From Tetraselmis striata (lineage: Eukaryota; Chlorophyta; Chlorodendrophyceae; Chlorodendrales; Chlorodendraceae): a DNA stretch of 64,000 nucleotides. The DNA is taken from NCBI GenBank assembly GCA_006384855.1, contig VCJN01002087.1, positions 1 to 64,000 on the forward strand, in the 5' to 3' direction. Below, one piece after another: positions 1 to 64,000 of the stretch (position 1 is its first letter; every line of letters starts with the position of its first letter). Position numbers and translations under genes: made by a program. Under the pieces are notes generated by a model. That model was not told where the DNA came from. It did not search any database and saw only the letters and a list, made by a program, of their open reading frames with translations.

Positions 1-7
1 TTTTGAC

Positions 8-240
8 CCGTGTGCACATGTGTTGCCTCGTGACACATCTGCATATGTGTCAAAATCAAAACGACACATATGCACATGTGCTAGCACATGTACACATATG
101 TTATTTTTCTGGCTGATCACGACACATGTGCACATGAGGCATGAGCAGTATGGCTCATGTGCATATGTGTGGCCCGACACGTGACACATGTACACATGTG
201 TCATTTTCGAGTGTGACATAAGACACATATGAATATATGT
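8..240. repeat. Left array of a 20-bp palindromic motif
   Basis: About eight imperfect copies of the dyad GACACATGTGCACATGTGTC (its own reverse complement) lie at roughly 23-39 bp spacing, separated by AT-rich linkers. A matching array lies at about 1235-1470. No coding sequence is seen in the array. It could be subterminal repeats of a DNA element or a cluster of binding sites for a dimeric protein; the sequence alone does not decide. Confidence 0.75.
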
Positions 241-1234
241 TCATTTTTGTCTGCGGAATTCGAGCGTGGGGTTCTAATTTAAATTATTGAAATAAAAATG
301 TTCCGGAAGGCACAGATTAATTATTTAAGCATGCCGGCCACTCGTTTGATGCCCTTAAAATGTATATTAAGGCATTACAAAGCAACATCAGCCGGCAATG
401 TAGAAAAGGATGTCGTCAGCATTTAGACAATGGCAAAGTTAGTGTTGGCAGGTGTCATATCATTACATTGCTGCGCACTACTTTAGGACACGGACATGGG
501 TCAGAACTTGGCTAGTGGAAGCACCCTCGCCGTAAATGTTCTCACACCTACTGTTGCCATTGTGACACCGGGAGTTGCATTTCCTGCGTGCTTTGCGGCA
601 TACACATACATTGGTTATGCACGGACCCTTGCAACTAAACTTCAACATACCCTGGCCACCAATCAAATAGGGATACATAAGCCGAAGCATTGCGCACTGA
701 TATCTGTTTCCAATTGGCTTTCTCTCAGCACACCCTGCAGCCCGTGTTGCGCTGGGACGCTGCCACGCACATGATCAATATCCCCGTGGCCAAAAGTTGG
801 CTTTATGACCCCAGCCTTGGTCGCAAGCCTGAAATGGCCATGCTCAGTCACCTAAAACACCAGTTCAAAGCCATGATATGTCACACACCCAATACATCAA
901 AGTCACAAGCACATAGTACGTAGGCAATGCCATACCAAGAATACATTTACATATACACAGAGCTTGTTACCTCGATGACGATGCACACCAAGCATTGTGC
1001 ATCTGGCTTGGAGCGTCGACGCTTGGAATTGGGATACGGACGACATCGCCGACCAATGGTGCCGGTGTGCGCGATCGAACCTGTGCACGCGCCATTTTGA
1101 ACTGGCGGGCGAACCGCCGGCCGCGCGCCCGCCGCCCCGCCAGGCAGCCACCCCTGCTGAACAACTTGCGCCCGCGGTTTATCGCCCCTCCGCAGAGTCG
1201 CTACTTAAACTCGTTTTCCACGGATAAGATACGA
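241..1234. other. Segment between the palindrome arrays, no gene recognised
   Basis: Only short overlapping frames on both strands are present and none resembles a known protein. The part at 1030-1210 is G+C-rich and the rest is near average. No RNA gene is recognised. Confidence 0.4.
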
Positions 1235-1470
1235 CCCTGTGCATATGTGTAGAAAGCAATGGGCGCGGGTGACTCATATGCACTTGAGTATCGATAAATA
1301 CGGCGCATGTGTACATGTGTCGTCATCACCCGGAAATAGACCCCATGTGGACATGTGATAACACAAATGCACCTGTGTCAACTCCGGAGTTGACACAGGT
1401 GTATATGTGTCATCGTACAACACATGTGCACATGTGTCAAAAATCACGATGACACATGTGCACATGTGTC
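1235..1470. repeat. Right array of the 20-bp palindromic motif
   Basis: About seven or eight copies of the palindrome found at 8-240. Those nearest 1418-1470 are essentially perfect (ACACATGTGCACATGTGT). Together the two arrays bracket about 1 kb. Confidence 0.75.
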
Positions 1471-1638
1471 ACAGTTTTCATATGGGTCTTAACATATACA
1501 CCTGTACGGATATACCTGGGTATGATCGTTAGTATTGATGCATAGATATATAGCGACTACATGAATATCTACATACTGCAGTCGTTCATCTAAAACAAAA
1601 TTTCTAGCAGTTGCATTTTCTCGATGATGAGATCCAGA

Positions 1639-1710
1639 TTTCGGAGCCTGGTTTCGATCCAGGGACCTGAGGGTTATGGGCCCTCCACGCTTCCACTGCG
1701 CCACTCCGAA
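1639..1710 (-). tRNA. Initiator tRNA-Met (CAT)
   Basis: The reverse strand folds into a complete 72-nt cloverleaf. The acceptor stem TTCGGAG/CTCCGAA is fully paired, followed by a D arm GCGC-AGTGGAA-GCGT, an anticodon arm GAGGG-CCCATAA-CCCTC with anticodon CAT, variable loop AGGTC, a T arm CCTGG-ATCGAAA-CCAGG and discriminator A. The three G:C pairs closing the anticodon loop and the AUCG-type T loop with A54 and A60 are hallmarks of eukaryotic initiator tRNAs. The first pair reads U1:A72, whereas the family normally has A1:U72. A TTTT run that could stop Pol III lies about 40 nt downstream at 1597-1600. There is no intron. A decayed copy lies at 3785-3855. It could be a recently copied pseudogene, but every stem is intact. 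Confidence 0.85.
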
Positions 1711-2007
1711 CACGAGTACCTGCTTCAGGCATCGTCGGTAAACACCCCTGCGATTAAGCCATAAACGCTAAACTCGCTCAGCCCATACGACTTATGTAAA
1801 ACATATCATCATATCCCGATCTATATGACTGCCGCCCGTACAGTCGCCATTAAAAAAAAGGCGCGGTACTACAGGTACCCGGGTAGTTGCTACAGGGTAT
1901 ACCACCGCCGCTCGTGCCTGCCCCAGTACTGGTACCGCTCACACAGTCGCTAATCTCGATAAGCAATAAAACGACGATCTCATCGAATTCTTCCTCGTGA
2001 ACGCATA
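1711..2007. other. Spacer, nothing recognised
   Basis: AT-rich DNA between the tRNA and the LINE 3' end. No reading frame or RNA structure is recognised. Confidence 0.3.
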
Positions 2008-3784
2008 TTTTTTTTTTCGCCCCCGGGACAGGACCGGCACCAGTGAAACCCTTGCAGCGTCTCTACGACGGCCGTTTAGGCAGCAATCCAGTTACGGGAA
2101 GCCCTGGGTAGGCGACGCTCCGTTATAGTCATCAAGCAAATTGCCGAAGCATTTCGCAAGACTAATTGGAGGCCAGTGACGGAATTTCCAACACTGTTGG
2201 ATCACCGTCTAAAACACTGCCATCAAAATACCCGGCACTGACCACGAAAGGTCCGCCCTACCCGTTTGGGCGTCGGCCCATTCGAGTAATGCGAGTTGGG
2301 GCAAGCCCCAACCCGCGGAGCAAAGCATTTCGGGAGTGCGATACATGTGCAACAAAAAGGCAATGTGAGGGAGGGGCCTGACGCCATAGCTGGAAAAATT
2401 TCCCATTCCCAGTAAAATCCAGGGCGCCGTGAAGGGAGGGGGGGACCCCGCCCAAAATAAAGGCAGTTAAGTCCTCAGGTGTTGACGCACTAACCCGACT
2501 ACTAATAAAATCCCTGAACTCCGGAACTAAACTAACAACCCAAAATTATGACGGTGATACCCCCACCGCGGGCACTCCACAAACATATGTTCGATAGTCT
2601 CAGATTCACCTCCGCCACATGCAGGGCAGTGTTCAAGGAACCGCTCAGGCATGGCATGAATCCGGGCCAATCGGCGGGCAGTGGGAAATACTCGGGTGCG
2701 TAATTGTATCATAATGTGCAACCCGGCCACAACCCCCGCGGGGACACCCACACCGTACTGTGGCAACGGGTTTGACGCATAGGACGCCTGGACATATATA
2801 CCCCAGGTGTTATTGCGTGCTAACGATACCGACGATTCGTAACGCGCCCACACCGATGCCTTTACTAGTTTAGCGGCATCGCGCGCGGCTAGTGACCTCC
2901 ACTCAAGTGGAAGGTGCGCCCCCTCAGCTAGCCCTACGTTCGCCCTAGCTAGTCGATCTAACCACCGCACAGTCCCCGACGTCCACGTGTTAGGGCGCGC
3001 CCGACTTGGCTGATCTACTAAATGGGTTATACATGTATTCAAGTCGGATGCTTTAAGGAACGCCCGAGCCCGTGCCGCAGCGGCCGTAGCCTCTATGGGC
3101 GCAATATCCAATTCCCGCATCATCGGTGCAGTGGCTACCCCAGGGGAGTTTTTACCTACCCCAATGAGGCAACGCAAGCACTGATTGAGTACAGTTTGTA
3201 ATTTATTTGCGCCGCTAGTTCTATTCCATGCCCCATACTTCACACCCATAAGTTAAAACCGGCAGTACACAGGTTTTAAAAACCGACACACGCACATTAA
3301 TAGGGATTATGTCCCGTCCACCGACTAATACCGAATCGAGCGCCTCAATAGCGCGTTTACCCTTCTTAACCCGGTCGTCTACTATGTGTTGCATACCTAA
3401 ATCCGACTTAATGACCGTACCCAAGTACCTATATTCATTTACAACCGGTACCCGTTCCCCCCAAGCTGCCATCGGGCAGCTTGTTCGCGTACGCGGTCTC
3501 GTCGGAATATCGGCCTAATGCCATCACCCCACACTAAGTACCCCAAACCCCATAAAATGATCCTCCGCCCACTGCGAGATGTGGGCGAACATGGCATGCA
3601 GGTTATCGAACGAGCCTGTGATACCAACAGCGTCGTCCGCGTATAACTGACCTGGCACCCTTAGTGGTTGCCTTGCCGCTAATGTGTCAGTGCACCCTGG
3701 AACATCACATCCTAGATGTTCTACCCCATCGAATATATCGTTAATAAATATGTTAAATAGGATGGGGGAAGCGGGGCATATTAT
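2008..3784 (-). mobile_element. 5'-truncated LINE (non-LTR retrotransposon), RT to 3' end
   Basis: Read on the minus strand, the element starts inside the reverse transcriptase at the CPASPILFNIFINDIF motif (about 3780-3735). It continues through the catalytic motif LYADDA (about 3650) and the thumb-side region YRYLGTVI (about 3435), then about 240 residues ending in a Cys-His cluster of the form C-x2-C-x7-H-x4-C (about 2620-2550), typical of LINE RT C-termini. About 500 bp of 3' UTR follow, ending in an A run (2017-2008). The last ~100 bp recur at 12497-12618, which identifies them as the LINE 3' end. The reading frame changes at about 3520-3470 and again near 3230, so this copy is dead. The upstream half (5' UTR, any ORF1, endonuclease, N-terminal RT) is missing. 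The exact LINE clade is not determined. Confidence 0.8.
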
Positions 3785-3855
3785 TCCGGAGCCTGCTAGT
3801 TTCCATCCGACCTGAGGGTTATGGGCCCTCCGCGCTTTCACTGCGCCACTCCGCA
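3785..3855 (-). pseudogene. Initiator tRNA-Met pseudogene fused to LINE 5' end
   Basis: These 71 nt align end to end with the tRNA at 1639-1710. The D arm and the anticodon arm GAGGG-CCCATAA-CCCTC are kept, but the T arm is scrambled (box B lost) and the acceptor ends no longer pair fully. It abuts the truncated RT sequence with no spacer, in the same orientation. Such chimaeras are known products of template switching during target-primed reverse transcription of LINEs. A LINE landing beside an old tRNA gene is the alternative. Confidence 0.75.
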
Positions 3856-4682
3856 CGGTATCATACGTCAGGTTATAGAACGGTTCAGCCTCCGCTTATT
3901 TCGACCAGTGAATACGTTCGCGACATATTTCGCGAAATATGGTATTATATGAAACCTTGGCGAATTCGGAGGGCTCATACGAACGAACATTCGCGATTGT
4001 TCGCGAAATGATCTAGCCGGGGCCACCGCGGCGGGGCCCCTCCCGGTGGCCACGGGCCCCACGCCCGCCTGCCCGCCGCTATGGCGTCCCATGCTCGATT
4101 AGATCGCCATGTCAAACGCTCACCCACCCGCATGATGACAAGTTAAAATCGTAGATAGTAGCGACTACCCGTTCACCGCAGTCGCATGATAAACAACTCG
4201 CAAATCCCCGCATTTCAGTACTTACTATTTGTTTGTACATCATGTCGCTTGTATTTCGTCGCGAGCAGTTCGCGAATACATAGCGAGTCTCACAACGATC
4301 GCGAAAGCTAGGTGAAACCACGGAAGTTTAAGCGAGCGAATTATAGCGACCATTTGTTCGAGAAAATTTTGCCAAACAATTCGCAAAGGAATAGGCGAAG
4401 GCCGGACCATGGCTATATTTGCTCATTGCGCGCAACCGCATGGTTATAATGTTCAGCGTATGGGGGACGCTTGCTCGACCCTTGCAAGCAATGTCTCAGA
4501 CACATATAAGATCGACTACCGCTTGTATATATATAGTCGCTATATATACATGCGGTACTACTGCGGCAACTGGTACGGGTACCGTTGATACAATATCAAA
4601 AATGATGACAAGAAGTTGTATCTTGTACCAGTACGATGAAGAGGGCGGACTCACCAATCTGCTAGGATGCAAGTGCGGCAAT
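3856..4682. other. TTCGCGAA-rich non-coding stretch
   Basis: The palindrome TTCGCGAA and variants recur here (about 3907-3935, 3985-4012, 4267-4290, 4296, 4377). No protein-coding frame or RNA gene is recognised. The clustering is visible by eye, but its significance was not tested. Confidence 0.4.
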
Positions 4683-4919
4683 TAGAATAGAATAGGATAG
4701 GATAGAATAGGATAGAATAGAATAGAATAGAATAGAATAGAATAGAATAGAATAGAATAGAATAGAATAGAATAGAATAGAATAGAATAGAATAGAATAG
4801 AATAGAATAGAATAGAATAGAATAGAATAGAATAGAATAGAATAGAATAGAATAGAATAGAATAGAATAGAATAGAATAGAATAGAATAGAATAGAATAG
4901 AATAGAATAGAATAGAATA
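4683..4919. repeat. (AATAG)n pentanucleotide satellite
   Basis: About 47 near-perfect copies of AATAG fill 237 bp, with a few GATAG variants at the left end. On the minus strand it reads as an open frame of repeated Ile-Leu-Phe-Tyr-Ser, a by-product of the 5-bp period. Confidence 0.95.
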
Positions 4920-5711
4920 TGTCGTGCTAAATTGGCTTTTTGAAAGAAAACTGACAAAACATCATAGCTGTAATGTGAATCGATATCGGACGGCTCTAAG
5001 GACAATGTTTGATTGAGTATTGCCCGTTTTTTCATGACTTGTACGTACATTAATTTAAAGGCGGGGTTTTCACATGTGCACTTCAATCCGCGACATGAAG
5101 CATGCCGCGTGGGCGCACAGCGCGCGATATCGCTTGCGGGGATATGAGTATCGGCTTGCGCGGCGGCCCGCCTAATCTCCGGAATTTTCTTCCGAACTCC
5201 CTCATAACGACAAGCATCAACAACGCGGAAACGGACTCGGCGTGGTCGAAATAATCGGGGTAAGGCGTCACCCTCCTAGCTATAGGCGTGGTCTAACTTG
5301 GGAATTTATGGGTGCCTTGGTGCCGGATGTACGTAGTAACGACTCGCTACCGTCACTAGCTACCGACTGCTTGAGTGCTTGACCCCGTGCCGCGCGGGAC
5401 CCGGCTCGCCTCGTCCAGCCTCGATACGTTGACTACGGTTCGCTAGCTGTGGCGGCGCTCCGAGAGGGGAGCTTCTCCAATGACAAGCCGACTACACAGT
5501 CACAGCCGCGGCGAAGGCGGCCGCCACCCGACGCTTTGGGGCGCCCTCACCGACGACGAGCCCACCCAAAGCAAGCCCCGCCGCCGACCCCGTTGCCATT
5601 ACGCCCCACCCGCCGGCGACCCCAAGCACCCAAGCCTAAACCCGGCAAGCCCCAAGATCGGCAACCTCGACGAATGACGGCGAGGCTCGCCGTCCCACTT
5701 CCCCGCCTTGC
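4920..5711. other. Intergenic, no gene recognised
   Basis: AT-rich to about 5050, then increasingly G+C-rich (5100-5710). The G+C-rich part could be upstream sequence of the DIRS fragment that follows, but no gag-like feature is recognisable. Confidence 0.3.
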
Positions 5712-6275
5712 GTGTCTACGTTCCTGCGCCACATAGTGCGGAAAAATCGGCGCGAGTGGTGGCGGACTAGGGCGAACGGGCGCGTGTTGCGGTGGATACG
5801 GGAGGGCATGCTGGTGCCGTTCACCCCCCCCCCCCCCCCCCCCCCCTTCCAACGCGCGGAGTCTCCTTACAAGACATTACGCACGCGCAGCTCGTCCGGT
5901 GATGGATGACCGGGGAGAGATCGAGACTAGTCCGAGTTGGCGCCCTATTTTCTTGTCCTTCGTTTCATGTCGCTACGTGTCCGCGAGTTTTTCTAGTTTC
6001 GAAGCCGGGCATCAACAATTGGCGCCTTGTAATCGATATGCGCAAGCTCAACCTTTACTGCGCGGTCTACATCATGCGGTTTGAGACGCTCCGGCGCTTG
6101 AGGTACCCAACGTGTCGGGGCGACTGGACGTCGCTTATGATGACCTACATGACGGCTGCTACGCCATGGGGATGAGGGAGGAGGTCCGAGACAATTTCTC
6201 GATCTACGTTCGCGGCACCCTCTTGTGACTCACCGCGCTCCCCGTGGGTTGGCCCGCCTCTGCGACAGTCTCGGC
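5712..6275 (+). mobile_element. DIRS-type retrotransposon fragment (RT N-terminal half)
   Basis: The fragment shows the pre-RT stretch typical of DIRS-group elements (LRWIREGMLVPF, followed by prolines), then the RT entry motif FLVSKPGINNWRLVIDMRKL near 5985-6050, which matches VPKPGTNKWRLIIDLREL in the element at 6.6-11.5 kb. Further RT-like sequence continues to about 6275. The fragment is broken in a few places and lacks RNase H, recombinase and termini. A 23-C tract lies inside it at 5824-5846. It is an old fossil piece in the opposite orientation to the neighbouring YR element. Confidence 0.7.
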
Positions 6276-6549
6276 AGTTGAGACACAAGAACAAAGGTGT
6301 TGTGCAGTGGCGGTGCAAAAACGGGGGGCTTCATTGTTTTAGAATACAAATATATTGGTTGCAAGGTTGTCACCACCCGCTGTTATAAATACCTATTCCT
6401 AGTGTCGGCACTGGTCGACAGACCATGCCGACCTATAGCAGCATGTCACTGCAGAGCGTCACCGCGGAGAGTCGAACAGAAGACATAACGTCAGCCTTGT
6501 CATTGTATGGCATTATACGATATACATCTGAAACTGGCAAGTACTGAGG

Positions 6550-6551
<2 letters not shown>

Positions 6552-6620
<69 letters not shown>
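6552..6620. repeat. (CA)n microsatellite
   Basis: About 34 uninterrupted CA units, directly at the left edge of the YR retrotransposon. Confidence 0.95.
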
Positions 6621-6625
<5 letters not shown>

Positions 6626-6729
6626 CTGTTTGCCAAAGAATGTCAGTTCGCTTACATTGAAGGCTAAGACAAGAACCACAGGCTTGGCATGTGTCTCTTA
6701 GCGCAGAAACATGGCTGAGGGTGGGTTGT

Positions 6730-6902
6730 TGCGCGAGCCGGTTGAGGCGAGCGCAAAGCAGAGAGTGCCGGTGCCCGAGGGTGGCTCAGGTCGTGGTGCC
6801 GGTGCGGGCCGGCATGCTTTAGTCCTTGCGCCGAGCGCGGGGGTCGTGCGATGTACAACATAGCTAATGTATTGTAAACCTCTAGATGATTACATCTAAC
6901 CA
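6730..6902. repeat. Left (3'-side) direct repeat of the YR retrotransposon
   Basis: Matches 11331-11512 in direct orientation, from GCGCGAGCCGGTT to ACATCT--CCA, with scattered differences. Confidence 0.85.
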
Positions 6903-6943
6903 ATGTTTGCCACAGACGAAAGCCAAAGGCTAGAACAGGTAGC

Positions 6944-8270
6944 TTAGTCCAGCGGCCGGACGGGAACGAGCCAGCCGAAGAACCGCCATGCCGCGGGAGT
7001 CGGATGCATGGTCATCGAGTCGATGTACTTCCCTGTAACCACGTCGTTGTTCTTCGACCAATCGCTCATGTGTTTGATGGCCGGCAAGGGGACGTCGACG
7101 CAGCTTGCTGCGGAGGCCGCGCCCTTGCGCAAACTGTGCGATGTCCACTTGAAACCGGGGGGCGGTGGGGCGCCCGCCGCCAGGTAGGCGTCCCGCAACC
7201 ACTCGGTGAGAGTGGTTGAAGATGTCCAAGTGGCGGAAGGCTCAAGCGGGGAGACGCTCCAGAACTTGGGCGGCGGGCTGGCGCCGTAGAAACGGCGGCC
7301 GTAGGGGTCGCGACTGGTGGTGTACCAGTCAAGCAGGTCAAGCGAGGTCCGGAACGTCGGCGACGGGCATGTCTAGCAAGGGCTTAGCGGAAACCCTAGT
7401 ACGAATGCACGATGGTCGCCTTTCTGCTTGCGGACGTACAACAGAATGCTCCCGGATGGCCGGTCGACCACCAAATCATCGGTCTCGCAGCTAATTTCGG
7501 ACTTTGCGCGGCATACGAAGACGTAGTACGACGTGATCGTCGCGGGCGCGGCTCTGACGGCGCGGATGTCCGCGATGTATATTAGCGGATTCCCACACCA
7601 ATGTGCGCCGAAGTAGTTTAATCGCGGTGCCATGATGTCAGCCGCAACGGGCGCGGGCATGGCGACGCGTACTCCTCCGCCAGTCGCTTGTGCTGGATGG
7701 CCAGGCCGCGGCGCGCGTCGGCCACCATTTCGCCGAGGGCGACATGATGACGCGGGTGATCGCGGAATTGTTTGTTGATGGATGAGTAGTACCGCTGAAG
7801 GGACTCCGTCCGCGCCGATGATACCTTGCAGGCCCAGCCAGGCAATGTAGAGGACGATCGTGCTGGTAGTATCCCGCAGCGGGCGTAAGCCTTCCCTGCT
7901 CGCAAAACGTAGCGAAAGAGCGCATGCCGCTGTCGTAGTTGCGATAGGTGCCGGCAGCCAGCGAACCCGTAAGCATCCCGAGCGATGCTTGACCAATTTC
8001 GTCGGTCCCCAACAAGCCCTGGAGCTCGGCCGCCATCTTTGCCGTCCAAGACGTTCCCGAGTTGGGGCGTACGGCAAGCCGGTAGCACGCTCAGTGCGCG
8101 TGGGACATGCGCCCCGGGTACTGTACACCGTAATGCAGCGACGGCCGAATGGCTAGGGACCGGCCTAGCGACCCGCGGCGGAGGTGCAGCCAGGCCCGCG
8201 TGGCAGGCGAAAGGCCACGACGCTCCAGCCGGGCGGTCCGATCCCCACGCACGTTCCCCGCCGTCCAAGA
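6944..8270 (-). pseudogene. YR region (tyrosine recombinase) of the 6.6-11.5 kb element
   Basis: The C-terminal catalytic block shows the H-x-x-R signature TSHSLRKGAASAA followed by a candidate catalytic tyrosine in GKYIDSMT, as in YR retrotransposon recombinases. The N-terminal part is recognisable to about 8.2 kb but disturbed. It would act in integration of a circular DNA intermediate. It resembles the recombinases of the two compact elements at 54.6-61.1 kb. Fossil, broken. Confidence 0.75.
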
Positions 8271-8489
8271 AAGAAGAGGTCGCGGATCGGCGGGTAGACG
8301 ATCGTCTCGGTGGCGAGGTCTCGTAGCAACTGGTACCAACGTCGTCCTGGCCACTGCAGCGCGATTACCATGGCAGCCGCGCCCGACTATCGCAGTTTGT
8401 CCGCCAAATCGTCCAACAATGTTCACGGGGGATTGCAATAATTGCGTTCCCTGCGCCACAGTTCGTCCCGCAAATGAAGAAAATCCACC

Positions 8490-9990
8490 GCTTAGCATCG
8501 TGGGTCGCGCCAGCGGGAATTGTACCGTGGAAGTTGCTCGTTTTCCATCGCCGCAAATATGTCAATGGTGTGGGGACCCCACAAACGATGGAAGTACGCG
8601 AATATCCGCGAATTGAGCTGCTTGCCAGTCGGCGTCGTCCAGCTCCCTACTGAGCCGGTCCGCCCAAACGTTGGCCGCGGACTGGATGGAGATGTGGTGG
8701 ATGTCCAGGAGGTGCCATAGCTCGCGGGGCTCCTCCATCCCGAGTTCATGACCCGCGCCCGAGAGGTACGGTTGGTCAACGCTGCCACAACGGCCGTTTT
8801 GTCCTCGTGCAGCAAGACGCACCGTCCTCGGAGCTGCGGCAAGAGCGATTCGACCGCGTGACGTACCGCGTAAAGCTCTTTCCACGTGATGTGATGCGCG
8901 GTCGTCCTCGTACCACAAACCGCGCGCCGGGTAAGCGATGTTGTTGTTCGGCACAGCGCTCCCTCCATACGAGCTTGAGTTCGCGTATAGATACGCGGTC
9001 TCCACCGGCTTGTACATACAGCGACCGTCGTTGTCCTACGCAAGTACACATGTCCACCATTTCTATATCGCGGCGTAGCTGGTTCGTCATCTTGACGCGC
9101 CCGCCCCAGCCCGGCCGGGTTGCGAGGACGCAGTGCAGCTCTCGCAAGAAGAAGCGGGCCGGCGCAATTGCCTAGTACAGAAACTGATCCTTTCCCGCAA
9201 AAGACGCCAGCTGCCGGGCCGGGAGCCATCGCCTATCGGAGGTTGCGCGGCCCGGGGGAGAGCGGGAGGCTTTGGCCTGCGCGATGACCTTCTCCTCGGG
9301 GGCGCAGAACTCTCCGCGCTGCGGGTCGACGATAAGCCCTAAGTGAGGGCCGACTTGGGTGGGCTCCCATACTCCCTTGTTGGGGAAGCCGAGACGGTCC
9401 AGCATGGTGTCCAACTGGACGCGCAACTCCAGGGATTCTTCGCGGGAGTCCGCGAAGAAATGAAAGTCGTCCATGTAGGATACGAGCCGATAGCCCCGCC
9501 AGCAAGTGTTGCGCATGAAACGACGAGTAGGCTTGGACGGCGGGGCCGTGGGAGGTGACGATGGCTGGCCCGCTCCGCTTTAGGGGCGTCCGCATGTACT
9601 GTCCGTAAAGGCCGTTGTCAACTTGCAGAAGTAGTACGGCGAGCTTGTCCAACCCATCGGTAGGCACGCCAACCGCCACAACTCCCCCCGGTACTTCATC
9701 GGTGAAAAAGTCGCGGTCCTCCTCCCAGATCCCGAGGGCGTAGTAGCCATCGGCAAGGTCCATCGAAACGAACCAGTCGCATGCGCGCGCCAGGTGCCGC
9801 ATGTGCTTGAGCGTCTCGTAGGACATCTTAAGGGTCTTGCACCACTTGTTGAGCTCCCGTAGATCGATGATGAGGCGCCACTTATTGGTGCCGGGCTTGG
9901 GGACTAGAAATATTCCGGATACCCTCTTGTCGCAGCGTCCTAGCTCCCACGCGCCAATAGCCTCGAAGGGGGGTAGTTTCGTAGCCATGA
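8490..9990 (-). pseudogene. RT and RNase H region of the 6.6-11.5 kb element
   Basis: The RT entry motif VPKPGTNKWRLIIDLREL, the palm stretch FVSMDLADGYYALGI, the catalytic YMDDF box (about 9475) and the downstream GPHLGLIVD block are visible in the order expected for DIRS-group RT. RNase H-like sequence lies towards 8.5-9.1 kb, ending in the ADRLSREL block typical of these elements. Fossil, broken. Confidence 0.8.
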
Positions 9991-10211
9991 AGTCCAGTTA
10001 TGCTTGAGTGGCGTCGCGCATAGAGACGCCGGGGTTGTAGGCGGGCGAGGGCGTTGTCCGTTTTTTGAAGCGGATCCGGACTCCTTGGCGGATCTAGCTT
10101 AAGACTTGTCCGCTCGCCCCGATGCTCTCCCAGTCGCGCCATCTTCTCCGCACGCGGTGTCGCATGTAAAGGGAGGTAGGCGTACATGAGTCGGCGCGGC
10201 GGGCCACACCG

Positions 10212-11284
10212 TCATTTGGTGACCTTGGCCTTGGCCTTGTCGGCTGCTGCGACCGTCGCCGCGGCCTTCCGCGCTGCTGCGGCTTGCTCGCGTTGCTTGC
10301 GCCGCTCGGTGGACTCGGTGGGGGCGGGCTTGTCGGGGGTGGTCTTGGCGAACACGGCCGCGGCACGGGCCTTGCCCGCTGCAAAGAGGTTGATCTCGAG
10401 GGCGGTCTTGTCGTCGAACGCTCGGCGGAGTTGGTCGAGTTGTCCGGACACGGCGATGCGTCTTGGGGTGCATAACTTGGCGTGGGCGAGCTCGGCGAAG
10501 ACTCGGTCCGCTTCCGTAGCCGTCAGTCCGTTCTGCTTGGCGAGCTGGAGGTAGCCCAACTGGGAACGGGTGGCCTCCGCCGTCGCCAAGTGGGTGCGGT
10601 AGCAGGCTCGGAGCTCGGCAATGGCCGCAGCCTTGCTTTTCGCTGTAGCAGACTCGGTCGAAAGCGACTCCATAGCGCCGCGCATCGCCTCGTTGGCGAG
10701 GCTACTGAATAAGGCATAGCAACCTAGATGTAGTTACTCGTTTTACGCTGTGTGACTCCGCTTCTCCGTGAGGCCGCGGGCGGTGTCGTCGGTCAGGGTC
10801 CACATGCGAGGCTCGTCGACGTCGCGCGGGGGTCGCTCCAGACCGCGGGGGGGGGGGGGGGGGGGGGGGGCGCGAATCGGCCGTAGTAGGCAAAGTCGAC
10901 GTACTCGAGCTCGTTGTCGGGTGCGTCTAGCTCAGCATGAAGGGGCTCTCGCGCTTCTTGCTCACCACCCTCGGGCGCAGGCGCGCCCGTGGGGTTGGCT
11001 GGCTAGGTGCCTTCGGGAGGAGGCGGGTTAGGGAGGGTGGGGGCGAGTCGAGCGAGCAAGGCAACCGTAGCAGCCTTGAACAGCCCGGCCAACCGCTTCT
11101 CCAGGGCTTCCGCTTGGGCCGTCAGGCGTTTTTCCAACTCCGCTACATATACCGCTGCGGCTCCGCCCGGGGCGCCGCGGACTGGGGCGGCGTCTTCCGG
11201 TACATGGCCAGGGGGCATCATGTTGTCGCGGGGTGGGGAAGGTGTAGCGTCTCGGGAGGCTGAGGCTCGGGTCCGAGTCGGCAT
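10212..11284 (-). pseudogene. Gag-like region of the 6.6-11.5 kb element
   Basis: Two Ala/Lys/Glu-rich helical stretches read on the minus strand upstream of the RT, where a gag-type protein is expected: about 157 residues at 10685-10212 and about 93 residues at 11284-11003. A 24-G tract lies between them at 10847-10870. The call rests on position and composition only; no diagnostic motif is visible. Confidence 0.45.
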
Positions 11285-11330
11285 AGAGTAAGCCGATACT
11301 CTGCTCGACCGCTAGAGTCGACACTGCTAG

Positions 11331-11512
11331 TGCGCGAGCCGGTTTAGGCGAGCGCAAAGCAAGGAGTGCCGGTGCCCGACGGTGGATCCCTCAGGTCGTG
11401 GTGCTAGTGCGGGCCGGCAGGTCTTAGACCGTGCGCCGACCGCGGGGGTCGTGCGCAATACGACAAAATAGCTATTGTACTGTATAAACCTCTAGATGAC
11501 TACATCTGGCCA
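11331..11512. repeat. Right (5'-side) direct repeat of the YR retrotransposon
   Basis: Partner of 6730-6902 in the same orientation. Confidence 0.85.
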
Positions 11513-11669
11513 TATATTTGGAATTGCGCTCCATTGCCAGTATTGTGGCATCTCGTCCCCACACATTTACCAGCTTTGCTATCTCTTCATTTAGCTGTGG
11601 ATCTGCCCGGTCGGTGTTTCCCGCCTCGCCGCCTAACGGCGGGTTGCGCGGAACCCGCCCGGCCGAAGT

Positions 11670-11670
<1 letters not shown>

Positions 11671-11707
<37 letters not shown>
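11671..11707. repeat. Poly-C tract (37 C)
   Basis: One of the longest of about twenty C or G homopolymer tracts in the window. The flanking G+C-rich sequence shows no recognisable gene. Confidence 0.95.
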
Positions 11708-11708
<1 letters not shown>

Positions 11709-12496
11709 CCCCCGCTTCCATCCATTGTTCGCTGGGCGTCAGTGCGAGCTGCCTCTTCGTTGAATGACCGCTGCTCTCCGGCACCTGGCAGTGGGTGAGG
11801 TCTCACTGGGTTAGTGATGATGCCGGCCGCCTTAATTTCCTCACGGGTCGTCGGCCTCGCCGCCGCGGCGTCCCAGCACTGCTCGTACACGTACCGGCAT
11901 GCCATTGGATATTGCCTATTTAGCCATTCCAGTTATTCGCAATCGGTCGCGCTGCTGTCGTTTATTACCCTAATAATCGTACCTGTCACGACCGGCGGGC
12001 GGCATAAATACTACCGCGTATGTACAGGTAGTATTATACGAGCGCGGACACAGTGGAGGAGTGCCGGTAGCTGCCTTTGAAATCCCTCGCAGGGTTATTC
12101 CCACAGCGGATGTTAAAGCATGTCCCAAAAACAACATGGCTTGAGCTGTGGAGAGCAGCAATAAGCCAACACGCTGTAATTCAATTTCATTTCTAATGAT
12201 AAGAGTATTTTACAGTGCGTAGCAGCATGTGAGGGGGCACAAGATGTCACCGAGATGGGTACATTTATATGGAATAAATAGCCGTAGAAATTTGATGCTG
12301 TCACTATTGCCAATTTTCACAGTCTGAATGAATGTCAATTATATGATGACCAAGGGCTGATGGCCCACGTGGAGTGGCGATGACAAATCGCTCCCGTCCA
12401 TCCGTTAATTAAGGGTCCTTATTTATTCCCCACCAGTCATACCTACCTTTGCCCTGCGTAGAAAACGGCGAATGGGCGTACCGCGCCGTAACTGAT
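11708..12496. other. Intergenic, nothing recognised
   Basis: No supported reading frame, RNA gene or repeat is seen in this mostly AT-rich stretch. Confidence 0.3.
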
Positions 12497-12618
12497 GTTT
12501 TTGTCCCTGCCCCCGGGACAGGACAGGCACCAGTGAAACCCTTGAAGCGTCTCTACAGCGGTTTTTAACGACGAATCACTTAGGCCGCAATCCAGTTACT
12601 AGAAGCCATGGGTAGGCC
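12497..12618 (-). mobile_element. LINE 3'-end fragment, second copy
   Basis: About 120 bp match the 3' terminus of the LINE at 2008-3784 (compare 2017-2113): shared blocks CCCCCGGGACAGGA, CACCAGTGAAACCCTTG, GCGTCTCTAC and GCAATCCAGTTAC in the same order and orientation. Read on the minus strand it ends in a short A-rich tail. This is what an extremely 5'-truncated LINE insertion looks like. Confidence 0.75.
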
Positions 12619-12888
12619 ACAGAAAAGCAGACTTGCCTATCGCATTCTCGACCTCATTTGCCAATTGCCGCATGTTTGCGGCACTGGCTGCTGGTGCAAT
12701 ACTAAGAATATTCACACCAAGAAACAGAGATCCTGTATTTACAAGGCCCCCATGTAGTCACATGGTCATGTCAGGATTCAAGTAAAACATTCAATCGTGA
12801 TTGGGACAAAGCCATAAGCAAGTGGCACAGGTTTGCAGTACTTCATTCTACGGTAATACCACCGGCGGACTTGCAGGCAGATACATCG

Positions 12889-12940
12889 ATATACATACAT
12901 ATATATGTGTATATATATATATATGTATATATATATATTA
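12889..12940. repeat. (AT)n/(TATG)n microsatellite
   Basis: Alternating AT with GTAT interruptions. Confidence 0.9.
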
Positions 12941-13315
12941 TGGAGCAAAGTCATCATCCATACTTGTATTCCGATATACCGAGCATGACATAGAATGCCG
13001 ACCCGCCCCAAGCCACATATGTTCCATCGATTTGTACCGGTATTGGCCAGCACTAACATCCTTATTGGCGCTATTATTGGCCGCTAGATGCTGATGCAAT
13101 AGAGTGATGCCAAAACTGTGACGCCAAAACTACTGGCTAACATAAGGAGGGATTGTTCAGCAGCGTTTTTTTGCACCGAAACTGCTATTTCACATGGATG
13201 CGGAGTAAGCGCTGCTGAGACATAGGCAATGCATGTTCGATCGCAGAAACACAGCTACTGCCGGTATCTCTTGACAGCCTGCCAGGCCGCTGCGTCTGTC
13301 ATGACGGCCTGCCGC
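12941..13315. other. 3' flank of the DUF4602-like gene
   Basis: No gene recognised. It lies immediately downstream of the stop codon of the minus-strand gene and should hold its 3' UTR. Confidence 0.3.
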
Positions 13316-14562
13316 TTAAAACTTGCCGCCCTTGAGCGCAGCTTGCTGCCGCTTCGCGGCGCGCTTCTTGTCGACCTTTGCCACCTTCCCCACATGCAGC
13401 ACCCCGTCCTTGAAGTGGCCGCCGAGCTTCTCGTTCAGACCACCCCCGGCTCCCCCATCCCCTTTGCCTGCGCACCCATGGCATCGCCCGCCACTCAGTC
13501 TCCGCCCAAGGCGCACCCCTGCCAGAGCTGGCGAGTTGATCGACCGAAAGAAGGGATTCAAAAGCAAGCAATTGCGGGGCAAGCCGACTCCCTCACTGCC
13601 GCTATCATTGCAGGAAGGGCAGGAGCGGGACGCGCTCCCACCTTTGCGCGGCTTGGACCCCGGCACGAGGCTCTTCCTCAGCTTGCCGCTGCCCTTCCGC
13701 TGCACCAGGCCGGCGTTGATTGCCTCCTCCAGCGCCTTGGCGCCTCGCTCCACCTGCTTCTTTGCCTGCGGCGCACCACACGCACCGCACACGCATGTCT
13801 CAGGAAAATGTGTGCTTTGGTGCAGGGCGTGCGGCTCGTGTGGTGCGCCGCCCTGACCCTTCACCCCCCCGCCTCCCCAATCTACCCAATCCCCCGCAGC
13901 AATGGTGAGCAGGCAGTTGGGTGCAGTTTCTTGTTGACACTGCCGTTTTGGTGTCTCTGATCTCTACTGTCCTATTGAGGCCCCACGCTGCCGCTACACA
14001 TCATCTTGCTCTATTCTGTGAGACAAGCCAGGGCCGAGGGGGAGGGGGGTTGCTTTTCACCGCTTGATACGGGCTGCGCTAGCCTCCAAAAGCAGCAAGC
14101 TCCGAAACCACACCTTAACCCTTTAAACCGTTTCGGGCAGCAGTGTACCTATTCAATATGTTGTGCAACTTCCCACAAAAGATGACGTACCCCCCCCCCC
14201 CCCCCCCCCCCCCCCCCACCCCACTCACCACCCTCGCCGCCGGTACTCCCGCTCTGCAACGCAGATGTGCAGTCATGGGACTGAAGGCTGGGAGTGGGAG
14301 AGGGAGATAGGGTGGCCAAAAAGAGGTGGGACTGGGGGAGGGGGGTGGACAGGGATGAGGGGAGCACCATGCCCTTGCCGATCATGGCAGCAATTCGCGG
14401 CCCCTTCTCTGGCTTTGCTCCAATCTCCTCCAGCTTCCGCCGCTCGTAGTCCTTGCGCGATTTCTTGTCTAGAGCTGTCGCCCCTGTACGCATGCAGTGC
14501 ATCGGCAGAAATGGGATCGAAATATTGAATACGCTGATCCCCAGCGCATCCAGACCATAATG

Positions 14563-14601
<39 letters not shown>

Positions 14602-15655
14602 TGTGCGTGCGTGTGTGTGTGTGGTGTGGGAGTCATGTGGGGATGAAGGGGCTCACCCAACTCCTCCACCTCGCGCCGCATTTGGTCCAGCGCCTCACGG
14701 CTCAGCATGTCAGGCTCCTCATCTGCTGGTGCCGGCGCCAGCGGCACCTCCACGTCCATGTGCACCTTGTCAATCTGTGTACACATGACAGCGGCCCTCA
14801 GCGCTCCCGCCACCGTGAATTCCCTTTCTCCTGCTACTAGCCCGCACCATGCCGCCTGGGCCCCACACCTTGCACGACATGAACCGCTTTCTCGCCAGCC
14901 GCTGCTGCTCCGACGTTATCGCCCCTCGCTGTGCCGGATCGCGGAACTGCACCACTTGCGATCGGTTGCCGCCGCCTGGCGCTGCCCGGGATGTTCCTGC
15001 AGCCTGAGACATCCCACCGGGTTCCGCCTTCGTATCCGCAAACTCCGCATCCCAGCGGTCTCGCCAGCTGCTGGGACCGTGACTGAAGCATCCGCACGGT
15101 CGCAAAAGGCGGAGCACATGAGAAAGAGAGAGAAGCGCCCCCAATTTTGTTTGTGGGGGTGGAGCGTCACAAAGAACGTTGATGCTGCAGGAATGCGCGC
15201 GCGCGTGCATGCGGACCTGCGCTCGTCAGCTCCCTCCGATGTCGGGCTGTCCTCGCGGGAACTGTCTGCGCCTGCGGTGGCCTGTCTCACCGCGGCGTCC
15301 GCGTCATAGTCATCGAACATCTCCATAAACTTGTTGCCTGCAGGAGCAGTTGCGTCGGCAGTGAGCCCCTGCGCTTCATAGGTCTACCGAGTCACAAAAC
15401 ATGCCCTTTCTTGCTTCGATGCCCCTTCCTCCCCCCTTTCATCCTTAAGGCTATGTTTATGAAGAAGTTTTACTTTTCCTATCGCTTGCCGGAGCAGTGA
15501 AGCCAAGGAGGGCAGGACTTGGGAAAGGGAGGACCGGGGTGCGACGGGATAGGCGGATCTGGAGCAAGTTCCGCACCAAAGGCCTCCAGCTTGGCCTGAG
15601 CTTCCCTGCGCTCGGCCGGCGCCTTTCGCTTATTGGCACCACCAGGCTTAGCCAT
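13316..15655 (-). CDS. DUF4602/C1orf131-like nucleolar protein
   Basis: A spliced minus-strand gene; seven exons join with consistent phases: 15655-15577, 15337-15217, 15082-14869, 14774-14657, 14474-14368, 13765-13642, 13467-13316 (stop TAA), giving about 304 residues. It starts MAKPGGANKRKAPAERREAQ, has an acidic patch (MFDDYDADAA), then a basic helical core with LEEIGAKPEKGP and a C-terminus GGHFKDGVLHVGK followed by a Lys/Arg-rich tail. The order of the GAKP-x-K block and the terminal F-K-[ND]-G-x-L block matches C1orf131 (DUF4602), about 290 residues in human and a component of the small-subunit processome. A ribosome-biogenesis role in the nucleolus is inferred from that resemblance. 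Introns hold a 28-C tract (14190-14217) and a (GT)n run (14565-14600). The gene structure is firm; the family call is from memory of the motifs. Confidence 0.6.
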
Positions 15656-16926
15656 GCTGGCGAGCTCCCGCGGTGGCTAGCCACTCGTAGCGAAGAACGG
15701 CCGACGGCTGAGCCTCGGTGCAGCCCCGCTAAGCCGGCTACTGGATACGCACCGCCAGAAAATCCGACTTGCATATCCGACGCGCTCTGCGCGGCTGGAT
15801 GGTAGCGAAGGCAGTGTCGGCGGCCGTGTCTCTGCTTGCGCCTCCGCGCCCGTTGCAGTCGAGCCCGCCGCGGTCGGTCGGTTTGTGCACCAGTGTCGAG
15901 TCTGATGACGACGGCGCCGCCTCGACACCCGAGGGCGGCACAGGGGTTCACGCCAGTAGGGTGCACTCAGGGCCCATCAATACCCGTATTCACGCTGCAA
16001 GCACTACACACTATATTACTAGTGTCCTAGTATATGCTGGATGGTGTCGCACTTACATTGTTGGGACAGTACCTCGTACAGTCCTGTGGTGTGGTCCTCG
16101 GCCCGGTTCAGACGGGTCATTAATTCAGACGGGTATTCAAGCTCTACAATATCGGATGATGACATCGTCCCAGTCCGATCGGCACCCCTTTCGAGCTTGA
16201 TATCTCAACATACATCATGTAAATCCTTAGCCCGTACAGTACTTGAGTCCCGAAATAAATAAGGTACATACGTATACCCCGTACCAGTAGTGACCGCGAC
16301 TAGTACTCGTATATTTTATTCGGCTCTCGAGGCGGAGCGCGCGGGCGATTATTGGCCTCATTGCGCCGCTAATATTCCGCCCACCTCCAGCAGCACGTCA
16401 GTATTCGATACAATTGTTTTTTTTTGCAGATAAGTATTTTATACAAAATCCTTGCAGATTCCTTTTGCAGATTAATATTCGATACCAAATCCTTATTCAT
16501 TTTCTATTCGGTGAATGTGCCGTGTGGGCAAAAAACATGTAAAAAGTGGTATGAATAAATACATGTCACTCAGCATTGCTGCGAAAGCATCATCGTCGCT
16601 AACAAATAGTCGCTAAAGAAATACTACAGAACAATACGCTCTGGGAGAAATCGATTTTACCTTTCCTGCCGGACGATGCGGAATTGTTGCAACCATTGCA
16701 CGAGAACCAATCTGAACATGAGTTACCGGGGGTGTTGCAGCCATTTCACGATTTCATAGTCATTAGTCGCATCGGGCTTTGCGGGTGGTGCCAGGTGCTG
16801 GCACACTAAACGGATGCATCATGGATTTACGCAACAACAACTGACGCATACGACCCTCGGCGGGTCATCAAATATGTGGGAACTATGCATGGTGCCGGAC
16901 CATGCGGGGTCACGCGTATGCGGTAA
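15656..16926. other. Intergenic, no gene recognised
   Basis: G+C-rich next to the gene start (15656-15960, the likely promoter side of the minus-strand gene), then AT-rich. No transcription signal can be assigned with confidence. Confidence 0.35.
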
Positions 16927-18901
16927 ATGCATTTTTGTTCGGTTTGCACAATGAAGCAGCGGTCGGTCCGGTTAACAACGGCGGATCGACGTACCCCCCA
17001 CATAAACAAGTTGTTGCTCGCGTATAGTAACCACACAATGTGCCAAGCGTACAATCTGCACGTAGTGGCACGGCACATTCCGGGTATAAACACAACGGTC
17101 TGGTGGACGGCCTTCCCCGGTTTAAGGGGCTGCTGGACCATCAAGATTGGCATGTGTTGCTTGCTCGCTATCTACCAGCGTCTCTTGGCCGAGGTCAGAC
17201 CCTTTGATGTCGATGCATGCTCCGACTCCCTCGGCCGCAACGCTTAACGCGAGGTCTTTTGGCCGGCTGTCCTTTACTGTCTACGTCATCACGGGTTTAC
17301 ATTACGACACCAACATGCATGCTTACTCCAATCCGCCATTCTCGCTGATCAAAGCAATTCTCGAACATTGTTAGGTCTAGTTCCACGCGGGATCCACCAC
17401 GACGCAGTAGTCCACTTTCGTACTGCCGACGTGGTTCTTTGCACCACGTGTTGCAAATTGCTCGCTGGCACCCGCATCGTGCTGGGAAATTTCCGGCAGG
17501 GTAAGGCCATGTTTATGCGACCGGACTGGCGCCTCGTCATCACGCGAGAGCAACCGGTGCCGCAGGAGCGCGTATTTGGCGGCTTCACTGAGTGGGGCGT
17601 CGTGCTGATTGATTTAATTACTTGTTGTGTTCATGGAAGGCAACGCCCCGCAAGACGTCGACTTGCTTGTCTCGCATGTCAAGCAACCGACACGCGGATT
17701 ATTGTCTATTGTTCCGCGGATGTGGGATGGCTTTGTGCGCGATATGCGCAGGTTGAAGACACACTGGTGCGCTTGAACGGTTTATATGCAAAGAAAGCGT
17801 GCAATTTGCCATATGGAGCAGCATGTCATGTTGCGAAGTGGACTAGCCTAGGGCAATCGGCGGACAACCTGGAAGCACAACGCATGAGGACGTCATCTAA
17901 AGAAACTTATGAGGCATCGCTGGCCATTTTTCAACGGACGTTCATGCAAGGCCATAGGTGTGTCACCCCTTCATGCAAGAGTAGGGCTGCTGCGAAGATT
18001 TATTGCGCACTGCATTCGTGACTTAAACACCAGCCTACAACGGTAGGAGCTAGAATAGCCGATATCAGTGACGGGCATGGGCGCCAACATCGGTCGATGT
18101 CACGCGCCGGTTGGTCGCTGGCAAACCCCTGCTGCCAGGAGGCGGCTGTTAGGGAATTGCTAAAAGTGGTGGCAAAGCGGGCTGCACGCAAGCCCGGCAC
18201 ACGGGCATAGCACTTGCCGGAGTCGCATTCCGCAATATTTACAGGCGGGGCTTCAACCTCAGCCGGTCATATGGTTATCACCAGCGGTTATACCTAGTGT
18301 TTCTAAACCCAGCGCAGGTTGCCTGAGGAGGCGGGCTGCATCGCAGCTTCGAATAAAATATTATATCCTCCGGGATGGGTCCGTCACATTTGAGCCATAC
18401 CCAGATGTTCAGACCCGCAGAGATGCGCACTCCCCACATCCCTATATTCACATTTGCATGAATGTCGATTAAACAGTGGACAATAGGCTTTTGCTTATAT
18501 TCCAGACGACATCGCATCATTACATGTCGAACCGGTGCAGCTTCTAGAACAATACTTGCTGGTATTCCGGCCCCAAGACGGGCGGTTTCTTCCTCACACC
18601 ACCAATTACACCGGGGTTGAGGCCGGCTACATTTTATGGCAAGCCTTATGCTGGATTTTCAGCGGCATTTAAGCAAGCATATGTCCGGCGGGCGTATCCC
18701 GAAGCTGCAGCCCGCACCGCAGACTTGGCACGGGTTTCCAACCATTCGGGCCGGAACTCGCTCGCGACTTATTGGTTGTGGAACGCATACAAGAGTCGGC
18801 GCTTGATCGCGGATGTGGGCAATTGGGCATGCAGCGAGGATGCGATGGATGCGTATTTCCGCACATCCGTGGCGCAGATAGATTTTGCTGTTGATTCGTA
18901 A
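16927..18901 (+). mobile_element. DIRS-like fragment: RNase H, methyltransferase-like, recombinase
   Basis: Plus-strand fossil. The RNase H tail shows RRTPHINKLL and ARHIPGIN (about 16980-17095). It is followed by a Dam-type N6-adenine methyltransferase-like block with PFDVDACSDSLGRNA (about 17200) and NPPFSLI (about 17332), then MFMRPDWRLV. The recombinase end carries SNHSGRNSLATYW (H-x-x-R, about 18740) and a candidate tyrosine in AMDAYFRTS (about 18850). An RNase H-methyltransferase-recombinase order is typical of DIRS elements. A short Cys-rich frame follows the recombinase at about 19049. RT, gag and both termini are missing or unrecognisable, and it is broken at several points. It belongs to a different lineage from the 6.6-11.5 kb element. 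Confidence 0.65.
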
Positions 18902-19489
18902 TTTATAATTACAAGCCATCATTCGCTGCCGCGTCGCGCAGCGCGACACGCGCATCACAAATAACCTCGTACCGTCGTGCCGTGCACGAGCGCACTGCAT
19001 GAGCATACACGGACGTGTTTCTCCAGTGGAATGTCTTCTCCGCTTATAATGCCCCGCTGTAAGCAACGCGTACACGCCGGCGTGCCTCGCAGGACATGCG
19101 AAGGGTTAGTTTGTCGGTGCCCCGTCAACACGCCATGCAGCAACATTGGCAGAGCTCGAAGGACGGTACGGTCGTCCCGGGAGCGCCTCTGAATCTAGCT
19201 TCCCGGCGGCGACCTCGCCGCTGATTACGCTACGAAGTACACGCTTGGCGCACACGTTGGCTGATCCAGCATGTGTTAAAACGGGAGCCGTTATCTACGG
19301 CGTAACCTAAAAATAGTCGGTGAGTGGACTCTGTCGGGAGTCATGTAAGGTATTGGCTGTTCTTCGACAATAATGTTGAATATCAATGAAGCTTTAGCCG
19401 GCACCTCAGACTGGCTAAGACTATTGTGCGGCAGCAAGGGCTACTTCGAGCAAGCAATGTAATGTAAGAAATTTACATCTCAATCGAGT

Positions 19490-21470
19490 GTGGCCCAGCC
19501 CCTCCAAGAAAACATTATTTCGCAGTCACTCTCACCACAGCTCCGAAGTCGGCGAAATAGACCATACCCATCTAGTACCGGTACCTTAGCGACTACCGCC
19601 ATCAATACCGGACCCCTAGACGCCGCTGCCTTCTCGCGCGTCAGGGACCATGCTGTCCTACCCCACCTCGTCAGGGGCCTCCCCCGCTGCCTAGGGGTGC
19701 CGCGCCACCGCCAGCTTGACCCCACTTTCAAGCGCGACTCACCCACGCGGCCGGCCGCGCGGTAAGAAGCCATCCTACCTATGGTACGCGAGATAGCTGA
19801 CGCAGGCCACATGCACGCGGCGCTGCGCCTCGTGCAAGTGTGCGGCGTCAAGCGCTTCGCGCACTACTTGCTGCGAGGTTTACCGCCCGAGTCGCTTGCC
19901 AAGTTTATGTACGAGAGGGACACCGCGATACACTCCACGCTCGCGCACATCATGGACCTCACTGACGACGAGAGAGCAGCTAGCCTACGTCTTATGCGAA
20001 ACGGCATATCCACAATGCTCGGCGGTATTGCTGTCGACTCACTAGTTCATGAGTCGCACGAGCAACACCTCGGGGCCTTTTTGCTCTCGCTGGACCCCGG
20101 GCCGCGCGCCTGTGCAAGATGCCCGGACTCCTAGCGCCCCGGCTGATCAAGCAGCTCGCCATCCCGGAGACTTCCTCCCTCGCATGAGCCGCCGCACTAT
20201 TTATGCCGGGAGTGGCATGCCAGTTAGGATAGAGAAGACTCTTTCCAGCCGTGGGAAACCGAAATGGCCTCTGCCGTGGCGCCGGTCGGCAACCCTGTCG
20301 ACATAGCCGGCGACACAACTACCGGTACGCTGAATTTGCCCCCTAGGCTCATCACCCTTGGCAAGCTGCCCTCCTTGATGAACTCCGCTATCAACGAAAC
20401 TACATGCCTCCGGAGGTCGCCGCGGTTCTGTCGCATACGCGCAAGTTGCGCGCTTTTTTCGACGTGCACAGAACCGCCACACTGCCAAAGCGCACACGTC
20501 TACTATTGTCCCAGTCTGGCCACGGGAGCGTCACATACCTAACCTCCGACACTCCCGCAGCCTACGATGCGGAACCCGAACCGTACCGCATCGCGCCGCG
20601 CGAATGCTGCGGCATCGCCGCCTTCGGCGACAGCCCGCTGGGGCCCGATGACTCGTGCTCACGCACACTGCGACCTATTCCCCGGCGCCAGTGATGAAGC
20701 ACTTGAGCTGCACATATTTTTGTGCGCTGCCCTCGCGCTGGCGCGTGGAAGTGGGGCACAAGCAAGGTGCGCCCGCGCATTGCCACTACACCCTGGTATC
20801 GATCCTGCAGGAGGCCGGGACCCTGAACATGTATTGACTAAGCACTTGAGCGGCACATTGTGTGTGCCCTCGCGCAGGCGCCTGGCACAAAGTGCACGCT
20901 CGCATCGCCATTACCCTGTTATCAATCATGCCGGAGGCCGGGGCCCCCGCACGACTCTGTCCGCTAACGAAGGTGTGCGGCCTCCGTTCCTCGGACGCGA
21001 CCGGCCCGGGCGACGTGGTGCAACTTTACTACATGGGGCCGGGGGTGCACCTTATTGCGCTAGACACTGCTGTATGTCACATGCGTCTTCCGCAATAACT
21101 CCATCGCGGCCCAAGTCGTCGCGGTCTAGACCGGCTACGCGGCGCGCCTGCGTGAGCAAATCAAGTTAAGGGTTGACGGCCGTTCGTCCCAGCCCGTGGC
21201 AAGGCGACACCACTTCGTCCCGTGCGTCGTCGAGGAGGGCGCGGGCGTCTGGGCGAGCACCTGCTCGCTCCGCTCAAGGAGCTCACGGAGCGCGGCATCG
21301 CCAACGACCATCTGAAGTAACTCCCCTCGTGGCGTGAGCTCCGACTAACCGCCGTGGTTGCCCACTGGACATTGAGGTGGACTGCAAAGATTTCTATAGC
21401 ACTGCAAATTTTCCTCGCCGAATATCTCCGTCGGCACGCTGGAACCCGTCCCTTCGGCTTCGGCAGAAGG
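19490..21470 (+). mobile_element. Decayed non-LTR-type RT-associated C-terminal region
   Basis: Several plus-strand stretches, in order, resemble the part downstream of the RT in a large family of algal and oomycete RT-bearing repeat proteins. They are ALRLVQVCGVKRFAHYLLRGLPP (quoted here in part: CGVKRFAHYLLRGLPP, about 19840), a RTRLLLSQSGHGSVTYLT block (about 20490), EPYRIAPRECCG (about 20580), GPGDVVQLYYMGPGVHLIAL (about 21010) and a final LGEHLL/LKELTERGIAN/SWRE block (about 21250-21340). The RT core itself is not seen. The frames are broken repeatedly. A second, better-preserved end of the same kind of element lies at 40800-41450. The assignment rests on motif order from memory, not on an alignment. 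Confidence 0.5.
20698..20970. repeat. Imperfect tandem duplication (about 140 + 130 bp)
   Basis: Two adjacent related units begin AGCACTTGAGCTGCACAT (20698) and AGCACTTGAGCGGCACAT (20840). Both run through similar GCCCTCGCGC, CGC-TTGCCA/CGCCATTAC-ACCCTG and GGAGGCCGGG blocks. It is a local duplication inside the decayed RT-associated region. Confidence 0.6.
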
Positions 21471-21802
21471 TTTTGTAGGCCTGCTGGTCGTCAATTATAC
21501 CGGCCACCCAGTCGGGCCACACGGCCCGCCGCTAAGTGAGTTCTGCTTTTAAAAATAGAGGATTTTTCCTTCCTCTGTACTTTCCGTGTATTCTCTAAAC
21601 GCTGTCCCTGTAACCAAGAACGTAATACGGGTACTCCCGCCAGTAGGTCCCGCCAGCAGTCGCTGTAGCGCTGGGCGAGCGCGTTCAACTGGTGTTGACA
21701 TCCAACCGCTGTGATAAGTAGACATCCGCGAGCGGCTACTGCCCGTCGCTCGCCACTACCAAGCAGCGTCGACACGCAAATCCCCCGCGCGCGTCCGCCA
21801 GG

Positions 21803-24800
21803 ATGAACCAGCTCGATGAGCAGTCGTTCAGCGAGCGCGTGGACCGGCTGTTGGCGGATGCCGCCTCGGACGCAGCGGAGGTGCGCGCGCTGACCGAGTC
21901 AACGTCGCCCGGCGGAGCCAGTGCTCCCGGGACGGGGGGGCAGCCCGCTGTACTGCCGGCCGTGTCGCCCATCCCGTCGCTCAAAGCCATCCGGGACAAC
22001 CTGCTGCGCGGCGGAGGTGGGTTGCCGGCCGACGCTGCCGCCCAACCAGCGCGCGGCCCCATCCAGCTGCCCGTCTCATCGGGCGGCGCCGAGGCGACGG
22101 AGGGCGGCCAGCCGGGCAGCTACTGGGCGGCCTGGGAGCCGCCGCAGCAGCCAGGCAGCCCCACTTTGTTCGCCGCCGCCAGCGAGAAGCTGGCCAGTGC
22201 GGGGTTTGATTGGAGCGGAGGCCGCGGGGAACGCCCGGTGGCCGTCACCGAGGCGATGCCGGAAAACGAAAAGGTGAGGTGTTTGGACTACATAAAAAAA
22301 TCCGAGTTGAGGTGCAGTGGAGTGGGTTTAGTAATAAGTACGGTGAGAAATTTGAAAGAAACGGACAGTTCTATTGCAGACAACGATGGGGGTGGCCTCT
22401 CTCGCCGACAGCGTTGTCAAGCTCGGCGCATTCCTTGAGTGCAAGAGGTCGGATTGAAACAACTACGCGCGTGAGAAGCACGTTGTTAATAGCCGGGTAG
22501 CTGTGGGCTGGCCGACCCGGGCAGCGTGGGCATGCGCCGCTGGGGCAGTGCGCGACTTGACCGCTGTGGATTTCCAACCCGCTTCCCCACAGTTCGCTTT
22601 CACGCCACCCACGGAAGGCTACGCGCCAGCAACGCACGGGTACGCCTCTGCGAAACCCGCCGCGTCTTGTAGCGGCAAGCCGGGCGAGAGCCCGGTTAGC
22701 GATGAGCAGGTACCTTCCTCCCCCCTTCCTTTCACCCTCACCACGTGTTCGATTTCTGTTGTCCCGCCCGGACTGGTGATTCGGTTTCCCTTTGCTCGCC
22801 GCGCATCCGTCCCGTCTCGTCCCTGCTCTGCTCTTACCTCTCCCCCCCCCCCCCCCCCCCCCATCCCGTCCGCGGGCCGATGCAGGTCATCATGCTCCTG
22901 AACAACCTCGAGAAGGAAGTGGACCTTTCCCGGCGCTTCAGCCACCTCACAGTGATCTCCTAGCCTCTGTCACCCCTTCCTGACTACCCAAGCGTGCATA
23001 CTGTGTGTGTGTGTGTGTGGTGGGGGGGAGTAATCCGCAAGAGCGGATGTAGGCCTATCCGCGCCGCGTGCTCAGATGACCCTTTGTGGCGGTCGCCAGG
23101 CTGGCAGGGACGAGGCGGGAGAGGAGGACGTTCCGCTGTCGTCTGCTTGGGCGGCGTCTCGCGCGGAGGGCGCGTCCCCAGGTGCTTGCTGTTGACGGGC
23201 TGATGGGCTCGCCCTGGGTGCAAAGGGCAGTGGGCAGCAGGGGAGCAGAGGGGTACGTGGCGCGATCACGCTTTTTAGGGGGGCGGGCAGGAATGGCGGC
23301 TTCGTGGCACGGGGAGGATGAGCCATAGCTCGCGGATGCCCCGGACACCATGGCAGCATCGTCCGCGGTGCCAGCCCATGCTGGCATGATGAGGCATGCC
23401 TCCAGTACTGCCCCCTGTTCCAATGCAGCAGGCACATGCTGGGGGAAATGCGGGCAGGTGCTAGGTCGGCCACACGCACTGAGCTTGCCAGAGAGAATTA
23501 GGGAGAGGCAGGGAGTTAGGCAAGTAACTTATGTCCGGGAGACAGCTGTAGGCAGACAAATACGCACCGCGTGGCAGCAGAGGGTGACATACTCCTGGTG
23601 TGTGTTTAAGGCTCCGCACTCCTGCGTAGCGACTCTGAGTGCCGACTCGCCTACCACAACCCATATTATATGCCTCAGGCTGGACTTGCATGCCCAACTT
23701 CTGCTGTAGTTCCGTATATATCTGACCTATGACAGGTAGAGTGGTTTCTCATTGGCACCGTTGTTGTTATCGCCCCGGCTCCTGTTCTGTATAGCCCCCA
23801 TCAACCAGCTGACATCACCCCTGCTGACTGGCGCTGTCTGTTTGCGACGCTGGGCAGAGCCGGTGTTGCGGGGCTCAAGGGGCGTCAAGCGGGCAAGCGG
23901 CAGCAAGGCCCGCGCCAGCCCGCCGCTTTCGGGGCGCAGCGGGCGGGGCGGGGCGGGGTCCTCCGGCAGGCGGGCTGGCGGGGGCGGGGACGGGCCGGGC
24001 CGCCTTTGTGCCCTCTTCCGCCAAGCCGCGGTCGCCGGGCCCGCCGGCGCGGCCGCTGTCCGCACCGCGGATCGCCGTTGGCCGGCGCAGCGGCTCGCCC
24101 GTCCTGCGGACGGCGGACCGCGCGCGCTCACCGGGGCCGGAGGCTCGATCGGCGGCAGATGCGGCGCAGCTGGGGCACTCGCCCGCACCCAAGAAGGGCG
24201 CCAATGTTTCCAAGCTGCAGGCGACGGTGGAGTCGCAGGAGCTGCGCCTGCGGGGGCAGACGGAGACCATCCACGCGCTGGAGCGCGCCGTGAAGGCGAA
24301 GGAGGCCGCCATCCGGGTGCTGGAAAATGATATGGCCAACCGGCATGACGCGGTGCGCAGCGCGCAGGTGCAGCCCCCCTCCCTTTATCTTAAGTCGATA
24401 TCATGGCGGCAACCATCACCTCTCCTCCTGTCGACATTATAACAAGCCTCGGCATCGAGCGGGCCAGATGAAACTCCACCATCACCATAACCATGGCCCC
24501 CTCCCCCCCCTTCCCTCCTATTCCATCAGAGACAGCAGAAACAGCGCTACCATCACCTTTTTATCACCTCCTCTCCCAGGAAATAAGCAGCGCCGCCAGA
24601 TCCACCAACGAAACACCGTCACGGTGGTGCAATCCCACCTACACCAAAACAACCCGCATCAGATCACCGCCAGCCTCACCATCGATAGCGCATGCACCAG
24701 TGTGTCACCCCCCCTTCGGCCCTCCCCTCAACAATCATGGTATGGTATGGTATGGTATGGTATGGTATGGTATGGTATGGTATGGTATGGTTTAGCATGC

Positions 24801-24922
24801 CCGGCCCGGACGCCTGGAGGTTGCTAAAGGGCTTCACCAGACACCAATCACCGCATGTCAGCCACCTTACATTGCACTGTCATCATCAGCCCCCCTCCCC
24901 CCCCCCCCTGCCCTCCCATATC

Positions 24923-24964
<42 letters not shown>

Positions 24965-26889
24965 ACCACCACCAGTAGCAGCAGCAGCAGTAGCCGCAGC
25001 CGCAGCAGTATCAACAATGGCATCGCAATCACCACTGCAAACACAGGCGCCAGTGTTAAACCCCCCCCCCCCCCCCCCCCTTCTCATCGTGTGCACCACC
25101 ATTACCTCCATCTGACCCCCCCCCCCCCCCCCCCCATTTCCCCCGTACCTCCCCTCCTTTCTGGCTCAGGCCTCAGTGGTGATGGCCAGCGCCACCGCGC
25201 GGCGCCTGAGCGAAGAGACGAGCAAGTCGTCCGCGCTGATGGCGTCTCGCAAGCGCGCAGACGACCTCTCGGCGCGCTGCGCCATGCTGGAGAGCCAGGT
25301 CAGCCAGACCCAGGGCCAAATCCAAATATTGCAGTGACAAATGGCCAACATCGCAGAGCGGCCGGGGCAGCCCAGATGGAGCTTGATCCCCCCCCTCCCC
25401 CCCCCCCCCCCCCCTTTCCTGCCGGGCCGTTTCGTGGCTGGCACGGCGGCGCAGGTGAAGGATGGCAAGCGGGCAGAGGCACGCGCGCGGGAGCGCTGCA
25501 GCACCGTGCTAGCCAGCCTCAAGGTGGGTGACGGCTGCGTGCTGGCATAGTTGAAGTCCCCCCCCCCCCCCCCCCCCCCTGGTGGCTCTCCCTGGGAAGA
25601 ACCACATGAAGAGCGAAAAGCAAAGGGGAAACCCGTCACACCACGGGAAGTAGACAAGATTTGAAATCAGGATATGCCATGCGCGCACCTCGATAAAGAT
25701 CCGCGCAATGTTTAAAAATGTTCACTTGACGTCAGGCCCGCAAATGCGTTTTAGACGTGGTCCATTGCATCCCCGCTGGCTTCAGCGGCGGCGCAGCGGG
25801 CTGCGCTAACGGGGCCCGCGGTGCTGCAGACGGCGGAGGAGGAGCGCGACGGCGCGGTGCAGGAGCTGGACAAGCGCAAGAAGCTGTCAGCCAACGCGGC
25901 GTCCACCATCAAGGCGCTGCACAAGCAGGTGCTGGCGGGCGCAAATGCTGCCGATTCGGTGTGTGATGTGTGTGGACATGCCTTTGGAAGGGGGAGGGGG
26001 GGGGTTTCAAGTGAGGGAGCCGGCCGGGTGGGTGGTGGGTACATACCTCCAGTACACAGAGCATTACCTCTACGGAACACAGGGCATGACATCACCGGAT
26101 TAACTCCCGGAAAGCGATGCACCCATGAACAGTTGAAGTGTCACTTCTGAAGTGACCTTTTAAACAGACACAATGGGTTTCAGGGTATGACTTGGTCAGC
26201 TAGGTATTGACGTGGTCAGTCAGCCAGCCATCACACGTCCTATTGTGGCTGTACTCTATATGCGAGCCTGCTACCGGCCTGAACAATGGGCCATGTACAG
26301 ACTTCCGAACACGGAATATGTGTGTCATACGCAAGCTCCACTTTCGACTGAGTTCAGATATACTGCCGCCAGTGCACCGTGTTGCAATGCCCATGTCCTG
26401 CGTTCGATATTAATTTGCTTGCGTATGCATACATGCACGTGTACGGAAATTTTGCGTAGTTGCCTTGTAGGCGACCTAGCATATTGTGCAGTAATGGCAA
26501 GGTGCACGGCATCTGCACATTTTTTTATGCGTAGGTGAAAAGTCTCGAAAAATCCGTGGAGAAGCAGCAGGCCCTGGAGCAGGAGCTGCACGGGCTGAAG
26601 GAGCAGCTGAAGGAGGTGCGCGCTGGCACTTTCTGCCCAGTACAACATATTAGGAGCTTAATCTGGCTTAGCTGGGGCGACGATCTCGTGGTTTCGGAGA
26701 TGCTGCACGGTCTCATCATTCCTTCAACAGAATAAACCCGTGCCGACGCGATTATTTACAATAACACTGCGAATAAGAAACTACCAGAGCTCAAATGTAG
26801 ACCAAACTGCAGTGGAACTATAGCGAATATTCTTATAGCTTGCATGCAAGCCAGTTTAAGTGTCAGCCTTCCGAGTGCTTTGCTTTTGC

Positions 26890-26920
<31 letters not shown>

Positions 26921-28638
26921 TTCGTTCTGCTGGAGCTTCATTCGTGCACGCAGCCGCTGCGTGTTCTCGGCGAGCCGGTTCTGTCGACGCCCCTGATCCA
27001 ACGCGTCGGCGCACCTTGTCTCGGTGTCCTTCCTGGCACGTATAGCGTAGTGCGTGCATGGCAAGCGCTTACGTCGGCTGTCCGCCGGTAGATGGAGGCG
27101 CTCCGCGAGCAGAAACGCGAGGCGGAGGAAGCAGGCATATTTTTGAAGGAGGAGAACGCCCGACTCTCCGCGGCCGCTCAAACGGTCGCGACCTCCCTCC
27201 TCTCCTAATCCTGTTCCCCGCACTGATGAGGACTCGGCTCGGCTGCGACGCCACTAAATTGCGGGGAACGCTCTCCTTTGGCCGAGCAGAGCGAGGCGCG
27301 CGCGCAGGATTTGGAGCAGCAACTGGGCCGTCTAAAGGTAGACGTGTCGGAGGCAAACATCAAGGCGCAGACCGCGCGCGAGGCGGAGGCAGCGGCAGTG
27401 GAGGAGAAGGCCAAGATGGAGCGCCACGCACGGGTGCGTATACCACAGGTTTTCGTCCTGAACATCGTCCCCGTCACGGGCTGCACGTCCTATCGACGCC
27501 CATTACTTCTGCGTGATAGTAGGGGATCGATTTGCGACGGGCTATTCCGCCACACGTCTTATTATCGCGTCGCGGACTTCCTGCACAGCGTCGATTTGAT
27601 TCCCTGCCGCCGACACGAGCTGCAATCGGCAATTGAGGCGCCTTGCTCAACTTTACGCGCCATGATTTAGACGCCATCGACTTGGACACTATTGATATCA
27701 ACCCTCGTTAGCCCTCGCTGTGTTCTCTACCCTTTGCACACGGTTTACTGCTTGACGCGCGTGGCTGGCCATTTACACCCGTCATGCAAAATCGGGCGAC
27801 GGAGTAGCGCTTGGAATCGGCGATGGATCCTCGACCGCGACATGACACGCTGCCCCTTTGTCAACTGTCGACAGGTGATGGAGAGCACGTGTGAGCGGCT
27901 GCGCGACCAGCTGCGGGAGCACACCGATCGAGTGCGGAAGGAGGTGCGAAGCCTGAACTTCCGGTCGTGGCGCACAAAAGCGGCTAATCACTGATTTTAT
28001 TTGGAAAGTCAAGGATAAGTTCTCACCGCGAAAGTGGCGTGACTGCGGTCGCCGCCGCTGATCTACTTGTGCGTGCTCAGCTCTCCGACAAGCGCTGGCA
28101 GGTCGCGAAGGAGAAGGCCCGCGAGGCATCACGGGGCCACCGGCGTGGCGGTAGCGACGATGAGGATGACACGGAAGAGGAGCCAGCGGCGCCGACGGGC
28201 CGAAAGCCTTCGCCGTCCGGGTACAGCATCTACTCATCGATCGCGGAGGCGACGCCGGCGGGGCAGCGCCAGCTGCGCAACTGGGAGCAGATTGGAGTCG
28301 GCCGCCCCGGAAGCCCCGGCAGGCCTGTTCCCGACGTCGACAACTACGTCTTCACGCCCGCTACGGTCGGCGGCGGCTCCGGCGGCTCGCGGTGGCCGCC
28401 GTACGGCACGCCTGGTGACGTCGCCGCGAGCGCAACGAGGTCGGAGCTGCGGGAGCACAGCAGCGCCAGCATGATCCGGCACGACACCGCCGAGGAGGAC
28501 GACTTGCCAGGGTCGGCCAGCCGTCGCCTCGACGAGCTGCGCAGCAGGTGTGCCACCGAGGGCGGTGGACTCAGCCCGCTTATTATTGCGTCATATACTG
28601 GCACGAGCGACTACGCATTACGTTTCCGTATGGACTGA
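21803..28638 (+). CDS. Coiled-coil protein, twelve exons, all introns phase 0
   Basis: I do not recognise the family. Exons: 21803-22273, 22593-22709, 22886-22951, 23858-24367, 25170-25298, 25455-25523, 25797-25958, 26535-26615, 27092-27184, 27287-27433, 27875-27943, 28081-28638; about 823 residues. Every exon is a multiple of three. The N-terminus starts MNQLDEQSFSERVDRLLADA and is Pro/Gly/Ala-rich. Exons 3-11 encode heptad-like helix (LLNNLEKEVDLSRRF; VSKLQATVESQELRLRGQTE; VKSLEKSVEKQQALEQEL; MEALREQKREAEEAG). Exon 12 has SDDEDDTEEE and a Ser/Gly-rich tail. A long coiled-coil scaffold is inferred. Exon 4's start is the least certain and more exons could hide in intron 3. The tail could splice on at about 28548 instead of stopping at 28638. 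The array at 28685 starts 46 bp after the stop. Confidence 0.65.
24735..24790. repeat. (TATGG)n pentanucleotide repeat in intron
   Basis: About eleven copies of TATGG in the intron between exons 4 and 5 of the coiled-coil gene. Confidence 0.9.
24917..24962. repeat. (CA)n microsatellite in intron
   Basis: About 23 CA units in the same intron, close to CAC/CAG-rich imperfect repeats. Confidence 0.9.
25061..25135. repeat. Two poly-C tracts upstream of a 3' splice site
   Basis: Twenty Cs at 25061-25080 and twenty at 25116-25135 lie just before the inferred acceptor of exon 5 (CTGGCTCAG, exon from 25170). Confidence 0.85.
26891..26920. repeat. Poly-C tract (30 C) in intron 8
   Basis: A pure C run on the sense strand of the coiled-coil gene, about 170 bp before the exon 9 acceptor. 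Confidence 0.95.
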
Positions 28639-28684
28639 TGAGCCTTAATCCCCGGGCTATTGTGTCGTATTCGCAAATGCTAAT

Positions 28685-31600
28685 ACACCCCTGCACATAA
28701 GTTTGGGGTCCCTTTTCGGCAGTCTCAAGACTTCACAAGTCTAGGGTACCTGAACGTAGGGTATATGAGATGAAACCCTGGAATCTCAGAGGGCTTTATT
28801 AAACCTGCATGACGAGTGGCTCAAACCGAAACTTAATGACCTTTGACTAGGGAATCACGCTGCACCTGGTGCGTGGATGGGCGTCGCCTGCAACTGCACC
28901 AAAACCGGGGTCGGTATCACGCACACGCCGACGCGCGTGAATAGACAACCAAACGGCGGGATGGCCATGAACGCGTGAGGAAACACATTGGCGAGGGGCT
29001 CGGGTGCATTTGGTTGGGGTGCAGCCGTGTGGGCGGCGGCCAGTGCATGTCGCGTTGCGATACTGGCATGGCATCAGTGTCGGCCACGCGCAGCAACACC
29101 CCCTTGGCTTCAAAACGCTATAACTTCTCAGGGTTTGCTCAGAAAAACTTTTTAAAAATATCACGCGATTCCTCGTTCAATTCTGCGTCGGGAACACTCT
29201 TTCATAACCACAAAATCGATTTTTTGGGTCTCCGGAAAAAATCCCCAAAGATGATCATCCAAGTTGCCCCTCACTGCCTCATGTGCCCACCCATATCGGG
29301 CGCGTGGCTTTGCGCCAAGTGCGTGTCTAAGCCCCATACTCAGTTGGGCGAGAGCGTTATGTATGTGGATGACCACGGACCACCAACACTTGGCATGTGC
29401 CACCTCCTAGCGATACACACATCTACCAGCCAAAATGCCATTTTCCACAGCATTTTTCAAGGAATTTCATATTAATCAAAATCCACGCCCCTACCGCGCC
29501 ACCCCGCCCACGAAAGGGTGCAACTGGCATTCCACCACGCGCCCCCATGGTAGAGCATTGCCCTACGCCAAGGGGGCCATCGAGCGCCTCTCCTACGTGC
29601 GTTCGCCACAGAAACAGCAGCATTTTCACCCCAAAACTGCTCCCCACAGTGGCCAACTTGACGTTGGGGTGTCACGTCGTGCCTATAGCGACATGCTTTC
29701 AGTGGCCTACACGCACGGTGTGTGCAACTTATGCCAAGGGCCGTATCCACCGAGTTTGGTGCGACGAGTGCCGCTATTTCCATAGGTTTAGACGGTTGGC
29801 GCAACCCACAACTTTCTGGCGCCAACGCACCATGCAATGATTTCGCGTTTTTGAAAGGGCGCCCACAAATGGTCGTGTTGTCGCGCGGGTGGGTATAAAG
29901 CGCACAATAGGCGTTCGCCCGAACTATTCCCACTGTAGTTAGCATGTATGCACATGCAGCCGGCGTGATCCTCGCCCATGCATGCGCTTTGCGATCGAAA
30001 ATGCAAAACCCGGACTTATGTGGAGGGGTGTGCGCCGCACCAAGCGCGCTCGACGAGGTCGCAATAAGGCGTCTTGGGACAGTGAGCCCTTTCGAGCCCG
30101 TGGCTCGCATGTGGATGCATCATGGGCATATGCAGCCAGTAGGAGCATTGGGGTGATTCAAACATGCCGCGTCGGCCGTATATGGCCGAATGACATATGG
30201 CCAACACACCCCTGCACATAAGTTTGGGGTCCCTTTTCGGCAGTCTCAAGACTTCACAAGTCTAGGGTACCTGAACGTAGGGTATATGAGATGAAACCCT
30301 GGAATCTCAGAGGGCTTTATTAAACCTGCATGACGAGTGGCTCAAACCGAAACTTAATGACCTTTGACTAGGGAATCACGCTGCACCTGGTGCGTGGATG
30401 GGCGTCGCCTGCAACTGCACCAAAACCGGGGTCGGTATCACGCACACGCCGACGCGCGTGAATAGACAACCAAACGGCGGGATGGCCATGAACGCGTGAG
30501 GAAACACATTGGCGAGGGGCTCGGGTGCATTTGGTTGGGGTGCAGCCGTGTGGGCGGCGGCCAGTGCATGTCGCGTTGCGATACTGGCATGGCATCAGTG
30601 TCGGCCACGCGCAGCAACACCCCCTTGGCTTCAAAACGCTATAACTTCTCAGGGTTTGCTCAGAAAAACTTTTTAAAAATATCACGCGATTCCTCGTTCA
30701 ATTCTGCGTCGGGAACACTCTTTCATAACCACAAAATCGATTTTTTGGGTCTCCGGAAAAAATCCCCAAAGATGATCATCCAAGTTGCCCCTCACTGCCT
30801 CATGTGCCCACCCATATCGGGCGCGTGGCTTTGCGCCAAGTGCGTGTCTAAGCCCCATACTCAGTTGGGCGAGAGCGTTATGTATGTGGATGACCACGGA
30901 CCACCAACACTTGGCATGTGCCACCTCCTAGCGATACACACATCTACCAGCCAAAATGCCATTTTCCACAGCATTTTTCAAGGAATTTCATATTAATCAA
31001 AATCCACGCCCCTACCGCGCCACCCCGCCCACGAAAGGGTGCAACTGGCATTCCACCACGCGCCCCCATGGTAGAGCATTGCCCTACGCCAAGGGGGCCA
31101 TCGAGCGCCTCTCCTACGTGCGTTCGCCACAGAAACAGCAGCATTTTCACCCCAAAACTGCTCCCCACAGTGGCCAACTTGACGTTGGGGTGTCACGTCG
31201 TGCCTATAGCGACATGCTTTCAGTGGCCTACACGCACGGTGTGTGCAACTTATGCCAAGGGCCGTATCCACCGAGTTTGGTGCGACGAGTGCCGCTATTT
31301 CCATAGGTTTAGACGGTTGGCGCAACCCACAACTTTCTGGCGCCAACGCACCATGCAATGATTTCGCGTTTTTGAAAGGGCGCCCACAAATGGTCGTGTT
31401 GTCGCGCGGGTGGGTATAAAGCGCACAATAGGCGTTCGCCCGAACTATTCCCACTGTAGTTAGCATGTATGCACATGCAGCCGGCGTGATCCTCGCCCAT
31501 GCATGCGCTTTGCGATCGAAAATGCAAAACCCGGACTTATGTGGAGGGGTGTGCGCCGCACCAAGCGCGCTCGACGAGGTCGCAATAAGGCGTCTTGGGA

Positions 31601-33073
31601 CAGTGAGCCCTTTCGAGCCCGTGGCTCGCATGTGGATGCATCATGGGCATATGCAGCCAGTAGGAGCATTGGGGTGATTCAAACATGCCGCGTCGGCCGT
31701 ATATGGCCGAATGACATATGGCCAACACACCCCTGCACATAAGTTTGGGGTCCCTTTTCGGCAGTCTCAAGACTTCACAAGTCTAGGGTACCTGAACGTA
31801 GGGTATATGAGATGAAACCCTGGAATCTCAGAGGGCTTTATTAAACCTGCATGACGAGTGGCTCAAACCGAAACTTAATGACCTTTGACTAGGGAATCAC
31901 GCTGCACCTGGTGCGTGGATGGGCGTCGCCTGCAACTGCACCAAAACCGGGGTCGGTATCACGCACACGCCGACGCGCGTGAATAGACAACCAAACGGCG
32001 GGATGGCCATGAACGCGTGAGGAAACACATTGGCGAGGGGCTCGGGTGCATTTGGTTGGGGTGCAGCCGTGTGGGCGGCGGCCAGTGCATGTCGCGTTGC
32101 GATACTGGCATGGCATCAGTGTCGGCCACGCGCAGCAACACCCCCTTGGCTTCAAAACGCTATAACTTCTCAGGGTTTGCTCAGAAAAACTTTTTAAAAA
32201 TATCACGCGATTCCTCGTTCAATTCTGCGTCGGGAACACTCTTTCATAACCACAAAATCGATTTTTTGGGTCTCCGGAAAAAATCCCCAAAGATGATCAT
32301 CCAAGTTGCCCCTCACTGCCTCATGTGCCCACCCATATCGGGCGCGTGGCTTTGCGCCAAGTGCGTGTCTAAGCCCCATACTCAGTTGGGCGAGAGCGTT
32401 ATGTATGTGGATGACCACGGACCACCAACACTTGGCATGTGCCACCTCCTAGCGATACACACATCTACCAGCCAAAATGCCATTTTCCACAGCATTTTTC
32501 AAGGAATTTCATATTAATCAAAATCCACGCCCCTACCGCGCCACCCCGCCCACGAAAGGGTGCAACTGGCATTCCACCACGCGCCCCCATGGTAGAGCAT
32601 TGCCCTACGCCAAGGGGGCCATCGAGCGCCTCTCCTACGTGCGTTCGCCACAGAAACAGCAGCATTTTCACCCCAAAACTGCTCCCCACAGTGGCCAACT
32701 TGACGTTGGGGTGTCACGTCGTGCCTATAGCGACATGCTTTCAGTGGCCTACACGCACGGTGTGTGCAACTTATGCCAAGGGCCGTATCCACCGAGTTTG
32801 GTGCGACGAGTGCCGCTATTTCCATAGGTTTAGACGGTTGGCGCAACCCACAACTTTCTGGCGCCAACGCACCATGCAATGATTTCGCGTTTTTGAAAGG
32901 GCGCCCACAAATGGTCGTGTTGTCGCGCGGGTGGGTATAAAGCGCACAATAGGCGTTCGCCCGAACTATTCCCACTGTAGTTAGCATGTATGCACATGCA
33001 GCCGGCGTGATCCTCGCCCATGCATGCGCTTTGCGATCGAAAATGCAAAACCCGGACTTATGTGGAGGGGTGT
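28685..33073. repeat. Tandem array of a 1,521-bp unit, 2.9 copies
   Basis: Copies run 28685-30205, 30206-31726 and 31727-33073 (the last cut after 1,347 bp). I found no difference between copies by eye, and the frames they contain translate identically. Each unit holds overlapping frames on both strands (plus strand 166 residues at 28975-29475 and 147 at 29397-29840; minus strand 212 at 30110-29472). None is recognised, and their recurrence follows from the DNA identity. A TATA-like GGGTATAAAG (29891-29900) stands about 45 bp before an ATG at 29944 opening a 70-residue frame. No terminal inverted repeats are seen at the unit ends. The third copy ends abruptly in unrelated sequence at 33074. 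Confidence 0.95.
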
Positions 33074-33860
33074 AGTAAATTTACAGCTCGAATTCGATAG
33101 GCCGCGCATTACCGCTACCTCGCGAGGCGCGCCGGCGCAAGGCGCGGCGTTCCCTTTACGATCTGTATCACTAAATCGCCATATATTTAATATAATTACA
33201 TGAGCTAGCAGCAGAAGGCGATATCGGAAATCACCAAAAAAAAAGGGCAATCAGAAAGGTCCTCTACAGCGACTGCGGGGTGGAAGCAGTAACATGAGAA
33301 GACGTGGAGTGGGCACGAGCACACGCATCAGACTTGGCCATCTGCACACCGGCAGAGAGAATGCCGCCCAGGGTACCATGCACGCAAGCCGAGACCCGCT
33401 GCAACAGCCCCCGCCGTGTGCGCGACAGGTGACGGCGGAACTCAGCAGGTTGGCTGGCAACAAAGTTCCGAAGTGCCTGAACGGATTGACCACGAAGAAA
33501 GCCATATATTTTGCAACTTGCCATTAATCGTACGCTCGCTGCTAAGAATACTAGTATATACTAGTGTTGTACTAATTATTCTGACATGATCCGCCATCAC
33601 ACTTGTAAACGGAGTTTTGGCTCAAGAGTGCAAGTAACTACTATACCGGCATGCATGCAGAATACGAATCGCCCATTTACCCCCCCCCCCCCCCCCCCCC
33701 CCCAATACCCCCAGCTCGCGGGACCGCCTACGCAGTGAAATGCCACGGAACTTGCAACACTTTCCGCGTCAAATCAGCATTGGCATTGCATCCAGTTAAC
33801 GGCTCTCGGCTCCGCACTGCGCCTTGGCAGGTACTCCAAGCTCAAGGAGAAGCTCGCGGC
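33074..33860. other. Flank of the tandem array, nothing firm
   Basis: Contains the short dispersed repeat at 33196-33247 and a 24-C tract at 33680-33703. Frames on both strands at 33251-33527 are not recognised. Confidence 0.3.
33196..33247 (+). repeat. Short dispersed repeat, copy 1
   Basis: About 52 bp (GAGCTAGCAGCAGAA, GGCGATATCGGAAATCACC, then an A run and GGGC) are found in inverted orientation at 53350-53403. The A run next to a conserved block suggests the end of an unclassified retroelement or MITE. Confidence 0.65.
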
Positions 33861-34279
33861 TAGTTGACGCAGACCAGCTCGCCACGCCGCCTGTGCTGCC
33901 CCGATAGACGCCCGCGGGGGTCACGATGGTCAACGACCTCACCACCTGCCGCTCAGGACCCCGCCCCACCCCGTTGATCCCCGAGCGCCCTCTTCTGCCT
34001 GCCCCCCTGTAGGCCTTTACAACGCGGCAGCACATACCCCCCTCCCCACCAGCGCCACCGCATCAGGAGTCGCTGTTCGTCGAGTCCGAGTGGCGCAGGG
34101 ACTAGGCCGTTTACAAGCAGCTAAGATTTCGCCATCGAGCGCTACACACAAGGGCCACACCTATCTATTACATCCGCCAGAGAGCTTCGATTAGTCGCTA
34201 TTCATCCATGTAATGATCGGCGCGGCGCGGCGCTCTTGTCGGCGCAGCCCACCGACACACTGCCGCCTCTGCAAAGCCA

Positions 34280-35104
34280 TTGTGCCATGCCAATGATTAT
34301 GCGCCCCGCCTTCAGCCTCGCCGTCCGCGCCATGAATCCTGCACACATGCAGGCCAATGTGGTGCACCTCCGGCACCAACTGGAGATCCCCCTCCAGGCA
34401 CATCGAACATCCCACAAAATGGGAAAAAGTTTAATAGGAGTGGCATCAAGTGTGTCAACGGACGTCTCACGGTGCTCCAAAATCACGTGCCAATCCCTTG
34501 TTGGCCGCCACCCTGTAATCCGCGGCCAGGCGTGCATGATTTCGGCTTGATTCCTCCTGGCAGCCTACCTCTCTACAGAGTCGTGTCCGCAGATCCTGTC
34601 AACAAGTGCACAGGCCCAGCGGTGCCGATTAGTTATAGGTGCGGCCCAGCCAGGCGGATCCTGCTACATTATGCCTATGCGGCCGGCAGCGGATCGAGCA
34701 AGTTGATCACGGCGCTGTCCATTGTGCAGGGCAGAGAGGGCGAGCTCCGGGGCGCGGCCAGAGGTGATGGGTCGTCATCAATGTCCTCGGGCGCAGCGGT
34801 GGCGAGAATCGGAGGGAGGGATCTGGAGTGCAGCGCACATATGGGCGCATTCACCGATTCATGGCAGACAATGCCTGACTGGCGCAGTTTGATCGCGCGG
34901 CTATCTACCAGATACCAAAGCTTACAGCAGATGCTGCTGCACGTGAGGATTAACCCAATGCCGCCGTCCGGCAATGCACAAAATGTCCCGTACGTCAAAA
35001 GGCAAGTTGCAGCGTGGAAGAAAACTACTGCTTACAATAAGCCGACATCAACTCACTATACCAACTGTGCTACAAAAAACACGCTACAGCTACCTCTCTC
35101 TTAA
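34280..35104 (+). CDS. Hypothetical open frame, 274 residues
   Basis: A long uninterrupted frame, Pro/Arg-rich early and Ser/Gly-rich in the middle, ending before the EamA gene. No family or motif is recognised. Splice-like dinucleotides and exon-like short frames (for example MNPAHMQANVVHLRHQLEIP at 34333) occur in other phases, so parts may be exons of an unresolved gene. It may also be chance in G+C-rich DNA. Confidence 0.2.
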   Translation: MCHANDYAPRLQPRRPRHESCTHAGQCGAPPAPTGDPPPGTSNIPQNGKKFNRSGIKCVNGRLTVLQNHVPIPCWPPPCNPRPGVHDFGLIPPGSLPLYRVVSADPVNKCTGPAVPISYRCGPARRILLHYAYAAGSGSSKLITALSIVQGREGELRGAARGDGSSSMSSGAAVARIGGRDLECSAHMGAFTDSWQTMPDWRSLIARLSTRYQSLQQMLLHVRINPMPPSGNAQNVPYVKRQVAAWKKTTAYNKPTSTHYTNCATKNTLQLPLS

Positions 35105-35350
35105 AAACGCCAGGCGGGGCTGTTGATCGCCCATCCCTGCTGTTGGATCCGCCAGCGTGTGGCATCTCATGCTTGGCAGTGGCGCAGCCCTGCAATCCAC
35201 CCAACCGCACAGGCATCACGCAGCCTCTGCCATGTGCCATGTCAAGCGGCACATCTCGCCTCCAGCGTAACTCTTGCGACAGCGTCTCGCCAATTGCGGC
35301 GCGCCGACGGTGCCCAGCAAAGACATCTCACACCGCATCACCCCCCCTTC

Positions 35351-35368
35351 CCCCCCCCCCCCCCCCCC
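35351..35368. repeat. Poly-C tract (18 C)
   Basis: Homopolymer run in the 3' flank of the EamA gene. Confidence 0.9.
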
Positions 35369-35579
35369 GAAAGGAACAGACAGACCTCGGGCGACACAGT
35401 TGCTGGGCCCGCTGGCTACTGAAACTCCCATGGTCGTCCTGGCTAGGAAAATCACGACGCGTCATGTCCAAAACTCTGATGCTGGCGTGTCACTTGGGAC
35501 CGACTCTGACGGCCGCCCGCCACCGGGTGTGCCATGGCTGTTATTGGCAGGTCACTTTTTATTGCTTGCCGGTTGATGA

Positions 35580-36910
35580 CTACGTGGTCTCGGCGGGCTC
35601 CGCGCGCCCCAGCTGCGCCGACAGGGTGGACGCGACGATGAGGGCGGCGCCCACCCATCCCAGCAGCCCCCAGCGCTCGCCGAGGCTCCACCACGCGACG
35701 CCCGCGCCCAGCAGCGGCTCGAGCGAGTAGATGATGGCGCAGTCCGAGGCCTCCACGTCCTTCAGCGCCGCCAGCTCGAGCCAGATGGTGAGCGCGGTAG
35801 TGGCGAGCCCGGTGTACGCGACGGCGCCCGCCAGCATGGGCAGCGGCAGGTTCGCGGCCGCCAGCGTGGCGGGCAGGCTGCCCAGGTGCTCCGCTAGCTC
35901 CAGCGACTCGTGCGGGTGCGCGCCAACAGCGGAGGCGGCGCTCAGGCCGGCAAGCGACACCATGATGATGCTCATCATCGGCATCTGCGACTCCTTCGGC
36001 AGGCTGCGGAGGGCAAAAGAGGTGGCGTGCAGTCTCATGTCAGTTTGGTATGGGTCGCCGTGCTTAGGCCGCGGGCGGCGGGAGGGGGGGGGGGGGGGTG
36101 GGGGAGGGATTGGCTATGGAAGGCAAACACAATCACCATTGATCCACTGAACCCTACCCCTCCACTGACAAAAGGCCCGTTTCGCAAGACGGCCAAGGGA
36201 CCCAGCAGAGTCACGCCCCGTCACGCTCACACACCCGAACCACCACACCGCTCTTTCCAGTTCGAATATGCCAATGTGACTATGTTTCATCGGCGCATCC
36301 TGCTGACGCGGTGACAGCAACCTCGGCTACAATTCACACGGCGCCCCATTTGCGTCCAAATGAAACCAAGCGCTGCCTCCATGGGACACAGCCACAGAAG
36401 GCATTGACATAATGCGGCCACTGTGAAGTTTTACATCGCGACTCGATACTGCATTGGCAACCGCCGCGAAAATAAGGCTCCAACAGCCCAACGCACTAAA
36501 CGTTCCATCCCGTTTCCTTCTGCCTCGTTTACATCCATCTCGCCGGCGTCAAGTTTCGGAAAGCTGCTGAGGCTCAAACCCGGGATGCAACATACCAAGC
36601 ATGGTTGTTGTGTTTGCTATGCGCCGCAGGTTAGGAGGTCAGGTGCAGGGATCGCCTCCGCCGCAAGGCAATAGAAGGCAGCGGGGGCCGGAAAAAACGC
36701 AAATAAATATTCATTTACATACGTGTTTCCATACATACTTACATTATGTAGTGTATAATGTATTTATATATAAATTTATAGATATATTAAAACATATATA
36801 GATACAAAAAATCATTAAATTACAGTTTTAACATATTTCTGTGTATAGATAAATTTATATACACATACATATATACAAGTGTATAGTCGGTTCACAGCTG
36901 GGTGGCAGGT

Positions 36911-36944
<34 letters not shown>

Positions 36945-38690
36945 GTCGCACCCCCTTGCGTGCGTCTCTGTGCGGTAGATCTGGATGGCAAACAGAAACG
37001 CGGAGGCCAGCGCCCAGAGGTCGCCCGCGCAAAAAGGTCCCACAGCCGCCTGATTCGAGCAGCGTTACGCCAGTGAACGCGCCCACGGCCGCCAGGATGG
37101 TGCGCTGCTGGATGCGGCGGCCGTCCAGGCTGGAGAGGAGGGGGACCGCCAGCACCGTGACTGTCGACAAAAAGGCCGCCTTGGAGGCCGCAGTGTCCGC
37201 CAGCGAGATGGCCTGAGCCTGGTAGGCGAGGTAGCTCCAGAACGCCAGCTCCACCCCCTGAGAGCGGACCTATTGGGTGCGCAAGAGCAAGGGACCCGCC
37301 ATCAGCAATTTGGCATGGCGCAGCGCTTGGACCAAACAGCGCCTTGTCCGCACAGGGAATGGACAGGGCCGGAGCGTGGCATGGGGTACCGCTGGGTCAG
37401 GCCGCATCGCGGGCAATGCCGGCGCACCTTGGCATCACGCAGGCCGGAGGCTAGCCAAGGGAGGAAGGGCAGCGCCGCCACGCCAAAGCGCAGGCCCGCA
37501 AACGTCTCAGGGTCCAGCAGGTTGCCACCCATCTTCACCACCGACCTGCGCGGCGCAGCATGGCAGGGAAACCGTGGGAACGTTGCGAGCCCCAACCCCA
37601 CCTCACCTCTGCCTCCTGCCCCGCTGTCCTCCGCCGTCCCCTTTCATTTCGCTTGCTTTGTAGTTAGAGCATGCCGACACCGAGTTGCATGGAGGATGCA
37701 TCGAATATTCAATATTGAGAACCGAGGGCGAGAAGGGGGGGATCGTTGGAGGGATGAAGCAGGGAGAACACCATTTCGCGGCCGCGTGCTGCTGGGTAGA
37801 ACAAAGGGAAATAGTGGGTCGACACAGCTTCTGCACCGGCCGGTCGGGGCGCGAGGCGCGCTGAACTACCGCCGGAGACGCTGCAGGTATGTCGTGCGCA
37901 CCTCCCTATGCGCTGGAACCGTACGAGTCCAAAGATTAAGTCGCTACCGAAAGGTCTAGTCTACTGCAAGTCTGCTGTAGTGGCGGTCGCTGAGAGTGGA
38001 TTGTACTCGTAGTATGCCGCGGTGTAGCTGAAAAGGCGCGAGGCCGGACGGCGGGCACCTGAAACGCGGCCATCCATACATATAATAGAACGTCCAATCA
38101 TATTTTTAACTCCAATATATAAGGTAGTATAAGTCGACAAGTCGACAAGTACGTTTCGCGAGGGGTGCAGAGCGGAGCGAGGGGGGCGGGGGGACTCACC
38201 AGTTGGTAGCGTAAAGAAAGACAAGCGCGTTGAGCATCAGCAGCCCCTTACCACGGGGCGTTTCAAACAGGGACTCGTACAGCTGGGACAGGGGTCTCGA
38301 GCACGCTAGTAGCACGCCGAGCGGCCCCTGCCGGCGGCGCACCGTCCGCTCCGTCCAACCGACACGGGGCGCGAGATCGCCTCGAGAGCCTTCCGATACT
38401 GGACTGGGGGATACGGCACCTGCCGCGGAGGGGTCCCTAGGCGAGGGCAACTCTTGTATAAATAACCTGTCGACACGACTGCCAGAAGGCCGGACCGCGT
38501 GCAGCGTCTCGTAAGGCAGCGGCGGCTTCCCGACGTGTCTGGAGGACTGTGCCGGTGACGGTGAGGTAACCGCTGCTGTCGTACGAGTGCGAGTGTGTCT
38601 ACAGCTGTGGCGGCGGATGCTCACCCGCGCCCACCCCGTTGTTGGGCGGGTAAGGGTTGGCGGCGGCGCAGATCGGTGCAACGACACCAT
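35580..38690 (-). CDS. EamA/DMT-family membrane transporter
   Basis: A spliced minus-strand gene. Exons: 38690-38200, 37545-37428, 37257-36952, 36003-35580 (stop TAG); junction phases agree. After a Ser/Arg/Thr-rich N-terminus of about 110 residues, which may be an organelle transit peptide, come hydrophobic segments typical of the drug/metabolite transporter superfamily: LLMLNALVFLYATNW, LDPETFAGLRFGVAALPFLP, AFLSTVTVLAVPLLSSL, then the second EamA repeat with DCAIIYSLEPLLGAGVAWW and LGWVGAALIVAS. The substrate is unknown; relatives export small metabolites. In exon 3 the frame changes by one base between LLESGG and GDLWALASAFLFAIQIY (about 37070-37035), so this allele may be inactive, carry a sequencing error or use an unusual small intron. 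A 32-G tract (36912-36943) and a 15-G tract (36084-36098) lie in intron 3. The true start codon is uncertain. Confidence 0.75.
36912..36943. repeat. Poly-G tract (32 G; poly-C on the gene's sense strand)
   Basis: Lies just after the donor of exon 3 of the EamA gene. Confidence 0.95.
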
Positions 38691-39855
38691 GGCGCCGATG
38701 AAGTGGTCGCCTCAAGACACTCGGGGCCGTGATCAGTGTCAGGGCTTCTCTCTGACGCCGTTCAGTGCCTGGGCCTTCGTATCCAAGCTGAGTGTGGCTG
38801 CTGGCGGGGTGTCGGGAATAACGCGAGAGCAGTAGCGCAAGTTCTCCGACACCACGTAGCAGTCCTCGCTACTACAAGCAGGGTACCAGGGACGCGGTAT
38901 AAACGTAGCAAATAAGTGCTAATGTGAAGATTACTCCGACAGCACTGCTTGCGTCAGCATCGGCTAGTAATCTGTAGTCGTTATTGCAGGTACCGGTACG
39001 ACGTTGTTACGAATAGTGACCGCCACCATCTTGCAAATATTCCGCGCATGTTCATTGCCCGCGTCCTCCGGTGACTACGACAGGGTGACCGCGATCTCAA
39101 GCGACAACTGTCATTATGTACGCGGCGACACCTCATTGGTCCGAAAAGACGGACCAGGCGCGGGTGCCGGTAGACATGAATCAGAGCAGCAGCATGATGC
39201 TACAATGACATTACCTCTATAGTGAATATCCGGGACCCCCCCCTCCCCCCCCCGTTGCACTAGAAGTAGGTGCACTATCTATCTGTAGAAAGATATGGAC
39301 CAGTTCCAAAATAAATAAGCGAGATGTATCCGGATTTACGGTGTTAAGCATTCATACCCGTACATTCTGAAGCGAGAGTCGCGCCTCTCGACCGTCGCCG
39401 CGCGCCGGGAGTCCTCATCGGCCAGTCGCGACTCACACCCATTTACCAGTCCGACCTCGCGCCCGACCAGAACGGTCAGCGACAGCCCACACCATGGCCA
39501 CCAACGTCAGTGACCCGCCGAAAGGCCCAAAGAAGCACACAAAGCGGTGTGCGTGCACCAACCCGAAATGCGGACGCGAGGTATTGAGTGGCCCGTGTCA
39601 AATAAATTAATAGTATTTTCCCATTAATTAATACCCCCAACTTAAAATTTCCCTGACCTGAAGATGAATGCTGAGTATTATTTTGCTGCAGTGGGCAGAA
39701 TTCATCAAGGAGCCGAGTTGACAAGGGTGGTCGGGAATGGTTACATTGAGCAGCTGTTCTAGATAAGTAGCATCCCAACATCACTCTACATATGAGCAAT
39801 AATGGCGTCATCGGCTCGGGGCGCCGGGCCTTGCTCAGCGAGCTTGTCATCAGCC
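38691..39855. other. Intergenic, no gene recognised
   Basis: A small frame at 39493 (start MATNVSDPPKGPKKHTKRCA, with a Cys cluster C-x-C-x4-C) might be an exon or element piece, but nothing supports it further. Confidence 0.25.
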
Positions 39856-39859
39856 TCAA

Positions 39860-40420
39860 TGGCATAAATCTACCAAAGCATCCTCGATCATGTTCCACAC
39901 ATCATGATCATAATTCTCACTTAGGCGCAGATTGACATAGCAAAACAAAAGCTTGACAACGCTGTCATGCTTAAGAGAAGCACGGCCTTTAGTGGTCACT
40001 CGCTTATGAACACAGTTCATGATTGCGCTCCACAAGGCAAGCAATGGGGGAGCAAGAGAGCACACGGAAAGCAATCTCCTTCATATGAGTGGAGCACTTG
40101 ATGTAGTTGGTCCACCACAGAAGAGGGCATTTGCCGCCTGACACTTCATGATTGCCTTCTGAGTGCCCGAGAGCTCACATCCAGGGTTGTTCTCCAACCA
40201 TGCAGTTTCTAGGCGAGCATACCTTCCGTTGGAATGGTCATTCGCCTCCCTGCCAAGCAAGCAGCGTGATAAACGCTAACGTCGGCCATGTAGTTGTTGA
40301 AGTCCTTGACTGTCACATCCAACTCCGCTTCCGAGCAATACTTGCCAAAGATGGTCCGTGAATACTCGCGACATGGGGCCTCCATGATGCCCCGAGTAGG
40401 CTGTTGGGCTTCCGCCCCGC
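39860..40420 (-). mobile_element. hAT-family DNA transposon remnant (transposase C-terminus)
   Basis: Minus-strand stretches match the dimerisation end of hAT transposases in order: ALFWWTNYIKCSTHMKEIAF (about 40120-40070), SPIACLVERN, then the H-K-R-x6-K block ending KHDSVVKLLFCYVNLRLSEN (about 39970-39920). The last motif corresponds to the K-H-D-x-V-x-K-L-x-F-C-Y-x-N-L-R-L signature of this superfamily. Upstream sequence to about 40420 includes FGKYCSEAELDVTVKDFNNY. At least two frame changes separate the blocks, so it is inactive. No terminal inverted repeats or 8-bp target duplication could be identified. Confidence 0.65.
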
Positions 40421-40799
40421 TTGCTGCCTACAGTCATGGCGAGTGCGAGTTGGGTGACAGTTGCGGGCGCGATGAGCAAACGAAGTGACGACTGAAAAAC
40501 GATAATCGAACGGGCGGGCGGGAACTCATAACGCGATGCCCGTACCTAGTGAGCTCTTCTAGGCCGGCCGCCCGCCGATTGCACGTCGATTCGCATGCCA
40601 TCGTGCCTAGACGCTGACTCATCGCGTGAAAAGTCGCCATGGTCACCTGCTCGCAACGTTGCGGCACATGTTGTATACTTTGTGAAGCCTCTCGGAGTAG
40701 TACGGAAGGCGGTCAAAACATTGTGCAACGACCGCTAGAGGCGCTTGTCCGCCGCTACTTGCTGCGGCTCCAGGCGCGCCGCACGCCCGAAACTATTCC

Positions 40800-41450
40800 T
40801 TGCCATGGATAACTTTCCGCCACTTATATTGTGTAGCGACTCCCAGCAGATGAATAGTAATCATACGCTGATCACGTGGCACGTGGCTATGGGGGCGACT
40901 CCAATCATGCCGCACACGAGTGGGCGGCACATGGACTTTCCGACGTGAAGTCTGCGCTGGGCGTGGGTGTCCAGATCCTCACGGACCTGTCGGTGCTTGT
41001 TTCTCTTCCGAAGGGCAGCGACGGCCGGCCGGCCGATGATGTTGGGCTTTTTGGGTATGGTGGTATCCGCGGGAACACGGTTGCTGTCGATACCACCATT
41101 GCCCCTATCCTCGGCGTGTCAAGCACGGATCCAACGAATGCTACTTTGCGGGCTGCAGAGCGCCACAAAATCCAGAACGAGGGTGTCCAAAACGCCGCCG
41201 GCATGCTTCATTCGCTTTGTTCCTTTCGCCGTTTCCGAGTTTGGCTCGCTGGCCCCGCACGCTGAGGCCTTCTTGGTGGAGCTCGAGAAAGCTAGCCACA
41301 CACACACTGGCCAAAGAATCGGCAAGCTCTTGCTTGTCTACGTGGCGCCGCCGTTTCTCCTTGCTCATCAACATGGCACATGCAAACAACGTTCTTGGCG
41401 GGGTCGCGGCCGCGCGCGCGGCACGTGATGATGCTCATGCGCCTGCGTCG
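40800..41450 (+). mobile_element. RT-associated element, C-terminal end
   Basis: A plus-strand frame shows the nuclease-like end of the RT-associated repeat family: DGRPADDVGLFGYGGIRGNT (about 41020), VAVDTTIAPILG, ATLRAAERHKIQNEG (about 41140), then, after a frame change, FVPFAVSEFGSLAPHAEAFL (about 41215-41275) and a tail ending FLLAHQ. The spacing of D-x-R-x-A-D, V-A-V-D and FVPFA-x4-G resembles the last domain of these elements. The RT part is absent. It is a different subfamily from 19490-21470. Confidence 0.5.
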
Positions 41451-42712
41451 CGTCGCTCGTCGGCATGTGTTGCTATGACCCGGGTCATTGGCTGCACGCA
41501 CGTGTACTCGCCGCGGCTGATGGCTACCCTAAGGCGGTGGTCCCTTTGGTTCTTGGCATCTTGGCGACTTCGTGGTTCCCTTTGCTCCTCCCTTGTTCTT
41601 GGCTCCCTGGCCTCCTTCTCGACCTTGGTTTCAGGCTCATCTCTCTTTTGCTGGCAACCTTTCATAGTTGCGGTTAGTTCTGTTTGTCGTGCGCATTTGC
41701 GAAAGCCCTGTTATATTACTCTCAGCAGATCAATAAAATTATATAAAGAGATACAGCATTATCTAGTATTAGTTATAGCCGCGCTTGCTGCGAGACCTCT
41801 CCGACACTCCTTTCCTTTCGGCGCTTCCACATCACATTCCTTCCCAGTACTTTCCGTGCATCTTGACGCTCTCCACCCCTGTAACCAAAAAGATAACTTT
41901 CGGCGCTTCCACATCACATTCGGCCTACTGCCGCTATTGGAGTGGCCCGGGATTGTGTGCTGGGGAGAGCGTCCCTACTGAGCGGAGCGGCGGCTGGCGG
42001 CTGGCGATGTCTGGTCGGTGGCTGCCATGACGTTTCCCGCCTCTGGTGGCCGCGTAGCTGGATTTCCTTCTGGATTTCTATATGGATTTCTTGAATGTTG
42101 CAGCTAGCACATGTATAATCACCAGTTATAGCCGCGCCCTGCTGGCCGGTACCAGTATGGCCGGTACCGGTACCAGTATGGGGATACTGGTATCAGTATC
42201 GTCCGCGCACATTTAGCGCAGTTTGAATTTCGAAAGCATAGAGGCGCCGTCATCCCCTGGCCTGTGCAGACCAAGCTGGTTGAGTTCCTTACTCCGAACT
42301 CCGTATACAGCACGGGGAACCCCCCCGTGGGTATAGAACGGCAGAACTATGGCCGGTGAGCTTTGGCGGGCAATACCAGATTGATGTGCGATAAGAGTAG
42401 CAGGCGGAGCAGGAAGGCGTTGCGCCTCTTGCCCAGTCTGGAACGCGCGGGCGCAACATCCGGTGCAGCAGCATCAGCGGAAAAGTAGAGGCGCATAAGC
42501 CGCATATACTTAGCCTCCCCCCCCGCCCCCGCGAGGCTTTGCGTGCCATCTCGTCAATTGGGTAGCGAGCGTCGAATTTTTGCCTCGTGCTGCGAGAGGG
42601 AGCAAACCGCACCGCGATAGGCGTCTGCCAGTGTTCGGCGGTGAGGACGGCGGCCGGGGAGCGTGGCGTAGCCCACCGGCCAACGGCGGGGTGGTGGCCG
42701 AAGAGCGCCAAG
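41451..42712. other. Intergenic; degenerate GGTACC-rich tandem at 42140-42200
   Basis: No gene recognised to the EME1 start. Around 42145-42200 short direct repeats of GGCCGGTACCAGTATGG and GATACTGGTATCAG occur. Confidence 0.35.
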
Positions 42713-44823
42713 ATGGCATCAGGAGAAGACGACGACATTGTGGACTTGACCAGCCCGTCGCCAGTGAAACCATCCGCCTCAGGTGCCGCATACTCTCTGC
42801 TTCCTGTCAATACTTGCTTCGCCGGCGGCTATCCATCCGGCAGTCGACGGCCATGCACGCTGTGCTGTGCGACTCAGGCCGCCTGTGCCCGTGCCTTCTG
42901 CCGCCGCCGGCAGGCGGGTTTCCTCACGCTGCTGTATCCCCAGTGTCCCCCTTGACGTTCGACCTCGGGCCTAGCTCGAGTAGCAGGGATGACGTTGTCG
43001 GCAAGGCGCCCGCTGCGGCTGCGGTTGCGGCTGCTCCGCCTGGAGGGCGGCTGGTCGCTCGTATAATCTCGCTGGACTCCGATGATGAACTGGAGGACAT
43101 CCCATCCTTCTATACGGTATGGCCGGGGCCTTGCCGCGGCAGCGCTCTGGTTCGCTGCGCAGCAGGTCTCCGTGCCAGGTCAGCAATTGCGAGCACACTG
43201 GGTTGACGGCCTCAACCTGCCTGCAGAACACTTTCCGGAGAATTCCCCCTGGACAGGGTCCAGCGTCCAACGTGCGGCCGCAAGGGGCAGCATGCCAGCC
43301 TGAAGCAGGGTCCCAGCCACTGTCGCCGCCTGCCTCTGAAAGCCTCACGCCACCAGCAAACAGCGGCAAAGCCGCCAGAGATGAGCTGGCAGCGGCGCGG
43401 GCAGACAGGAAGCGCAACGCGGAGGAGCAGAAGGCAACAGCCAAGAGGGCCAAGGCCGAGGAGTGAGGGCGGCCTCCCACCTGGCGCCACTCACATGCAC
43501 CCCCTCCTGGGCCCCAGCCGGACTCATTCGGTGCGGCGGCCATGCAGGCGGGAGGCAGCCAAGGCGGCAAAGGAGGCAGGGAAGATGGCCGCAAAAGCTC
43601 AGAAGAAGAGCGAGAAGGAGATGCAGCAGCAGGTGAAGGGGAAGTTTGCGTTGCAGGTGCGCCGTCTCTACCTTTATAGGGCACCGTACCACAGGCAGAC
43701 GAGCATAGGAATGTATGCTGAGAAGGGAGGCACAGCAAAGGGGTTGGGGGGTACTTGGCTACATACCGCCAATGCGCACATTTGCACGCACTTCTTTACA
43801 GCACTGCCTGCATCTTTTTTCCACACAGGAAATCAGAGTCGGCATCGGCAAGGCGCTTGCGACGGACCAGCTGGGCTGGAATGTGATGAAGGTGTCTCCT
43901 CTGCTGAGGCTGGCCGATGTCGACCATGCACCCTTTTGCGGATGAGCGGTGCGGCATGTGGCGAGTAGGGGCGGCGGGTTTGACCCTCTGCTGTGCGTGC
44001 TCAGGTGCTTGGTGAGGAGAGCCTCCAGGTGGATATTGTTGACAAGGACGCGACGGAGCTTCGCCAGCACAAGGTCATCACCTGGAGCCGCGTGTCCGTC
44101 GCCTCGCTGTCCCAGGCGTCTCAGGCCGGGACCAGCAACCAGGGGCAACCTGGGCCCGACGCCATCCCCTATGTCATGGTGGCCCTCACGGCAAGGCCCC
44201 CTTGATTTCTGCCCCCGCTCGCATGCCCCTGGTACACAGCACCTCAGCCCATGGCATGTAGTTGACAGCCATCCGCATGTGGTAAAGTAGAAACTCTGCT
44301 GGTGGGAGGGCGCATCTGTGACGGCCTGGGGCGCTCGATACTGCAGGGCCCAGAGTTTGTGGCGCATGTTCAGCGGGATGGTGTGAGGGGGCTCATCCAG
44401 TCAGCCGCAAAAGCCTTCCCCTCGGCAACGCTTGGGCTTCTCATCACCGGCCTGCGCAGTCACGTGATACAAGCTGAAAGGAATCAGGTGCGCGGCGTCC
44501 CGCTAACAACCTGGCCATGACGCCCTCGTGCGTGCGCCCAATACCTCCATGCGGTTTCGCACATGTATCTTAAGTTGGCTGCCCATCACCGTGTGCCACC
44601 TCCACCCAGACCTCGAGTGGATTCTCGCGGCAGAAGGTAGAGGACTGCCTGGCGGTGCTCAACACCCACTACGAAGGGGTATATCACAAGCTGGCTACAG
44701 ACATCGCTGAAGCTGCAGAGCACGTCAAGTTGCTGACGATTGCGCTTGCAAAGCAGCCGTATGAGGTAGTGTCATGTGGACACGGTGTATTGAATATGCT
44801 TGCATGTACTTTTTTCCTGCAGG

Positions 44824-44864
<41 letters not shown>

Positions 44865-45687
44865 TTATGTATCTTTATAGTGATTATATATATGAATACA
44901 TACATACATACATACATACATACATACATGTATATTTATGTATCTTTATAGATTTATAAATATATATACATCGATGCGTATATACATGTACATCTATTTA
45001 TTTATGGCAATGAGTGCGTTCATCAGCCTGACATGATACGCCTGCCCTCTCAGGACCAAGAGAACTTCTTTGCAAGCTTTGGCGGCGGCACCGGAAAGGT
45101 GAGCTGCCAGCACAGTTTGCCCTCACACTTTTTCAAATGCAGTAGGGCTTGCCACTTTGACATGGTGTATGAGTATAAGTGCCCCTGGTGGCCAGTATAC
45201 ACCCATCAGCCCGTGCGTGGGGTTGTTGGAGGGGCTGGGGATGGCTTGATTCGGATGTTGGCATCCCACAATACAAACCCGCATTGTTGAGAACTGGGAC
45301 GGCCACGGTGACAGGCCAAGGTGGCGCAGGCACCTGCATGGTGCAAGGCATTGACCCAACTACCAAACTTGGCACCCAGTCAGGCAGAGGTGCGCGTTTG
45401 ACCTGATTGCGTACCGCGCATCTATCGCACTGCCCGAGTAGTTGGCATCGAGACTGATGGTATGGGTATGGCTGACAATGTAGGCAGTGGCAAGCTACAA
45501 GCCTAGCCTGGGGGCACTCATCTCAGCCTATTTGGATGATGAGGAGACCGGGGCCAGCAAGGCAGAAAAAGGCAAGGCCCTTGTTGGGATCAAGGGGCGC
45601 GACAGCGCCAAGGGCGTTGGGCTCACCAACTCGAAGAAGATCATGGATTTCTTTCTGTCGGAAGATCCCGACATGATCGTAAAATAA
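42713..45687 (+). CDS. EME1: EME1-like subunit of the MUS81 crossover-junction endonuclease
   Basis: A spliced gene of about 11 exons: 42713-42782, 42944-43116, 43257-43462, 43548-43656, 43829-43891, 44005-~44178, ~44291-44487, 44610-44765, 45054-45098, 45330-45389, 45484-45687; about 480 residues. The N-terminus has two acidic patches (GEDDDIVDLTSPSP and DSDDELEDIPSFY), the second like the start of EME1 proteins, then a Lys/Glu-rich helix (EAAKAAKEAGKMAAKAQKKS). The degenerate ERCC4-type domain follows: KVITWSR and IPYVM, VGGRICDGLGRSILQG, LLITGLRSHVIQAERNQ, SGFSRQKVEDCLAVLNTHY. The last two exons read as the helix-hairpin-helix end (SYKPSLGALISAYLDD; GLTNSKKIMDFFL). EME1 pairs with MUS81 to cleave branched recombination and fork intermediates in the nucleus; it lacks the catalytic site itself. 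The exon 6/7 junction does not agree in phase with GT-AG sites I can find, so a small exon or non-canonical site may exist. Intron 8 holds CA and ATAC repeats. Confidence 0.8.
44824..44932. repeat. (CA)n and (ATAC)n microsatellites in intron
   Basis: About 20 CA units (44824-44862), then about eight ATAC units (44898-44930), in the intron after exon 8 of the EME1-like gene. Confidence 0.9.
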
Positions 45688-47419
45688 CTCGCCGCCTTCA
45701 TGCACTTGAACTGACAAATATGATACCTGTACTGTAAATTAGGCTGCTCGCTCGATGACCTGCAGGCACACACCGACATTACTACGGTGGGCCGCACTTT
45801 CGGAAATTAGGCTTTGGAGCTTTCTGTTGTCAGGTTGGTTCCTACTGGTGGGCTGATCGCGGATGGTGGGAAGGGACGGGTGAGAGCCAATGCCCGCAGA
45901 CAGGAGCATTCTGCTGCGATTTCCGCTGCGTCCTGTCGCGCACTTGTTCCTGCCTCCGAAATAGTGTAGTTGGGAATCAGCTGCACGGGAAGCGGTTACA
46001 CACCAGATATACCTCCTCCCCCCCCCACTTCCCTCCCTCACCGTCGCTCCAAACGACAAGGCATTTCAACAGTTCAGCGAGGGATAGCAATTTCCGCGAC
46101 AAGGGTGTTGACGATGGAGGTCTCTGTTCAGGTGTGGCATCGATTCCTACCGCTCGATGCCGTGGCTTCAGGATCAATGTGTTATGATGAGCGAGGGGCG
46201 CTGAACTCGAGCGGCGAAGGGGCTATCTGCGTTAGGGCTACTGGCCCTGGTGTCAGAACATGTGGGAGATCTCTGCCAATTCATTGGCAATGCGCATTGG
46301 ACGAGCTGGGGCAAAAGCCATGCAGTAGTACCATGCGGTGAGCAAAACAACAAAATTTCAGAGAAGTTTTGAAGCACCCACATGCGAGCCTGAGATTGTA
46401 CAACTCTCCACATAAGTATGAGTTAGCCCATCATTCAATTGATTTGGTTGTATACGCTGCGTCATTGACGAGCGTATGACACTGCATGCATGTTGCAAAT
46501 AAGGTATCGCCACCTTCGAACCAAAAACATTGAGGACTCGTCAGGCCCAAAGATTCCTCGCCGCAGCCGCCGCCTTGTCAATTACACCACAAGCAGAGTT
46601 TGCGGCGCTGGCGCTGCAAAACTGAATGTAGTTGCTGCGCCATCTGCGCGCATCAGCACAGGGTACCAATGGCCGCTGATGTATTCACGCACTTCACGTC
46701 GGCCTTTGCGTGGAACCCATTGAGCATGTGTTTAGGTCATGGACCCTGGGTCGCCAAGAGTTGTGGTGCTGAGCTCGTATATGGCGGTGGGGTTTGGATG
46801 CATGCACATTGCACGGATGCATGCTTTCAAGATCCGATGAGCCGATCTGCTGGTGGTATCGCATCTCTAGCGCATCTACGGGTAGTATTGACCGTGGTCC
46901 GATTCTGCTCGTTTCTCTATGTCGGCTCGTGAATGGGAGGCACGACGGGGCACCCAGCACATAACACCTCAAAGGTAGATTATTGGCGAGGCCGCCTCTA
47001 CATGAGCAAATCCGCAACTATAAGGGGATGACGGTGGCTGGACCTTAGGAGGTCAGGTGGTAGTCACTGAGCGAGGGGTGGTAGTCACTGTCGAGATGGC
47101 GGAAAATCCGGGTCGGTGGGGCCTACCGGGCCGGCATCGAACGACATTAACCGCAACGCGACCGTCAACGCGCGTCAGCCCTTCGTATGAGTATTATCTA
47201 GTCATCTTAGGCTCGTTTGGCATATGGTTGCCTCAACCCCCTCGCAGGATGGGTGGAGTTCGAGGGGGTGTTTCTGAAAACTCGAGTTGTTATATCGGGC
47301 GTGTTGATTTTGCGGGGACATGGGGGGCGCCATCCCTCAAGCCTCCGACCTGCAGCAAAAGGTTTTTATAGCATCCTCATGAGGTAGACTACATACCTTG
47401 CATATTTACAGGGAAGGTG
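45688..47419. other. Intergenic, no gene recognised
   Basis: Only short frames. A small direct duplication GGTGGTAGTCACTG occurs twice at about 47055-47090. Confidence 0.35.
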
Positions 47420-47482
47420 GTGCCCGTTCGGCTCGGGCATGAGGGCGTGAGCTTGGGCACCATTTGGGACCCGAACGGGCAC
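47420..47482. other. 12-bp perfect stem-loop
   Basis: GTGCCCGTTCGG (47420-47431) and CCGAACGGGCAC (47471-47482) form a perfect stem with a 39-nt loop, about 50 bp upstream of the tRNA-like head of the SINE-like repeat. No T run follows it. Confidence 0.6.
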
Positions 47483-47530
47483 TGCCCGTCAGTAGCTGAC
47501 GCACGCAGTTATACGCCGTTTTCCCTTGTC

Positions 47531-47772
47531 CTCTCGGTTGAGCGGTCGTCTCGTACGCGAGATGAGGTCCCAGTATCGAATCCTGGCCGATGTATTTTCG
47601 GCAATACGGTCCCGGCGTGTTCTGGGTTTACCCGGTTGATGCATTTGCCCTTCGGGGTTCGGATGAGGCAATGGTCTACGGGCCAGACGAACGACTGCAG
47701 TTGGCGCAAGAGGCCAAATAGTCGCCAAGTGCTGGGGCGGCTTCGGCAGATGTCCCGGGGCGAACTTTACTT
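47531..47772 (+). mobile_element. SINE-like repeat with tRNA-like head, copy 1
   Basis: The head at 47531-47592 has a box A-like CTCGGTTGAGCGGTC, an anticodon-arm-like hairpin and a box B-like AGTATCGAATCCTGG at tRNA spacing. The body from about 47612 recurs in inverted orientation at 54152-54309: shared blocks TGCATT-GCCCTTCGGGGTTCG, GGCAATGGTC-ACGGGC, CGACTGCAGTTGGCGCA, GGGGCGGCTTCGGC and GGCGAACTTTACTT. A tRNA-like head plus an unrelated repeated body with no coding capacity is the SINE layout. Only two copies are visible here, so the family call needs genome-wide copies. Confidence 0.6.
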
Positions 47773-49576
47773 TTCGAGCACGACTAGTACGCAGCACAAA
47801 ACATGATGGATTACATCGGCGAAAAACGCGTGACATACCATACACTGATTTGAGATACTGAGAAACGTACCGCAATTTGTACATATTGCTATTTCTCCAG
47901 GGTGAGGCCGGCCAGGTGCGCCGGTGCGGCGAGACGCCAGTTGAGAAGAGGGTCTCGCTGCGAAAGAACAAGAGCCGTCAAGAGACTGATTGATTGTGAT
48001 GAGGGTGTGAGAAGTAAAATACAAGTGGTGTTTTGCGGAGGTGACTAGCGACTATTGTTAGGAATACCGAGCGGCATGTTATGCCGTCAGTAGCCGCATC
48101 AACAGTAGTGTCCAGAATATTCGATGTACTCGGGTAACCGGCACATGTGATCAAGTTTACTAGGTTTTAATCAGGGTATTATCATCCCTACATTTCTCCC
48201 CGCGCCAAAATATCAACTAAGGGTGTGGCACTTAAAGAAAAGTTGCAACATGATTGCCAGAAACGTTGCGCAAAAACGGCCGGTCAGGTTGGAGTTGGCG
48301 GAAAATGGCGGGTCGGAAACTTGTGTTGGTTCCGGACATAGTTATCATCCATTGAGAGGGCATTGAACTTCGGTGTCAACATGTTTTGCTAGATAACATT
48401 GGCATATTGAGCCGAAACATTATGTACAAGGAGCCCGCCTGTCATCCGCAACATGTAAAAAGTTACGGTACCTTACTTTGAAAAGCAAGGCGGAACCAGA
48501 GGCGGCATATAATAGTAGTGGGTAGATTACAACTTTGCAATCCAAAACATGGTTGTTCGTTCATGTGACCTTTCTGCCACTCAAAGGATATGGTAATCTG
48601 ATTGACATGTTGATGTGTCCCATTTTCGTATTTTGGAGATGTGGAACACTCGATGGCACTCCAACTGTGGAGGCAGGTCAACACGATATGCTTGAGGGGT
48701 GATCATTTCATCAGTGATCAGGGAACGTGAGGAACTACTTCGATCGGCACTATTTCTAGGATGTGGGCAAGGACGCCCAAGCTAGGAATTAAAGAGGGGC
48801 CATTGCCAAGCAAGAACCGACTCGTGAAGGCCCTCGACCTTGCGGCGGCATCGCGAGAGAGCGAGCTTGCGAGGTGCTACCAAGCCGGCAAGTGCCCCCT
48901 TCTAACGTGCACGTGGTGTTCAAGGGCAAAGAAGAGGTATGCGAGGTCGTGACGCCGCACTCGGAAGCCACATGCGAGTCGCGTTTGTTTTCGCACTTGT
49001 TCGACTACACAGCCACCGCCTCGCTCGACAAGCAATCAACATGCATACTGATTTCGCAGTTGATGTGTCAGCCCCCCGCCCAAAAACCTACGTGTAGTGG
49101 CGGTAAGCCGATCATATCGAGTGTTCAGCGCTCGTCGGCTACGCCATGTCCGGCCGCGGTGAACCAGATCGTCTGTGGCGTTGCCGCTAGCGGGCACCGG
49201 TGCGTCGCCATGCATAGCTTGACGGCAGGGTGGGCGTGCTAATAAGGAAACATCACAAGAGGGGGGCGGCATCATCAAGCACAACACCAACGCGGGCAAG
49301 AACCTGGCCGCCACGCAAGCCATTGACAACGCCGACGAGGGCAATAGCCCCCGGCAAAGAAGGCCAAGCAGCCTGCCAAGCCGCGCGGCTAGAGTGCCGG
49401 CCCGGTGTTGGGGCTAGAGCGGGCGGTAGGCTGTTTGGGACGCGGGCTGGCCGCCAGGCCGCCGTGGCAGCAGTAGCCGTTGCTGCCACCAACGACCAAG
49501 CCCGCCGCCGTGGCATGACTAGTAGTGGCGGTCCCGGCCGACACCGGATGTAAATAATTTATTCCGCTCGAGCAGT
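47773..49576. other. Intergenic, weak frames only
   Basis: A frame at 48761-48952 contains a Cys-rich end (CTWCSRAKKR) reminiscent of the one at 61258. No gene can be supported. Confidence 0.25.
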
Positions 49577-50004
49577 ACGGCGCGGCTCGCCGCCCACTGA
49601 TGCCGCGCGCTATCGCGCAGCGATATACATCATTTCGACGCACTACGATTGTCGGGCTTATAGAGCTAAAGCAAAAAAAGCCCACCGCGGATATAGCGTC
49701 ATGATGACGTGTTATCACTAGGCTCTCTCGGACGACTTCGTAGTTAGGATGTAATACCCTGTATTTGCCATGTAATCTTACCAGTATCATGACACTCGTC
49801 CGTTGTCATTCCGTGACATATTCGTAATAAACTTATTCCATCAGGCGCATATCACACGTCATTGCGACGCAATATCCGCGGTGGTCTATCCGTACCTGGC
49901 TCTAGAAGCCCGACAATCTCGCTGCGCTCTGGCCTAATCCGCCATAGCGCGCGCGGCAGTGGTAGTGAGCGGACACGCGGCAGTGGGCGGCGAGGCGCGC
50001 GGCA
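49577..50004. mobile_element. Foldback / MITE-like element with long imperfect inverted repeats
   Basis: The left arm (about 49577-49720) and right arm (about 49850-50004) are imperfect inverted repeats. The outer block CTCGCCGCCCACTG pairs with CAGTGGGCGGCGAG. Inner blocks GATTGTCGGGCTT (left) / AAGCCCGACAATC (right) and CCACCGCGGATAT...CGTC / GACG...ATATCCGCGGTGG pair in nested order. There is no coding capacity between the arms. Size about 430 bp. The superfamily is unknown. Confidence 0.6.
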
Positions 50005-50073
50005 GTGGGCGGGCGGAATAGGACTGTAGTCTATGACCCCTCCTCGTCAAATGTTAGGATGACTGAATTGCAG

Positions 50074-50104
<31 letters not shown>
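50074..50104. repeat. Poly-C tract (31 C)
   Basis: Homopolymer run upstream of the GCR1_C-like gene. Confidence 0.95.
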
Positions 50105-50445
50105 ACTTTCCAACCCCCAAAAACCTGCTCCCGCACTGCGCTGCGGGAGCCAAGCGAACGCCCAGCTCTGTGGGGCTGGCTTGCTATTACGATCGCATTT
50201 TTCTGTGACCCGCTAGTTCCCCGCGCGCCTTTCAGCATTTCCAAAACGGCTAGCACTGCCACATAAAAATATTATAGCTACATTTTGAAGCCTACCCACC
50301 GCAGCAAAAGTGCCATACTGGCGACTAGTGATACATATGTGCCGGGCGGGTTGAAAGGTTTTGCGCTACCCGTAAGCTTTGTATGAGGTGGCCTATATTA
50401 TCTTGAAATTCCGTCCATATTCAGCACCGCCACAACCCATGCTAA

Positions 50446-50492
50446 CCCCCCCCCCCCTCCCCCCCCCCTCCCCCCCCCCCCCCCCCCCCCCC
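50446..50492. repeat. C-rich tract directly before a 3' splice site
   Basis: An almost pure C run with two Ts on the sense strand, about 40 bp before the inferred acceptor CATGTCAG at 50532. Confidence 0.85.
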
Positions 50493-50532
50493 ACCCCCAC
50501 CACCACCATATCCCTCCATATCGTCATGTCAG

Positions 50533-52128
50533 GACCCAGAAATTGCGGCGATACTAGCGCCATCTCGCCGTAAGCTCACAGAGAGGGACGCTGGAGAGAT
50601 GGAGGAGATCCGTGAGAAGCAAAGCAAAATGCCCACCTCAACAAACTCGCAAGGCAGGAAGTTCACCAAGTCCGACACAAAGTAGGGCTTTTGCTCTCCC
50701 TGCGCATGCATCATCAACAAATCCAGCATGTATGCATTTATTGTTAATACCCGCGCGGCCCAATACGGCTGCGCTTTGATTAATTAGCGTTCGTGATTGT
50801 TGAATATTTAAAATTTTGTACATGTGCATGCAGAAATCTGCTCCCCAAGATGTGAAACTTGATGAGATACTGCCGGGAGGTCGGCTACGTCATGGCAGGC
50901 AACACGTACGGCCCACGGAAGCACATGCCGCCGGTAAAGACAGGCGGGAGTGGGGACATGCAACGGCCGACTGGATGGAGTCAATCTTTCTAAAGCCTGC
51001 CAACGCATCAGGCACAACCAAGAAATTTACCGCATCCAAGGCAAGTGTTGCCGCCGCCTGCACAAATAGGCGTATGGCAGTTCAGAGGTACTTGCGCATC
51101 AAGCTACATGCACGCGGGTGTAGAGCATTTAATCGCTTTACTAACTTATCTTCCCCTGCTCCATCGTGGCCCTCCCAAGAGCATAATTGGGCCGCGGCAT
51201 GCAAGCTGCGGAACATCTTCTACTACTCTCGTGGGCAAGCGGCATGTGATGCCGACCAGATTCCGCCCGTAACAAAGAAAGACCCTTCTGGTACATACGG
51301 TTCTAAGTCTATATATATCCCAATGTGTATGCAGGTGAGAATCATAGCTAAATATGCTGTGCTGGAATATGCGTAGATTTGCTGTTGTTCAGTGTACATA
51401 TGCGTATAGATGTATAGCATGTTATGGAAATAACTAAAAATGCTGCACATGACATGTCATATACTGGGGAGGACATCGTCAGCAGCCCCAGCTGCAACAC
51501 GAGCCCCACCGGCAAATGTCGCAGCAGCTTAAGCAACATCTACACCGGCAGCACCTTCGAGACCTACGGCGGCAACATCTATAGCAGCCACCAGCGGCAG
51601 CGGAACCATCGGGGGAGTACCCCGCGAGCAGAAGGCCAGGTGGTCACCCTCATTGATTCCGGGGAAAGTGTGAAATAAATGTACTGATCTATTCCTGATA
51701 TTGAAATGCAGTCACGTCTCTGATAAATATTAACTGGGCAATGGTTTCTGTTGCCAAGTGATGGCCGAATAACAACCGCCACCGTCAAGGTTGCGGATTT
51801 GTGGAAGGAGTGGGGTTCTGGGTGTGACACATCTGATCAAGCTGGCAACGTTGTGTGGAATAACCCTGTCGCAGCAGTGCTGCAAGCTGAGACCACCGAC
51901 GAGTACCCGATGTTCTACGCTTGGAAAAAGAAGTGCGGTAAAAGCTTCTGCCATTACCGCCATGTACTCATTAGAGAAATAGTGAAACAGCCAGGTTATC
52001 GTAGGACTGGGGATGGGAAGATTATTGCCCAGACTCTAGATACAACGAGGGGAAGTCGCAGTCTTCAGAAGTTTGCAAAGGATATAGCAGCAGCAGCAGC
52101 AGCAGCGGCAAAGAGCAATACTGCCTAG
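50533..52128 (+). CDS. Protein ending in a GCR1_C-like DNA-binding domain (partial model)
   Basis: The last exon (ends 52128) encodes VADLWKEWGSG, then about 40 residues, MFYAWKKKCGKSFCHYRHVL and IREIVKQPG. This is the W-x-E-W...F-x-R-R/K-x-I-x-x-I pattern of the GCR1_C domain, a DNA-binding module of yeast Gcr1 that also occurs in Crypton-type recombinases and other eukaryotic proteins. It closes with a short Ala run. Upstream exon-like frames occur at 50533-50685 (DPEIAAILAPSRRKLTERDA), 50833-51334 and about 51424-51667, but splice phases are not resolved and the start is unknown. No recombinase domain is seen, so it could be a host transcription factor or the remains of a transposon gene. 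The C-rich tract at 50446-50492 sits at the first inferred acceptor. Confidence 0.45.
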
Positions 52129-52329
52129 GCAGAATGTAATATCTTTCCTTGTAATACCTTGCCCATGTAGTATCTTACCTTGAGGCAACTGAAACAGAAA
52201 AAGCGGCCTCGGCGTGACACACTGACATCCCCTTTGCCGCCTTCGCCTAGTGCTGCCCACCCCAGCTGCCGCCACCCACCCCCAGATGTAGATATGATAA
52301 GGGTATACTTTACAACGCTTTACCACTAC

Positions 52330-52368
<39 letters not shown>

Positions 52369-54151
52369 TGTGTGTGTGTGTTACGGAGGGAGGGGGGCAA
52401 TCGTGGCGGTGGCTTGAGTTTATTAACTATTTCTTACAATCATGTTCACGCTGACTGGTATCAGCGCTCATGGCCGCTAGCCGCGCTGTGCCCCCCCCCC
52501 CCCCCCTCCCCCCGCCCCCAACGCCACGACAGCCCTACGTGGTCGCACTGCTTCCACCACGCCGCTGGCCTCCACATTTGGGCCCAGCAGCTCCAAACAG
52601 CATGCGCCTCAGTGAAAAATGCTGTGAAGAATTGCATTACTGGAATATAATACAAAATCACAACCAACTAGATGTATACAGAATATGACGTGTATGAAAT
52701 AATACGTTCACAGGTATGTCGTGATACAACAGAAAGGGAGGGGGGGGGGGGGGGGGGGGGGGGGGGCGGCGCTGCTAACCAAGGCTACGAGCACGGCTGT
52801 GATCTGCCGTTCGCAGCGCTAGAGCGCCTTTTCTCGGAACCTGGCCACCTGTTCTTGTATAGTCGTGGGCCGCTCCCATATCAATGGCGCCAGCACGCGC
52901 CAGAATCGCTACGCCCGTTCCGGTGCCTTCTCCGCGCTCCATGCTCCGCACCGCTGCACTGCGGCCGCGCGGGCGAGCAGGCGGAGAGTTGGCGACAGAA
53001 GTTTGTCGTCAATTGATCAGTCGCTACCGCCGTGCTGGTACCGCATCGTCGCGCCCCGCGAGGATCCTCGTCCTCGGCAGCGCTGTGTCGTTGTCTCCGC
53101 CGGCCGGTCGGTCGGTCATCATATGGTCGGGGTTGACGAGGCCAGAACGTCATCGAATAAAGTGCGAATGTACTGGTAGTAATGGTACGAGATGTACCTT
53201 GGGCGCAGGTGTCCGGCTTCGGTCTTTGCCGGAGGACTTAGTTGGCGTTTCAGGTTGTTCGGAGAACTCTCGGATGATCCGACGGCGGCATCAGCCGCCG
53301 GGGGGTTCGCCGATGGTTCTTCACCGTTCTCTACCGTACGATTATTGGTTCCTTTTTTTTGGTGATTTCCGATATCGCCAATTCTGCTGCTAGCTCAATG
53401 TAAATAATTATTGGTTCTCCACACACGGAGTACACAGGAAAGCCTTCACCTTCATGTTTCAGTACGAGATGTCCCATCGCCCGCGAGCCCTGCGCTCCCG
53501 GCCCGGGGTTGAGCTACTTAGGACAGCCACCACTAGCTTGCCTGCCATCTTCCAGCTCGCTGTCTTCGGCGGCGACCTCCCATTTTCCGTTTCCGCCTTA
53601 TTGCTCCTCTTCCGACTCCCCCTCCCCCCCCCCTCTGTTTTCGCTGACGTGCTAGCCATAAATGGCGCTTCTTTGGTGGGAAGCAGCCTCTGCAGCCTTT
53701 TGGCAAACCTAGACTCTATTGCATGTTTGAAATAGTAGGTTAGGTACTCGGGCAGTACGCGAGCAGATTTCGATGTGAACGTGCTTATCCAGATCCAGAT
53801 TCGTTTAGATTCGCATCCTTATGATGGAGAACTGTGTACCATAATATCTGGCTACTATTGTATATACTGCCCGGGCGTAGTATGGGTACAAGTAAACAAC
53901 ATACCGTCACGTTCGCCAGCATACAGTGGTACTTACACAGTGCACCTCAACGTACATTACTAGTACAGCCTGGAGATAACGGCATCGGGTAGTACCGGTA
54001 TACAGCACTTGTGGGATAAAAAGAAACGGCATAATCTGATTCCCGGCACGAATCTGATTTTACTCGGTCTCAACAAGGCATTCAGGGACCACGCTCGCCG
54101 TCCGCGACGGCACTGACAGGTCACCAGTTACCCGTTGTACAGTACAGGTAA
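52129..54151. other. Intergenic: (GT)n 52333-52380, poly-G 52740-52766
   Basis: A 169-residue frame at 52884-53393 is not recognised and ends in the dispersed repeat. Around 53500-53640 the minus strand shows GAAAACGG-like and CTGGAAGATGGCAGGC blocks resembling the repeats of the 54.6-61.1 kb elements, perhaps a decayed solo repeat. Confidence 0.3.
53350..53403 (-). repeat. Short dispersed repeat, copy 2
   Basis: Inverted match of 33196-33247: a T run, GGTGATTTCCGATATCGCC, TTCTGCTGCTAGCTCA. Confidence 0.65.
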
Positions 54152-54309
54152 AGTAAAGTTCGCCCCGGGAGGACGTCGGCCGAAGCCGCCCTAGCACTGG
54201 ACATCATGCGCCAACTGCAGTCGTAGGTCTGGCATATAGCCCGTGGACCATTGCCCCATTCGAACCCCGAAGGGCTAATGCATCGACCGGCGAAACCCAG
54301 GACACGCCG
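54152..54309 (-). mobile_element. SINE-like repeat body, copy 2
   Basis: Inverted copy of the body of the repeat at 47612-47772. The tRNA-like head is not recognisable here. Confidence 0.6.
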
Positions 54310-54961
54310 TACGTAGTACAGTAATCCTATACCCTCATCAAGCCCTCGGCTTTTGATGAAAGCCCTGATGTAATTAAAAAAAGCCCTCGGCAAAGCCGGC
54401 TTTGGTCGACTACCTGTACGGCCGGCGGACTACACAGGTGGAAATCAAAGTATTCGAATACAATGTATTGCCCCGGCGGAGGGTCAAGAGTCCACCATTT
54501 CATCGCTACCAGAGTACCAGTACCGGGTACCTACTGCAACAAAAATGACAAAGCGATAAAACTACCCGTACTGCGAGTTTCAAAGTTGAGTCTGGTTTTG
54601 CCAAAAAGGTCGCGCAGGCTGTTTTACATGGTCAAGAGCCGAAATTGGCAGGAAGGTTTAGCGAAAAGCGTGGAGGGAAAACGGAGTCAGGGGGGGCGCT
54701 GCGTGGAACGCAGCGAAAACTGGAAGATGGCAGGCTCAGCTGTTCTGGCTGCTTTTATGTCTACTCGTGCTGCACCCAACAAGGGCGCAACAACAGTTAC
54801 TAGTTCCCGTACCACTGCGCAGCACTTGTAGCTGAAAAGCGGTTAGGTCAAGGATGGAAACCCCATAAACTAGTTTAGATCATTTCAAAGTTGAGTCTGG
54901 TTTTGCCAGTCTTGAGCGAACGTAGAGAGCGGTGGATTGACGGAGAAGGGGTAGCGCCAAG

Positions 54962-56587
54962 TCATGAAGGAGGCACTGGGAAGGCCACCGCTGCGGAGTC
55001 CTGTTGGACTTGGAAGTGGCGGAGGGGGGCGATGTGTCCAAAGAAGAACCACGCGCCAGGAGAAGGAAGAACGTTGGGGTCGATGTAGTCTAGAACGACA
55101 TCGGAGTTAGTGGCCCAACCGCCTTGGTAGCGGATGTGGGACAGTGGCGCTCCGATGGCGTTTGCTGCAGAGGCTGCGCCCTTACGTAGACTGTGTGAAG
55201 TCCAGGAAGTGCCAGCAGGAGGGGCAGCGTTGACTAGGTTGACCGCTGTAGACAACCAGTCTGACATCGTAGCCGCAGTCCAAGGTTTTGACTGCTCAGC
55301 CACATTGACAGCCCAGAAGTTGGAGGCAGCCAAGCCAACAGTAACCAGGGGGACAGACTGGACGTTGTCGATGAAGTAGCGCAAGAGTCGTGCCACTCGA
55401 GGGTGCTCGGACACTGGAAGGAGAAGTACGCGCAGGTCGTCGGGTCCCCGACGGCCAGCGCGACCCTTCTCGCGGTAGATCTGCAAGGTGATGTTGTAGG
55501 TGTCGACATGCACATCTTGCGCTCGACAGGAGACGCCAGTAAGACCCCTGGCAAAGAACAGGAAGTTGACAACCGAGGCCAAGAGGGCTCGGTAGTCGAG
55601 GTGGGACTCTGGGTAAGGAGCAGACACAATTAGCTCGGCCTTTGAGACGAAGCGGTAAGCTACATCCGCAGGCAGAGGGACACGCAAGGGGGCAGCGTCC
55701 AGTCGGCGCTGCCGCAACATTAACCCACGCCTTGCCGAAGTGAGGTGTAGGCTGTCCTTGGCGATCGGGACGAGGTTGTGCAGCTCGAAGAAGGTGTTGA
55801 TGGCAGACAGGTAGGGCTGCAGCGACTTAGCTGCGATGTGCCCTCGCTCACCGATCCAGGCAACGTACCGAACAACAGTAGCAGTAGTCGCCTCTAGCGG
55901 GCTGATGTTCTCGGAGTCGTGGCAGAACTCAGCGAACTGAGACAGTCTGCCGGCGTAGCTCTTGAGGGTCTGAGCGCTGAGGGAGCTGGAGAGCAGGTCG
56001 AGCGTCCGCTGGCCTAGCTCGTCTGAGCCGAACGCGTCCTGTAGTCGGGATCGCAGTGACGCAGCCCACGGAGCGATAGCTGCGGGCTCGTCGATTACGT
56101 AAGTGCGTCGTTTTACTGACAGAGTGCCACCGGCACGGCCACTGTTCGCAAAGTACTCGGCAGCAGCGGTTAGGTTCCCGGCGGTTGGCCGGTAGTTGCT
56201 GGACGGGTTTGCAGTAGCTTCAGTACGGGTTTGCGGGGCTAGGTTCAGGTAGGAGGGCCGCCCCGCGCGCCCTTCGCGCTCGTAGCGCCTGTCCCGTGCG
56301 TAACGTACACGCGCGAAACTTGGTAGTTGCGAACCGGTTGTAACTCGTAGTGTAACAACCGACGAACGCAAAGATGGGGTTGTACGAAAGGCGGATGGTT
56401 GAGCCGCCATGTGCAGGTGTGCGGATGGTTGAGCCGCACTCGGCTGTAGCTGTAAGAAGCGCCGCACCGAGGAAGGTCTAAATGAAGTCTGTAAGGTGGG
56501 GGGGTCAGGTCCTGACACAGGGCGCTCATCCCGCCGTTGAGCTCCAAGGGTGCGTCTTGCGGCGGTCACCGAAAGGTGGCCTCGCAA
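54962..56587 (-). CDS. Tyrosine recombinase of compact YR element, copy A
   Basis: 541 residues, open throughout. The first ~170 residues are Arg/Ser/Pro-rich without a known domain. A SAM-like N-terminal recombinase domain follows (SQFAEFCHDSENISPLEATT, YVAWIGERGHIAAKSLQPYL), then the catalytic domain: the first Arg in FLFFARGLTGVS, H-x-x-R in TSHSLRKGAASAA and a candidate nucleophile Tyr in DVVLDYIDPNV. The protein would cut and rejoin DNA to integrate a circular intermediate. It closely resembles the recombinase remnant at 6944-8270. The gag-like frame lies 36 bp upstream. The start codon is not certain because the N-terminal segment is unlike other recombinases. Confidence 0.8.
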   Translation of the reverse strand: MRGHLSVTAARRTLGAQRRDERPVSGPDPPTLQTSFRPSSVRRFLQLQPSAAQPSAHLHMAAQPSAFRTTPSLRSSVVTLRVTTGSQLPSFARVRYARDRRYEREGRAGRPSYLNLAPQTRTEATANPSSNYRPTAGNLTAAAEYFANSGRAGGTLSVKRRTYVIDEPAAIAPWAASLRSRLQDAFGSDELGQRTLDLLSSSLSAQTLKSYAGRLSQFAEFCHDSENISPLEATTATVVRYVAWIGERGHIAAKSLQPYLSAINTFFELHNLVPIAKDSLHLTSARRGLMLRQRRLDAAPLRVPLPADVAYRFVSKAELIVSAPYPESHLDYRALLASVVNFLFFARGLTGVSCRAQDVHVDTYNITLQIYREKGRAGRRGPDDLRVLLLPVSEHPRVARLLRYFIDNVQSVPLVTVGLAASNFWAVNVAEQSKPWTAATMSDWLSTAVNLVNAAPPAGTSWTSHSLRKGAASAANAIGAPLSHIRYQGGWATNSDVVLDYIDPNVLPSPGAWFFFGHIAPLRHFQVQQDSAAVAFPVPPS

Positions 56588-56623
56588 GGCTCCTGCAGCT
56601 CCGACGAACGGCGCCCCACACCG

Positions 56624-57532
56624 TCACTCGTGCTCACCTTCGCGGCCACGTCCACGTCCGCCGCCACGTCCTCGCCCACGCCCGCGACCTGCAACTGCAG
56701 CCGCCACTCGAGAAGTAGCGGTTGCCTTGGCGCTGCTGGCAACGGTCGCCTCGAAGACACGACGCTCGTAGTCCCGCATGAGGTCCCCAAAAATCGCGGA
56801 ACCCAGATGCTCCGAAGCAGGCTGAAAATGCTGGGCTCGCAGCACGTCCAGAACACCTTGGTCACCGTGCACACGCTTGATCTCATTGAGCTTCCGTAGG
56901 AAGGCCAAACGAAACCGAAACGCCTTGTCGATGGCCTCGGCGTGGTTCCGGGCTCTCGCGAGGTAGGGGGTGAAGTCCTGGTTGCTGGTAGGGACGTAGG
57001 GCAATAGCTCGTCGAGCGCCACGAAAAGGGCGGCCATGTGAGCCCCGAAACACGACATCCACAAGTACTCCTCCTGGGCCGGCAGACGCCGGTCATCCTG
57101 CTTGAGGTACTCGTTCGTTAGGTCGGTGCTCAAAGGGAAAAGTCCAGGCACTCGGCTGACCGGTCGAACGGCCTCGTAACCAGACTCTGCTCTCTGCAGT
57201 AGCTCTGGCACCGCGAGGTAATCATCCTCGGCACTCACGGATTTTGCTCCGACACGGCCGCTCTGGGCTAGCTCTAGCAAGTCGGGGCGCTCTGCGGCTC
57301 CCCCGCTGCCTGTCGGCTGTCTCGCGAAACGCTGCCCTGAGCCGGAGCCATGTGCCCCTTCTCCATCAACAACGCGATCACGAACCGTCAATTGTGCCAC
57401 GGCTGTAGCCAGCTCTCGCAGTAATGAAGACTGGGCCCTCATATCTGCGTTCAGCGACTGCAACGTCGGCTCAGCGACGGGTTCTTCTCCATCTGACATA
57501 GTAACGCACGGACGTACGGACGAGAATATCAC
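56624..57532 (-). CDS. Gag-like protein of compact YR element, copy A
   Basis: 302 residues. An N-terminal helical region (LNADMRAQSSLLRELATAVA) is followed by a helical middle with ARARNHAEAIDKAFRFRLAF and a C-terminal Gly-Arg tail (RGRGRGRGGGRGRGR) of the kind that binds RNA. Position upstream of the recombinase and the basic tail suggest a gag-like nucleic-acid-binding role; no zinc knuckle is visible. The start may be the second Met (MSDGEEPVAE), about eleven residues further in. Confidence 0.65.
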   Translation of the reverse strand: MIFSSVRPCVTMSDGEEPVAEPTLQSLNADMRAQSSLLRELATAVAQLTVRDRVVDGEGAHGSGSGQRFARQPTGSGGAAERPDLLELAQSGRVGAKSVSAEDDYLAVPELLQRAESGYEAVRPVSRVPGLFPLSTDLTNEYLKQDDRRLPAQEEYLWMSCFGAHMAALFVALDELLPYVPTSNQDFTPYLARARNHAEAIDKAFRFRLAFLRKLNEIKRVHGDQGVLDVLRAQHFQPASEHLGSAIFGDLMRDYERRVFEATVASSAKATATSRVAAAVAGRGRGRGRGGGRGRGREGEHE

Positions 57533-57798
57533 ACTCGGGTGGCGAGCCGGGTGTGGTCTTGAACAACCTGGGGTGACCTTGCTCGCAACGGGTTACGAGA
57601 CAGTTTTTACATCGCTGCGTGGAACGCAGCGAAAACTGGAAGATGGCAGGCTCAGCTGTTCTGGCTGCTTTTATGTCTACTCGTGCTGCACCCAACAAGG
57701 GCGCAACAACAGTTACTAGTTCCCGTACCACTGCGCAGCACTTGTAGCTGAAAAGCGGTTAGGTCAAGGATGGAAACCCCATAAACTAGTTTAGATCA

Positions 57799-57889
57799 AA
57801 ATATTATTCAAAGCTTGCGGTCGAGAGTAGGAGTGGCAACCGTCAAATGGATAACTGCACGACCTGCAATATGTCAAGCGTACTACGTA
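57799..57889. other. 91-bp spacer between the two compact YR elements
   Basis: Unique sequence separates copies A and B, so they are two insertions or a tandem duplication including flank, not one element sharing a terminal repeat. Confidence 0.7.
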
Positions 57890-58311
57890 TTTCAAAGTTG
57901 AGTCTGGTTTTGCCAAAAAGGTCGCGCAGGCTCTTTTACACGGTCAAGAGCCGAAATTGGCAGGATGGTTTAGCGAAAGCGTGGAGGGAAAACGGAGTCA
58001 GGGGGGGCGCTGCGTGGAACGCAGCGAAAACTGGAAGATGGCAGGCTCAGCTGTTCTGGCTGCTTTTATGTCTACTCGTGCGGCACCCAACAAGGGCGAA
58101 ACAACAGTTACTAGTTCCCGTACCACTGAGCAGCACTTGTAGCTAAAAAGCGGTTAGGTCAAGGATGGAAACCCCATAAACTAGTTTAGATCATTTCAAA
58201 GTTGAGTCTGGTTTTGCCAGTCTTGAGCGAACGTAGAGAGCGGTAGATTGACGGAGAAGGGGTAGCGCCAAGTCATGAAGGAGGCACTGGGAAGGCCACC
58301 GCTGCGGAGTC

Positions 58312-59891
58312 CTATTGGACTTGGAAGCGGCGGAGGGGGGCGATGTGTCCAAAGAAGAACCACGCGCCAGGAGAAGGAAGAACGTTGGGGTCGATGTAGT
58401 CCAGAACGACATCAGAGTTCGTGGCCCAACCGCCTTGGTAGCGGATGTGGGACAGCGGCGCTCCGATGGCGTTTGCTGCAGTGGCTGCGCCCTTGCGTAG
58501 ACTGTGTGAAGTCCAGGAAGTGCCAGCAGGAGGGGCAGCGTTGACTAGGTTGACTGATGTAGACAACCAGTCTGACATCGTAGCCGCAGTCCAAGGTTTT
58601 GACTGCTCAGCCACATTGACAGCCCAGAAGTTGGAGGCAGCCAAGCCAACAGTAACCAGGGGGACATACCGTACGTTGTCGATGAAGTGGTGCAAGAGAC
58701 ATACCACTCGAGGGTGCTCGGACACTGGAAGGAGAAGTACGCGCAGGTCGTCGGGTCCCCGTCGGCCAGCGCGACCCTTCTCGCGGTAGATCTGCAAGGT
58801 GATGTTGTAGGTGTCGACATGCACATGTTGCACTCGACAGGAGACGCCAGTAAGGCCCCTGGCAAAGAACAGGAAGTTGACGACCGAGGCCAAGAGGGCT
58901 CGGTAGTCGAGGTGGGACTCTGGGTAAGGAGCAGACACAATTAGCTCGGCCTTTGAGACGAAGCGGTAAGCTACATCCGCAGGCAGAGGGACACGCAAAG
59001 GGGCAGCGTCCAGTCGGCGCTGACGCAACATTAACCCACGCAAGTGAGGTGTAGGCTGTCCTTGGCGATCGGGACGAGGTTGTGCAACTCGAAGATGGTG
59101 TTGATGGCAGACAGGTAGGGCTGCAGCGATTTAGCTGCGATGTGTCCTCGCTCCCCGATCCAGGCAACGTACCGTACAACAGTAGCAGTAGTCCCTTCTA
59201 GCGGGCTGATGTTCTCGGAGTCGTTGCAGAACTCAGCGAACTGAGACAACCTGCCGGCGTAGCTCTTGAGGGTCTGAGCGCTGAGGGAGCTGGAGAGCAG
59301 GTCGAGCGTCCGCTGGCCTAGCTCGTCTGAGCCGAACGCGTCCTGCAGTCGAGATCGCAGTGACGCAGCCCATGGAGCGATAGCTGCGGGCTCGTCAATT
59401 ACGTAAGTGCGTCGTTTTACTGACAGAGTTCCACCGGCACGGCTACTGTTCGCAAAGTACTCGGCAGCAACGGTTAGGTTCCCGGCGGTTGGCCGGTAGT
59501 TGCTGGACGGGTTTGCAGTAGTTCCAGTACGGGTTTGCGGGGCTAGGTTCAGATAAGAGGGCCGCCCCGCGCGCCCTTCGCGCTCGTAGCGCCTGTCCCG
59601 TGCGTAACGTACACGCGCGAAACTTGGTCGTTGCTAACCGGTTGTAACACGTAGTGTAACAACCGACGAACGCGGAGATGAGGTTGTAAGAAAGGCGGAT
59701 GGTTGAGCCGCCATGTGCAGGCGTGCGGATGGTTGAGCCGCACTCGGCTGTAGCTGTAAGAAGCGCCGTACCGAGGAAGGTCTAAATGAAGTCTGTAAGG
59801 TGGGGGGGTCAGGTCCTGACACAGGGCGCTCATCCCGCCGTTGAGCTGCAAGGGTGCGTCTTGCGGCGGTCACCGAAAGGTGGCCTCGCAA
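58312..59891 (-). pseudogene. Recombinase region of compact YR element, copy B
   Basis: Same domains as copy A, including TSHSLRKGAATAA and VLDYIDPNVL, but not a single open frame. Fossil. Confidence 0.8.
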
Positions 59892-59927
59892 GGCTCCTGC
59901 AGCTCCGACGAGCGGCGCCCCACGCCG

Positions 59928-61034
59928 TCACTCGTGCTCACCTTCGCGGCCACGTCCACGTCCGCCGCCACGCCCTCGCCCACGCCCGCGTCCTGCAGCT
60001 GCAGCCGCTACTCGAGAAGTAGCGGTCGCCTTGGCGCTGCTGGCAACGGTCGCCTCGAAGACACGACGCTCGTAGTCTCTCATGAGGTCCCCAAAAATCG
60101 CAGAACCCAGATGCTCCGAAGCAGGCTGAAAATGCTGAGCTCGCAGCACGTCCAGAACACCTTGGTCACCGTGCACACGCTTGATCTCATTCAGCTTCCG
60201 CAGGAAGGCTAGACGAAAACGAAACGCCTTGTCGATGGCCTCGGCGTGATTCCGAGCTCTCGCGAGGTAGGGGGTGAAGTCCTGGTTAGTGGCGGGGACG
60301 TAAGGTAGCAGCTCGTCGAGCGCCACGAAAAGGGCGGCCATGTGGGCCCCGAAATACGACATCCACAAGTACTCCTCCTAGGCCGGCAGACGCCGGTCAT
60401 CCTGCTTGAGGTACTCGTTCGTTAGGTCGGTGCTCAAAGGGAAAAGTCCAGGCACTCGGCTGACCGGTCGAACGGCCTCGTAACCAGACTCTGCTCTCTG
60501 CAGTAGCTCTGGCACCGCGAGGTAATCATCCTCGGCACTCACGGATTTTGCTCCGACACGGCCGCTCTGGGCTAGCTCTAGCAAGTCGGGGCGCTCTGCG
60601 GCTCCCCCGTTGCCTGTCGGCTGTCCCGCGAAGCGCTGCCCTGAGCCGGAGCCATGTGCCCCTTCTCCATCAACAACGCGATCACGAGCCGTCAATTGTG
60701 CCACAGCTGTAGCCAGCTCTCGCAGTAATGAAGACTGGGCCCTCATATCTGCGTTCAGCGACTCCAACGTCGGCTCAGCGACGGGTTCTTCTCCATCTGG
60801 CATGGTAACGCACGGACGACGGACGAGAATATCACACTCGGGTGGCGAGCCGGGTGTGGTCTTGAACAACCTGGGGTGACCTTGCTCGCAACGGGTAACG
60901 AGACAGTTTTTACATCGCTGCGTGGAACGCAGCGAAAACTGGAAGATGGCAGGCTCAGCTGTTCTGGCTGCTTTTATGTCTACTCGTGCGGCACCCAACA
61001 AGGGCGCAACAACAGTTACTAGTTCCCGTACCAC
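59928..61034 (-). pseudogene. Gag-like region of compact YR element, copy B
   Basis: Same layout and Gly-Arg tail as copy A, but broken. Fossil. Confidence 0.75.
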
Positions 61035-61149
61035 TGAGCAGCACTTGTAGCTAAAAAGCGGTTAGGTCAAGGATGGAAACCCCACAAACTAGTTTAGATC
61101 ATTACGATAAAAATAGCGACTATAATACTACAGCAGCCCACATAAGTCT

Positions 61150-61356
61150 TTGCATATTTTTATGGGTATGATTTGGGTTTGGTCGCCTCTAGTCCGTAAA
61201 CCCACGCACAGTCTACGCCGTTGCAGCCATTGCGAGGATAACCATGAAAGAGCGTGCACATGGTGTGCTAGGGCCAATGCGACGTTGCGCGTGGCGCGCG
61301 CGTCGCATGTTATGCGGCACTACCAGTGTAACAAGTGTTGCACGGCCGGGCTGTAA
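61150..61356 (+). CDS. Cys-rich hypothetical frame
   Basis: A 68-residue frame with CSHC-x8-CTWC and a later CNKC, possibly a two-zinc Cys-rich domain such as those ending piggyBac-type transposases, or a chance pattern. No transposase core is seen upstream, because the YR element intervenes. Confidence 0.2.
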   Translation: MHIFMGMIWVWSPLVRKPTHSLRRCSHCEDNHERACTWCARANATLRVARASHVMRHYQCNKCCTAGL

Positions 61357-61479
61357 ACGGTTTGAGCGCACGGCACGCCGACATTTGGACATAAAGAACC
61401 GTGTTTTTCTCCCATGTGACATTTGCAAACTGGCCGTTTGCCCTGCAAGAAGCAGTAATATTGCAATCAATTTTTAATT

Positions 61480-61597
61480 CATAACATTTCGACGTTTTAT
61501 TAGATTGGGCTGCAAATTTGTGCGATGGAAAGCCCGTTACCTGCGCTTTCCAACGCACTAATTTCAGCCCAATCTGATAAAACGCCGAAATGTTATG
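61480..61597. repeat. 118-bp near-perfect hairpin (palindromic element)
   Basis: The arm 61480-61532 (CATAACATTTCG...GATGGAAAG) pairs with 61546-61597 (CTTTCC...CGAAATGTTATG): about 52 pairs with four mismatches or wobbles and one single-base bulge around a 13-nt loop. The 5' TTTAATT flank has no recognisable target duplication. It could be a palindromic MITE or a hairpin RNA precursor. Confidence 0.85.
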
Positions 61598-62687
61598 GCC
61601 TGTCAAAGTTACCCCCTATTCTGGTATCCCAGCCAGCCCACTCACTGTGGATGGGGGCGCATGATGGGGGGCATGTTATGTGCCCTTCCACGCAAGCTCC
61701 CAGGCGCGAGGGCCCCTTTGATAGGTCTCCACGTCGCGCGGACCCCGTCATCGTTTTGGCTTTTCCCTTTGGATGGTGGGTGACATGTGTGACAACATGC
61801 GCGCAAACCTGTGCAGCAGTGGCGACATTGTTGCCGAGGGGGCCAGTCCGCGCTTAGCCTATGGTGCGGGCGGTATAAGCATGCACCTATGGAATCGAAG
61901 GCTCTTTATGTGTGCTACTTTCACCCAGGGAGGCGCGGCCAACGGCGCTTATCTTGCAGCTTGGAAAAATGTGGGATGATTGCCCCCATCACGACGAGGG
62001 GATTACTGGCACACTCTCATGGAAATACCATGCATTGCATCGGTAGCGTGCATGGATTGGGCTCAATCTCGGTGGTCTTACAGCGCATGAATACGTCCAC
62101 CCACCACCGGCAGCGCGCGGGCATATGCGAAGGATGGTAGCTACGCCGCCAACAAGTTGGCCCCTATTCATCGCCCGTTTCTTCTGTGGTTTTATCCATG
62201 TGCCAAGCAATGCCATTGCCGAAGAGCAATTTTAAAAGTGCGATAACCGGGAGAAACGGCTGCCTCCTTGGCGTAGGAGGCTTGCATACACTGGATTACA
62301 AGGCTCCATGGCCCCGTGCCCCCATGGCTTGAGCACCGAGGCGAGGATACGCGCGGATTTCTATGTGCAAAGACTTGTGGGTACTAATGTAGGCAGTTAG
62401 TTGGGCAGTTACGATTAAATGTTATGTTTTAGGTACCGGATTTTCGGAGAAACTGAAGGGGGGGGGTCTCTAATTTGTGGTCGAAACTTTCATTTCAGTA
62501 CTTAAGCAGTGTTGGGCGGCTGGTGGCCTGAGCTAGGTCTCTCATCGCCGCACCGTGTGCGCTGGCAATAGCAACGGTATCTTTATCATCCAAGCAAACG
62601 ATGTTGTACCTTGAAGCCGCTGCGCCATAATGGACAGTCACGCGCTACCTCCCGCTGGCCCAACCTGGCCCGCCATCATCGCCAAGG
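61598..62687. other. Intergenic, no gene recognised
   Basis: Short overlapping frames on both strands, none supported. Confidence 0.3.
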
Positions 62688-63242
62688 ATGGCAGACGACG
62701 ACAAAGTCGGCCTGCTGAAGCTGACCGTGGTGTGGGAAGGGAGGCTCTTGGGTCAGAGTGTCTTCGACTTCAGTAGGCAGTGGCTAGAGACGCACACTCT
62801 CTGCGAGCTCTTGGAGCAGGCTAGAGACTTCGACAACCAGCTCGTCTTGAGAGCCGACGCAAGCATCTCTGCATCATGCGTGCAACACGTGGACGTCACC
62901 ACCGCCTCGGGAAGTAAAAGGCGCCAGCCCCAAGACAAGTATGACATCACGCGCAGGTTGCATGAGAAGATATGGAAGGTGATGCATGACGTGCCAACCG
63001 ACACGTTCTCGTTCGACGTGGAGCTACAGGAAGGCCACGCGCCTCATAGGCGCGGGTGGAAGCCTTCCAAGAGCTTCGCGTTGCGGCTCGCACGCAATAC
63101 GACGAGAAGACCCTCCCACTCCCTCGGCATACTAAGACGATGTATGCCTTTCCGATACTATACAACGATGTGGTCGAGCACCGGGTTGGGCGGCGACCAG
63201 CGTCACAAGTGTAGGCGCTCCGTTCACCTCCCGCACTGCTAA
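62688..63242 (+). CDS. Hypothetical protein, family not recognised
   Basis: A 184-residue frame starting MADDDKVGLLKLTVVWEGRL with helix-like middle segments (FSRQWLETHTLCELLEQARD; ITRRLHEKIWKVMHDV). The first ~125 residues look protein-like; the remainder is compositionally different. No known domain is seen. It may be one exon of a larger gene with the frame at 63523, or part of an unrecognised element. Confidence 0.35.
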   Translation: MADDDKVGLLKLTVVWEGRLLGQSVFDFSRQWLETHTLCELLEQARDFDNQLVLRADASISASCVQHVDVTTASGSKRRQPQDKYDITRRLHEKIWKVMHDVPTDTFSFDVELQEGHAPHRRGWKPSKSFALRLARNTTRRPSHSLGILRRCMPFRYYTTMWSSTGLGGDQRHKCRRSVHLPHC

Positions 63243-63304
63243 CGCATTGTTTCCCCTTACGCTGAAAGTGTGGGAGGCGATGGAGAAGCGCGCTTCATCT
63301 GAGA

Positions 63305-63320
63305 CCCCCCCCCCCCCCCC
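63305..63320. repeat. Poly-C tract (16 C)
   Basis: Homopolymer run between the two hypothetical frames. Confidence 0.9.
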
Positions 63321-63522
63321 TTGACGCACCCATGCTTGCATATGCTCGATAGATGGACGTTGTTTGAAGGAGCTAACATGTTGTCGCTTGAACACAAACT
63401 GGAACCGAAACCGGACTCGTTGATAGATCGTACGGCATAGCTTTGGCGCCGCCGCTGCCTTGCTAGTAGTACAGTAGATAACCCCGCTGCACCCTCCGCA
63501 TCCCGTCTGCCCATGCTCGATA

Positions 63523-63804
63523 GTGTTGCTGACGCTTCCGCGTGTTCCCGGTATAGCTAGCAACCCTCTTCCGAAAGGGCTCAATGGCGTTGTTGACAAG
63601 AAGACGGAAGGCCAAAAAGGCAAGCAATACCAAGATCGGTTGGCCAAGAGCATGCTCGAGCTCGACGCGGCCTTCACCAACACCAACTGCAACTGGCACC
63701 GCAAAGGGCACTGGCTGGAATGCCTCAAGCACTTCAAGTCCCTCGAGGACCATGTAAACCGCTATTACGAGAGTCTATATATATGGGCAGAACAAGCGAC
63801 ATAA
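63523..63804 (+). CDS. Hypothetical protein fragment near the window end
   Basis: A frame of about 90 residues with a Lys-rich stretch (KKTEGQKGKQYQDRLAKSM) and aromatic helix (HWLECLKHFKSLEDHVNRYY). Protein-like sequence seems to go on in another phase (HKVAHAALDALRDAANAVKF) towards 63880, so an intron or a lesion may lie near 63790. Not recognised; may continue beyond the window. Confidence 0.3.
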   Translation: MLLTLPRVPGIASNPLPKGLNGVVDKKTEGQKGKQYQDRLAKSMLELDAAFTNTNCNWHRKGHWLECLKHFKSLEDHVNRYYESLYIWAEQAT

Positions 63805-64000
63805 GGTGGCACACGCTGCTCTCGACGCCCTACGCGACGCAGCCAATGCCGTGAAGTTCACACTCGCGCAACCGCTCCGAGCCGACACGACTGTCCCTGT
63901 CGACGTATCAGCATCAACAACAAGCTGCTCGATTTCGACGACTACTCGCAGATCGACGTCAACGATTACATGGCGGGCTGGACAAGCGGAAGCGGTTCAA

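Follow-up and report, generated by a model that had tools for sequence, protein, structure and literature searches.

The window analyzed is a 64-kb stretch of DNA from Tetraselmis striata (the first 64,000 nucleotides of contig VCJN01002087.1). Two elements lie in it head-to-tail on the minus strand, element 1 at 54578-57798 and element 2 at 57890-61101, with a gap of 91 bp between them. They share 96.3% identity across 3.23 kb and are separate insertions. The anatomy of each is A1-gag-YR-B1-A2-93 bp-B2, where A is a repeat of 186 bp, B is a repeat of 26 bp, and YR is a tyrosine recombinase frame. No reverse transcriptase (RT) or RNase H frame was found in either element among the open frames or with Pfam. 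The original prediction of a pair of about 3.2 kb, each with only a gag-like and a YR region, was thus confirmed; of the split direct repeats of 186 bp and 25 bp that it proposed, the first was correct and the second is actually 26 bp long.

Element 1 is a complete RT-less YR element of 3221 bp, with the coding-direction termini TGATCTAAACTA...TCAACTTTGAAA. Its A1 (57613-57798) and A2 (54697-54882) repeats are 100% identical, and B1 (54883-54908) equals B2 (54578-54603), the outer end that is common to the copies. The split arrangement A1...B1-A2-B2 is present, with an extra 93-bp spacer (54604-54696) that parts A2 from B2. The gag-like gene (56624-57499) starts with an ATG at 57499, is open throughout its 291 codons, has an Arg-Gly-rich end, and stops at a TGA (56626-56624) followed by CGG. 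The YR frame, of 553 aa, occupies 54965-56623, and the TGA CGG at the boundary (56621-56626) is in frame with both genes. A tblastn search of element 1 with the RT and RNase H of relatives revealed no RT remnant between gag and YR (best E 0.41).

Element 2 has the same layout, with A1 at 60916-61101, A2 at 58008-58193, B1 at 58194-58219, and B2, its outer end, at 57890-57915. The match between its A repeats extends over 58008-58195 and 60916-61103 and has 98.9% identity. Both its gag and YR frames are disrupted.

The gag-like and YR genes and their boundary

Pfam identified an integrase SAM-like domain (SAM_1, 6.8e-8) in the YR frame, and Phage_integrase at 0.0015, below the cut-off. The alignment with Cre was weak (E 0.007) and spanned the HxxR..W..Y stretch. 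The putative catalytic residues (R359, H477, R480, W503, and Y513) are conserved in nearly all rows of two alignments (21-22 of 22 and 29-30 of 30), and the YR has the R, HxxR, H/W, and Y of a tyrosine recombinase. The upstream frame had no Pfam match, and AlphaFold2 gave no usable fold (mean pLDDT only 42). Its match to the gag part of P0242, a wider relative, was modest (32% identity over 87 aa, BLASTP 8e-6); hhalign gave E 2.4e-4 and a probability of 44% with P0242 in the profile, and E 0.1 and 0.6% without it. Considering this match, the profile comparisons, the position upstream of YR, and the RG-rich tail, we call the protein gag-like.

Variants common to at least 3 of 20 sampled copies were strongly biased to synonymous sites, which indicates that both genes are kept by purifying selection. 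There were 64 synonymous and 23 nonsynonymous variants in gag (N/S 0.12, against 1.24 in a wrong frame), and 110 and 35, respectively, in YR (N/S 0.11, against 1.47).

The in-frame TGA CGG was present in all 51 copies read at this site (49 by motif and two in sequence), and no row of the two alignments (22 and 30 rows) lacks it. Over the first 162 nt after the TGA, N/S was 0.19 in frame versus 1.86 and 3.98 out of frame, on small counts of nine synonymous and four nonsynonymous variants; over the next 162 nt it was 0.47 versus 1.25 and 0.66. In 46 of 50 aligned copies, the frame has no ATG ahead of YR codon 72. The conserved context, the in-frame constraint after the TGA, and the missing ATG lead us to predict that a Gag-YR fusion is probably made when ribosomes occasionally read through the TGA of gag. 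In type II stop-codon readthrough, UGA is followed by CGG or CUA, and a downstream stem-loop is described in many cases (PMC11166343). The element has this UGA CGG context, but a stem-loop after the TGA was not significant (z -0.73 versus 300 shuffles), so the predicted signal rests on context and coding constraint. Some gene models (e.g., P0001) leave the gag frame for a different one; past the TGA that other frame shows no conservation (N/S 1.86), and such models therefore look wrong there.

Occurrence and layout of the family in the genome

A genome-wide search with exact words gave 1483 matches for the A repeat, against 0 for its reversed control, and 1097 for the gag end. The short gag-YR form is a family with roughly a thousand related members and not a local oddity; it would represent about 1.6% of the assembly if all 1097 gag-end copies were full length. 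Copies on other contigs have the same ends as element 1 and differing flanks. This, together with the empty reversed control, makes chance or misassembly unlikely. The ends are sharp and lack a target duplication: in 30 copies, there was no excess of target-site duplications over a mismatched control. The 30 comprise element 2 and the full-length copies that best match element 1, and their equal length reflects this selection. For a second set, A pairs spaced 2850-2960 bp were followed in contig order to obtain 20 copies, again with length by choice; C45, where the element extends past the contig end, was passed over. L034, with a truncated B end, was excluded from the alignment and flank counts.

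The layout was examined at the first 100 places of each word. Of the 100 gag ends (among 1097), 91 were on contigs for which YR-start places were listed as well. The YR start was 143-176 nt past the gag end in 64 of the 91 and at 177-12000 nt, an RT-sized gap, in none; the remaining 27 were uninformative, as no exact match to the YR-start word occurred within 12 kb. For the 64 gag ends located in contigs up to C186, an A word was found downstream within 12 kb in 41 cases: 38 at 1899-1957 nt, one at 1189 nt, and two further off than 1957 nt, both with a normal gag-YR gap. The A-to-A spacing was 2876-2949 bp in 37 of the 44 adjacent same-strand pairs under 15 kb. No gag-RT-YR version with these repeats appeared among the testable copies. 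The original prediction held that the short form would be a real class if many copies had this layout with no RT, and that most copies elsewhere carrying RT between gag and YR would speak against it; the copies tested support such a class and show no such RT.

An RT-bearing version with the same repeats could nevertheless be the true autonomous partner if it were rare, divergent, or unassembled. The survey covered the first 100 places per pattern, with 27 of the 91 gag ends uninformative, and the RT matches listed (150 of 152) stem from one RT lineage, which leaves room for such a partner. Against it, none of the 64 informative gag ends had an RT-sized gap; three wide A pairs (8.8-11.5 kb, in C29, C110, and C135) have a gag-end or YR-start word at normal distance from one A word, and read as ordinary elements minus the other exact A word; and comparison by eye placed none of the listed RT matches inside an A pair in contigs C2-C186. 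We consider this partner unlikely. P0081 was rejected as an RT-bearing version: from its sequence, its RT looks like that of a neighboring Ty3/gypsy-type gene fused in the gene model.

Loss of RT and RNase H by deletion is common in non-autonomous retroelements, and the short elements might be deletion derivatives of one RT-bearing parent that are passively amplified in trans. Part of the YR is missing from P0090, a gene model that comprises 67 member sequences, and full-length frames of both genes occur in just 3 of the 20 contig-order copies; with so many copies broken, broken copies may also move. However, no parent with these repeats was seen among the copies tested, the YR is 34-40% identical to those of the three RT-type relatives compared, and the mostly synonymous common variants in both genes would not be maintained under passive mobilization. 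We regard such passively amplified deletion derivatives as improbable. The term "non-autonomous" proposed for the class fits these elements, but a recent origin by deletion is disfavored by the data.

Searches with the YR and gag proteins gave entries labeled Tetstr1 in 119 of 120 cases each, among the best 120 of 351 and 309 matches; the other entries, P0002 and P0225, belong to a metagenome contig. No relatives were confirmed in viral contigs.

Concerted repeats and comparison with known elements

The A1 and A2 repeats of one element carry matching lineage-specific alleles. In the 30 similarity-ranked copies, there were six A1/A2 differences versus a permutation mean of 19.1 (minimum 8 of 5000), and in the 20 contig-order copies there were 104 versus a mean of 200.8 (minimum 155). 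The reverse-transcription model described for Ngaro and PAT implies near-identical repeats at insertion (PMC6681497), and the match of alleles within elements is as this model predicts. Gene conversion acting on A1 and A2 could leave a similar pattern.

Split direct repeats of the PAT/Ngaro type are described in the order A1-ORFs-B1-A2-B2 (PMC8547959), and it has been suggested that PAT elements without a zinc-finger gag could be termed Toc3-like (PMC4157794). The short elements match the PAT/Ngaro/TOC3-like group (order DIRS) in their split repeats, the position of the gag-like gene upstream of YR, the HxxR and Tyr, and the absence of a target duplication. They differ from it in lacking RT and RNase H, in that no methyltransferase was found, in having a single frame run from gag through TGA CGG into YR, and in their 93-bp A2-B2 spacer.

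Two RT-less groups are also comparable. TR-GAG elements are non-autonomous retroelements that have gag and LTRs and lack RT, and are not known to carry a recombinase or integrase of their own; Cryptons are not known to carry gag. The term TR-GAG is applied to plant LTR retrotransposons (PMC8704663), and Cryptons are described as having no long direct repeats (PMC3212892). Like TR-GAG, the short elements keep a gag-like gene in the absence of RT, but they have split repeats instead of LTRs and their own YR. Like Cryptons, they are eukaryotic, encode a YR, and lack RT; in contrast to them, they carry a selected gag-like gene and split repeats, and so fall outside a group defined by no gag and no long direct repeats.

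Another reading is a Crypton-like DNA transposon that moves without an RNA step, as a DNA circle cut out and inserted by the YR; the gag-like protein would then serve some other purpose, and gene conversion would keep the A repeats alike. Cryptons are described as DNA transposons that use a YR (PMC3212892), the short elements have neither RT nor, in 30 copies, a target duplication, and on one contig four A1-leader junctions follow each other at intervals of 2916-2923 bp, which could reflect an integrated multimer. Yet split direct repeats with gag typify YR retrotransposons in the published descriptions (PMC8547959, PMC4157794), a DNA circle with both repeats would not by itself produce the element-by-element covariation of A1 and A2, and gag is strongly selected and resembles the gag part of P0242. 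We find a DNA transposon unlikely.

A candidate helper and proposed RT supply in trans

The window also contains, at 6730-11520 on the minus strand, a decayed RT-bearing split-repeat element with 190-bp repeats (83.7%) and a weak RVT_1 match below the cut-off, a relative of L039 and L040. The original prediction had looked to relatives of this element as possible RT donors. The RT-bearing family to which it is related is abundant in the same genome, and many copies still have a long RT frame, with an 849-aa open frame present in 44 of the 150 RT matches listed (of 152). The anatomy of L040 is A1-gag-RT-YR-B1-A2-spacer-B2, with an A of 181 bp, a B of about 28-32 bp, and a spacer of about 91 bp. 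The RT-bearing family (L039, L040, and 6730-11520) shares with the short elements this anatomy apart from the RT, a related YR, and possibly a related gag. It differs in having RT and RNase H, in a YR only 36-40% identical, and in its repeats, which are unrelated except for short motifs: in both families B begins with TGGCAAA and the B-A junction is AAATG[G/A]TC. These features make it a candidate helper for the RT-less elements.

Since the elements have no RT gene while their gag and YR are kept by selection, RT is probably borrowed from relatives in the same genome, and we infer that supply in trans best explains them. The RNA of the element would be packaged in its own Gag particle along with Gag-YR and reverse transcribed by the RT and RNase H of the co-resident RT-bearing split-repeat family. 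Upon circularization, A2 would serve to regenerate A1, and the inner B the outer one, and the element's own YR would carry out integration. We favor, with fair confidence, a family of retrotransposons with a Gag-like protein, a probable Gag-YR readthrough fusion, and no RT or RNase H, which borrows RT and integrates by its own YR. Such a lineage may be satellite-like, having retained its shell and integration functions and given up copying. We give about even chances to the fuller proposal of a satellite YR retroelement class, in which RT and RNase H were durably lost, the element's own Gag and YR are selected, Gag-YR readthrough delivers the YR into the particle, and RT comes from a distantly related family.

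To our knowledge, non-autonomous retroelements have either lost everything or been left with gag alone. The RT-less family retains gag and an integration gene in about a thousand copies, with selection demonstrable on both. It offers a testable case for RT supply in trans between families whose repeats are unrelated, and is relevant to how RT-bearing and RT-less YR elements (DIRS, Crypton) evolve from one another. If the proposal is true, RT would be a tradable function among YR elements. Tetraselmis, a cultured alga, gains an abundant young mobile family.

Structure of the two elements and the gag-YR boundary

The two tyrosine recombinase (YR) elements of the window lie on the minus strand at 54578-57798 (element 1) and 57890-61101 (element 2). 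They are 96.3% identical and separated by 91 bp. In coding direction, each is arranged as A1 (186 bp), a gag-like gene, a YR gene, B1 (26 bp), A2 (186 bp), a 93-bp spacer, and B2 (26 bp), where A1/A2 and B1/B2 are split direct repeats. The gag-like open frame of element 1 runs from the ATG at 57499 to the TGA at 56626-56624, and the 553-aa YR frame follows directly, in the same frame as gag. Pfam matches of YR were an integrase SAM-like domain (6.8e-8) and Phage_integrase (0.0015, under its cut-off), and the end of the protein aligned weakly with Cre across the HxxR-W-Y stretch (E 0.007). In alignments of 22 and 30 rows, the putative catalytic residues R359, H477, R480, W503, and Y513 were conserved in 21-22 and 29-30 rows, respectively. 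Element 1 showed no remnant of reverse transcriptase (RT) or RNase H, the best match having E 0.41.

The lowest folding z among the scanned element windows (-4.3, 60 shuffles) fell at the inner A1 end (window ~57579-57678, element position 121-220). It coincides with the hairpin CGCTGCGTTCCACGCAGCG that closes A, a possible packaging or priming signal. An imperfect palindrome of ~120 bp (61480-61597) lies 380 bp past element 2, and a unit of ~1521 bp occurs in three head-to-tail copies with 99.9% identity at 28679-33073.

The gag-YR boundary read TGA CGG in 51 of 51 copies (49 via the motif, two by direct reading of the sequence) and in every row of the two alignments (22 and 30 rows), which have two rows in common. 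Passages of PMC11166343 describe UGA followed by CGG as a recognised leaky context. In the first 162 nt after the TGA, the frame shared by gag and YR had 9 synonymous and 4 nonsynonymous variants, an N/S of 0.19, against 1.86 and 3.98 for the other two; in the following 162 nt, it was 0.47 against 1.25 and 0.66, so the frames are less distinct there. The earliest ATG in the YR frame of element 1 is codon 72, and an earlier one was present in 4 of 50 aligned copies. No significant stem-loop was found 3' of the gag TGA (z -0.73). We infer that low-level readthrough of the TGA would yield Gag-YR, by the same logic as the readthrough that produces Gag-Pol in gammaretroviruses (PMC11166343).

Copies in the genome and the search for an RT-bearing version

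The T. striata assembly (224 Mb, 2903 contigs) was searched for relatives of the pair, here called the short family. A 29-base word of the A repeat had 1483 exact matches (reversed control, 0). Exact words spanning A1 and the leader, at the gag end, and at the YR start occurred 622, 1097, and 1150 times, respectively. In a YR protein search, 119 of the 120 best matches carried the JGI label Tetstr1/TSEL, many being 95-99% identical.

End-to-end comparison of 31 copies (29 loci best matching element 1 plus both window elements) showed the same two ends in 30 and one truncated copy, with variable flanks. Measured between stops, the gag frame has 322 codons and the YR frame 553; both were open in 27 copies, the exceptions being L015, L034, L035, and element 2. 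A second sample of 20 copies, taken in contig order from A pairs 2850-2960 bp apart, was 88.6-98.2% identical to element 1; only L041, L042, and L058 combined the 553-codon YR frame with a gag frame of 302 codons or more. One recent subfamily is therefore largely intact, and the short family overall is mostly decayed.

Contig C348 (1650-10439) carries four consecutive A1-leader junctions spaced by 2916-2923 bp. These look like 2.92-kb units in tandem, each sharing one A repeat, and may have arisen through unequal exchange or from a circle that was multimeric. Further head-to-tail neighbours ~0.4-0.7 kb apart, like the window pair, were seen at C1680:97952-104801 and C165:15607-22423; insertion close to existing copies may be favoured.

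The original prediction of a class lacking RT had as its alternative that the pair are deletion derivatives of copies with RT between gag and YR. Exact words were used to pair 91 gag ends with YR starts up to 12 kb away. The YR start lay 143-176 nt past the gag end in 64 and at 177-12000 nt in none; the other 27 had no exact YR-start word inside 12 kb and are uninformative. No version with RT was thus seen among the informative copies. Of the 64 gag ends whose contigs fall within the A list, 41 were followed by an A word inside 12 kb. The distance was 1899-1957 nt for 38 of them, 1189 for another, and 7586 and 10540 for the last two, whose gag-YR gaps were 176 and 146. An A word was found upstream in 41 of 64, at 965-1034 nt in 40 and at 9067 in one, which had a normal distance to its other A word. 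Adjacent same-strand A spacings below 15 kb were 2876-2949 bp in 37 of 44 cases, and these 37 account for 74 of the first 100 A places. The seven others were 968, 2017, 5764, 8812, 10980, 11537, and 14506 bp; those of 968, 5764, and 14506 lie between elements. Those of 8812, 10980, and 11537 have a gag-end or YR-start word at normal distance from one A word, and so resemble normal elements from which the other exact word is gone.

Selection and possible signs of reverse transcription

Selection was assessed in the 20 contig-order copies from variants shared by three or more of them, with wrong-frame controls. Gag had 64 synonymous and 23 nonsynonymous variants (per-site N/S 0.12) and YR 110 and 35 (0.11), against wrong-frame values of 1.24 and 1.47. 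Singleton variants gave 0.61 for gag and 0.51 for YR, closer to neutral but still not 1. Since the shared variants are mostly synonymous, both genes were retained as the family spread; passive deletion derivatives would have no need of them.

The Ngaro/PAT-like repeat model, as described in part of PMC6681497, implies that A1 equals A2 and B1 equals B2 at insertion. Within elements, A1 and A2 differed at 6 sites in total over 30 copies (permuted mean 19.1, minimum 8 of 5000). In the contig-order copies, the sum was 104 with gaps counted (200.8 permuted, minimum 155), most of it from a few old copies (L055, L056, L052), and at the common polymorphic sites 28, 84, 86, and 103, A1 matched A2 in 20 of 20. 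Such matching may be an indirect sign of reverse transcription, and a DNA circle with both repeats would not match them unaided; gene conversion could. Target duplication showed no excess over a mismatched control in 30 copies, as expected for YR, and insertion sites mildly favoured T or A ahead of the element and a pyrimidine behind it.

A candidate source of reverse transcriptase

A decayed gag-RT-RNase H-YR split-repeat element at window 6730-11520 is related to an abundant family. Its RT retrieved 152 matches, with an 849-aa open frame in 44 of the 150 listed. In locus L040 of this family, the order is A1-gag-RT/RNase H-YR-B1-A2-spacer-B2; its A repeat measures 181 bp and its spacer ~91 bp, and the reading frame changes within RT. 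L039 has the same repeats, and RT and RNase H in a single 849-codon frame. In L039, a second, inverted and partial RT-bearing piece (1-2226 and 5996-6716) adjoins the full element, and 1486-2226 is an inverted-repeat stretch. The short family coexists with an RT-bearing family of many near-identical copies, which is its likely helper candidate.

The YRs of the two families are 36-40% identical. P0242, a gag-plus-YR protein from another source, shares 40% identity with the short family's YR; for gag, the identity is 32% across 87 aa (8e-6). In profile comparison, the short gag scored E 2.4e-4 (probability 44%) against two RT-family gags plus P0242, 0.0012 against P0242 alone, and 0.1 against the two RT-family gags alone. 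The repeats of the two families are unrelated except for the B start TGGCAAA and the B-A junction AAATG[G/A]TC. On this divergence, the short lineage is a distinct one and probably old.

Judged by title and abstract start, the open literature yielded no gag-plus-YR class without RT among DIRS elements, and none joining Tetraselmis, retrotransposon, and DIRS; parts of PMC4157794, PMC8547959, PMC9210276, and PMC3212892 were also consulted. Subscription papers and Repbase lay outside this scope, and an earlier description of the class is possible.

The short family is a real, abundant, and recently active family of RT-less YR retroelements, with gag and YR under selection. The best reading, which we hold with moderate confidence, is that its RT is provided in trans.
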